DNA from: Candidatus Saccharimonadota bacterium
Lineage (GTDB): Bacteria; Patescibacteriota; Saccharimonadia; Saccharimonadales; Saccharimonadaceae
Assembly: GCA_017536895.1 (NCBI GenBank)
Contig: JAFWCN010000011.1
Coordinates: 1 to 33,017 of the forward strand
Direction: 5' to 3'
DNA length: 33,017 bases
Below, piece by piece: positions 1 through 33,017 of this stretch; positions within the stretch are counted from its first letter, which is position 1; each line of letters opens with the position of its first letter. Under the pieces are notes generated by a model, which searched no databases, was not told the origin of the DNA, and saw only the letters and a list, made by a program, of their open reading frames with translations. The position numbers and the translations under genes were made by a program.

Positions 1-131
1 ATTACCTAGAGAGCGAACCATTAAAGAAAATGGACGATAAAATCCTGACATATATTGACTATTATAACTATCATCGTGTACACTTAGGTATAAGTTATAG
101 AACCCCTGCCGAAATGTTGCATAGGTTGTGA
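1..131 (+). CDS. Transposase, C-terminal end only (cut by window edge)
   Basis: The reading frame starting at base 3 is open from the window edge to TGA at 129-131 and encodes about 42 residues ending PAEMLHRL. The residues DYYNYHRVHLGI followed by SYRTPAEML match the C-terminal end of DDE integrase-type transposases (IS481/IS3 type), where a YN..R.H..L motif precedes a TPAE motif. The catalytic core lies outside the window. The sequence differs from the IS3-type transposase near the right edge, so this is a different element. Whether the full gene is intact cannot be seen. Confidence 0.75.
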   Translation, partial: YLESEPLKKMDDKILTYIDYYNYHRVHLGISYRTPAEMLHRL

Positions 132-161
132 AAGCTATATGGAAAAATAGTAAAAATACCA

Positions 162-183
162 CCCCTTGATTTAAAGTGTTACA
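162..183 (+). repeat. Possible IS terminal inverted repeat
   Basis: About 30 bp after the transposase stop, the sequence CCCCTTGATTTAAAG is followed by TGTTACA. Read inward on the minus strand it begins TGTAACAC, and a TG terminus is usual for IS481/IS3-type ends. The partner end is outside the window, so this is inferred from position and terminal dinucleotide only. Confidence 0.35.
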
Positions 184-194
184 TATGTTATAAT
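166..194 (+). promoter_or_regulatory. Promoter of rpsJ
   Basis: TTGATT at 166-171 and a perfect TATAAT at 189-194 are separated by 17 bp. The predicted start of transcription is near 201, giving a leader of about 67 nt before rpsJ. The -35 lies inside the putative IS end and the -10 just outside it. Confidence 0.7.
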
Positions 195-267
195 CGAGCC
201 ATAACAATATTAAATATCAAGCTCGAACAACTCGTGTCTTAGAGGTTATCGAGCCAGAAAGGACAAA

Positions 268-591
268 ATGACAGAGAAAAAACAAGAAGGTCTCAAAATC
301 CGTATTCGTTTGAAGGCCTACGATCATCGCGTGATCGACCAAAGCGCTAAGCAGATTGTCGATACTGCTATTCGCACCGGCGCCACCGTTAGCGGCCCAA
401 TCCCACTACCAACCAAGCGTTCTACCTTTACCGTAGTGAAGTCGCCACATGTCTACAAGACCGGTGGTGAAGCCTTCGAGATGAAGGTTCATAAGCGCCT
501 AATCGACATCAATAACGCTACTCCAAAGACCATCGAGAGTTTGCAAAATCTCTCCCTCCCAGCCGGCGTCGACGCAGAGATTAAGATGTAA
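268..591 (+). CDS. rpsJ: 30S ribosomal protein S10
   Basis: The 107-residue product has the normal uS10 length and signatures: [14 protein letters not shown] at the N-terminus, [20 protein letters not shown] in the middle, and the C-terminal end with [14 protein letters not shown]10 is part of the 30S head and also acts as NusE in antitermination. AGAAAGGAC lies 4-12 nt upstream of the ATG. A promoter at 166-194 and a terminator at 596-623 make it a single-gene unit, separated here from the L3-L4-L23 genes that usually follow it in the S10 operon. It points towards fusA but is not co-transcribed with it. Confidence 0.97.
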
Positions 592-595
592 AATA

Positions 596-623
596 AACCC
601 CGACTTATAAAGTCGGGGTTTTT
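596..623 (+). terminator. Rho-independent terminator of rpsJ
   Basis: An 11-bp stem, AACCCCGACTT pairing with AAGTCGGGGTT (596-606 / 610-620), has a 3-nt loop and runs into a T tract. It begins 4 nt after the rpsJ stop. The A-rich left side means it could also stop transcripts from the minus-strand gene at 628-954. Confidence 0.93.
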
Positions 624-627
624 AGGG

Positions 628-954
628 CTAAAGGTCTACAATTGGCATGAGCCAAACGTAGTTTTTGCATTCAAACTCAGGATAATTAAACACACTTGCT
701 ATTCTGATGTAACCCATTTCTTCGATTCCAACGAAATCAGAACAATCGATTATCCTTTGAAATGTGCTATTTGCTACGACTGTGAACTCATCCGGATGGA
801 GATTAATAAAATCCTCCAATTCCGTAGTGTAATCCGATGCTCTTCTAAGCTTTTGTTTATGTCTAGCCAATAGCACAGGGTCTTGAGGGGACTCTGTTTT
901 TTGAATCTTTTTCAACGCCCTTAATGTTCTTTCTATTTTTTCCATATTTGGCAT
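628..954 (-). CDS. Hypothetical protein, 108 aa
   Basis: I do not recognise this protein. It is soluble-looking, with no signal peptide or membrane segment. The N-terminal half is basic and probably helical (KIERTLRALKKIQK, LLARHKQKLRRASDY). The C-terminal half is mixed and ends in an aromatic stretch, NYVWLMPIVDL. The start at 954 is chosen because AGAAAGGA lies 11 nt upstream; Met4 would be too far from it. It has its own promoter (1013-1041) and shares the rpsJ terminator region at its 3' end. It is one of four small genes between rpsJ and fusA, and no function can be assigned. Confidence 0.7.
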   Translation of the reverse strand: MPNMEKIERTLRALKKIQKTESPQDPVLLARHKQKLRRASDYTTELEDFINLHPDEFTVVANSTFQRIIDCSDFVGIEEMGYIRIASVFNYPEFECKNYVWLMPIVDL

Positions 955-1012
955 TTAATACACATCCTTTCTTCATTCAGGTCATCTAGGTAAAAAATAG
1001 AATATCCTTATA

Positions 1013-1041
1013 ATTATAACATAAAAAATGCCCCGGAGCAA
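1013..1041 (-). promoter_or_regulatory. Promoter of the 108-aa gene, overlapping a terminator
   Basis: On the minus strand, TATAAT (1018-1013) lies 17 bp downstream of TTGCTC (1041-1036). The -35 sits in the loop and stem of the terminator of the preceding operon, so stop and restart signals overlap. Confidence 0.55.
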
Positions 1042-1052
1042 GTACCCCGGGG
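1023..1052 (-). terminator. Terminator of the 127-aa/44-aa operon
   Basis: On the minus strand CCCCGG and CCGGGG (1052-1047 / 1036-1031) form a GC-rich stem followed by CA and six T residues (1028-1023). It lies 8 nt after the stop of the 44-aa gene. Confidence 0.75.
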
Positions 1053-1059
1053 TTTTACG

Positions 1060-1194
1060 CTATTCCTGTGTTGCTGGTTCGCCCTCGTCATTGACGAGGT
1101 ACCCTTCTATTATTCTTTTCTTCTTTACCTCTTGCTCTTCCTTGAACTTTTTCGCGATAGCATCGCGAATGGCTTTTTTTTCTAGTTCAGTCAT
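1060..1194 (-). CDS. Small hypothetical protein, 44 aa
   Basis: ATG at 1194-1192 opens a 44-codon frame ending in TAG at 1062-1060. It is preceded by a near-perfect ribosome-binding site, AAGGAGGT, about 7 nt upstream. The product starts MTELEKKAIRDAIAKK and is very charged and probably one long helix, with a KEEQEVKKKR segment and an acidic tail ending EPATQE. It starts 12 nt after the stop of the 127-aa gene and ends just before a terminator, so the two form an operon. The strong Shine-Dalgarno sequence and fitted position argue that it is real. The function is unknown. Confidence 0.72.
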   Translation of the reverse strand: MTELEKKAIRDAIAKKFKEEQEVKKKRIIEGYLVNDEGEPATQE

Positions 1195-1206
1195 ATCTTA
1201 CCTCCT

Positions 1207-1590
1207 TTATTTGTTCCAACCGTCAAAGGTTTTGGTTACCCAGAACCCATTTGCTACTTTGCGATATTTAGCGCTAGTGATGTCCCCCCATGGGTCATCT
1301 ACCGGCAGTTCGATCCTATCAAAATTATCCGGTCTTATAGCTCCCAGTTCCTTTGCCTCCCTGACTTCTATTTTCTTTTCCAAATCCAGGAAGACAAGCT
1401 CTCCATTGTCGTTTTGATACCCATCTATTATTCTTAATGCGAATTTATTCTCAGCATACTCAGAACAACCGCATTTTTTGATGAGATATTCCGACAACTG
1501 CTCTAAATACTTCTCCTCTATGGTACCTAGTGACATCTCACTAACGGTGGTCTCACCGTTTTTAATTACGGTTAAAAAGACTTCCAGCAT
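1207..1590 (-). CDS. Hypothetical protein, 127 aa
   Basis: I do not recognise this protein. It is acidic and soluble, starts MLEVFLTVIKNGETTV, and has a central CGCSEYAENK segment with two nearby cysteines and a C-terminal part rich in W and F (DDPWGDITSAKYR, GFWVTKTFDGWNK). AGGGAGGTG lies 5 nt before the ATG, and a consensus-like promoter (1635-1663) drives it. It forms an operon with the 44-aa gene. The mix of small orphan proteins next to a transposase fragment suggests an accessory insertion, but that is inference. Confidence 0.72.
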   Translation of the reverse strand: MLEVFLTVIKNGETTVSEMSLGTIEEKYLEQLSEYLIKKCGCSEYAENKFALRIIDGYQNDNGELVFLDLEKKIEVREAKELGAIRPDNFDRIELPVDDPWGDITSAKYRKVANGFWVTKTFDGWNK

Positions 1591-1634
1591 ATTACACCTC
1601 CCTTTGTTAAAGTACAGAATAGTATATCGTCACA

Positions 1635-1663
1635 ATTATAACATATTTATTCGAAAGAGTCAA
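1635..1663 (-). promoter_or_regulatory. Promoter of the 127-aa/44-aa operon
   Basis: TTGACT (1663-1658) and TATAAT (1640-1635) are separated by 17 bp on the minus strand, very close to the sigma-70 consensus. The predicted leader is about 38 nt. Confidence 0.8.
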
Positions 1664-1705
1664 CTATTCCGTATTATTTCAGCAATTGTGCATCAAGCAT
1701 TGTCA

Positions 1706-1735
1706 TAAAAAATACCCCGAAACAATTGTTCGGGG
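1706..1735 (-). terminator. Terminator of the 112-aa gene
   Basis: CCCCGAA and TTCGGGG (1735-1729 / 1721-1715) pair around a 7-nt loop and are followed on the minus strand by TATTTTTT (1714-1707). It lies 14 nt after the gene's stop. Confidence 0.88.
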
Positions 1736-1749
1736 CTAGACCGTTTCGG

Positions 1750-2088
1750 TCATTCAAGGTAGGAATAATCGTGGAGCATCTGTCGCCAGGCTAAGTATTT
1801 GTCCACATAATCATTGGGCCAAACTCCAATCCGCTTCCATTTTTCTTCATTATTGACAATATCTTCTATTACGTTAAAGCCAGCGTTTGCTGCAATCCAA
1901 GAATCTATTTCGCGTTCCTCCAAGCCATATTCGTGAAATAGCAAAAAGAATTCGAACAGTATTTCTGGATCATTCTCGTTCAGGAGCAGCAATCTACGCG
2001 ATAGGTTAAATACCTCCTCGACTCTCACTCCTTCTTTGAGGTATTTTTCTGCAGCTTGAACGAATAAAACAGGGGTTACATCACTCAT
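1750..2088 (-). CDS. Hypothetical protein, 112 aa
   Basis: I do not recognise this protein. It is predicted to be mostly helical, with leucine-rich stretches (EEVFNLSRRLLLLNEN, EILFEFFLLFHEYGLEE) and a W-rich end (KWKRIGVWPNDYVDKYLAWRQ). There is no signal peptide. AAAGGAGGAAGG lies just upstream of the ATG. It has its own promoter (2135-2163) and terminator (1706-1735), so it is monocistronic. The neighbours give no hint of function beyond its place in a cluster of small orphan genes. Confidence 0.7.
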   Translation of the reverse strand: MSDVTPVLFVQAAEKYLKEGVRVEEVFNLSRRLLLLNENDPEILFEFFLLFHEYGLEEREIDSWIAANAGFNVIEDIVNNEEKWKRIGVWPNDYVDKYLAWRQMLHDYSYLE

Positions 2089-2134
2089 TTCCCTTCCTCC
2101 TTTGTAAGATACTAGATGATTAATCTACCCGAGT

Positions 2135-2163
2135 ATTATAACATAAACTGCGAACTAATACAA
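2135..2163 (-). promoter_or_regulatory. Promoter of the 112-aa gene
   Basis: TTGTAT (2163-2158) and TATAAT (2140-2135) have a 17-bp spacer on the minus strand. The -35 touches the T tract of the fusA terminator. Confidence 0.72.
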
Positions 2164-2189
2164 AAAACCACCCCTAGAGGGTGGTTTTT
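2162..2189 (-). terminator. Terminator of fusA
   Basis: On the minus strand AAAAACCACCC and GGGTGGTTTTT (2189-2179 / 2173-2163) form an 11-bp stem with a 5-nt loop, ending in a T tract. It starts 13 nt after the fusA stop. Confidence 0.92.
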
Positions 2190-2201
2190 CCGAAAATGAG
2201 C

Positions 2202-4298
2202 TTACTTCGAGTTCCTCTGCTCAATAATCTCTTGCGCTACATTCGGTGGTACTTCCTCGTAAGCGAAGAGCTCCATCGAAGAAGCAGCCCGGCCTTGAGT
2301 CATACCACGAAGATCACCGGTATAGCCAAACAGGTTAGCCAAAGGACAAAATGCCTTGATGAGCTTTGCCCCACCGTTCAAATCTTCCATTTCATCGATA
2401 CGACCACGGCGAGAGTTAATGTCGCCAATTACGTCGCCCATGAATTCTTCAGGGGTAGTAATCTCAAGCTTCATTACTGGCTCCAAGAGAACTGGGTTAG
2501 CTTTCTTGATACCTTCACGGGTAGCCAAGGAACCAGCCAAGGTAAAGGCGAGCTCCGAAGAGTCAACATCGTGATAAGAACCATCATAAAGGGTTGCTTT
2601 AATGTCAACTACTGGGTAGCCAGCAATCACACCACCAGCCAAAGTATCTTCGACACCCTTCTGCACCGGCTTGCGATATTCCTGAGGCACCACACCACCT
2701 TTAATTTGGTCAATAAATTCAAAGCCCTTCCCTGGTTCATTTGGCTCAAACTTAATCCAAACATCACCATACTGACCACGACCACCAGACTGCTTGATGT
2801 GCTTACCTTGGGCTTCAGCAGTGCCACGAATAGTTTCACGGTAAGCTACCTGAGGCGCACCAGTGTTGGCTTCTACATTATGTTCCCTCTTCAAACGGTC
2901 AATAATAATCTCAAGGTGAAGCTCACCCATACCCGAGATGATGGTCTGACCAGTTTCCTCATCAGTGTGGACGCGGAAAGTTGGGTCTTCCTCAGCCATC
3001 TTGGAGAGGCCAATGCCCATTTTCTCTTGGTCAGCCTTAGTCTTCGGTTCTACCGCAATTGATACTGGTGGATCTGGGAATTCAATCGATTCTAGCAAAA
3101 TCGGCGAAGAAGGAGCACAAAGTGTCGTACCAGTGGTACAATTCTTGAGTCCTACCACCGCGGCGATATCGCCTGCACCGATTTCGGTAATATCTTTACG
3201 GTCATTAGCATGCATTCGGACCAAACGACCGATCCTTTCTTTATCGCCAGTTGAAGCATTCAAAACAGTATCACCTGACTTCAATTTACCAGCATACACG
3301 CGAATAAAGATTAGTTTACCCACAAATGGGTCAGTTGCAATCTTAAAGGCAAGCGCAGTAAGTGGCTCTGAGTTATCAGCTTTACGCACGATTTGATCGC
3401 CAGTCTTTGGATCGGTACCAATAGTTTGACCCTGATCACGGTCAAGTGGTGAAGGCAAATAATCAGTCATAAGATCGAGCACCTTCTCCACAATTACACC
3501 ACGACCATCGCCGCCAGTCACTAGGAAGAAATCCCCGTCAAGTACGCGTTTACGTAGAGCCGCTTTAAGCTCAGCTTCAGTAATTGCATCCTCACCTTCG
3601 TTGAAGAATTTCTCCATCAGTTTTTCGTCGGCTTGGACAGCTTCCTCAATCAACATCGAACGAGCATTTTTGGCTTTGTCTACCATGTCAGCCGGGATTT
3701 CGCCTACCGTAAGCTCATGGTCAGCATAATCTTTGTAGGTATAAGCCTTCATGTCAATGAGGTCAACTACACCGCAAATATCTTTTTCGAAACCAATAGG
3801 TAGATGAATCGCTACTGCATTCTTAGAAAGACGTTTGTGAATCGAATCGAGTGACTTATAGAAATCACCACCAATCTGATTAATCTTGTTTACAAAACAA
3901 ATGCGTGGTACGCCGTACTTAGTAGCTTGGCGCCATACGGTTTCAGACTGCGCTTCTACACCCATCTTGCCGTCAAACACCACTACGGCACCATCGAGGA
4001 CGCGAAGAGAACGCTCCACCTCAGCGGTAAAGTCAATGTGTCCCGGGGTATCGATGATATTAATTTGATGGTTTTTCCAATAAACAGTTACAGCAGCAGA
4101 AGTAATCGTGATACCACGCTCCTTTTCCTGCTCCATCCAGTCAGTATCAGCACCACCGGTGCCACCTTTCACTAGATCAATTTTGTGCTTCAGGCCAGTA
4201 CGATACAAAATCGCCTCTGAAGTCGTAGTTTTGCCAGCGTCAATATGAGCAATAATCCCGATATTTCGCAGCTTGCTTAAATCTTTTATGTCAGCCAT
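2202..4298 (-). CDS. fusA: Elongation factor G with unusual guanine-recognition motifs
   Basis: The 698-residue product has full EF-G length and domain order: GTPase, EF-Tu-like domain II, then domains III-V. G1 is AHIDAGKTT (17-25) and G3 is DTPGH (83-87). The switch region has KERGITITSAA. Domain IV/V signatures such as GMGELHLEIIIDRLKRE and PQEYRKPV are present. EF-G drives ribosomal translocation and, with RRF, recycling. G4, normally NKMD, reads NKIN (137-140), and the usual GSAFKNKG around G5 reads TGGDGRG (261-267). Both changes bear on guanine recognition. The start is fixed by AAAGGAG 4 nt upstream of the ATG. It is transcribed alone from an extended -10 promoter; rpsL, rpsG and tuf are not adjacent. 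Confidence 0.97.
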   Translation of the reverse strand: MADIKDLSKLRNIGIIAHIDAGKTTTSEAILYRTGLKHKIDLVKGGTGGADTDWMEQEKERGITITSAAVTVYWKNHQINIIDTPGHIDFTAEVERSLRVLDGAVVVFDGKMGVEAQSETVWRQATKYGVPRICFVNKINQIGGDFYKSLDSIHKRLSKNAVAIHLPIGFEKDICGVVDLIDMKAYTYKDYADHELTVGEIPADMVDKAKNARSMLIEEAVQADEKLMEKFFNEGEDAITEAELKAALRKRVLDGDFFLVTGGDGRGVIVEKVLDLMTDYLPSPLDRDQGQTIGTDPKTGDQIVRKADNSEPLTALAFKIATDPFVGKLIFIRVYAGKLKSGDTVLNASTGDKERIGRLVRMHANDRKDITEIGAGDIAAVVGLKNCTTGTTLCAPSSPILLESIEFPDPPVSIAVEPKTKADQEKMGIGLSKMAEEDPTFRVHTDEETGQTIISGMGELHLEIIIDRLKREHNVEANTGAPQVAYRETIRGTAEAQGKHIKQSGGRGQYGDVWIKFEPNEPGKGFEFIDQIKGGVVPQEYRKPVQKGVEDTLAGGVIAGYPVVDIKATLYDGSYHDVDSSELAFTLAGSLATREGIKKANPVLLEPVMKLEITTPEEFMGDVIGDINSRRGRIDEMEDLNGGAKLIKAFCPLANLFGYTGDLRGMTQGRAASSMELFAYEEVPPNVAQEIIEQRNSK

Positions 4299-4369
4299 AT
4301 GCTCCTTTATAATTTATTATTAATTGTCTAATTTAAGATTTCCACGCTCAAAAAAGACTCATTAAGAGT

Positions 4370-4378
4370 ATTATATCA
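4370..4378 (-). promoter_or_regulatory. Extended -10 promoter of fusA
   Basis: The minus-strand sequence TGATATAAT (4378-4370) is an extended -10 without a clear -35; the 15-bp hairpin stem at 4388-4422 occupies that position. The predicted leader is about 65 nt and ends in a good Shine-Dalgarno sequence. Confidence 0.65.
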
Positions 4379-4387
4379 TAAAAATCA

Positions 4388-4422
4388 AAATTTGAAATGG
4401 AATTCATTTCCATTTCAAATTT
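4388..4422. repeat. 15-bp perfect inverted repeat upstream of the fusA promoter
   Basis: AAATTTGAAATGGAA (4388-4402) and its exact complement (4408-4422) flank a 5-nt loop. It covers the expected -35 region of the fusA promoter and has no T tract on either strand, so it looks more like an operator or cruciform than a terminator. Confidence 0.7.
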
Positions 4423-4441
4423 AAAACTGGCTTTCTTTTGT

Positions 4442-4471
4442 TGGGGTTTTCTTTCCCGAAAGAAAACCCCA
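4442..4471. repeat. 14-bp perfect inverted repeat with 2-nt loop
   Basis: TGGGGTTTTCTTTC (4442-4455) pairs exactly with GAAAGAAAACCCCA (4458-4471). There is no T tract on either side. It stands between the terminator of the candidate RNA and the fusA promoter. Confidence 0.7.
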
Positions 4472-4475
4472 GACT

Positions 4476-4508
4476 AAAAAAATGGCCGGTGCAAATGAGC
4501 AACCGGCC
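4476..4508 (-). terminator. Rho-independent terminator of the candidate RNA
   Basis: On the minus strand GGCCGGT and ACCGGCC (4508-4502 / 4490-4484) form a 7-bp GC stem with an 11-nt loop, followed by ATTTTTTT (4483-4476). It is nearly 300 nt beyond the gatB stop, further than expected for a gatB terminator. Confidence 0.85.
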
Positions 4509-4761
4509 TGTATAGATAGAAGTACGACAAGCTAGAGGATTTTGAATATTTATGAACAGTTATTGTTCAAATAAGGTGTATGTATGAGAATTTTATTAAA
4601 TCATAGTTATACTTATTGCTTTTTGGACCCGTCGGCCCAAATTAACGTTATTTCTCTTTTCTTGTGTACCTCTTTCTATTCTAAGGAGCTTGTCCGCAAG
4701 CGCAAGGACAGAGCACTTGCGGACAACTTAAACCAACAATCACAAGGCAAAAGTGATTGTA
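4476..4761 (-). ncRNA. Candidate structured non-coding RNA, about 285 nt, class unknown
   Basis: This otherwise gene-free stretch has a near-consensus minus-strand promoter (4768-4796) and a strong terminator (4476-4508), with no plausible coding frame between. In transcript order the predicted stems are: ACAATCAC with GTGATTGT; TTGTCCGCAAG with CTTGCGGACAA (11 bp); TTTGGGCC with GGTCCAAA around a GACG loop; GAACA with TGTTC; and the terminator. GACAAGCT after the second stem can also pair with AGCTTGTC near the 3' end. I see none of the hallmark sequences of tmRNA, RNase P RNA or SRP RNA. It could be a free small RNA or a regulatory leader ending before fusA. No homology was tested. Confidence 0.55.
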
Positions 4762-4767
4762 CGTCAC

Positions 4768-4796
4768 ATTGTATCATGTAAAAGCTATTTTGTCAA
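4768..4796 (-). promoter_or_regulatory. Near-consensus sigma-70 promoter of the candidate RNA
   Basis: A perfect TTGACA (4796-4791) and TACAAT (4773-4768) are separated by 17 bp on the minus strand. It is the best -35/-10 pair in the window and lies immediately after the gatB stop. The first ORF of any size downstream is fusA. Confidence 0.82.
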
Positions 4797-4803
4797 CTTA
4801 ATT

Positions 4804-6318
4804 CTAAGATAATTTCTTGCGTAAAATATCTTGTACGGCCGAAGGATTCGCTTTGCCCTTAGACTCTTTCATTACCTGTCCCACTAAGAAACCAATTACT
4901 TTTTCCTCGCCAGCCTTGAAGTCGGCTTGCGCTTTCTGAGTTTCTGGCTTGGCGAGTACCGCATCGACAATTTTCTCAAGCGCGCCTAAATCATTTTCCT
5001 GAATTAAACCTAACTCCTTTGCAATCTGTTTTGCTCCACGACCTTTCATCTGAGGATCAAATAGCTTTAGGAACACTTCCTTGGTCGCAGTCGAGGATAA
5101 TTCTTTCTTGATATTCATTTCGGCTAGTTCATCAAGCTCTTTTGCCGTCGGCAAATCATTCAGATACTCCGCTGACTTCTCTTCCGCAAGCAACACTGAA
5201 GCGAATAGATTAGAAATCAAAAGCACTAGAGAAGATGCTTTAGAGGGGCTTCCGGAGGTTACGACCGAGGATGAGGGCGCGAGCCCCGTGACGACGGGCG
5301 CGAGCGACCCGTCCCCGAGAAAGCCATCTTCTCTGGTGCTTAGTTCACGAAGGCTGTTCATTAGTTGCGGGTAATCGAGCAAGACCTCCAGTATATCTGA
5401 TTTAATAACACCGTCAAACAACTTTCGATAATCCGCCGGCATCAACGGCAACTTCGCCGATTCCTCATCAATAAACTCTGATGAAAGGTTAATTGGCGGA
5501 ATATCTGGTTCCGGCATATAACGATAGTCCTTCGCTTCCTCCTTAGATCTCTGCCCAGTCGTTACTCCAGTAGCATCATTCCATCCTCTAGTTTCCTGGA
5601 CAACTTTTTCGCCTTTTTCAAGGAGCTTAGTCTGCCTCTTAATTTCATATTCAGCTGCTCTTTCGGCTGACCTAAATGAATTCAAGTTCTTCACCTCCGC
5701 TCGTGTGCCTAGCTCCGATGACCCTTCCGGCGCCACCGACACATTCACATCAAACCGCATATTCCCATTATAAAGATCCCCGTAAGTCACTCCCGCATAG
5801 CACATCAGTCTCCACAACTCTTTACAATAATCGTGTACATCCTTGCTAGAATGAATATCTGGCATTGACACGATTTCGATCAAAGGTGTATCGACACGAT
5901 TCAAATCCACGAGCGAATAAGTGTCAAAATGTGTCAGTTTCCCTGCATCACCCTCAAGATGCGCATGCTCAATCCGCACTTTCGTACCCGACGGAAGCTC
6001 CACATATCCTGCTCCAATAATCGGATGATAAAACTGCGAAATCTGATAGCCCTTCGGCGAATCTGGGTAAAAATAGTGTTTGCGGTCAAATCTCGAATAT
6101 GGATTAATCTCGCAATTCATTGCGCGGCCCGCTCGAATTGCAAATTTGATTGCCTCACCATTTAGGCGCGGCAACATTCCTGGCATCGCATAATCCACCG
6201 GCGATACGCAAGAGTTCGGCTCTTTGCCACGCGCATCGTTATCTACTTCAGAAAACAATTTAGTTTTTGTACATAACTGTACGTGACACTCAATACCAAT
6301 CGTTGGAATATATTTCAT
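4804..6318 (-). CDS. gatB: Aspartyl/glutamyl-tRNA amidotransferase subunit B with an inserted palindromic element
   Basis: GatB binds misacylated Glu-tRNA(Gln) or Asp-tRNA(Asn), phosphorylates the side chain and uses ammonia from GatA to make the amide. The 504-residue product starts with GIECHVQLCTKTKLFSE and has YFYPDSPKGYQISQ, the HLEGDAGKL region, and DFNRVDTPLIEIV-like (here DLNRVDTPLIEIV) motifs. The YqeY-like C-terminal tail ends GKANPSAVQDILRKK. Residues about 326-366 are a Ser/Gly/Val-rich segment of low complexity encoded by a GC-rich palindrome (5221-5341), placed between the helical and tail domains where the family has no such stretch. It overlaps the stop of the preceding gene by 4 bp (ATGA), with GGAG just upstream, and is last in the gat operon. 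Confidence 0.96.
   Translation of the reverse strand: MKYIPTIGIECHVQLCTKTKLFSEVDNDARGKEPNSCVSPVDYAMPGMLPRLNGEAIKFAIRAGRAMNCEINPYSRFDRKHYFYPDSPKGYQISQFYHPIIGAGYVELPSGTKVRIEHAHLEGDAGKLTHFDTYSLVDLNRVDTPLIEIVSMPDIHSSKDVHDYCKELWRLMCYAGVTYGDLYNGNMRFDVNVSVAPEGSSELGTRAEVKNLNSFRSAERAAEYEIKRQTKLLEKGEKVVQETRGWNDATGVTTGQRSKEEAKDYRYMPEPDIPPINLSSEFIDEESAKLPLMPADYRKLFDGVIKSDILEVLLDYPQLMNSLRELSTREDGFLGDGSLAPVVTGLAPSSSVVTSGSPSKASSLVLLISNLFASVLLAEEKSAEYLNDLPTAKELDELAEMNIKKELSSTATKEVFLKLFDPQMKGRGAKQIAKELGLIQENDLGALEKIVDAVLAKPETQKAQADFKAGEEKVIGFLVGQVMKESKGKANPSAVQDILRKKLS
5221..5341. repeat. In-frame palindromic element inside gatB
   Basis: Outer arms AAGCACTAGAGAAGATG (from 5221) and CATCTTCTCTGGTGCTT (to 5341) are near-perfect inverted complements. 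The centre is GC-rich, with the hairpin CCCGT-GACG-ACGGG at 5285-5298 and two copies of GGGCGCGAG. Bases 5243-5266 are identical in reverse complement to uvrB 19038-19061. It adds about 40 codons without a stop. The same core occurs in gatA and uvrB. Confidence 0.85.
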
Positions 6319-6734
6319 ATCGCTCCTAAATCCTTTAATGCTTGCTTGTAAATCTGTAACGCGTTGTACGCTCGCTTGTAGCTTACTTCAACATCTGTCT
6401 CGTGGGCAATTGCATTGCGTAATTTATGTGCCTGCCATACTCCGTTCAGATTAGTAAACTTATCACCGCATTTTTTTAGCCTCTCCCCCATCGTCTTGCC
6501 AGGAACCCCCATCTCCATCATCGCCTTGTCAAGCAATTTATCACCATTTATGACCGTCGTCACGTAGGACGCTGGGTTTTCCTTCTTAAATCTGTTTTCA
6601 ATCTCAAGAAACTTCGCTTGATAAACTTCTTTATTGAAAGTATACCCACGCTTACCCGTCAAAAGTATCGCAAGAAATACTAACACCGCTACAATCAAAA
6701 TTGCTGCAATAAATGTAATTACACCACCATCCAT
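6315..6734 (-). CDS. Membrane-anchored protein with HEPN-like RNAIAH motif, in the gat operon
   Basis: This 139-residue protein has one N-terminal membrane segment (about residues 5-26, ITFIAAILIVAVLVFLAILL) followed by a basic KR turn and a cytoplasmic helical domain. Near the C-terminus WQAHKLRNAIAHE contains R106-N-x3-H111, the RNx3-4H pattern of HEPN folds. It starts at the base where gatA stops (TAATG) and overlaps gatB by 4 bp, so it is translationally coupled to both and probably made with the amidotransferase. AAGGAG lies upstream. The fold is suggested by the motif only. It could be an RNase-like domain, a non-catalytic HEPN scaffold, or an unrelated helical protein with a chance match. 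Confidence 0.8.
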   Translation of the reverse strand: MDGGVITFIAAILIVAVLVFLAILLTGKRGYTFNKEVYQAKFLEIENRFKKENPASYVTTVINGDKLLDKAMMEMGVPGKTMGERLKKCGDKFTNLNGVWQAHKLRNAIAHETDVEVSYKRAYNALQIYKQALKDLGAI

Positions 6735-8206
6735 TATTCAAGCTCCTTTGCGAATTCAAGTAGCGCCTTGTCGCTTCGACGTGGCCCGACGAGTTGTAAA
6801 CCAAGCGAAATCCCTTCCGGAGTCTCCCCAGCCGGAATAGCAAGCCCCGGTACTCCAGCGAGATTCAAGGATACACTCATTACGTCTTCAAGATACATTG
6901 CTACTGGATCATCAACCTTCTCACCCAGCTTAAATGCTGGATTCGGCGATACCGGTGTCAAAATAAAATCACATTTAGAAAATGCCTTCGCGTACTCCTC
7001 CACAATCAAAGTCCGAGCTTTCGCTGCTTTCAAGAAATACGCATCATAGAATCCTGAAGATAACACGAAGTTTCCAATCATAATCCGGCGCTTGTTTTCT
7101 GGCATAAATCCTTCGCTTCGCGTTTCGCCATACATTGAATCAACATCTACTGCCTTATCGGAACGAAATCCATATCTCACCCCATCATGGCGCGACAAAT
7201 TCGAAGCAACTTCCGCTGGTACCAAAATATAATACGCCGCGAGGCCATATTTCAAAGCTGGCATTTCAAGCTCCACAATTTCATGACCCTTTTTCTTTAA
7301 AAGCTCACACTTCTCCTTCAGCGCCCTTCGTATTTCCGGATGCACTGACTCGTTGTCGAACTCTTTAATAATACCAATAGTGCGGGTGCAAGAATCAGAC
7401 GATTCGAGACCGTCCGCGACAACGGGAGCGGAATGAGCGCCTGAGCCCCGTAACGACGGGCGCGAAGGCGCGAGTCGAGAATTGTCTGATTTTGCGCCCG
7501 CCTCAGTATTATAATAGTCTGGCAACGTAGTCATGTCTTTCGGGTCTTGCCCCGAGGCCACCGACATCAAAAGGTCCATATCCTCCGGAGTTTTCGTAAA
7601 GAATCCAATACAATCTGTGGATGATGCCATCGCTACTACTCCATACCTAGAGATTGTTCCATAAGTCGGCTTCAACCCGTATATGCCATTGAATGATGCT
7701 GGCTGCCGAATCGAACCACCTGTATCTGTCCCAGTAGCAAATTCCACAATATCAAGCGCTACTGCTACCGCTGAACCACCAGAAGAACCTCCAGCCACCC
7801 GTTCACGGTCATGTGAATTCAAAGTCGGCCCAAAATATGAGTTTTCCGTCGATGAACCATGCGCGAACGCATCTAGGTTTGTTCGCCCAATCATAATCGC
7901 CCCTTCATCCTCCAACTTTTTTACTGAAGTCGCAGTTACCGGAGCAGTAAATCCTTCCAAAATATGTGCCGAAGCCGTTGTCTCGCCACGCGGAGAAAGA
8001 AAATTATCCTTCAGGGCATACGGCACTCCCGCGAGTCGTCCAACATCTTCGCCCTTAGCAATTTTCGCGTCAATTTCTCGCGCTCGCTTCAAAGCCCCCT
8101 CTTCGTCAATAAACGTAAAAATGTGATAATCCTCAAAATGCTTCGCCTTTGCCAAGGCATCTTTCACCAATCTTTCAGCAGTCACTTTTTTGTTTGCTAT
8201 TTTCAT
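6734..8206 (-). CDS. gatA: Aspartyl/glutamyl-tRNA amidotransferase subunit A with an inserted palindromic element
   Basis: GatA is the amidase-signature glutaminase that supplies ammonia to GatB. The 490-residue product has the Ser-cisSer-Lys triad: K66 in ALKDN, S141 in GGSSGGSA and S165 in DTGGSIRQPA. The C-terminal part has NLAGVPGLAIPAG and GLQLVG. Residues about 236-275 (after TLPDYYNTE, before TIGIIKEF) are Ser/Arg/Ala-rich, unlike family members, and are encoded by a GC-rich palindrome (7384-7499) in a loop that precedes a conserved GxxIGxxKE strand. The ATG overlaps the gatC TGA (ATGA); no separate Shine-Dalgarno sequence is evident, so it depends on coupling. Confidence 0.96.
   Translation of the reverse strand: MKIANKKVTAERLVKDALAKAKHFEDYHIFTFIDEEGALKRAREIDAKIAKGEDVGRLAGVPYALKDNFLSPRGETTASAHILEGFTAPVTATSVKKLEDEGAIMIGRTNLDAFAHGSSTENSYFGPTLNSHDRERVAGGSSGGSAVAVALDIVEFATGTDTGGSIRQPASFNGIYGLKPTYGTISRYGVVAMASSTDCIGFFTKTPEDMDLLMSVASGQDPKDMTTLPDYYNTEAGAKSDNSRLAPSRPSLRGSGAHSAPVVADGLESSDSCTRTIGIIKEFDNESVHPEIRRALKEKCELLKKKGHEIVELEMPALKYGLAAYYILVPAEVASNLSRHDGVRYGFRSDKAVDVDSMYGETRSEGFMPENKRRIMIGNFVLSSGFYDAYFLKAAKARTLIVEEYAKAFSKCDFILTPVSPNPAFKLGEKVDDPVAMYLEDVMSVSLNLAGVPGLAIPAGETPEGISLGLQLVGPRRSDKALLEFAKELE
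7384..7499. repeat. In-frame palindromic element inside gatA
   Basis: Outer arms beginning GGGTGCAAGAATCAGACGA (7384-7410) and ending GTCTGATTTTGCGCCC (7474-7499) are imperfect inverted complements. The centre has nested stems: GCGCCT with AGGCGC (7437-7442 / 7466-7471) around CCCGT-AACG-ACGGG (7447-7460). The core GCCCCGTAACGACGGGCGCG differs by one base from the gatB core. It adds about 39 codons in frame. Confidence 0.82.
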
Positions 8207-8490
8207 AATACTTTTGGTACCTTTATTTGGTTATCTTTTGTTTCCTTAGTCAAAGCGAGTAAAGCTTCTCGGTCGGCTTCCTGCGGCAGTATCTCGTCAT
8301 CTCGCCATACATTTTCCATCTCAAACACCTGGTAAGTAGGCTCCACATTGTCAGTATCAAGTTCATCTAGCTGTGAAATATAACCAATGATTCCTTTCAA
8401 ATCTCCCTGTAAAGAATCAATTTCCTTTTCGCTCAGCGAAAATTCAGATAGCTCAGCCAAATGCTTAATATCCTCGCGTTTTATATCCAT
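8203..8490 (-). CDS. gatC: Aspartyl/glutamyl-tRNA amidotransferase subunit C
   Basis: The 95-residue product is the right length for GatC, the small subunit that wraps GatA and GatB together. It shows the family start IKHLAELSEFSLSEKEIDSL, the middle YISQLDELDTDNVEP and the end region WRDDEILPQEADREALL. It is first in gatC-gatA-ORF-gatB and overlaps gatA by 4 bp. The -10 element of an extended -10 promoter ends 7 nt before the ATG, and no ribosome-binding site fits between, so the mRNA is predicted to be leaderless. The operon implies that Gln-tRNA and/or Asn-tRNA are made by the indirect route. Confidence 0.93.
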   Translation of the reverse strand: MDIKREDIKHLAELSEFSLSEKEIDSLQGDLKGIIGYISQLDELDTDNVEPTYQVFEMENVWRDDEILPQEADREALLALTKETKDNQIKVPKVL

Positions 8491-8497
8491 AGCAATA

Positions 8498-8506
8498 ATT
8501 ATATCA
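8498..8506 (-). promoter_or_regulatory. Extended -10 promoter of the gat operon (leaderless)
   Basis: TGATATAAT (8506-8498) ends 7 nt before the gatC ATG, placing the predicted +1 at about 8491, one base before the start codon. It begins just after the murJ stop. Confidence 0.7.
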
Positions 8507-8508
8507 CC

Positions 8509-10149
8509 TTATTTGACGTTTCGGAACAAAATCTTCTTGAAATACCTAAAAATCGGCCCCGCTTCTTTCAAGTTTAAGAAATAGCTAGCAACCAGATAAG
8601 CGATAAATGACACGCTCGAAATCAATAAGAATTTCGGAATCGTAATCACAAGCGAAGTATCCGTCGCCATCAAAGGTACAAATTTCGTCATCGAAAACGC
8701 TACGCATCCCGCAATTGCTGTCGCAAAAATCATCCGAAAAGTTGCTCGCCAATAACTTTGATTGAGCAAAGCTCGCCCTGAACGTTTTTGCAGGATATAT
8801 AACAGTATTACTATTTCCACCATAGCCCCGATTGATTGCGCCCAACCTAATCCATCTACGCCAAGCCCAAGTTTATAAAACCAGATTGATAATCCAATCG
8901 TCAGCCCTATTGCAAAAATCGATACGATAAACGGTGTTTTGGTGTCTTGATAAGCATAAAATCCACGCGAAGCAATATGGAAAATTGATCTTGCAAATAT
9001 TGCAATACATAGCGTCCCAAGAATCGACGCAATTGTGCCGTTACTATCATTGTTACCGATATTTGAAATAAAACTCGTCACATATCCTCGACCGAAGAAG
9101 GCAATTACCGACACCGGCAGAGCAATCCAAGTAATCGTTCGCAGAGCCTGCCGGAAAGTTTCATTGAATTCTTTATTGTCGCCTTTGCCTAATTCCTCCG
9201 TTAGTTTCGGGAAAAATGCGGTTGATATTGCGACTCCAATTAGGTTGACTGGCATTTGGTGTAGCGCTGAAGCCTGGTTAAACGACCTCACGGCACCCGC
9301 GCCCATTCTTGAAGACAAATTGGTGTTTACGATACCATTTACATAATCAATTCCCTGGTCCATTGAGCGTGCTGGTAACAGTTTCAAAATCGAACGAAAT
9401 CCCTGGTTTCTCCAATATATTTTGAAATCATAGTCCATCCCTAGCCCAAACAGCCCAATCAAGGCCACGATTAGCTGCATCACTGCACCGAGAATCACAC
9501 CTAGCGCTACCCCCATGATGCCACCTTCAAATATCTGTACACCGAACAGATTAATTCCACCCGTAAACCAAGTAATACCAATGATAATGCCTATATTATA
9601 TATAGCCGGCGCGAACGCATAGAACACAAATCGTCCTACTGCTTGTTGAATTGATGTCACAACTGTGGCGATTGAGAACAGGAACGGATTAATCGCGATT
9701 ACGCGTGTCATGTTAATTGCGAGAATCATCCCACTTTCATCTAGTCCTGGCGAAACTACATAACGAATCAACGGGTCCGCAAAAATCATAATCAATACCG
9801 AAGAAATAAGTGTAAGAAGTGCCAGTAAATTAATCGTCGAAGATGATAATTCCCAAGCAGACTTTTTATTGCCTGACGCCAATCTTTGATTGAATACCGG
9901 AATAAATGACACCGAAAGCGCTCCCGAGGTCAGAATAAAAAACATAAAATCTGGAATCGTAAACGCGGCCGTATAAGCATCGATTCCGGTCGGATAAGTA
10001 CCAAGATAATACGAGTTTAAAAGTCGATCCCGAAATAATCCGAGTAGAGCCGAAACTAGTGTTGAAGAAGCGAGCACAATTGCTGCCGATTTGACCGACA
10101 ACTTCATTTGCGCAAGCGCCACCACCGATCTAAACTTAAACTTCCGCAT
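8509..10149 (-). CDS. murJ: Lipid II flippase MurJ (MviN family)
   Basis: MurJ flips lipid II from the inner to the outer face of the membrane for peptidoglycan synthesis. The 546-residue product is polytopic, with about 14 hydrophobic segments, and starts with the family region SAAIVLASSTLVSALLGLFRDRLL. It has FFILTSGALSVSFIPVFNQ, a motif close to the usual SGALSxAFVPVF, and the internal SRMGAGAVRSFNQASALHQMP region. It is transcribed divergently from a class A PBP that uses the same substrate. The start is taken at 10149 because a TGGTACAAT element ends 9 nt before it, leaving at most about 3 nt of leader. Confidence 0.94.
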   Translation of the reverse strand: MRKFKFRSVVALAQMKLSVKSAAIVLASSTLVSALLGLFRDRLLNSYYLGTYPTGIDAYTAAFTIPDFMFFILTSGALSVSFIPVFNQRLASGNKKSAWELSSSTINLLALLTLISSVLIMIFADPLIRYVVSPGLDESGMILAINMTRVIAINPFLFSIATVVTSIQQAVGRFVFYAFAPAIYNIGIIIGITWFTGGINLFGVQIFEGGIMGVALGVILGAVMQLIVALIGLFGLGMDYDFKIYWRNQGFRSILKLLPARSMDQGIDYVNGIVNTNLSSRMGAGAVRSFNQASALHQMPVNLIGVAISTAFFPKLTEELGKGDNKEFNETFRQALRTITWIALPVSVIAFFGRGYVTSFISNIGNNDSNGTIASILGTLCIAIFARSIFHIASRGFYAYQDTKTPFIVSIFAIGLTIGLSIWFYKLGLGVDGLGWAQSIGAMVEIVILLYILQKRSGRALLNQSYWRATFRMIFATAIAGCVAFSMTKFVPLMATDTSLVITIPKFLLISSVSFIAYLVASYFLNLKEAGPIFRYFKKILFRNVK

Positions 10150-10158
10150 ATATAATAT

Positions 10159-10167
10159 ATTGTACCA
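10159..10167 (-). promoter_or_regulatory. Extended -10 promoter of murJ
   Basis: TGGTACAAT (10167-10159) ends 9 nt before the murJ ATG. Nothing resembling a Shine-Dalgarno sequence lies between. It is back-to-back with the PBP promoter. Confidence 0.6.
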
Positions 10168-10211
10168 CGAATTTTCTATAAAAAATCAACACAAAAAGTT
10201 AAAGTTTAGTG

Positions 10212-10217
10212 TATAAT
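10212..10217 (+). promoter_or_regulatory. -10 element of the PBP gene (leaderless)
   Basis: TATAAT at 10212-10217 ends 6 nt before the ATG at 10224, so the predicted +1 coincides with the start codon. The preceding bases are GTG, and no good -35 was seen. Confidence 0.6.
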
Positions 10218-10223
10218 GTATTT

Positions 10224-12950
10224 ATGGCTAAGAAAAAATCTGTAGTGATTTTGCCGTCAAAGTCTAACGTAAAGAAGAAATTGACGAAAAAATCATCTAA
10301 AAAAACTGCGAAAAATATGAATTTATACTCAAGTTTGAGTTATCGGCATCAGACCAAGAAGGAAGCCGACGCTCGTCGTCGAGCTGAGGAATTGGCAAAA
10401 TTGCCAAAAGAGCCCGTTAAGCGCTTCTTCGCTCGGCTTCATCCCAAGCGCGTGGCTAAATGGTGGTTCTCAAAACGTGGCCAGAAAACTATCCTCAAAT
10501 TCTGTGCGGCTGCAGTATTAATCTTCATCATTTTCATCGGCGGTTTATTCCTTTACTACAAGAAAGACCTCGACGAAATCCGCCTCGACGAAATGAGTAT
10601 CTCCGAGACTGTCAATACCTATCTCGACCGTAACGGCGAACTGCTTTGGAAGGATACTGGTAACGAAGATTATCGTCTTGTTGTTAACGCTGATGAGATT
10701 TCTGACTACATGTACAAAGCTACCGTTGCTATCGAGGATAAGAATTTCTACAACCATGCGGGTGTAGACTTCGGTGCATTAGTTCGTGCAACTTTCTCCA
10801 CGCTCGGCGGTGGCGGTGTACAGGGTGGCTCTACTTTGACTCAGCAGCTTATCAAGCAGGTTTATTTCTCTGATGAAGCTGCTTCGGCTAACCGTGGTGG
10901 TCTCACCCGCAAAATCAAAGAGCTTATCTTAGCCCTAGAGCTTGAAAAAATGTACAACAAGGACCAAATCCTCACTATGTATTTAAACCAGTCACCTTAT
11001 GGTGGTCGTCGTAACGGTGTTGAATCTGCCGCTCAAACTTATTTTGGCAAGCACGCTAAAGAGCTTAACCTCGCCGAAGCATCCCTGCTTGCTGCTATTC
11101 CAAACAACCCTGGTGTTTTGAATCCATATAATGAATATGGTCACGAAATGTTGATCGAACGCCAACACAAAGTCCTAGATGATATGGTTTCGATGGGCTA
11201 CATTTCCGAACAGGAGGCAAATGAGGCCAAAGAGGTTGCTATTCTAGACACCATTAAACCTGAGTCTACTCAGTATGCTGACATGCTAGCTCCTCACTTT
11301 GTGCTTGAAGTGAAAAAACAGCTCGAAGACAAATACGGCATCCAGACCATGCGTTCCGGTGGTTGGACCATCAAGACTACCCTCGATCTCCGTGCCCAAC
11401 GGATTGCTGAAGACGCTGTCCGTGTCGGTGCTTCCCACATGTACAAGAACCACTCCGACGATGTCGCTATAGTTTCTGTCGATGTCGAGACTTCTCAAGT
11501 CATTGCCATGGTCGGTTCCACTGACTTCTTTAATGGCACCTTCGGTGAAGTCAACGCTACCACCGACTCCCTAATTGAGCCAGGTTCCTCTATCAAGCCG
11601 ATTCTCGACTATGGCCCACTCTTCATGCAGCGTGAAGGCATCAATTATGGCCCAGGCTCTATTCTAAAAGACGAAAACATCAATAAGCTATACTGTGCCG
11701 GCTATTCTGGTAGTTGTTCTTTGACCAACGCTACTGGTTCGTTCTATGGTGACGTGACGATTCGTTTCTCACTTGGTCACTCTTTGAATATTGCCGCCGT
11801 GAAAGCCCTTTACATTAATGGTATCGACAATTCTCTGGAAATTGCTCATGCACTTGGCGACAAGACTTATTGTGATGGTCGCGAAGGCTATGGCCTTTCT
11901 ATCGCGATTGGTTCTGGTTGTAACGTTCGTATGGTCGAACACGCCAACGCCTATGCCTCCATCGCACGTGGTGGCTCCTATAAAGACCTCGCCTATGTCA
12001 TGGAGCTCAAAAATTCTTCTGGCGAAGTTGTCGAATCCTGGAAAGATCCTGAAGCTACCCCAGTGGTTGACGAGCAAGTTGCTTATATGATTTCAAATAT
12101 CTTGGCTGACGGCTCCGCTCGCTTCGGCATCTATGCTCCGGGCGGTTCGCAAAGCGCAGGTTATGTCATTCCAGGTGTTTGGACTGCGACTAAGACCGGT
12201 ACTACTACTACCGCTAACTCCGCCGTCACAAAAGACTCTTTGATGGAAAGCTATTCCACCGCTGTTTCTACCTTAGTTTGGAACGGCAATCACGATGGTT
12301 CCGGCCTCACCTCTAACACGCACGACATTGCTCGCTTTACTGTTGCGGAATTTATGGGACGCATCCACTCTGAGGTCTATCAACCCGATGGTCGCTGGAA
12401 ACCAGGCGATCAACCAGCGAAACCATCTGGCATTCAGACTCTCACTGTTAACGGCAAGACTGATATTTGGCCGAGCTGGTATAATTCTGCCAAGAACTCC
12501 GGTGTCGCGAAGGAAAAACTCACCTTCAACCGCTACAATCACTTGCTAGCTTCCGCCTGTACCCCAGAGGAATACAAGATTGAGATCGAAGTCACCAAAA
12601 CCACCGACCCAATGACTGGCAATAGCGTATATAATGTACCAGCGCCATACAATCGCGATGTCAGCGACACTTGTGACTATCGTCCACCGCAGGTCGCATT
12701 GTCTACCAGCGATTGTAAACTCTATGCCAGCGTGAGTCGTGGTTCATCCGATATTGCTGGAGCCACTCTCTACATTAATGGCGTAGAAAAAGGCGGCGTT
12801 TCACTCGGAGGTGGGCCAATCTATACCTTGACTGGCTCTGAAACTTCAGCCCGTCTCGACGTATCTGACTCTGCTGGCTATGTCTCATCTGGCGAAATCA
12901 AAATTAGTTCTGCCAGTTGCAAGAAAGAAGATCCGCCAGCTAACCACTAA
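10224..12950 (+). CDS. Class A penicillin-binding protein (PBP1A type)
   Basis: This bifunctional enzyme polymerises lipid II and cross-links peptides. The 908-residue product has a long basic cytoplasmic tail (1-90), one membrane segment (about 91-111), a GT51 domain with catalytic E171 in IEDKNFYNHAG and GGSTLTQQLIKQVYF, and a transpeptidase domain. The transpeptidase motifs are SSIK (S455-K458), SLN (520-522) and KTGT (657-660). A proline- and Cys-containing C-terminal extension follows. An upstream in-frame ATG at 10209 is rejected because its codons are the promoter's TATAAT. A terminator follows at 12956. It pairs functionally with the divergent murJ. Confidence 0.95.
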   Translation: MAKKKSVVILPSKSNVKKKLTKKSSKKTAKNMNLYSSLSYRHQTKKEADARRRAEELAKLPKEPVKRFFARLHPKRVAKWWFSKRGQKTILKFCAAAVLIFIIFIGGLFLYYKKDLDEIRLDEMSISETVNTYLDRNGELLWKDTGNEDYRLVVNADEISDYMYKATVAIEDKNFYNHAGVDFGALVRATFSTLGGGGVQGGSTLTQQLIKQVYFSDEAASANRGGLTRKIKELILALELEKMYNKDQILTMYLNQSPYGGRRNGVESAAQTYFGKHAKELNLAEASLLAAIPNNPGVLNPYNEYGHEMLIERQHKVLDDMVSMGYISEQEANEAKEVAILDTIKPESTQYADMLAPHFVLEVKKQLEDKYGIQTMRSGGWTIKTTLDLRAQRIAEDAVRVGASHMYKNHSDDVAIVSVDVETSQVIAMVGSTDFFNGTFGEVNATTDSLIEPGSSIKPILDYGPLFMQREGINYGPGSILKDENINKLYCAGYSGSCSLTNATGSFYGDVTIRFSLGHSLNIAAVKALYINGIDNSLEIAHALGDKTYCDGREGYGLSIAIGSGCNVRMVEHANAYASIARGGSYKDLAYVMELKNSSGEVVESWKDPEATPVVDEQVAYMISNILADGSARFGIYAPGGSQSAGYVIPGVWTATKTGTTTTANSAVTKDSLMESYSTAVSTLVWNGNHDGSGLTSNTHDIARFTVAEFMGRIHSEVYQPDGRWKPGDQPAKPSGIQTLTVNGKTDIWPSWYNSAKNSGVAKEKLTFNRYNHLLASACTPEEYKIEIEVTKTTDPMTGNSVYNVPAPYNRDVSDTCDYRPPQVALSTSDCKLYASVSRGSSDIAGATLYINGVEKGGVSLGGGPIYTLTGSETSARLDVSDSAGYVSSGEIKISSASCKKEDPPANH

Positions 12951-12955
12951 ACAGT

Positions 12956-12988
12956 AAAAACTAGGCGCAAGAAGGCGCCTAGTTTTTT
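12956..12988. terminator. Bidirectional terminator between the PBP and PIN-TRAM genes
   Basis: CTAGGCGC and GCGCCTAG (12961-12968 / 12975-12982) form an 8-bp stem with a 6-nt loop, flanked by A5 on the left and T6 on the right. It can serve both convergent genes. Confidence 0.93.
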
Positions 12989-12994
12989 GCCGCA

Positions 12995-13693
12995 CTACCT
13001 CTGTTTTGAACGGTTTTTAGTAATCCTCGCAAAAATCATTTTGCCAGCCGAAGTTTCATGAAAACGCATAAATTCAACTTCTAATTCTTTACCTACTCTA
13101 TTTGATGCGCCTTCTACGACCACCATTGTTCCATCCGGTAAGTGTCCAATTCCCTGTCCACGGTTGGCACCTTTTTCCAGGATTTTAAGTCGCATTTTTT
13201 CGCCTGGCAAAAACTCCGTCCTTACAGCAAGTGCGAGATCATTAATGTTTAGCGTCGGGATTTTCTCAGCCTCCGCTACCTTGATTAAATTATAATCAAT
13301 CGTCATGACAGCGCCTTTGTTTTCCTTCGCATATTTCAACAACTCTTCATCCACTTTCTTTTTTCCATCGCCATCATCAAATATTTCAGTATTTACTTCC
13401 ACTACTCGTTCTAGCTCCGCCACGTTATCTAGCCCCGCCCGAGCCCGTGTTCGTTTTTCATTATCCTTACTATCCGCGAGCAGTTGTAATTCCCTCAGCA
13501 CACTTTTCAAAATAATCAAATCTCCATCAATAAATCCAGTCCGAGCCACGTTCAAAATTCGTCCGTCAATTAGCACAGACGTATCAACATATATTTTTCT
13601 TCCCCCACCACGCGTTGGCTTTAATCTTCTTGCCACCAAAGTCGTTGTTTCTGCTAGGATTACTAGCGTAATAATCAATATCAAAAATTCCAT
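12995..13693 (-). CDS. Membrane-anchored PIN-TRAM domain protein (YacL-like)
   Basis: The 232-residue protein has one N-terminal membrane segment (about 1-20), then a PIN nuclease domain starting KIYVDTSVLIDGRI with the first metal-binding Asp at about 37, and LLKYAKENKGAVMTIDYNLIKVAEAE near the second acidic cluster. A C-terminal TRAM domain follows (about 160-230; GANRGQGIGHLPDGTMVVVEGA). This is the architecture of B. subtilis YacL, a predicted RNase of uncertain substrate. A TGATAAAAT element ends 7 nt before the ATG, so its mRNA is probably leaderless, and the element overlaps the end of the upstream phosphoketolase gene. Confidence 0.88.
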   Translation of the reverse strand: MEFLILIITLVILAETTTLVARRLKPTRGGGRKIYVDTSVLIDGRILNVARTGFIDGDLIILKSVLRELQLLADSKDNEKRTRARAGLDNVAELERVVEVNTEIFDDGDGKKKVDEELLKYAKENKGAVMTIDYNLIKVAEAEKIPTLNINDLALAVRTEFLPGEKMRLKILEKGANRGQGIGHLPDGTMVVVEGASNRVGKELEVEFMRFHETSAGKMIFARITKNRSKQR

Positions 13694-13698
13694 AACAG

Positions 13699-14871
13699 CT
13701 ATTTTATCAAATCTTCACCAAAATTAACAGCGTGTAAATGATTTTGCTCAAGCACCGCCTCGTATTTAGAGACTAAATCATCGCGCCCCAGCACCTTCGC
13801 GACATCAATCGCGAGGTCATATCTTGATGCAGCGTTTCGTCGCAACATTTCAAATGGTGTGGTAGTTGAGCCCTCCTCGTTAAATCCATGTACTCGGAGC
13901 CGCGCCTTATAAGTGTAGTTTTCCAAAATGCTTTCTAACGTCTCTGGATAACCGTGGAAATTCGCCAAAATTGGTTTATTCGTAGTGAATAACTCTTCAA
14001 ATTTTTCCTTAGTCAGTTTATTCTCTGTCGTACCAATCGCTCGGTAAGAAAGCGCGTTAATCCCCACAAATCTCAATCTCAAATCCGGCATATCTTCTCG
14101 CAGAATCTTCATCGCTTCTAGAGTTTCGTGCGCGACAATATCACCACAGGCCGTTAATACGAAATCTGGCTCCGCATCCGAGGCAAATTCAAAGATAGAT
14201 GCCCCACCATTATCGTATTGGTATTTTGCATGGTGCGAGTCAATATAACGCGGCCGTTCGTTCTTATCAAATGTTGTAAGATTTACAACATTAGTTGACG
14301 ACATCATGAACCTATAGGCCTCCTCTGCTGCTACGTCGTCAATCGGGAAAATACAATTTGCGAGATTGGATGGTACCGAGAGTAATGTGCTAATTAGCGC
14401 CGGGGATTGATGCGTAAAGCCATTATGGTCTTGCCGCCAACAAGTCGAAGTGGAAAGGAGATTCACCGCCGGCATAGGCTCTCGCCAAGAAACGCTTTTC
14501 GATTGCTTCATGAATTTCATTTGTTGCAAAACTTGTGCCGTAATAATTGGGAAAAACGCCTCGTAACTTCCCATCATTGCTGGTTCCCCATTCATCAAAT
14601 GCCCCGTCATTACGCTAAATAGCACATTCTCAGATAGCATTTCCACGATTCGTCCATCCGACGACTCCGGCAAATCCCAAGTCTTCACCGGCATATCACC
14701 CCACGCCCTCTTCTCCGCTTCAAAAATCTGGTCAAATTTATTTGAAGTGGTCTCGTCCGGCGAGAAGAAATAAAACCTCGGATTGTTTTTAAATTCTTCA
14801 GTCAGAAGTTCACCAATTCGCCGAGCCGGTGAGAATAATTCAGTACCAGGGTTATCTATCGCTTCAATCAT
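13699..14871 (-). CDS. Phosphoketolase, C-terminal half (split gene)
   Basis: The 390-residue product matches the pyrimidine-binding and C-terminal domains of xylulose-5-phosphate/fructose-6-phosphate phosphoketolase. Signatures in order are FFSPDETTSNK (family FGPDETASN), DGRIVEMLSE, GSYEAFFPII with the catalytic-type Glu (104), NLLSTSTCWRQDHNGFTHQ, ACGDIVAHETLEAMKIL, ILANFHGYPETL and EEGSTTTPFEMLRRN. The family is normally one chain of about 790-820 residues. Here the chain begins right after the interdomain linker. The ATG overlaps the stop of the N-terminal half by 4 bp (ATGA), which favours coupled synthesis of two subunits over a frameshifted pseudogene. Confidence 0.93.
   Translation of the reverse strand: MIEAIDNPGTELFSPARRIGELLTEEFKNNPRFYFFSPDETTSNKFDQIFEAEKRAWGDMPVKTWDLPESSDGRIVEMLSENVLFSVMTGHLMNGEPAMMGSYEAFFPIITAQVLQQMKFMKQSKSVSWREPMPAVNLLSTSTCWRQDHNGFTHQSPALISTLLSVPSNLANCIFPIDDVAAEEAYRFMMSSTNVVNLTTFDKNERPRYIDSHHAKYQYDNGGASIFEFASDAEPDFVLTACGDIVAHETLEAMKILREDMPDLRLRFVGINALSYRAIGTTENKLTKEKFEELFTTNKPILANFHGYPETLESILENYTYKARLRVHGFNEEGSTTTPFEMLRRNAASRYDLAIDVAKVLGRDDLVSKYEAVLEQNHLHAVNFGEDLIK
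13701..13709 (-). promoter_or_regulatory. Extended -10 promoter of the PIN-TRAM gene (leaderless)
   Basis: TGATAAAAT (13709-13701) ends 7 nt before the ATG at 13693. It lies within the last codons of the phosphoketolase C-half. Confidence 0.6.
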
Positions 14872-15800
14872 ATCAGCACCCCTTCCTCTCGACTAAACAG
14901 CTCGCCGACATCATATGACTTTAACCATTCCTCCAACGCATGCAGTTCTTCCTCATCTGTTTTTGGATTTTTTAACGGGATTTGGTGTGCGTCTTGATGT
15001 CGATTGGGCCCACCCTCGCCTTTTTCGGTTCTCATAATATAAAATGGTGAATCTACTGCCTTTTGCAAAGCCTCTTGGAATACTTCTGGCTCATCTCCTT
15101 CTATCATCACCGGCGTAAAACCAAATCCTCGTATTAATTCGCTGAGTTCTCTTTCTGATTTTCGCCCATAAATCGTCGGCCCTGATATTTTATAGCCATT
15201 CAAATGTAATATCGGCAAAATCCGTCCGTTACTCGATGTCGTCAGTAGATTGCGAAGGTTTAGTGAATCAATTGCCGTGGCAGTTTCTAGTTCTCCATCC
15301 CCGATTAGCACCGCCAGAATTTTCTCCGGATGACCTAGCGCCACACCATAAGCATTTGCTAGGGCGTAACCTAGTTCTCCCCCCTCCGTAATTACACCCG
15401 GTGTATAGGGGCTAGCATGGCTCGGAAATCCATCTGGCCAGGAAAAATTCCGACAAATGTATTCAAGACCGTCTATATCTCGCGATGCCATTGGGTCAAC
15501 TTTTTCTAATTCCCCGTCTAGCCATAGATTCGCCTGTAAAGCCGGAAAACCATGTCCTGGCCCCAGCGCAAAACTAAAATTCTCATCATCACGAAACAAT
15601 TCTTTCATGTTCGCATATGCCACGTTTATGCCATGACAAGTCCCCCAGTGACCGAGTAATCTAGCTTTAATATCATCAAATGTCAGTTCTCTCTCCGTCA
15701 AGAAATTGTCCTGCAAAAAAAGTTGCGCTACTACCAAATAATCACATAGTCTCACGCGTTTTTTGATTCTTTCAATCTCAACAATGCCCACCGCATTCAT
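14868..15800 (-). CDS. Phosphoketolase, N-terminal (TPP-binding) half (split gene)
   Basis: The 310-residue product matches the N-terminal thiamine-diphosphate domain of phosphoketolase, which cleaves ketose phosphates to acetyl phosphate plus an aldose phosphate. Motifs are LLGHWGTCHGIN (49-59), GPGHGFPALQANLWLDG, PSHASPYTPGVITEGGELGY, the TPP motif IGDGE (166-170) and LHLNGYKISGPTIYGR. The usual IHEGGELGY reads ITEGGELGY. The chain ends EEWLKSYDVGELF, exactly where the family's linker begins. It is probably co-translated with the C-half. Its extended -10 ends 6 nt before the ATG, so the message should be leaderless. Confidence 0.93.
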   Translation of the reverse strand: MNAVGIVEIERIKKRVRLCDYLVVAQLFLQDNFLTERELTFDDIKARLLGHWGTCHGINVAYANMKELFRDDENFSFALGPGHGFPALQANLWLDGELEKVDPMASRDIDGLEYICRNFSWPDGFPSHASPYTPGVITEGGELGYALANAYGVALGHPEKILAVLIGDGELETATAIDSLNLRNLLTTSSNGRILPILHLNGYKISGPTIYGRKSERELSELIRGFGFTPVMIEGDEPEVFQEALQKAVDSPFYIMRTEKGEGGPNRHQDAHQIPLKNPKTDEEELHALEEWLKSYDVGELFSREEGVLI

Positions 15801-15806
15801 ATTCTA

Positions 15807-15815
15807 ATTATAGCA
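15807..15815 (-). promoter_or_regulatory. Extended -10 promoter of the phosphoketolase genes (leaderless)
   Basis: TGCTATAAT (15815-15807) ends 6 nt before the ATG at 15800. It lies back-to-back with the FISUMP promoter. Confidence 0.65.
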
Positions 15816-15832
15816 TAAACTTAATAAAACTC

Positions 15833-15862
15833 TTGACTTTATATTTTCAAAAGCGGTATAAT
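15833..15862 (+). promoter_or_regulatory. Promoter of the FISUMP gene
   Basis: TTGACT (15833-15838) and TATAAT (15857-15862) are separated by 18 bp. The predicted +1 is near 15869, giving a leader of about 33 nt that contains GGAAGG. Confidence 0.75.
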
Positions 15863-15901
15863 AATGATAAGCATTAATACTATGGAAGGTTATTGTCACC
15901 T

Positions 15902-17359
15902 ATGAAAACAAAGTCACTATTCATTCTCTCGGGAGTATCATTATCTCTTGCTATGATCTCAGCTTTAGCGTTTTCTTCAGCGGTTTCTTATGCCGAAGGC
16001 AGTGATGCTATCGACGAACTCCAGGTCACTGTTAATGTTTCTTGTACTTTGTCTTCCACCCTCGGCACTACCCCTGGCGTGACCGCCTCCACTGACGGCG
16101 AAGGCAACAACACTTATACCACGAGCTTAAACCCCGAGACCGTCAAAGAAATTAACGGTAGCATTCTCTCCACTGTTTGTAATGATTCTGGAGGTTATTC
16201 TCTTTATGCTATCGGTTATTCCGGTGATTCATATGAAGCTCCGGATAACACTAAAATGCTCGGCACCAACAGCAACATCAACACCAGCACTACAACTACC
16301 GGCGACACGGCAAGTTGGTCCATGAAGCTTGCCGAAGTCTCGGGCTACACCCCACCTACCATCTTAAACAGTTTTGATGATTATCACGTCGTACCCGAAA
16401 CATACACCCAGATCGCTAAATACACTTCAGCCACGGCCGCTGCCACTTCTCCTGGCGCTACTATCCAAGCGAAGTATCAACTCTACACAGGGTTCCAGGA
16501 ATCTGGCACCTACACCAGTAAAGTCAAATACACCATCGTCCACCCAAATACCGCGCCGGCACCGAGTACAAAAACCTATATGCAAGATGCTACCTTGGCG
16601 GATTGTGGTAAAACTATGTATGATAAACGTGACTCAGGTACAGAAACCGCTTATACTACAGCTCTAATTGGCGGTCAATGCTGGATGACTACTAATCTGA
16701 ACCTCGCTGGTGGTACCGCCCTCTCTGCAGATGATACTGACGTTACCAGCGCTTACATTAGTAGCTTCACAACCAGCAACAACCTCACGAAGTCAGGCGA
16801 TACCATAGTCCTCCCAGCCTCCACAACTTCTTCAGGCTTTGATACAGATAACTATTCCTATGTAGCTAACTCTGGCAATGCTTCTTCTAACTGCTCCACT
16901 GCTCCAGGATGTTATTCCTACTACTCATGGGATGCTGCTACACTAGGTTCCGGTAGAACCATTGCAACTGATAACACTGATGCCGAACAATCTATCTGCC
17001 CTAAAGGCTGGCACCTACCTAATACCAGAACTGGCACTAATAACACTTCAGACTTCAGGAAACTGATGATTGCTCTAGGTGGATCAAGTTCAAAAGAAAA
17101 CTACGATAGCTCTACTACCCCTACTGGAGCCACTATGTCTACTACCCTCCAAGCCTCCCCTAACAACTTCCTGCGCGCCGGCTACTACATCGTCGGCTCG
17201 TTCGACCTTGGCGGTCGCAGCGGCTATTATTGGAGTTCTACGTCGTACTCCAATAATAGTCGCGCCCGCCTCCTCTTCTTCAATTCAAGCTACGTCTATT
17301 CAGCCAATTACTTCAGTCGCGGCCAGGGTTATTCAGTCCGCTGTGTGCTAGGTAGCTAG
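15902..17359 (+). CDS. Secreted FISUMP-domain surface protein
   Basis: The 485-residue product has a signal peptide (MKTKSLF..., hydrophobic core to about residue 30, cleavage near SYAEG), a Thr/Ser-rich N-terminal part and a C-terminal FISUMP domain. The domain shows CWMTTNLNLAGG, ICPKGWHLPN, YYWSSTSYSNNSRARLLFF and the end SVRCVLGS. FISUMP domains are widespread in secreted proteins of Fibrobacter, Bacteroidetes and Saccharibacteria, and their ligand is unknown. ATG at 15902 is preferred over TTG at 15893 because GGAAGG (15884-15889) is too close to the TTG. It has a good promoter and no clear downstream terminator. A second FISUMP gene lies at 31859. Confidence 0.9.
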   Translation: MKTKSLFILSGVSLSLAMISALAFSSAVSYAEGSDAIDELQVTVNVSCTLSSTLGTTPGVTASTDGEGNNTYTTSLNPETVKEINGSILSTVCNDSGGYSLYAIGYSGDSYEAPDNTKMLGTNSNINTSTTTTGDTASWSMKLAEVSGYTPPTILNSFDDYHVVPETYTQIAKYTSATAAATSPGATIQAKYQLYTGFQESGTYTSKVKYTIVHPNTAPAPSTKTYMQDATLADCGKTMYDKRDSGTETAYTTALIGGQCWMTTNLNLAGGTALSADDTDVTSAYISSFTTSNNLTKSGDTIVLPASTTSSGFDTDNYSYVANSGNASSNCSTAPGCYSYYSWDAATLGSGRTIATDNTDAEQSICPKGWHLPNTRTGTNNTSDFRKLMIALGGSSSKENYDSSTTPTGATMSTTLQASPNNFLRAGYYIVGSFDLGGRSGYYWSSTSYSNNSRARLLFFNSSYVYSANYFSRGQGYSVRCVLGS

Positions 17360-17444
17360 AGGGTCACTACTATCCATGATGAGTAGCGTGGTCTCGCTCT
17401 ACCCTAAACTTCTCGACTATAACAACCGTAATATCTAACAGTCT

Positions 17445-19583
17445 CTATTTCTTCCCCTCGGCAAACTCCCTAATCCGCTGAATCTCATCCCTGAGCGCCG
17501 CGGCCTTCTCAAACTCCAGATTCGCCGCCGCGAGTTGCATCTCACCGGTCAGTGATTTGATAAGCCCTGGTAGTTCATCTTTCGGAATCCGCTTGATATC
17601 GAGTTTATCAACCTTTTCTTTCTCCGGAATAATCGCTCGTAAGCCCTTTCCGACCTCCTTCGTAATCGATTGTGGTGTAATTCCATTTTTAGCATTGTAT
17701 TCCTTCTGAATCTCGCGCCGACGATTCGTCTCTGAGATAGCTTTTTCCATGCTTTCAGTGATGTAATCCGCATACATTATCACTTTGCCTTCAACGTGTC
17801 TAGCCGCGCGTCCAATCGTTTGAATCAAGGCTGACTCACTCCTCAGGAACCCTTCCTTATCCGCATCAAGTATCGCAACCAAAGAAACTTCCGGTAAATC
17901 TAGCCCCTCACGCAAAAGATTAATCCCCACCAGCACGTCATACACCCCCTCGCGCAAATCTCTCAAGATGTCACCTCGCTCCAATGTATCAATGTCAGAA
18001 TGGATATAGGCCGTCTTTACTCCTCGTTCTTTCAAATGGTCGGTCAAATCCTCCGCCATCCGTTTCGTCAGGGTCGTAATCAATGTTCGTTGCCCTTTGG
18101 CGATTCGTCGGTCGATCTCTTCCATCAAATTATCGATTTGTCCATCCGAAGGACGCACTTCAATCTCCGGATCGAGTAGTCCAGTCGGTCGAATTACTTG
18201 CTCCGCCGGTTTAGGCGAGACTTCTAATTCATATTCCCCTGGCGTTGCTGACACATAGATTGCTTGATTAATCCGCTTTTGGAACTCACCATAAGTTAGC
18301 GGCCGGTTGTCCAACGCTGACGGTAGCCGGAATCCATAATCTACTAGTGCCAACTTTCGCGCGTGGTCGCCATTGTACATCCCTCTCACCTGCGGCAAAG
18401 TCATATGCGACTCGTCCACGATTAATAGAAAGTCCTTCGGGAAGAAATCAATTAACGTGTGCGGCGGTTCGCCCGCCTTGCGCCCTTCTAGGTGACGAGA
18501 ATAATTCTCGATTCCCTTCACGAAACCGGTTTCCTTCAACATTTCGAGGTCATATTTCGTGCGTTGTGACAATCTTTGCGCCTCTAAGTATTTCTCGTGT
18601 TTTTCAAAATATTTCAATCTCTCTTCAAACTCTTTCCGAATCGCAACGAGTGCGCTATCTAGCGAATCTTCCGGCGTTGCGTAATGTGTATTCGGAAAAA
18701 TGTGCACCTTGTCCGGCTTTTCTCGTACTTCAAATGTCAGCGGATCTACGATTTTAACATCTTCCAGCTGGTCAAAACCAAACTCGAATCGGTACGCATA
18801 TTCCCCATTCGCCGGAAATAGATCAATCGTATCACCCATCACTCGGAAATTACCCCGTTCGAACGCCAAATCATTCCGATGATATTGCATCGCCACTAAT
18901 TGTCGAATGAAAGAGTGCTGGGAAACTGTGTCATTGAGGACATTTCGGAGCCTGGCAAGGCGAGAATTAGCGCCGGCCGCCCGTGGCGACGGGCCGGCCG
19001 GACGCGTGTCCGAAATGACCAGTTTCCAGCCCTCGTTGGTCGTAACCTCCGGAAGCCCCTCAAAATCTTTATTACTAATCACCCAGCCATCTTTTTTTCG
19101 CGCTAGCGGCAATGACATCTCAAGATAATGTTCTGGCGAGCCGATACCGTAAATACACGATACTGATGCCACCACGATTACATCTCGTCGGCTAAGCAGT
19201 GCTTCCGTCGCCGCGTGACGTAATCTATCAATTTCGTCATTAATCGCCGAATCCTTCTCAATGTAAGTATCGGTCGAGGCGATATATGCTTCCGGTTGGT
19301 AATAATCAAAATACGACACAAAATAATGCACCTGGTTCTTCGGGAAAAATTCCCGGAATTCCGAATATAGCTGCGCCGCCAAAGTCTTATTATGCGCCAA
19401 AATCAAGGTCGGCTTCTGTACATTAGCAATAATATTTGCCATTGTAAAAGTTTTACCTGAACCAGTTACCCCAAGCAATGTTTGCTCATGTTCTCCACTC
19501 AAAATACCATCCGTCAGCTGCCTAATCGCTGCCGGCTGGTCGCCCGTGGGCTGGTATTTTGACACTAATTCAAACTTTGCCAT
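17445..19583 (-). CDS. uvrB: Excinuclease ABC subunit B with an inserted palindromic element
   Basis: UvrB verifies DNA damage and loads UvrC in nucleotide excision repair. The 712-residue product starts [20 protein letters not shown] and has Walker [15 protein letters not shown], the beta-hairpin region [18 protein letters not shown], the DESH box in [11 protein letters not shown], the helicase motif IGRAARH and a C-terminal UVR domain ([14 protein letters not shown]). It is about 40 residues longer than usual because of a foreign-looking segment at residues 175-223, between [13 protein letters not shown] and [15 protein letters not shown], encoded by a GC-rich palindrome. An upstream in-frame start at 19721 is rejected since that region is the divergent promoter area. 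The extended -10 ends 7 nt before the ATG, so it is probably leaderless. Confidence 0.96.
18917..19061. repeat. In-frame palindromic element inside uvrB
   Basis: The arms are GCTGGGAAACTG... (18917-18949) and TCCGAAATGACC plus AGTTTCCAGC (19009-19030), inverted complements with small insertions. The centre is the hairpin CCCGT-GGCG-ACGGG (18980-18993) flanked by GGCCGGCC-type repeats. Outside the right arm, 19038-19061 is a 24-bp match to the gatB element. In the minus-strand orientation the order (24-mer, then core) is the same as in gatB on the plus strand. Total insertion is about 45-49 codons in frame. Confidence 0.82.
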
Positions 19584-19590
19584 ATCTATT

Positions 19591-19599
19591 ATTATATCA
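19591..19599 (-). promoter_or_regulatory. Extended -10 promoter of uvrB (leaderless)
   Basis: TGATATAAT (19599-19591) ends 7 nt before the uvrB ATG. The whole uvrB-yggU intergenic space is 39 bp and holds both promoters back-to-back. Confidence 0.7.
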
Positions 19600-19610
19600 C
19601 CAAAATATTG

Positions 19611-19616
19611 TATAAT
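19611..19616 (+). promoter_or_regulatory. -10 element of yggU (leaderless)
   Basis: TATAAT ends 6 nt before the ATG at 19623, so the predicted +1 is the start codon itself. A TG directly precedes it. Confidence 0.6.
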
Positions 19617-19622
19617 ATAATC

Positions 19623-19838
19623 ATGAAATATCAAGTTACGGTTAAACCTGGTACATCTCAAGAAAAAATCGTTCAAACTAGTAGCGATACATACACCATT
19701 TATCTTCGCGCCAAACCTCACGATGGCGAGGCCAACACTGCCCTAATTAAATTACTTGCCAAGCACTTCAATATCCCTAAGACTGCTATCAAAATTACTC
19801 GTGGTGCCAAATCAAAAACCAAAACGGTCGAATTCTAA
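19623..19838 (+). CDS. yggU: DUF167/YggU family protein
   Basis: The 71-residue protein matches the small DUF167 (YggU) family: [16 protein letters not shown], then [23 protein letters not shown] and the end [14 protein letters not shown]. The family signature A.P.dG.AN..li..la..f......i..G..sr.K is complete. The role is unknown. The start at 19623 is used because the in-frame TTG at 19608 would include the -10 element. Its TAA overlaps the lysS stop on the other strand. Confidence 0.88.
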
Positions 19839-21313
19839 TCAATTTTGCGCATAGTTGGAAATGGCACAGCCTCGCGTCCTGAAACTCCCTCTAGTAGCCA
19901 GAAGTTTCGTTCCGAATTTCCCCAACCACAAGCTGGTGGCATGCCGTATTCTAGCATTTCCACGAAATCCATATCCATCATTTGGGCCTCTTCATCGCCC
20001 GCATCGCGTGCAGCCTGTTGTTCTTCAAAGCGTCCCAATTGGTCTAATGGGTCATTCAATTCCGAGAAACCATTCCCCATTTCCGTTCCGGCAATCACCG
20101 GATGGAATCTCTCTGTCACCAAAGGATTATCAGCGGATTTCTTTGCTAGTGGTGATAGGCTTAGCGGCTCCTCAATTACCCAGTATGGTCCAGCCGAAGC
20201 CTTACGAATCAACTTCCATACATTATCAATCAAGTGTGGCGTAGTAGTGTTTTCGAGCTTCTTGACGAATTCATCATGCTTCAAATCCTTCGCGTCCCAA
20301 TTCTCGAGCAGAATCTTAATTAGCTGTTCCCTATCTGGGTTAAACACGTCAACGTTAAACCTATCCTTGAGTAAATCCGCATACTTATAGCGTGGCCACT
20401 CTTGGTCTAAATCGATCTCGAATCCACCCACATTAAACTTCAAAGTGCCCCATGTCTCCTTCGCAACATATTTCATCATCTCTTCATAAAACTTCATCCC
20501 GTCTTCATAGTTCTCGTACGCGGCATAAGCCTCAAATGCGATATGCTCTGGCAAGTGCTCATCATCTACCCCTTCGTTACGGAATCGTGGCCCGATGTCA
20601 TAGACTTTTTCAAACCCACCGCCAAGGAGTCGCTTCAAAGGCAACTCGTGTGAAATTCTTAAGTAAAAATCCTCATCTAACGCATCCATGTGCGTGACGA
20701 ACGGATTCGCGTCCGCCCCGCCGGTCGTGTGCTCAAGTACCGGAATATTAATTTCGATAAATCCATGCGAATTCATAAAATCACGCGTCGCTTGCCAGAA
20801 CTTAGAGCGTCGCACCAATCTCTCACGCACCTCCGGATTCACATTCATATCAACATAGCGACGACGATAACGCTCTTCCTTGTTGGTAAACTTCTCGGGC
20901 AAAGGACGAAGCGATTTAGTAAGTAATCGAACATGGTCAGCGAATACTGAGATTTCGCCTGTTTGAGACTTATCAACGATGCCTTTAGCCTCAATAAAAT
21001 CACCGATATCAAGCAACTTAATTTCTTTTGCACCAAACAAACCCTCCGGCGTAGCTTCGCCGGTCGCTTTCATGAAAATCTGCACCTCACCTGTGTAGTC
21101 GCGCACCTTAATAAACACTAACTTCCCGAATGACCTAATCGCTACAATTCGCCCCGCAATGCACACTTCCTGACCTTTTTTCTCGTCAAAATGGTTTACT
21201 ACATCAAAAATTCGCGTGTTCCGCTCCGATTTGGACGGATACGGCTCTATGCCCCGCGCCCGAATTTCCTCTAATTTTCTAAGTCTTTCGTTTCTATAGT
21301 CATCAAGTATCAT
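19835..21313 (-). CDS. lysS: Lysyl-tRNA synthetase, class II
   Basis: The 492-residue enzyme charges tRNA(Lys). It has an N-terminal OB-fold anticodon-binding domain (about 50-150, GRIVAIRSFGKLVFIKVRD), motif 2 with YDIGPRFRNEGVDDEHLPEH, and lysine-pocket residues near AGTEMGNGFSELNDP. Motif 3 is GWGNSERNFWLLEG ending VPFPTMR. The usual motif 3 GxGxGxDR reads GWGNSER; the Arg is kept. The start at 21313 gives the normal N-terminus MILDDYRNERLRKLEEI; an upstream in-frame start would translate the intergenic palindrome. TGGTATAAT ends 7 nt before the ATG, predicting a leaderless mRNA. Confidence 0.95.
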   Translation of the reverse strand: MILDDYRNERLRKLEEIRARGIEPYPSKSERNTRIFDVVNHFDEKKGQEVCIAGRIVAIRSFGKLVFIKVRDYTGEVQIFMKATGEATPEGLFGAKEIKLLDIGDFIEAKGIVDKSQTGEISVFADHVRLLTKSLRPLPEKFTNKEERYRRRYVDMNVNPEVRERLVRRSKFWQATRDFMNSHGFIEINIPVLEHTTGGADANPFVTHMDALDEDFYLRISHELPLKRLLGGGFEKVYDIGPRFRNEGVDDEHLPEHIAFEAYAAYENYEDGMKFYEEMMKYVAKETWGTLKFNVGGFEIDLDQEWPRYKYADLLKDRFNVDVFNPDREQLIKILLENWDAKDLKHDEFVKKLENTTTPHLIDNVWKLIRKASAGPYWVIEEPLSLSPLAKKSADNPLVTERFHPVIAGTEMGNGFSELNDPLDQLGRFEEQQAARDAGDEEAQMMDMDFVEMLEYGMPPACGWGNSERNFWLLEGVSGREAVPFPTMRKID

Positions 21314-21320
21314 AAGATAT

Positions 21321-21329
21321 ATTATACCA
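21321..21329 (-). promoter_or_regulatory. Extended -10 promoter of lysS (leaderless)
   Basis: TGGTATAAT (21329-21321) ends 7 nt before the lysS ATG, just beyond the end of the greA-lysS palindrome. Confidence 0.7.
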
Positions 21330-21332
21330 TAT

Positions 21333-21476
21333 AATAAAAACTTTTCTAAGCTTGCCGTTTCTAGGCTAAAAATCTGAAAAAATAGTGATGGAAAGCCGGT
21401 ACTGAAATACCGGAAGGATTCCATCAGATTATTTTTTCAGATTTTTACCTCTGGCAAGCTTAGAAAAGTTTTTATT
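21333..21476. repeat. 144-bp palindrome between greA and lysS (MITE-like or double terminator)
   Basis: A perfect 24-bp outer inverted repeat (21333-21356 / 21453-21476; CTTTTCTAAGCTTGCC at its inner part) encloses a perfect 18-bp repeat, TAAAAATCTGAAAAAATA (21367-21384 / 21430-21447), then TGATGGAA/TTCCATCA and CCGGTA/TACCGG around a 6-nt loop. The inner hairpin is followed by a T tract on both strands, so it can terminate transcription either way. The greA stop codon lies in the right arm. Confidence 0.88.
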
Positions 21477-21918
21477 TAATATCTATAACCTTTATCTTTT
21501 TGCCATTAAAATCAAAAGATTCACCAGCCTTATGTCCTAAGAGAGCTTTACCGATTGGCGATTCGTTAGAAATCTTGCCCTCAAGTGGGTTCGCTTCGGT
21601 CGGCCCAACTAAGGTATATTCAACTTTACGACCTCCCATGCTTAATACCACGCAAGCACCAAGATCCACCTTAGTCTTCTTCCCTCCTCGAATCACTTTC
21701 GCATTCTTCAAAATATCTTGGATTTCCAAAATTCTTCCCTCAGCCACTTTCTGTTCGTTACGCGCTGAGCTATACTCCTCGTTTTCCGATAAATCCCCGA
21801 AGGAACGTGCCGTTGCGATTCGCTCAGCGATTTTTGGTCGCTCAGCAATCAAAGCTTTCAGTTCGTTTTCAAGCTCTTTTTTCCCCTCTGCAGTTAAACT
21901 AATATTTTTCTTAATCAT
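21472..21918 (-). CDS. greA: Transcription elongation factor GreA
   Basis: GreA rescues backtracked RNA polymerase by stimulating transcript cleavage. The 148-residue product has the normal coiled-coil N-terminus with the acidic tip motif SFGDLSENEEYSSARNEQ (D42, E45) and a C-terminal FKBP-like domain ending SPIGKALLGHKAGESFDF. It is monocistronic, from a TTGACT/TAAACT promoter with a short leader holding GGAA. Its TAA stop lies inside the outer arm of the 144-bp palindrome. Confidence 0.95.
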   Translation of the reverse strand: MIKKNISLTAEGKKELENELKALIAERPKIAERIATARSFGDLSENEEYSSARNEQKVAEGRILEIQDILKNAKVIRGGKKTKVDLGACVVLSMGGRKVEYTLVGPTEANPLEGKISNESPIGKALLGHKAGESFDFNGKKIKVIDIK

Positions 21919-21943
21919 AATAAGTTCCAGTTTTACCTACATA

Positions 21944-21972
21944 AGTTTACACGAAAACACTAATCAAGTCAA
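21944..21972 (-). promoter_or_regulatory. Promoter of greA
   Basis: TTGACT (21972-21967) and TAAACT (21949-21944) are spaced by 17 bp on the minus strand. Predicted leader about 20 nt. Confidence 0.65.
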
Positions 21973-21978
21973 TAGTTT

Positions 21979-22800
21979 TTAGGCGCCCATTCCGAGCATA
22001 TATAACAGGTAAAAAGCCACCCCGTTTTTTAGCATATGAAGCAGTATTCCGGCGTAAATCGTCCCCGTGATTTCACGAAGGGCGCATAGTACGATGGACA
22101 TTGCAAATACGTTTACCCCTACATTCCACTGCATATGCACGAGACCAAACAGCATCGACACGAGCAAAGTAGTGATGATAATTGCTGCCGGATGCCCCAT
22201 TTCATTCCATAATTTAGAACGAATTTTCTCATAGAGCCATCCTCGGAAAATTATTTCTTCGGCCACTGGCGCCACTGCTACTAACGTGAAAAATGCTAGT
22301 ACCCGGTCAAACCCCATAATAAATGTATTGAATCCCACATCTTGCGCTTCTCCCGCATCAAACCACGAGAACTGACTAAATAGCGCTACGAGTCCTGCCG
22401 CAAGCAACATGTAAACAACGAACCCAACTGGTGCTAGTCCAATATCAGTCCAAGTTGGCCAACCTTTTAATCCTAACTTCTCGCGAGTCTCAGCCTTGCT
22501 GGGTTTTTGATATTTATCTCCTCGCCATTTCGTCAGTAATTTTGGTGGCACATAAACCGTCAAAAACAACGCCAAAGAATACGAAATAGCTGAATAAAAC
22601 GCCGTGACGACCGGCTTGTCAAAGGCTTCTGTGCCAAGAATCAGAATCATCAAAAACCCCACCACAAACTGTGAAGCAATTACTGTCACTCCGACCCAAA
22701 TAAGCAGCAATAGAATTTCAAAAGCGGTCTTCCACCTCTGTTTTTTCGGCAAATTCTTAGGTGCCTGCTTTGTTTTATCTGAAGTCTTTGTCTTAGCCAT
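21979..22800 (-). CDS. CPBP-family intramembrane metalloprotease
   Basis: The 273-residue polytopic protein has about seven hydrophobic segments after a basic N-terminus. It carries the CPBP (Abi/CAAX-protease-like) motifs: EEIIFRGWLYE with E181, E182 and R186, then FGLVHMQWN with H222, and a C-terminal HMLKNGVAF region. The family includes Rce1-type prenyl-protein proteases and bacteriocin-immunity proteins; the substrate here is unknown. Its ATG shares one base with the rseP stop (TAATG), so the two are translationally coupled membrane proteases. The start is supported by the MAKTKTSDK cytoplasmic tail. Confidence 0.9.
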   Translation of the reverse strand: MAKTKTSDKTKQAPKNLPKKQRWKTAFEILLLLIWVGVTVIASQFVVGFLMILILGTEAFDKPVVTAFYSAISYSLALFLTVYVPPKLLTKWRGDKYQKPSKAETREKLGLKGWPTWTDIGLAPVGFVVYMLLAAGLVALFSQFSWFDAGEAQDVGFNTFIMGFDRVLAFFTLVAVAPVAEEIIFRGWLYEKIRSKLWNEMGHPAAIIITTLLVSMLFGLVHMQWNVGVNVFAMSIVLCALREITGTIYAGILLHMLKNGVAFYLLYMLGMGA

Positions 22801-24044
22801 TAACTCGCGATCCTCACTATATCAAGCACCGTTACAATCGCAATTAGAGCAAGCAACACTATCATGGCCCTAGAGACAATCTTTTCCTCGACTTCCTTGG
22901 TTAGTTTCTTTTTGCGTAGTTTATAAATCGTGATGAGGAGCCATCTTCCTCCATCTAGCGCCGGTATTGGCAATACGTTCATACAGGCCAATGATACCGA
23001 AATCAGTGCTGCCAGAAACGCTAAGTTAGTTGGCCCAGCCGAGGTGAAGGCTGGGAATAATACTCCAATTATTCCTACCGGTCCAGAAACTGAATCGCCT
23101 GCCTCCGAAATTGCTGCCTGACCATCCTCGCGGACTGAAGCATCGGGGCTAAACTGCGAACCAATTCCTGATATCAAATCCCATAGCAATATTCCAACAC
23201 CTTTAAAGGTCTCGCCCGTTATTTGTAGCGTTAAACCCGCCCCCACTACTGGCGCCGACCAAGTCGAATAAGACAAAGCTTGCGTTGAGCTCATTGTTAC
23301 ACCTAGCAAGTATTCCGCATCGGCTGGGTTGAGAGTTGCTTCAATTTCACGTTCTTCATCTCCTCGCCGTACTGTGTATTTCACTGATTCGCCAGCGTGT
23401 GCTTTGTTCGCTTCTGAAATATCATTTGAATTCCATACTTCATTTCCGTCTATTGTTAGGATATAATCATCGGTTTGAATCCCTGCCTGCTCTGCCGGTG
23501 AGCCTTCGATTACGGATGTAATTTGGACTGGCGTTCGGTCTACACGCGTGTCTGCGTCTACCGTAAATTGCCCTTCAATAAAAGCCGGCATGCCCGTCCA
23601 GGCCAATATTGTAAATATGATGAATGCCACCAACCAGTTAGCTGCTACACCCGCAAATAGTATCTTTGTCTTGCTCCAATACTTTGCTGCACCAAACGTC
23701 CCCTTACGCGTATCCGCATCGGACTCTCCATCCATCTGGCAAAACCCACCAATCGGTAGCCAATTTAGGCTAAATATCATCCCCTTTTGAGTCAGGTTCT
23801 TGTCACCATCCGAATAAACAACTTTTGAAACTTTATCCTTATCCCATTCTTTGCGAGGTAATTTTCGCCACTTACCAGTTTTGGGGTCCTTCACCCAGGC
23901 TAATGCCCTTGGCGGAAAACCAATTCCAAATTCTAACACGCTTACCCCGTTTCGCCGAGCCATCAAGAAATGACCAAACTCATGCGCCGTCACGAGAAGC
24001 ATCAAGACGACTAAACCAACAATCACACCTAAAAATATATCCAT
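22800..24044 (-). CDS. rseP: Site-2 protease RseP (M50 family)
   Basis: The 414-residue intramembrane zinc metalloprotease cleaves membrane-bound regulators or signal-peptide remnants. It has the first-helix active site HEFGH (H21, E22, H25), a GMIFSLNWLPIGGFCQMDGE segment, one PDZ domain (about 170-240; ITSVIEGSPAEQAGIQTDDYILTIDGNEVW) and the third metal-ligand motif MNVLPIPALDGGRW. ATG at 24044 is preferred over TTG at 24068, because the extra codons contain the -10 element and overlap uppS. The extended -10 ends 7 nt before this ATG. It is coupled to the downstream CPBP protease. Confidence 0.94.
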   Translation of the reverse strand: MDIFLGVIVGLVVLMLLVTAHEFGHFLMARRNGVSVLEFGIGFPPRALAWVKDPKTGKWRKLPRKEWDKDKVSKVVYSDGDKNLTQKGMIFSLNWLPIGGFCQMDGESDADTRKGTFGAAKYWSKTKILFAGVAANWLVAFIIFTILAWTGMPAFIEGQFTVDADTRVDRTPVQITSVIEGSPAEQAGIQTDDYILTIDGNEVWNSNDISEANKAHAGESVKYTVRRGDEEREIEATLNPADAEYLLGVTMSSTQALSYSTWSAPVVGAGLTLQITGETFKGVGILLWDLISGIGSQFSPDASVREDGQAAISEAGDSVSGPVGIIGVLFPAFTSAGPTNLAFLAALISVSLACMNVLPIPALDGGRWLLITIYKLRKKKLTKEVEEKIVSRAMIVLLALIAIVTVLDIVRIAS

Positions 24045-24051
24045 AACAACT

Positions 24052-24060
24052 ATTATATCA
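24052..24060 (-). promoter_or_regulatory. Extended -10 promoter of rseP (leaderless), overlapping the uppS stop
   Basis: TGATATAAT (24060-24052) ends 7 nt before the rseP ATG. Its first three bases, TGA, are the stop codon of uppS. Confidence 0.68.
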
Positions 24061-24729
24061 CTTTCCAAACCTACGTGAGCGAGATTCGTATTCTTTCATA
24101 ATATCGTCAATATCGTCTCCCGACATTTCTGGGAAGTATTTTTTAACAAACATGAATTCCGCATAGCTCGCTCGCCACAGCATAAAGCCCGAAATCCGCT
24201 CTTCGCCTGAAGTACGCACCACCATATCGACATCTGGAATCTCCGAATGATACAAATGCTTGCGAATGGTCTCCGGTGTGATATCTCCTTCCGAAGCTGC
24301 AATCGTTGCGGCGTCTGCAATCTCTACTTCCCCACCGTAATTAAAACAAAATCCGACCGTAATACCAGTACAATCCTCGGTCACCTTTTCTGCTCGCTCA
24401 ATCATGCTCGCAAGTTTTGGCGAAACTCTGTTTTTTGAGCCCAGTATCACCATCTTGGCATTATTCTTCGCTAGTTTCTCGGCATAATTCAAAAGCTTCG
24501 TCTCCGCCAGTTTCATAATATAGGAAACTTCCTTCTCGCTTCGCCCCCAGTTTTCAGTCGAAAAAACATAAAAAGTGATGTAAGAAATACCTGCCTTAGC
24601 TGCCGCTTCGACCATTTTCTCGATTGACTTTAGTCCGGCTCGATGTCCTTCAATTGACGGCAAACCCTGTTCTTTCGCCCAGCGTCTATTGCCATCTGCA
24701 ATTACACCAAGGTGCTTCAATTCTCCCAT
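24058..24729 (-). CDS. uppS: Isoprenyl (undecaprenyl) diphosphate synthase
   Basis: This cis-prenyltransferase makes the polyprenyl carrier for peptidoglycan precursors. The 223-residue product has the active-site motif GVIADGNRRWAKE (D12), FYVFSTENWGRSEKEV, FCFNYGGEVEI, and DMVVRTSGEERISGFMLWRASYAEFMF. The usual bacterial DGNGRWA reads DGNRRWA. It starts 12 nt after the frr stop with GGAGAA upstream, so it is co-transcribed with frr. Chain length of the product cannot be told from sequence. Confidence 0.93.
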   Translation of the reverse strand: MGELKHLGVIADGNRRWAKEQGLPSIEGHRAGLKSIEKMVEAAAKAGISYITFYVFSTENWGRSEKEVSYIMKLAETKLLNYAEKLAKNNAKMVILGSKNRVSPKLASMIERAEKVTEDCTGITVGFCFNYGGEVEIADAATIAASEGDITPETIRKHLYHSEIPDVDMVVRTSGEERISGFMLWRASYAEFMFVKKYFPEMSGDDIDDIMKEYESRSRRFGK

Positions 24730-24741
24730 AAATTCTCCAAA

Positions 24742-25287
24742 TTATAGTTTCATTATTTCGTCAGATTTTGCCTTAAACTCGGCATCAATTTTGTCATTGA
24801 ATTCCTTTGTCAAATCATCGATTTCCTTCTCGGCGCGCTTTTTTACATCCTCGCTTAAATCTTCTGCGGCTTTTATCGCTTTTCTTGCATCCTCGCGGAC
24901 ATTCCGAATCGCCACCTTTGCTTCCTCAACCTTCGTCGAGGCAGTTTTGACGATTTCCTTTCTTCTTTCTTCAGTTAAGGCTGGAATCGGCACCCTAACC
25001 ACGCGTCCATCATCTGAAGGATTAAGACCCAAAGCCTGATCCGCTCGAATCGCCGTCGCAATCGCCTGAATATTCGCCGGGTCAAACGGAGTTACCACGA
25101 GTAGCGTTGCGTCCGCCACCGTCACATTTGCCACTTGGTTTAATGGCATGTACTGGCCATAAGCTTCAACTTTAATTCCCGCCAGCATGTCTGGATGCGC
25201 TCTGCCAGTTCGCACTTTTTTCATTTCTTCTTTGAAGCGCTCTACCGCTCCATCCATTTTTTTGCGGTCTTCGTTTGTGTCAAACAT
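24742..25287 (-). CDS. frr: Ribosome recycling factor
   Basis: RRF splits post-termination ribosomes together with EF-G. The 181-residue product has the family core VRTGRAHPDMLAGIKVEAYG, PLNQVANVTVADATLLVVTPFD, ALGLNPSDDGRVVRVPIPALTEERRKE and a C-terminal long-helix region. AAAGGAG precedes the ATG, and a TGATATAAT promoter lies 24 nt upstream, right after the rpmE terminator. uppS follows in the same operon. pyrH, often beside frr, is absent. Confidence 0.96.
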   Translation of the reverse strand: MFDTNEDRKKMDGAVERFKEEMKKVRTGRAHPDMLAGIKVEAYGQYMPLNQVANVTVADATLLVVTPFDPANIQAIATAIRADQALGLNPSDDGRVVRVPIPALTEERRKEIVKTASTKVEEAKVAIRNVREDARKAIKAAEDLSEDVKKRAEKEIDDLTKEFNDKIDAEFKAKSDEIMKL

Positions 25288-25311
25288 AAATAACTCCTTT
25301 GTTATAACTCC

Positions 25312-25320
25312 ATTATATCA
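25312..25320 (-). promoter_or_regulatory. Extended -10 promoter of frr-uppS
   Basis: TGATATAAT (25320-25312) immediately follows the T tract of the rpmE terminator. The predicted leader is about 18 nt and contains AAAGGAG. Confidence 0.65.
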
Positions 25321-25348
25321 AAAAATCTGGCCCTTTCGGCCAGATTTT
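25320..25348 (-). terminator. Terminator of rpmE
   Basis: On the minus strand AAAATCTGGCC and GGCCAGATTTT (25348-25338 / 25332-25322) form an 11-bp stem with a 5-nt loop, then further T residues. It begins 2 nt after the rpmE stop. Confidence 0.93.
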
Positions 25349-25350
25349 AC

Positions 25351-25701
25351 TTATTCAGCTTTTGCTTCGATAGCCTCTTCAGCTTTTGCCTTCTTCTCGG
25401 CTTCCTTCGCAGCCTTCTTGGCCTTGTTTTCGAGCGCTGCCTTCATCTTTGCAGCTTTCTCGGCACGTGCCTTGAAGCGATCTACGCGACCTTCGGTATC
25501 GATAATCTTCTCTTCACCAGTAAAGAACGGATGCGAAGCTGAAGAAATCTGCACCTTCACCAAAGGATATTCGTTGCCATCTTCCCACTTGATGGTCTCT
25601 TCACTTTTCGCTGTCGATTTGGTCAAAAACGAAAAGCCAGCCGCTTCATCAGAAAAGACGACAAAACGGTAATCTTTAGGATGTAACTCTTTTTTACTCA
25701 T
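25351..25701 (-). CDS. rpmE: 50S ribosomal protein L31, type B, with a long charged tail
   Basis: Residues 1-80 match type-B bL31: [59 protein letters not shown] and [12 protein letters not shown]. There are no zinc-binding cysteines. Residues about 80-116 form an Ala/Lys/Glu-rich helix ([20 protein letters not shown]) beyond the usual 80-90 residues. A TGATATAAT element ends 11 nt before the ATG with no Shine-Dalgarno sequence, so the leader should be only a few nucleotides long. Confidence 0.92.
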
Positions 25702-25712
25702 AACTGTGCCCC

Positions 25713-25721
25713 ATTATATCA
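25713..25721 (-). promoter_or_regulatory. Extended -10 promoter of rpmE
   Basis: TGATATAAT (25721-25713) ends 11 nt before the ATG. Predicted leader about 4-5 nt. Confidence 0.62.
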
Positions 25722-25734
25722 GAAAACTCGAAAA

Positions 25735-25765
25735 AAGTAAAGAAAAAGGCGGAGATTAATCCGCC
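25735..25765 (-). terminator. Terminator of clpP
   Basis: On the minus strand GGCGGA and TCCGCC (25765-25760 / 25753-25748) form a 6-bp stem with loop TTAATC, followed by TTTTTCTTTAC and more T residues. It lies 13 nt after the clpP stop. Confidence 0.85.
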
Positions 25766-25778
25766 TAACAACAATTAT

Positions 25779-26435
25779 TTAGAATATCGCACTGAGATTG
25801 GTTACGATTTCGTCAATGAAACCAAACTCTAAGGCGTCATTCGCCATCATATAAAACTCTTTCCGGTCGAGCTTGTCGTAGTCTTCCTCACTCATTTTAC
25901 TGTGTTCTAGTACGAACGGCTTGACCATCTCTTCCTCAACCCTATTTTCGAATTCGACTCTATCCTTGACTTTGTTAGCTGTACCGTACAAGAAAATTGA
26001 CCCATCATGCATCAGGAATGATGCTTTTGGCAAAGAAAAACGTTTATGCCCGGCAATGCCAATCAGAAACGCCATCGAACTCCACTGCCCCATATTTATG
26101 GTATAAACCGGAGTCTGGCTCAGCTCAATCGCTGAAATCAGAGCAAAGCCCTCTGTCACGTCTCCACCCGGTGAATTAATATAAAGCCTAATCGGCTCAC
26201 GTTCTGCCGGGTCGATACCTTCGTCTATACGGTTGCAGTCTAGTATTTGCTCTACGATAAACGATGCAATCGAGGCATCGGCGTAGAAACTGTCATCGCT
26301 ATCTAGCGGCAAGATTTCACCATAAAGATAGATTCTCCTATCCTCTATTTCCCTTGCCCTTTTAAAATCCCAAATGTCACAATTGATATTGGTGTTTAGT
26401 CTGCTATCAGCGACTTCTATTACGTGTTTATTCAT
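25779..26435 (-). CDS. clpP: ClpP-family serine protease
   Basis: ClpP is the proteolytic chamber that works with ClpX or ClpC. The 218-residue product has RRIYLYGEIL, PIRLYINSPGGDVTEGFAL, the nucleophile region GQWSSMAFLI (S120; family GxAASM), the His region LMHDG (H143; family MIHQP) and LDRKEFYMMANDALEFGFIDEI with the probable Asp (190). Residues around the Ser and His are more diverged than in E. coli ClpP, but the triad is present. AAGGAGGGCG precedes the ATG. It is divergent from rpsB, and no clpX is adjacent. Confidence 0.9.
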   Translation of the reverse strand: MNKHVIEVADSRLNTNINCDIWDFKRAREIEDRRIYLYGEILPLDSDDSFYADASIASFIVEQILDCNRIDEGIDPAEREPIRLYINSPGGDVTEGFALISAIELSQTPVYTINMGQWSSMAFLIGIAGHKRFSLPKASFLMHDGSIFLYGTANKVKDRVEFENRVEEEMVKPFVLEHSKMSEEDYDKLDRKEFYMMANDALEFGFIDEIVTNLSAIF

Positions 26436-26486
26436 CGTACGCCCTCCTTTTTTAAAGTACTATTCTAAATAATCGTCTAAGGATTG

Positions 26487-26514
26487 ATTATAACCAAAAA
26501 TATCTTTCTCGCAA
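26487..26514 (-). promoter_or_regulatory. Promoter of clpP
   Basis: TTGCGA (26514-26509) and TATAAT (26492-26487) have a 16-bp spacer on the minus strand. Predicted leader about 45 nt. Confidence 0.65.
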
Positions 26515-26531
26515 GCACAGCCTTTTTCGTG

Positions 26532-26560
26532 TTGCAATAATCTATTCTCTGTGGTATAAT
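26532..26560 (+). promoter_or_regulatory. Promoter of rpsB-tsf
   Basis: TTGCAA (26532-26537) and TATAAT (26555-26560) with a 17-bp spacer; TGG before the -10 also makes it an extended -10. Predicted leader about 87 nt. Confidence 0.75.
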
Positions 26561-26600
26561 ATAACGGTTATTAAACTAATGAAACAGTTTTTTGGGAGAT

Positions 26601-26632
26601 TTCCTGGCCTAGCGGCCGATAATGCCCAGGAA
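26601..26632 (+). promoter_or_regulatory. Hairpin in the rpsB leader, possible S2 autoregulatory site
   Basis: TTCCTGG (26601-26607) pairs with CCAGGAA (26626-26632) and encloses GGCC repeats, about 20 nt before the rpsB Shine-Dalgarno sequence. S2 leaders are autoregulatory in several bacterial groups. Assignment here rests on position and structure only. Confidence 0.45.
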
Positions 26633-26653
26633 CAAAGAGAAAGGAAATCATAT

Positions 26654-27340
26654 ATGACAGTAGCTGTCGATATGAAAGCTCTGCTGGAAGCTGGTGCTCA
26701 TTTTGGGCATAAATCCAGTCGTTGGCACCCGAAAATGGCGCCATACATTCACTCAAAGCGTCAAGGCGCCCACATTATCAACCTTGAAAAGACCGTCGAA
26801 GGTTTAGAGAAGGCTTTGCCAAAAATCACCGATATTGCAAAGTCCGGCAAGAAAATCCTCTTCGTCGGTACCAAGAAACAGATGAAAGACACCGTCAAGG
26901 AAGCTGCTGAAGCAGTCGATATGCCTTACGTTACCGTGCGTTGGGTTGGTGGAACTTTGACTAATGTCGAGACGGTTAACCGCCAAATCAAGAAATTGAA
27001 AGATTTAGAGCGTCGCATGGCTTCTGGCGAACTCGAAAGTCGCTACTCCAAGCTCGAAGTCCAAAGATTTCAAGAAGAGATTGACATGTTAAACGAGCGT
27101 TATGGCGGCATCAAAGATATGACTGAGCAGCCAGCCGCGGTCGTTGTAGTCGATGCAATCGAGGATAAGAACGCGATTAAGGAAGCAAACGTTTTGAAGA
27201 TTCCAGTCATCGCTATCACCGATAGTAATGTTGATCCATCCAACATCGACTATGTCATTCCGGCAAACGATGATTCTATCAAAGCAAGCAAATTAATCTT
27301 AAGCTACATCACTGAAGCTGTTAAAGAAGGTAAAAAATAA
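26654..27340 (+). CDS. rpsB: 30S ribosomal protein S2
   Basis: The 228-residue product has uS2 signatures: LLEAGAHFGHKSSRWHPKMAPYI, KRQGAHIINLEKT, ILFVGTKKQ, YVTVRWVGGTLTN, and AAVVVVDAIEDKNAIKEA with PVIAITDSNVDP. ATG at 26654 is chosen: AAAGGAAA sits 7-12 nt upstream, and the N-terminus then matches the family. An in-frame start at 26579 would translate the leader hairpin. It is followed 35 nt later by tsf, the usual rpsB-tsf operon. Confidence 0.96.
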   Translation: MTVAVDMKALLEAGAHFGHKSSRWHPKMAPYIHSKRQGAHIINLEKTVEGLEKALPKITDIAKSGKKILFVGTKKQMKDTVKEAAEAVDMPYVTVRWVGGTLTNVETVNRQIKKLKDLERRMASGELESRYSKLEVQRFQEEIDMLNERYGGIKDMTEQPAAVVVVDAIEDKNAIKEANVLKIPVIAITDSNVDPSNIDYVIPANDDSIKASKLILSYITEAVKEGKK

Positions 27341-27375
27341 TTGCGTATTTATAAAAATTATAGGAGGCATAAACT

Positions 27376-27966
27376 ATGGCTGAAATTTCAGTTGAACAAA
27401 TTAAAAAATTAAAAGAACTCTCAGGCGCAGGTCTAACCGATGCCAAGAAGGCACTCGTTGAAGCTAAGGGCGATTTTGACAAAGCTCTCGAAGCGATGCG
27501 CAAAAAAGGTCTCACCAAAGCCGAAAAACGCGGTGATCGCGAGACTCGCGAAGGTCTCATTGATGCTTACATCCATGACGGCCGCCTCGGTGCTATTGTT
27601 GAGGTAAACTGCGAGACTAGTTTCGTCGCCAAGACAGACGAGTTCAAGACTTTGGCTCACCAAATTGCAATGCAAATTGCCTCGATGAACCCACTTTACG
27701 TCTCAGAGGAAGATATCCCTGAGGCCGACAAGAAGGCCAAGAAAAAAGAGCTCGAAGCCAATTTCAAAGGCCCAGAGAACATGAAAGACCAAATCCTAGA
27801 AGGCCAAATGAAAAAAGCTTTCGCCGATAAAGTTCTCATGAATCAACCATATATCTTGGATGATTCTAAAACCGTCGAACAGTTCATCAAAGAAGCAATC
27901 GCAAAGACTGGTGAAAACATCACCATCCGTCAATTCAAGCGTATAGAGCTCGGTGTAACCGAGTAA
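27376..27966 (+). CDS. tsf: Elongation factor Ts
   Basis: EF-Ts exchanges GDP on EF-Tu. The 196-residue product has the N-terminal UBA-like segment with LRELSGAGLTDAKKAL-type sequence (here LKELSGAGLTDAKKALVEA) and the core GRLGAIVEVNCETSFVAKTDEF followed by LAHQIAMQIA. It is of the short type with one main core repeat, as in Thermus-like or reduced genomes; E. coli EF-Ts has about 283 residues. TAGGAGG lies 9-15 nt upstream of the ATG. A strong terminator follows. Confidence 0.96.
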   Translation: MAEISVEQIKKLKELSGAGLTDAKKALVEAKGDFDKALEAMRKKGLTKAEKRGDRETREGLIDAYIHDGRLGAIVEVNCETSFVAKTDEFKTLAHQIAMQIASMNPLYVSEEDIPEADKKAKKKELEANFKGPENMKDQILEGQMKKAFADKVLMNQPYILDDSKTVEQFIKEAIAKTGENITIRQFKRIELGVTE

Positions 27967-27971
27967 TAATC

Positions 27972-28012
27972 AAAAAATCGGGCACCCTCGCAGTAGGCGT
28001 GCCCGATTTTTT
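27972..28012. terminator. Bidirectional terminator after tsf
   Basis: AAAAAATCGGGCAC (27972-27985) pairs exactly with GTGCCCGATTTTTT (27999-28012) around a 13-nt loop. The A and T tracts make it usable for tsf and for the minus-strand surface-protein operon. Confidence 0.95.
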
Positions 28013-28053
28013 CGTGCGCGTAGAGTATAAACGCTTGTTAATAGACTATTCTC

Positions 28054-29049
28054 TTACCTTCTTCTGTTACCCACCTTTTTGTCATGTTTTGAAATAAACA
28101 CCGCTCCACTAATTCCAACGATTGAGAAAATGATTAATCCCGTAATAATGTAATCGGTCTTCGAAATATTGAGATCTCCCATTACACCACCAGTATTAGG
28201 AGTTGGAGTTACTTCCCCAGTCTGATAATCAAACGTCGTAATATATGGTTTGTATAGTTTAGTGCCGTTTGTGTCATAAGCTTGTACTGAGACCGTATAA
28301 GTTCCTGAAGCATATCCGTAATCTTTAGGATTAAAAGTAAAACTATCATCCGGCGGAATCACTGTTACTGGGAATGGATCCATTAGTTTTCCGGTATCAT
28401 CATAAACATATATTTCTATGCCTCCAATTTGAGAGCCACCCGTACTGTCCTTATCATAATCAAGGTTGATTGTCACATTGTCGCCATCTTGTGTTACATT
28501 AGCAGTTACCGGCAAGAAGGTAAAATTAACCTTCTTTTCAACTGTAGTTCCTTCGGCTCCTTCACCCGAAAAAGAAAGAACGTATTCTCCGTATCCACGA
28601 TTCGTTAATGTCCCGCTGTCTGTGTACGTTTTAATTTCTCCAGTATCTGGATCGAGATACTGATAAGAGTAACTGTATTCTCCAGTTAATAGGTTTATGC
28701 TAACATCCGAGACGCCTGCAATATAATCGACTGGCGGTATGCCGTTCATTAAGCTTTGCTCGTGGACGTTCCCGTCCGCGTCGGTATATGTTATTGTAGC
28801 AATTAGTTTATCGATATTCTCGTAGGTAATATTGATTTCCTGGCTGCCAGAAACCACTTCACTACCTGGAGTAATACCAGAAATATTGATTGATGGAGTC
28901 GCGCCAACCACCCGTACCGACAGGTTATCGACTACGCTATCTGTTGTTGCTTTAGTCTCTGGACCTGGCAAAAATGCCGCAAAAACAGTCACGGCAACCA
29001 CAAGCGCCAGTCCGAAAAGACCAAATATTTTTTTGTGTGTCTTTTTCAT
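28054..29049 (-). CDS. Secreted, C-terminally membrane-anchored Ig-like surface protein
   Basis: The 331-residue protein has a signal peptide (KKTHKKIFGLFGLALVVAVTVF; cleavage after about 33), a beta-rich extracellular part with Ig-like or cadherin-like repeats (SGSQEINITYENIDKLIATI; DSFTFNPKDYGYASGTYTVSV), a TPTPNTGG linker (PNTGG at 284-288), a membrane segment (about 300-320) and a basic tail ending NRRR. The PNTGG-TM-basic order recalls a sortase signal, but the gap between NTGG and the membrane segment is long. It follows the DUF916-like gene by 79 nt, probably as an operon. No enzyme motif is visible. Confidence 0.8.
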   Translation of the reverse strand: MKKTHKKIFGLFGLALVVAVTVFAAFLPGPETKATTDSVVDNLSVRVVGATPSINISGITPGSEVVSGSQEINITYENIDKLIATITYTDADGNVHEQSLMNGIPPVDYIAGVSDVSINLLTGEYSYSYQYLDPDTGEIKTYTDSGTLTNRGYGEYVLSFSGEGAEGTTVEKKVNFTFLPVTANVTQDGDNVTINLDYDKDSTGGSQIGGIEIYVYDDTGKLMDPFPVTVIPPDDSFTFNPKDYGYASGTYTVSVQAYDTNGTKLYKPYITTFDYQTGEVTPTPNTGGVMGDLNISKTDYIITGLIIFSIVGISGAVFISKHDKKVGNRRR

Positions 29050-29128
29050 ACTCTACACTCTCTGTTTATGTTTGATATTTTTATTTTGGTTTTGTAAAGA
29101 TTACTCGCTCGCAACGAGTGCGCTACTA

Positions 29129-30133
29129 CTAGACAGCCAATCTAGCGCGGCGCTCTTTACGCTTCCTAACCCCTATTATAACAAGTACAATTATGATTGT
29201 CAATAGGATTATGCTAAAAATAATGAATGGAACTGGATTAACAAAGATTATTTTTTCCACAGTCTGTGTCTCTTCCCCGGCAGTTACTGTCCAGGTTGCC
29301 TTATAGATACCAAAGCTTGGCGAATCTTCCCATTCATCCGAAACGCCTAATTCAGTTTCTGGAATAATGGAAATCATGGCACTCGTTTTACTACTATCGG
29401 TTTCGTAGCTACCCGAACCAATAATCGGCTCGACTTTAAGCTTGCCAACTGCAGTAAAGTCAATATTACCATTGTTTTCGATCTTGGCTGAAGCGTAGAA
29501 GTTTTCCTTTTTTGATTGTTCGTTTACTTTGCGCTCGATTTTCATGTCAGATATTTCTGGCGAAATGATAATTTCTCCTTCAAGCGACCGAGCATAGAAA
29601 ATCATTCCTGGGCTCGCTTCGGTCTTAATTCCACTGGCTGTAGTTTCGCCAGACAAAGAATGTGCAAAAATCACTGAATACTGTCCACCGGCTGGAGTGT
29701 TTTCTGGTGTAGTTACCCTGTAGGCAACATCAAGAGATGTGCCTGGCGCTATTTTGTAAGTAGCCTTTGGAACCCAACTACCACCTTGATCCTTGAAAGT
29801 AACCCAACGAGAAAGCTGGGTATAATTATTTTCGGTACCGAACCCTAGCTTATATACGTCTTCTTCCTCGGAATAAACATAGGCATATGGTGCCGCGTAT
29901 ACTTCAAATTCGAGATCCTTAGCCCCGTTATTCTTAACTTCAAATGAATCATCATAAGTAGAGCTTGAAGAAATCTCAATCACTTTGCTAACAGGTGAGA
30001 GACTAATGCTAGTACCTAGTCCACCATTACTCTCTTCGCTGTCATCAGCCCAAACCGACAGGGTGCTAAAAAAACCCACACCAAGAGCCAAAACTAACGT
30101 GATTGACAGCAATTTGCAAATTGTTTTCTTCAT
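29129..30133 (-). CDS. DUF916-like (WxL-interacting-protein type) surface protein
   Basis: The 334-residue protein has a signal peptide (to about 29, ending SVWA), a beta-sandwich resembling DUF916 with SPVSKVIEISSSSTYDDSFEVKN-type start, LEFEVYAAPYAYVY and the hallmark YKIAPGTSLDVAYRVTTPENTPAGGQYSVIFA-like region. A C-terminal membrane helix (about 303-323) and a basic tail RKRKERRARLAV follow. In Firmicutes such proteins bind WxL proteins and peptidoglycan; no WxL protein is visible here. It starts with GGAGG 5 nt upstream of the ATG and is first in a two-gene operon with an Ig-like surface protein. Confidence 0.78.
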   Translation of the reverse strand: MKKTICKLLSITLVLALGVGFFSTLSVWADDSEESNGGLGTSISLSPVSKVIEISSSSTYDDSFEVKNNGAKDLEFEVYAAPYAYVYSEEEDVYKLGFGTENNYTQLSRWVTFKDQGGSWVPKATYKIAPGTSLDVAYRVTTPENTPAGGQYSVIFAHSLSGETTASGIKTEASPGMIFYARSLEGEIIISPEISDMKIERKVNEQSKKENFYASAKIENNGNIDFTAVGKLKVEPIIGSGSYETDSSKTSAMISIIPETELGVSDEWEDSPSFGIYKATWTVTAGEETQTVEKIIFVNPVPFIIFSIILLTIIIVLVIIGVRKRKERRARLAV

Positions 30134-30156
30134 AATTCCTCCACTTACTTAACCCC

Positions 30157-30162
30157 ATTATA
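30157..30162 (-). promoter_or_regulatory. -10 element of the surface-protein operon
   Basis: TATAAT on the minus strand lies 23 nt before the ATG. The -35 is weak. Predicted leader about 17 nt, containing GGAGG. Confidence 0.5.
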
Positions 30163-30181
30163 ACACAAAACATGAAATAAT

Positions 30182-30343
30182 TCACAAAATCATAGTATTA
30201 TAAAGCGACATATAAAAGGCCCGGATTTCTCCGGTAGACGCTTCGCGTCTTCCGTTTCCCGTGGCTCGCAATACGAAATGCGAGTATTTCATATTGGCTC
30301 GCTCACTCGTCCGGTGGAGGACGGGAGAGTAAACGAGCTGTAC
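30182..30343. other. Gene-free, hairpin-rich GC island
   Basis: Between the surface operon and the IS end there is no supported gene. The stretch is richer in GC than its flanks and has several hairpins: ACGCTTCGCGT (30228-30238), AATACGAAAT with ATTTCATATT (30272-30281 / 30288-30297, one mismatch), and CGTCC with GGACG near 30308-30323. It could be a decayed palindromic element of the kind found in gatA, gatB and uvrB, but the shared core is not present. Confidence 0.4.
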
Positions 30344-30466
30344 TGCACCCCATGTAGTAGACAGCATGTAGAGTTGGACCATTAACGGAATAGAGGTTTA
30401 AAAAATCTCTATGAATAAGCGGTTTCGTAGGGATTTGTTTTATGTTAGCGTATTTCATATTTTTAC

Positions 30467-31129
30467 CTAATTATGGTTTTTATTGTCGCCTTTTGGTAAA
30501 GGATAGATACCGGTCGTAGAGTATTCGTAGTATTCAGCTGGAGCTAGTTTAGCTAGATCCCATTGGTAACGATGGTGGTTGTAGTAATTCATATATCCTA
30601 TGATTACTTTGGTTACTTGGGGGAAGGTTTTACAATCTTCCACTTTGTTGCCTATTTCATCCTTCATATGGCCATAAAAACTTTCTTGTGGAGCATTATC
30701 CCAACAAGTAGCCTTTCTAGACATAGAGCGTACGAAATTAGAATCTTCCATTAAATCATCAAACTTTTTGGCTTTGTAGTGACCGCCTTGGTCACTATGG
30801 ACTATTGTTTTAGCTGTGAGCTCTTTACCATGGACTAAGACTAATCGCCGGAAGGTGTCTAGTACGAATTGCTCTTTAAGGTTTTGGCTTATCTGAAATG
30901 ATAGTATTTCTTTCGTAAAGGCATCTTTAATAGTAGATAAATAACAAACCTGATGGTTAGCGTAAAATAAATATGTGATATCAGTAAGGAGTACTCGTCT
31001 AGGACCAAACTCACGGAATCTGCGGTCTAGGACGTTTGGCGGAGTTTTCTCTGACATGTTTTCTCTGAGCTGAGTTCTATATGGGTTAGGGCGGCGAGCA
31101 GGACACACTAGGCGGTATCGCATAGCCAA
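30467..31129 (-). pseudogene. IS3-family transposase OrfB, catalytic part only
   Basis: The 220-codon frame carries the rve integrase core with all three acidic residues: LLTDITYLFY, HSDQGGHYKAKKF and QESFYGHMKDE, then the YMNYYNHHRYQW...LAPAEYY end. What precedes it is broken. The expected -1 frame from orfA reads RRRFAIIHELLVAAERTN and then stops at 31108-31110, and the roughly 70 residues of the HTH_21 domain that normally lie between AII.EL and the KYRLVCPxRR segment are missing. The first in-frame start is a TTG without a Shine-Dalgarno sequence. An internal deletion is the simplest reading. Confidence 0.82.
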
Positions 31130-31169
31130 ACTATATTAGGACAGGCGGTGTTAGTACGTTCTGCCGCCA

Positions 31170-31688
31170 CTAAGAGCTCGTGGATGATGGCGAATCTTCT
31201 ACGCTTTGGGCGCTCTTGTGGGGTATTTCCTTGAGATAATCGTGAGCGAAAATTTTTTTTAGAAAGTCTGTTTCTTTTTCTAGATATTGTATTTGTTGTT
31301 GGAGTTTACCAATCATGTGAATCAGATCAGCATTAGTTTGGAGCTCTGTATGACCACTGCCTTTCTTGCCACGATATGGATTCTTGCCCTCTAACGATAA
31401 ATTTTCACGACCAGGAAATGCTCTTTTCACGTTGTTGTAATAGGTCCTAAGGGAGGATACTCTGGTTTCACCTAGTATTTTAGGATCTATGCCTTGTTCA
31501 CGGAGGATCTCAGTAGATGAACGGCCTTTGGCGTATTCCTTACAGAAATAATTCTTAAAGGTTTGAGTATAATGAACTTGGCGAGGAGTTACTTCCACAA
31601 TATTAGGGTTTTTAGATAGCATCCTGATTTGCTCTTCTGTGAGGTAGCTTTGTACTCCTCGGTAGGCTTTGGGCTTTGGTTTTGTCAT
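31170..31688 (-). CDS. IS3-family transposase OrfA
   Basis: The 172-residue product has a basic N-terminus, an HTH domain (about 40-95; FKNYFCKEYAKGRSSTEILREQGIDP) and a C-terminal coiled coil (LIHMIGKLQQQIQYLEKETDFLKKIF), the usual OrfA layout. An A8 run at 31260-31253 followed by TTTT lies at the LKKIF codons, a typical -1 slippery site for making an OrfAB fusion. The -1 frame continues into the remnant of orfB. TAGGAGTAAGAAT lies before the ATG. The protein looks intact although its partner is not. Confidence 0.85.
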   Translation of the reverse strand: MTKPKPKAYRGVQSYLTEEQIRMLSKNPNIVEVTPRQVHYTQTFKNYFCKEYAKGRSSTEILREQGIDPKILGETRVSSLRTYYNNVKRAFPGRENLSLEGKNPYRGKKGSGHTELQTNADLIHMIGKLQQQIQYLEKETDFLKKIFAHDYLKEIPHKSAQSVEDSPSSTSS

Positions 31689-31764
31689 ATTCTTACTCCT
31701 ACAATAAACTTACCGCCATTATAACTAGTGGCGGTAAATTCACCAAACATAAGCAGAAACAAAG

Positions 31765-31851
31765 TGTCTACTTTTTGGGGTACACCGTACCGAACTTACT
31801 GTCTACTTTTTGGGGTACAGTGGAAAATATGTGTCTACTTTTAAGGGGATA
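31765..31851. repeat. Three tandem copies of an IS end
   Basis: TGTCTACTTTTTGGGGTACA occurs exactly at 31765-31784 and 31800-31819. A diverged copy, TGTCTACTTTTAAGGGGATA, is at 31832-31851. Spacing is 35 and 32 bp. Two are identical, the third ends 7 bp before the FISUMP stop codon. No promoter or array function is evident. Confidence 0.88.
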
Positions 31852-31858
31852 GTTCAAC

Positions 31859-33017
31859 CTACGAGCCCAGCAAACACCTCAGTGAGTGACCGTAGTTGCG
31901 AAGACCGTAATCGTTGTTCACATGGCTAGAACGGACGTACAGACGGTACATACCGCTACCAGAGTTGTAAGTAGAAGACCAGAAGTCGCCATAGGAGCCC
32001 TGATAGCGCGCCGAGCCATCGTAGAAGTAGCCAGAGAAAAGCGTAGAAAGAGCGTTCATAAATTTGGCATCACTACTACTATAGGCTGTGTAAAGGGCTT
32101 GGTATTCGCCGGAGGAGCCTCCTGTAGGCATACGCCAGCCAGCTGGACAAAGATCATATGAGGCATTACCGGTGCCGGCTTTCTGGTCGTAGCAATAAGA
32201 GCCAGCTGAGGCAGCGCAGTAGTTGTAGTAGACGCCGATTTTACCAGAACCTTGACCGTAGACAATTGGTGCTATAGTGTCTTTGTAGTCTGCATTGGCT
32301 TTGGCCTGGTTGTAGACATTAGAGCTACTACTAGAATCCCATTTGACGAAGCCTGAAGATGCGTACTGTGCTCCAGCACTACGGTTACCGGATTTGAGGG
32401 ATTTGAGGGAAGCAGAGTTTACGTGAGTGTTGGAAGTAGTGAGGCCGTTTAGGACAGTGGAGTTAGTGAGATTTAGGCGGAGATTATCTAGCATCCAGCA
32501 TTTATCATCTTCTAGCTTGCCGATATAATACACTTCATTATCACGAGTATCTATGACTTGTCCAATCTGTCCTTTTGTTACTGCATTACAAATATTAGTA
32601 GTTCCATCTTGTATTTTGTAATAACCACTGTATTTAGATTTACCGGCAGCAGCATAGGCCTGATCAAAGGTAGTTTCAGAAACTACATACTGCGCATAAA
32701 GAATATTTGCAGTAGCAGAAGTGGATGTGGATGTCCTAATCCATTGTTTAGATGCATTGGTCCAGCTAGAAACGCTAGCTACAACCGTACCGTCAGCATT
32801 AATGACTTTATTCCCGCCACTAGCTGCAGTATACCAACCATCAAAGACCTTGCCGGATGGTGGAGTAGCAGAAGGAATGGCTCTTGCTGTAGTACCAGTT
32901 CTGCTGGAGTAGGTAGCGGTGCCACCATAGTAGACATAGACTGGGCTAGTACCGCTAAGGGTACCACCATTAGTCGTAGCATCAAAGTTAATGCGAGAGT
33001 TTACTATAGTCATAGTG
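31859..33017 (-). CDS. FISUMP-domain surface protein with InlB-type repeat, 5' end missing
   Basis: The visible 384+ residues have an InlB B-repeat-like segment (FDATTNGGTLSG ... GKVFDGWYTAASGGNKVI) followed by a FISUMP domain: CWMLDNLRLNL, LCPAGWRMPTGG, GDFWSSTYNSGSGMYRLYV and the end GHSLRCLLGS. The frame is open to the window edge. The only start near it (33013) has no Shine-Dalgarno sequence or signal peptide, so the gene probably begins outside. The C-terminus closely resembles that of the 15902-17359 protein. The IS ends abut its 3' end. Confidence 0.88.
   Translation of the reverse strand, partial: TMTIVNSRINFDATTNGGTLSGTSPVYVYYGGTATYSSRTGTTARAIPSATPPSGKVFDGWYTAASGGNKVINADGTVVASVSSWTNASKQWIRTSTSTSATANILYAQYVVSETTFDQAYAAAGKSKYSGYYKIQDGTTNICNAVTKGQIGQVIDTRDNEVYYIGKLEDDKCWMLDNLRLNLTNSTVLNGLTTSNTHVNSASLKSLKSGNRSAGAQYASSGFVKWDSSSSSNVYNQAKANADYKDTIAPIVYGQGSGKIGVYYNYCAASAGSYCYDQKAGTGNASYDLCPAGWRMPTGGSSGEYQALYTAYSSSDAKFMNALSTLFSGYFYDGSARYQGSYGDFWSSTYNSGSGMYRLYVRSSHVNNDYGLRNYGHSLRCLLGS

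Follow-up and report, generated by a model that had tools for sequence, protein, structure and literature searches.

A predicted lineage-specific structured RNA encoded upstream of fusA in Saccharibacteria

The spacer between gatB and fusA in a Saccharibacteria genome of 0.84 Mb (G000) appears to encode a lineage-specific, free-standing structured regulatory RNA, a prediction with a probability of about 0.85. The window analysed, 33,017 bp in length, is one entire contig of this genome; the spacer measures 506 bp and the RNA feature sits inside it on the minus strand, with a predicted transcript start at ~4761 and the end of its terminator at 4476 (Table 1). The evidence supports a new orphan structured RNA, restricted to one lineage, whose predicted shape, unlike its sequence, is conserved across seven related species. 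A brief search of open-access papers turned up no structured regulatory RNA reported from Saccharibacteria. In other respects this is an ordinary discovery, one more orphan structured RNA, yet a compensated structured RNA fixed beside fusA, the gene for a ribosome motor protein, in a reduced genome may open the way to RNA-based regulation in Saccharibacteria. That it is recognisable in one small lineage only would suggest a capacity for fast turnover in RNAs of this sort.

Table 1. Positions of the predicted RNA gene, its parts and its neighbours in the window
Feature	Position	Strand	Basis
gatB	4804-6318	minus	
Promoter TTGACA-17-TACAAT, TG before the -10 (TTGACA 4796-4791, 17 bp, TACAAT 4773-4768)	4768..4796	minus	same place in all seven homologs
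Non-coding RNA gene (predicted), ~285 nt	4476..4761	minus	fold z -8.7, homologs and covariation
Hairpin I (HI), 8 bp, ACAAUCAC/GUGAUUGU	4736..4760	minus	two two-sided changes between G000 and G109
Hairpin II (HII), 14 bp, UUGUCCGCAAGUGC/GCGCUUGCGGACAA	4690..4726	minus	two two-sided changes between G000 and G109
Linker GCUCCUUA, anti-Shine-Dalgarno-like, between HII and P1	4682..4689	minus	identical letters in 6/7 homologs
P1, 5' strand (5+8+5 bp)	4661..4679	minus	fold and covariation
UAACGUUA, fixed joining segment, palindrome	4643..4650	minus	comparison of copies
P3 hairpin, invariant GACG loop, covarying stem	4622..4641	minus	GGGCC/GGUCC, GAACC/GGUUC, CGAAC/GUUCG
UAUUCA, fixed joining segment	4543..4548	minus	comparison of copies
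P1, 3' strand	4512..4531	minus	fold and covariation
Intrinsic terminator, loop CUCAUUUG	4476..4508	minus	stem covaries, loop CAUUUG kept
fusA	2202-4298	minus	

Transcription signals

The original prediction regarded the promoter of the RNA as the best in the window. It is indeed strong, matching the consensus at 11 of 12 positions, but two other sites in the window score the same and it is outscored by a 12/12 site at 29203-29175 on the minus strand. Consensus promoters are found in the first half of the window at close to the chance rate (32 against 30.6 expected), and the relevance of the RNA promoter comes from its recurrence at the same position in all seven homologs rather than from consensus alone. 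The higher-scoring site is a sigma-70 match of the form TTGACA-17-TATAAT with TG before the -10, which apparently lies within a coding region, towards its 3' end. The strong terminator thought to close a unit of ~285 nt was confirmed, with an intrinsic terminator, GGCCGGUUGCUCAUUUGCACCGGCC-AUUUUUUU, having its 3' end at 4476 and a stem that covaries across copies.

Predicted fold and its conservation

The transcript of 287 nt folds at -96.6 kcal/mol compared with -56.1 +/- 4.7 for dinucleotide shuffles (z of -8.7). All five homologs tested fall far below their shuffles, with z values of -8.7, -8.1, -4.8, -6.2 and -6.2, and the same five with the terminator removed still give values from -3.7 to -7.3. 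The stable stems that had been predicted are present, although the long one is of 14 bp and not 11 bp. The 18 bp of P1, with interruptions, close a branched core of ~130 nt which contains AACGUUA, the P3 hairpin, UAUUCA and a possible but weak helix, P4, and all seven copies give the same overall architecture as their unconstrained minimum-energy fold.

Conservation of these helices is seen in the closest pair, G000 and G109, whose alignment is unambiguous and whose comparison is free of the bias of hand-set registers; over 55 pairs there are four two-sided and three one-sided changes that keep pairing, with one pair lost. Across the seven copies compensatory helix changes are found throughout, with two-sided changes at 12/13 positions of HII, 8/9 of HI, 5/8 of inner P1, 3/5 of P3 and 7/9 of the terminator, totals which are biased towards structure because the registers were set by hand from the folds. 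On the same registers 82 of 85 helix cells are paired in HII, and HI, P1, P3 and the terminator are paired wherever listed. In other copies HI has a wholly different sequence with its pairing intact, whilst in both P3 and the terminator the stem varies and the loop (GACG and CAUUUG respectively) remains constant. Comparison of the seven genomes thus shows that compensated changes keep a predicted scaffold, in which two hairpins on the 5' side are followed by a branched core that holds the GACG-loop P3 and is closed by P1, and then by the hairpin of the terminator. It also shows the putative RNA gene to be structured, non-coding and under selection for its fold. The proposal of a new structured RNA, for which stems conserved in near relatives and covariation in the gatB-fusA region were to be sought, is supported by six homologs with compensated helices, including the four two-sided changes in the closest pair.

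A few short unpaired blocks are fixed across copies, namely GCUCCUUA, AACGUUA and UAUUCA, together with two loops, GACG in P3 and CAUUUG in the terminator. The joining segment UAACGUUA reads GAACGUUA in G162 and is absent in G202, which carries GGUUCUUUA in place of GCUCCUUA and has lost AACGUUA and the GACG hairpin; its scaffold is retained. For a pseudoknot in which the GACG loop would pair with AACGUU there is no supporting covariation.

The claim that there is no coding frame also holds, as no open reading frame is kept among the homologs. A frame of 31 codons in G003 is disrupted in G171 by small deletions, as is expected for a non-coding RNA. A small peptide starting from the AUG after CUCCUUA in G003 was likewise rejected, being broken in G171 and missing elsewhere.

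Homologs and their distribution

Six further copies were found, every one directly upstream of fusA and within the same saccharibacterial genus. Of the source records, three are named as Candidatus Saccharibacteria (yak rumen, goat duodenum and goat jejunum), and their architecture is near-identical. Across 60 relatives, blastn with the RNA as query returned a single match, of 27 nt in G010, where the surroundings are unrelated. The copy in G003 was spotted by eye in the same gap, with its parts in the same order and little sequence identity. The pattern AACGTTAN{3,25}CCGACGGG led to G109, and a three-block pattern run over 84,980 species genomes returned the yak-rumen copy G189 together with G003 and G109. 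Pattern matches in a Clostridia MAG, Perlabentimonas, Lacticaseibacillus and one viral contig lie in unrelated contexts and are chance.

A covariance model built from the two closest copies (R1) was too specific and missed G003. A second model (R2) used four sequences and covers the core only, without P1, HI and HII, its alignment having been trimmed because MAFFT misaligned P1. Applied first to 393 relatives and afterwards to 174 members of the genus, R2 found the copy in G171, with all weaker matches in unrelated contexts; those in G299, G004, G178, G100, G016, G166 and G165 are without the promoter, HII-GCUCCUUA or the terminator. A survey of the regions upstream of fusA in 80 further genus members, chosen as the nearest by fusA plus a few more distant so as to reach below the sensitivity of the models, yielded a sixth full copy in G162 (R2 score of 22.8 bits, E 0.025) and the scaffold-only copy of G202 with its changed core. 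Each genome has one recognisable copy, and a search of phages and plasmids gave no match.

A tree built from 85 fusA genes places the RNA in two clades, (G202,(G109,G000)) and ((G162,G189),(G003,G171)), with no RNA-free members inside either and no copy recognised outside them; two label changes are needed to explain this, and none of 500 label shuffles was as low. With the deeper branches of the tree not resolved, the RNA may have had a single origin. In G189 the sequence upstream of the RNA is unrelated to gatB and in G162 there is no gatB in the fetched stretch, with the RNA still beside fusA in both.

Comparison with known RNAs and alternative explanations

A search against Rfam 15 found nothing over the gathering cut-off in the window or in fourteen related loci, and the weak matches vary between copies, with only terminator-like sRNA models shared. 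The absence of a tmRNA, RNase P or SRP signature that had been noted agrees with these models, which give no match at the RNA locus; the window has no tRNA or tmRNA, and RNase P (class A model) sits elsewhere in all six genomes tested. The RNA resembles the orphan structured non-coding RNAs that come from comparative genomics (for example PMC2864571, PMC8632094), which are likewise intergenic, with compensated helices, fixed loops, no coding frame and no known function, but it is narrow in distribution, being recognised in seven genomes of one genus and absent from Rfam 15.

Of the housekeeping RNAs, a diverged 6S RNA binding RNA polymerase had been suggested, and the size class, own promoter and long closing helix would fit, as would the lack of any 6S RNA over the cut-off in genus members scanned with RF00013. 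That model, however, has no match in G000 at E<=1 and none in the window at gathering, and in place of a rod with a central bubble the predicted folds have a P1-closed branched core and two separate 5' hairpins; the RNA is moreover recognised in few genomes only, unlike 6S, and the suggestion is highly improbable. It is hardly credible that this is the missing signal recognition particle RNA, despite a length close to that of the large bacterial form. The SRP models RF00169 and RF01854 have no match in six genus genomes with or without the RNA, in a scan where controls were detected, so the SRP RNA of the genus is either very diverged or missing, but the relatives G018, G010 and G026, in which the RNA was not found, are equally without a detectable one, which indicates that the RNA does not fill this gap. 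The signatures of the SRP domain, a GGAA-type tetraloop and AGCAGC, are missing from its sequence. A non-functional origin, as a chance hairpin-rich spacer or the remnant of a palindromic repeat, gains something from two more palindromes downstream (4388-4422 and 4440-4468), from the dispersed repeats of G000 and from the variability of the gap upstream of fusA across the genus; set against five helices with compensated changes, fixed loops, a promoter and terminator kept at both ends and one recognisable copy per genome, it is very unlikely.

A closer competitor has the RNA acting in cis on fusA, as a leader or an attenuator, through conditional read-through of the terminator or through GCUCCUU sequestering the fusA AAGGAGC on one transcript. 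The RNA immediately precedes fusA in 7/7 genomes, including G189 and G162 where gatB was not found upstream, GCUCCUU is able to pair with the fusA Shine-Dalgarno, and some copies permit a partner exchange of hairpin II. In this exchange GACAAGCU (HII 3' strand) is complementary to AGCUUGUC (P1 3' strand), as the original prediction of an alternative fold had it, but the pairing is not conserved over the seven copies; by duplex energy against shuffles it is unusual in G189 and G202, weaker in G000/G109, and absent in G003, G171 and G162. A conserved switch is thus rejected because it is missing in three copies and its site differs in G202. Each copy also has its own terminator, GCUCCUU and its Shine-Dalgarno partner are ~380 nt apart, and in the genus members seen, whether or not they carry the RNA, a promoter-like extended -10 (TATGATATAAT, TGTGATATAAT-like) belongs to fusA itself, with the fusA leader kept across the genus in either case. 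A leader that ends before fusA, as was also proposed, is rather unlikely.

Possible function

The best explanation overall, at roughly even odds, is a structured RNA with its own promoter and terminator which acts in trans and whose fixed unpaired blocks are putative contacts. An RNA of ~285 nt would be transcribed from the sigma-70-type promoter, ended by its terminator and, if expressed, would act as a regulatory RNA through these contact sites. In the likeliest single step, GCUCCUUA, between HII and P1, could pair with a Shine-Dalgarno (AAGGAGC, as before fusA) and such pairing would lower translation initiation of target mRNAs. GCUCCUUA is, however, a doubtful candidate for an anti-Shine-Dalgarno seed. 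It is unchanged in 6/7 copies, but the evidence for a seed is weak because it fits any Shine-Dalgarno, is only partly unpaired in some predicted ensembles and is changed in G202, and because an exact pattern for the 16S rRNA 3' end had no match in any of the seven genomes. All seven genomes have AAAGGAGCAUAUG at fusA, but the match of GCUCCUUA to fusA is not specific, as AAGGAGC is found in 64/85 fusA genes, most of them in genomes without the RNA.

The AbcR and RoxS/RsaE types are sRNAs with C-rich anti-Shine-Dalgarno motifs. LhrC of Listeria is another, a trans-acting sRNA (PMC4132741), and the RNA described here is like the LhrC type in having its own promoter and terminator and a fixed CUCC segment complementary to ribosome-binding sites. 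It is about twice as long or more, and its motif lies between two helices and not in a hairpin loop. CUCCUUA after a stable hairpin also resembles helix 45 of 16S rRNA with its anti-Shine-Dalgarno tail, and a new RNA class that imitates the 16S rRNA 3' end, with a global effect on ribosomes or initiation in a reduced-genome bacterium, might be imagined. This is most improbable.

Other elements near fusA and gatB

Judged from the genomes compared, the gap upstream of fusA is a variable site across the genus, with different sequence in other members, often a promoter, an open reading frame or another terminator. Different promoter-to-terminator units, some apparently non-coding and hairpin-rich, lie there in L014, L145 (G018), L121 (G083) and L122 (G164), and the site may collect such units. 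The two palindromes downstream of the RNA, perfect or near-perfect, are between its terminator and the fusA promoter and recur in G109 and G171; in G171 the second has an altered stem with its GAATTCC centre kept.

Dispersed palindromic elements inside genes are known from Rickettsia. Within gatB an in-frame insert (5221-5341, ~residues 328-364), missing from the gatB of most relatives, looks like an element of this kind, as it is flanked by 17-nt inverted repeats, AAGCACTAGAGAAGATG/CATCTTCTCTGGTGCTT, and peptide stretches like it occur in about a dozen other places in G000.

Follow-up and report, generated by a model that had tools for sequence, protein, structure and literature searches.

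An extended hairpin occupies the greA-lysS gap

The stretch of DNA analysed here (hereafter the window, 33,017 nucleotides from a Candidatus Saccharimonadota bacterium) carries on its minus strand the neighbouring genes greA (21472-21918) and lysS (19835-21313), which were recognized by profile as coding for GreA and lysine--tRNA ligase. The start codon of lysS was placed at 21313 by comparison with relatives. Downstream of greA in the direction of transcription, the gap between the two genes holds a 144-bp hairpin (21333-21476) that is intergenic except for the greA stop codon (TAA, minus strand, 21472-21474), which resides inside its right arm.

The original prediction described a near-perfect, AT-rich palindrome extending from the greA stop to the region upstream of lysS, and this description is accurate. 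The outer arms (21333-21356 and 21453-21476) are 100% complementary over 24 bp, and the inner arms (21367-21384 and 21430-21447) are 100% complementary over 18 bp. Further inner arms of 8 bp (21386-21393 and 21419-21426) and 6 bp (21396-21401 and 21408-21413) can be read from the sequence, and the GC content of the hairpin is 33%. The lysS promoter was likewise predicted to lie right after the left arm, and we find a promoter-like site on the minus strand (21321-21348), recognized by consensus match, whose -10 element (TATAAT, 21326-21321) is directly beyond the arm and whose -35-like hexamer (TAGAAA, 21348-21343) is within it.

The 24- and 18-bp arms are the two longest exact inverted repeats of the window, where the next longest spans 15 bp, and they are beyond chance expectation given that the longest exact arm in 200 simulated windows (Markov-1) was 17 bp. 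As minus-strand RNA the region folds at -74.6 kcal/mol (z -12.5), and as plus-strand DNA at -50 kcal/mol (z -13.6); in both cases none of 200 shuffled sequences folded as well. For the terminator on both strands that the original prediction suggested, a scan for intrinsic terminators gave no match, with a design (loops of 3-8 nt, at most 20 pairs) that a 144-nt hairpin exceeds, and the orientation of the element is unrelated to gene direction (see below). No Rfam family reached its gathering score in the interval 21000-22000, and the eight sub-threshold matches there at E<=1, of the sort that a long hairpin may produce, are for the most part to models of microRNAs, the others being a plastid UTR and a snoRNA.

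The palindrome description needs one refinement: each departure from symmetry at this locus recurs in the family described below. We define the plus strand of the element as the strand carrying AGGCT...GATGGAA...CTGNAA, which here is the plus strand of the window. Read in this direction, the element, a subtype A copy supported by arm complementarity, folds, a covariance model and alignment, begins with an outer arm (21333-21356) whose sequence varies among copies while its pairing with the 3′ side (21453-21476) is kept. A 6-nt spacer (21357-21362), evident from sequence and alignment, faces only 2 nt (21451-21452) and is followed by AGG, paired with CCT (21448-21450), and by a bulged C at 21366 (together 21363-21366). 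The inner stem (21367-21385 with 21429-21447) ends in G21385, which forms a G.T pair in 46/46 aligned copies, and on its 3′ side lies a 2-nt bulge (21427-21428) that the consensus folds for subtypes B and C also show. The conserved apical core (21386-21426) consists of a stem formed by TGATGGAA and TTCCATCA, an AG/AAGGA internal loop, a CCGGTA/TACCGG stem and a CTGAAA loop, which in the family is mostly CTGNAA.

The hairpin belongs to a dispersed family

A search for further copies, as recommended by the original prediction, gave different answers for the window's own genome and for its genus. BLASTN detected no second copy of the greA-lysS hairpin in its own genome, and in the genus it matched 24 of 100 genomes at E<=0.01, some in multiple copies. 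A covariance model identified relatives in 45 of 174 genomes of the genus and gave no match in the other 129. With this model the window's own genome contains one A copy and two subtype B relatives on other contigs, and the number of places per genome ranges from 1 to 15. The maximum is found in genome G095, where several copies with nearly identical arms occupy different loci with different flanks.

In a sample of the family (199 genomes, 61 genera) matches were confined to the genus itself, and in a sample of the order (246 genomes, 132 genera) there was one weak extra match (G400, E 1.7e-4), with filters that lose weak matches in both samples. The latter place (G400:C2:38041-38161, L349), in another family of the order, is a strong hairpin with a similar AAAGGCTAAAA stretch and another tip. 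When the tip alone was sought among titled genomes, 73 stretches were recovered, of which 49 are in Candidatus Saccharibacteria, mostly from the ruminant gut according to the titles. The other 24 have no matching arms by eye, though five of them fold below -50 kcal/mol. A pattern search of viral contigs gave five tip matches, none in a strong hairpin. In a search for a gene-carrying version with the 5′ half of the A core as query, exact and single-mismatch matches in the genus all correspond to known hairpins, and eight matches with two mismatches lie elsewhere, without a known hairpin.

There are at least three subtypes (A, B and C) that differ in sequence and are similar in tip and layout. 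The covariance model lists 109 distinct places, with strands merged and one tandem merged. Our analysed set comprises 86 copies from 37 genomes and 58 loci, namely 85 of these places and one copy from elsewhere, and it excludes 20 weak places, three G095 copies cut by contig ends, and one with a broken tip (G095:C41:21744). Subtypes were assigned by simple patterns, which five of the 86 copies do not fit. From these data we conclude that the greA-lysS palindrome represents a hairpin element that codes for no protein, is scattered over many loci and, as far as we searched, is restricted to one Saccharibacteria genus. Among the papers listed by our literature searches, none describes such an element.

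Base pairing is maintained at the level of DNA

The layout of the element is readily described from its base upward. An outer stem of about 24 bp is followed by a spacer of about 6 nt that faces 1-2 nt, by three pairs and by the bulged C. Above this lies a stem of 19-20 pairs that is closed by the G.T pair and has the 2-nt bulge on its 3′ side. The top is composed of an 8-bp stem (5-6 bp in subtypes B and C), an asymmetric loop, a stem of 5-6 bp and the CTGNAA loop. Subtype A conserves these irregular features, from the spacer and the bulged C to the fixed G.T pair, the 2-nt bulge and the CTGNAA tip, and the 2-nt bulge and the tip loop are kept in all three subtypes. In some copies (G018:C59:6449-6669, L038/L217; G166:C10, L216; G095, L211 and L212), hairpins inserted between CTG and AA take the place of the tip loop and produce a branched tip. 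Readings of the loops as K-turn or GNRA motifs were considered and set aside.

When 46 A-type copies were aligned, 94.5% of the cells were paired, compared with 40-51% in controls with slid partners. Changes on both sides were evident in 45 of 61 pairs, including all 25 pairs of the outer stem. For example, the outer arms of the five copies in genome G089 are all different, and each is largely self-complementary; between the window and its relative G085, the outer arm exhibits one complementary double change. We propose that the arms need only be complementary, and that their sequence is therefore free to vary.

RNA helices tolerate G-U pairs but not A-C mismatches, and the elements do not show this preference. 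With the fixed G.T pair set aside, together with nine outer pairs that align poorly, we counted 2240 Watson-Crick, 35 G-U (1.5% of pairs) and 21 A-C cells, a ratio of G-U to A-C with a binomial p of 0.08; over all helices, there were 42 G-U and 35 A-C. In contrast, for 55 distinct tRNAs encoded on these contigs, the acceptor and T stems contain 610 Watson-Crick, 44 G-U (6.7%) and four A-C cells (Fisher p 7e-11 for the G-U share, and 5e-4 for G-U against A-C). Because G-U is rare in the elements and barely exceeds A-C, unlike in tRNA stems, we conclude that the pairing constraint acts on DNA and not on RNA. Selection for a cruciform, which was among the readings originally offered, is the one nearest to this evidence, since pairing at the DNA level is kept despite sequence change.

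Occupied, empty and inverted sites

Thirteen of the 58 loci hold two or more copies. One of these is a trio inside G095 with repeated flanks, and the rest are common to different species. At four shared loci one copy is inverted. Different subtypes are found at five shared loci, at one of which a copy without subtype assignment is matched with a B copy; such differences could also mean that these are old resident sites. The sampled loci are flanked by ordinary genes, such as those for IF-2, DnaK, RuvB, NusA, thymidylate kinase, EF-P and RNase J, and most copies lie between genes, often a few bases from the end of an ORF.

At the greA-lysS locus, three other species carry the element, in the same orientation in G085 and G096 and inverted in G125. 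Among 30 of 95 greA loci that were compared, the window's included, eight relatives have a compact greA-lysS gap with neither arm, and further loci have gaps of different content. Insertion, as originally predicted, is supported by these eight compact gaps and by the many unrelated loci that carry copies. That it was recent is not, as G085 and G096 share site and orientation with the window at GreA identities of 92% and 86%, respectively. Nor is the palindrome confined to one place across distant relatives, which the original prediction had named as the distribution that would speak against it. The opposite was seen, with copies elsewhere and the site empty in most of the relatives seen. The element copies of the window and G085 are 98% alike, and their flanks 81-92%, which fits a host-level constraint as well as mobility. 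For the best pair of filled and empty sites (G083 and G131), no clear target-site duplication is evident, at junctions too diverged to exclude one. Across the family, many loci carry a copy, and at several of them relatives have none.

We considered whether the core had jumped into the loops of pre-existing terminators. This was rejected for greA-lysS because the compact empty sites hold neither arm, and it is also opposed by the several G095 copies with the same arms at different loci. A composite transposon in G166, where two extended-tip copies of opposite orientation lie 10 kb apart, is likewise not evident, as the genes between them serve mainly the cell wall and division, with one KwaB-like gene in addition; four of the ten ORFs scanned in this interval have no gathering-level family.

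Several further observations were made at individual loci. KwaB-like genes (L170:8976-9983 in G111 and L216:9473-10477 in G166) adjoin a hairpin at a locus that is occupied in six species, the match being above the Pfam cut-off in G166 and under the NCBIfam cut-off in G111. The greA-lysS gap of G082 (L071) contains another long palindrome that lacks a CTGNAA tip. In G095, several copies (for example L034, L035, L037, L039 and L183) have arms that are almost the same and flanks that are similar, and some of them lie at contig ends; in this genome the hairpins may have spread along with repeated genes. One G095 copy adjoins a gene for a FISUMP-domain protein identified by profile. In the window, the ORF at 15893-17359 also codes for a FISUMP-domain protein by profile, and the ORF at 31859-33013 ends in a similar motif without a profile match at E<=1e-10.

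Orientation mostly follows GC skew

For 77 of the 86 copies (p 7e-15), the C-rich strand carries the plus strand of the element, and with one count per locus this holds for 51 of the 55 loci with at least 9 kb of context (p 1e-11), where these p values treat copies or loci as independent and ignore relatedness. Orientation was judged from up to 20 kb of context. The bias is complete for the subtype B, C and unassigned copies (35/35) and weaker for subtype A (42/51). Outside the analysed set, the three contig-end copies of G095 and its copy with a broken tip are also on the C-rich side. Of the nine exceptions, eight have at least 9 kb of context, and three of the four flipped copies at shared loci (G125, G149 and G083) are among them, while the fourth (G166) is not.

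Orientation has no relation to net gene direction, as 40 of the 86 copies run against it. Of the 1124 ORFs of at least 150 aa in these contexts, 626 are on the G-rich strand, a count in which overlapping contexts contribute repeatedly. The same strand of the element therefore lies mostly on the C-rich side whatever the direction of the genes, with GC skew along contigs, rather than mapped origins, serving as the proxy for replication direction. We regard this as a replication-strand bias. In bacteria, the G-rich strand is usually the leading strand. If this holds here, then the minus strand of the element would be the lagging-strand template, which is exposed at the replication fork.

Candidate enzymes and a proposed mechanism

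Profile searches were conducted for three types of enzyme. The Y1 transposase (PF01797) is absent from the window's own genome; in the genus, 8 of 170 genomes have a match, seven of them above the cut-off. The integron integrase (TIGR02249) has no match above the cut-off in any of the 170, and the sub-threshold matches listed align to its C-terminal part, like the tyrosine recombinases in all 14 control genomes. Reverse transcriptase domains are present in 95 of 170 genomes, often at least two per genome, and none were found in the window's own genome; they are not associated with the element (26 of 45 genomes with it, 69 of 125 without). None of these three enzymes accounts for the element.

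Variable paired ends, conserved flaws and a strand preference linked to replication are most simply accounted for if a folded single strand is recognized. Building on the observed fold, DNA-level covariation, dispersal and strand bias, we infer that the element is mobile and works in single-stranded, folded form on the template of the lagging strand, a reading to which we assign a probability of about one half. Exposure of this template at the replication fork would allow the single strand to fold into its functional form. A protein recognizing the bulges and tip of the strand so folded would cut or join it, and the element might then excise and re-insert, sometimes flipped at the same site, or copy itself, with its orientation set by the exposed strand. 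Perhaps the enzyme is a host protein of nearly every genome, such as a Xer-type recombinase or a replication or repair nuclease, which we propose because no dedicated enzyme was found among those searched. Against the mechanism stand the failure of the Y1, integrase and reverse transcriptase searches to yield a partner, the lack of any visible target duplication or fixed end, the nine of 86 copies on the other side, and the weaker bias in subtype A alone.

Other explanations for these observations were weighed. The perfection of the arms could be a mutational by-product, whereby template switching between the arms during replication repeatedly copies one arm onto its partner, at times also inverting the middle of an inert insertion, and generates covariation without function. 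Portions of two published accounts describe template switching as able to homogenise arms and invert spacers (PMC8604942) and to create and maintain hairpins (PMC8794818). Such a process would produce Watson-Crick pairing with few G-U pairs, the single complementary double change in the outer arm between the window and G085, and inverted copies at shared loci. However, it should also erase asymmetries, and the elements retain both bulges (the single C and the 2 nt), their spacer and, in every aligned A copy, the G.T pair. It also leaves the dispersal unexplained and cannot alone explain the one-sided orientation, and we consider it rather unlikely. A different proposal, that the element is a site serving replication or chromosome handling (priming, fork passage or segregation) whose orientation is under selection, draws on the uniform orientation to GC skew outside subtype A, on the conserved structure and tip, on the loci common to different species, and on the greater conservation of the greA-lysS copy than of its flanks between the window and G085. 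Its difficulty is patchiness: most genomes of the genus have no match, those with matches have anywhere from one place to 15, and the window's own genome has one A copy. This distribution is unlike that of an essential chromosomal site, and we judge this proposal unlikely.

The very stable RNA fold, the intergenic position of most copies close to ORF ends, and the slight excess of G-U over A-C would be expected of a structured non-coding RNA, or of a terminator or insulator, carried between genes. This reading is highly improbable given the scarcity of G-U pairs and their near parity with A-C mismatches relative to tRNA stems, the independence of orientation from gene direction, and the absence of an Rfam family at gathering score in the interval 21000-22000. 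The original prediction offered a MITE-like insertion, and in its classical form this would be an internally deleted IS derivative whose terminal inverted repeats are acted on in trans by a DDE transposase. A non-coding, 144-bp, intergenic, dispersed and patchily distributed element with empty sites resembles one in these respects. In the strict sense the label does not apply, because the ends, where a transposase would bind, are variable and the centre is conserved. No target duplication is seen in the best pair (G083 and G131, whose flanks have diverged), and a strand bias is not predicted by double-strand transposition; we hold a classical MITE to be the least probable of all these explanations.

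Returning to the folded single strand at the fork, we note what it would imply. Small palindromic repeats are common in bacteria and are usually thought to be recognized by their sequence. In the present family the arms are free in sequence, folding is preserved at the DNA level together with its flaws, and the orientation follows replication. As a result, natural genomes offer a test of single-stranded hairpin DNA as a working form in vivo. The cells of Saccharibacteria are small and depend on a host, and the spread of the element without a visible transposase points either to a host enzyme with an unrecognized activity or to a replication-linked role for the hairpin. Taken together, our observations describe a family of hairpin elements, restricted to one genus, whose pairing is kept at the DNA level and whose orientation is linked to replication; the proposed mechanism is plausible.

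Inserts in gatB, gatA and uvrB

The window carries a second set of hairpins within genes named by profile, as inserts in gatB (5212-5350), gatA (7375-7515) and uvrB (18905-19045), all on the plus strand. These are hairpins of about 115-125 bp with different self-complementary outer stems and a conserved two-hairpin tip. With the gatA insert as query, BLASTN located 14 places in the same genome, or 15 with uvrB, and one of these (L348) has no fold with a long outer stem. All 15 places are oriented alike relative to GC skew, although several of them lie in a common context and three of the skews are within 0.03 of zero. The greA-lysS palindrome was originally held to be unrelated to this family, and in sequence it is; the gatA/gatB/uvrB inserts do follow a similar logic, with variable paired arms, a conserved tip and the same strand side in their 15/15 places.

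We also put forward, with some doubt, a broader and more tentative suggestion. The elements may represent a new class of mobile DNA, composed of hairpins without fixed ends that would be recognized single-stranded at the fork via their bulges and tip. They would re-insert at preferred gene junctions on a strand set by fork direction, and would be moved by a host protein without a transposase of their own. If so, the intergenic and the in-gene gatA/gatB/uvrB families of this genome might be brought under one rule.

Comparison with known systems

Palindromic elements of Rickettsia are about 150 bp, form several families and in some cases reside in-frame within genes, as described in the relevant part of PMC10969869. 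The greA-lysS element differs from these in being intergenic and in its replication-linked strand bias, a property not mentioned for the Rickettsia elements in that part of the source; the inserts in gatA, gatB and uvrB look closer to them. MITEs, including the ERIC type, are short and mostly intergenic, with copy numbers that vary widely between genomes according to the same part of the source (PMC10969869). The hairpin element is similarly short, non-coding and dispersed. It departs from them in its variable ends (25/25 outer-stem pairs vary on both sides), conserved centre and strand bias, and no autonomous partner with conserved terminal inverted repeats was seen in the profile searches, which covered Y1 transposase, integron integrase and reverse transcriptase.

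REPs, REPINs and hairpins of the IS200/IS605 type resemble the element in being dispersed hairpins. REPs are described, in the portion of PMC3733652 used here, as 20-40 bp long with a tag at one end. In contrast, the element is 144 bp, has no GTAG/CGTC tag at its foot and no fixed ends, and the Y1 (RAYT/TnpA-REP) transposase is absent from its own genome and rare in the genus (8/170). The element therefore fails the defining features of REPs, as it does those of MITEs and RNA families.

The sites called attC in integrons have an unpaired spacer, and the unpaired spacer near the bulged base of our element looks alike. These palindromic sites are read as one folded (bottom) strand via extrahelical bases, according to part of PMC3053210. 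The hairpin element likewise conserves its fold with a free sequence and has unpaired bases on one strand, which we propose are read by a protein. Unlike attC, it has no fixed end sequence, its outer stem is about 25 bp, it has one bulged base near the spacer rather than a T-N6-G arrangement, no gene cassettes were seen, and no integron integrase scores above the cut-off in 170 genomes. IS608 and ISDra2 target the lagging-strand template, as reported in part of PMC6006769. Although it fails the defining features of both, the hairpin element would appear to work most like integron attC sites or lagging-strand elements of the IS608 type.
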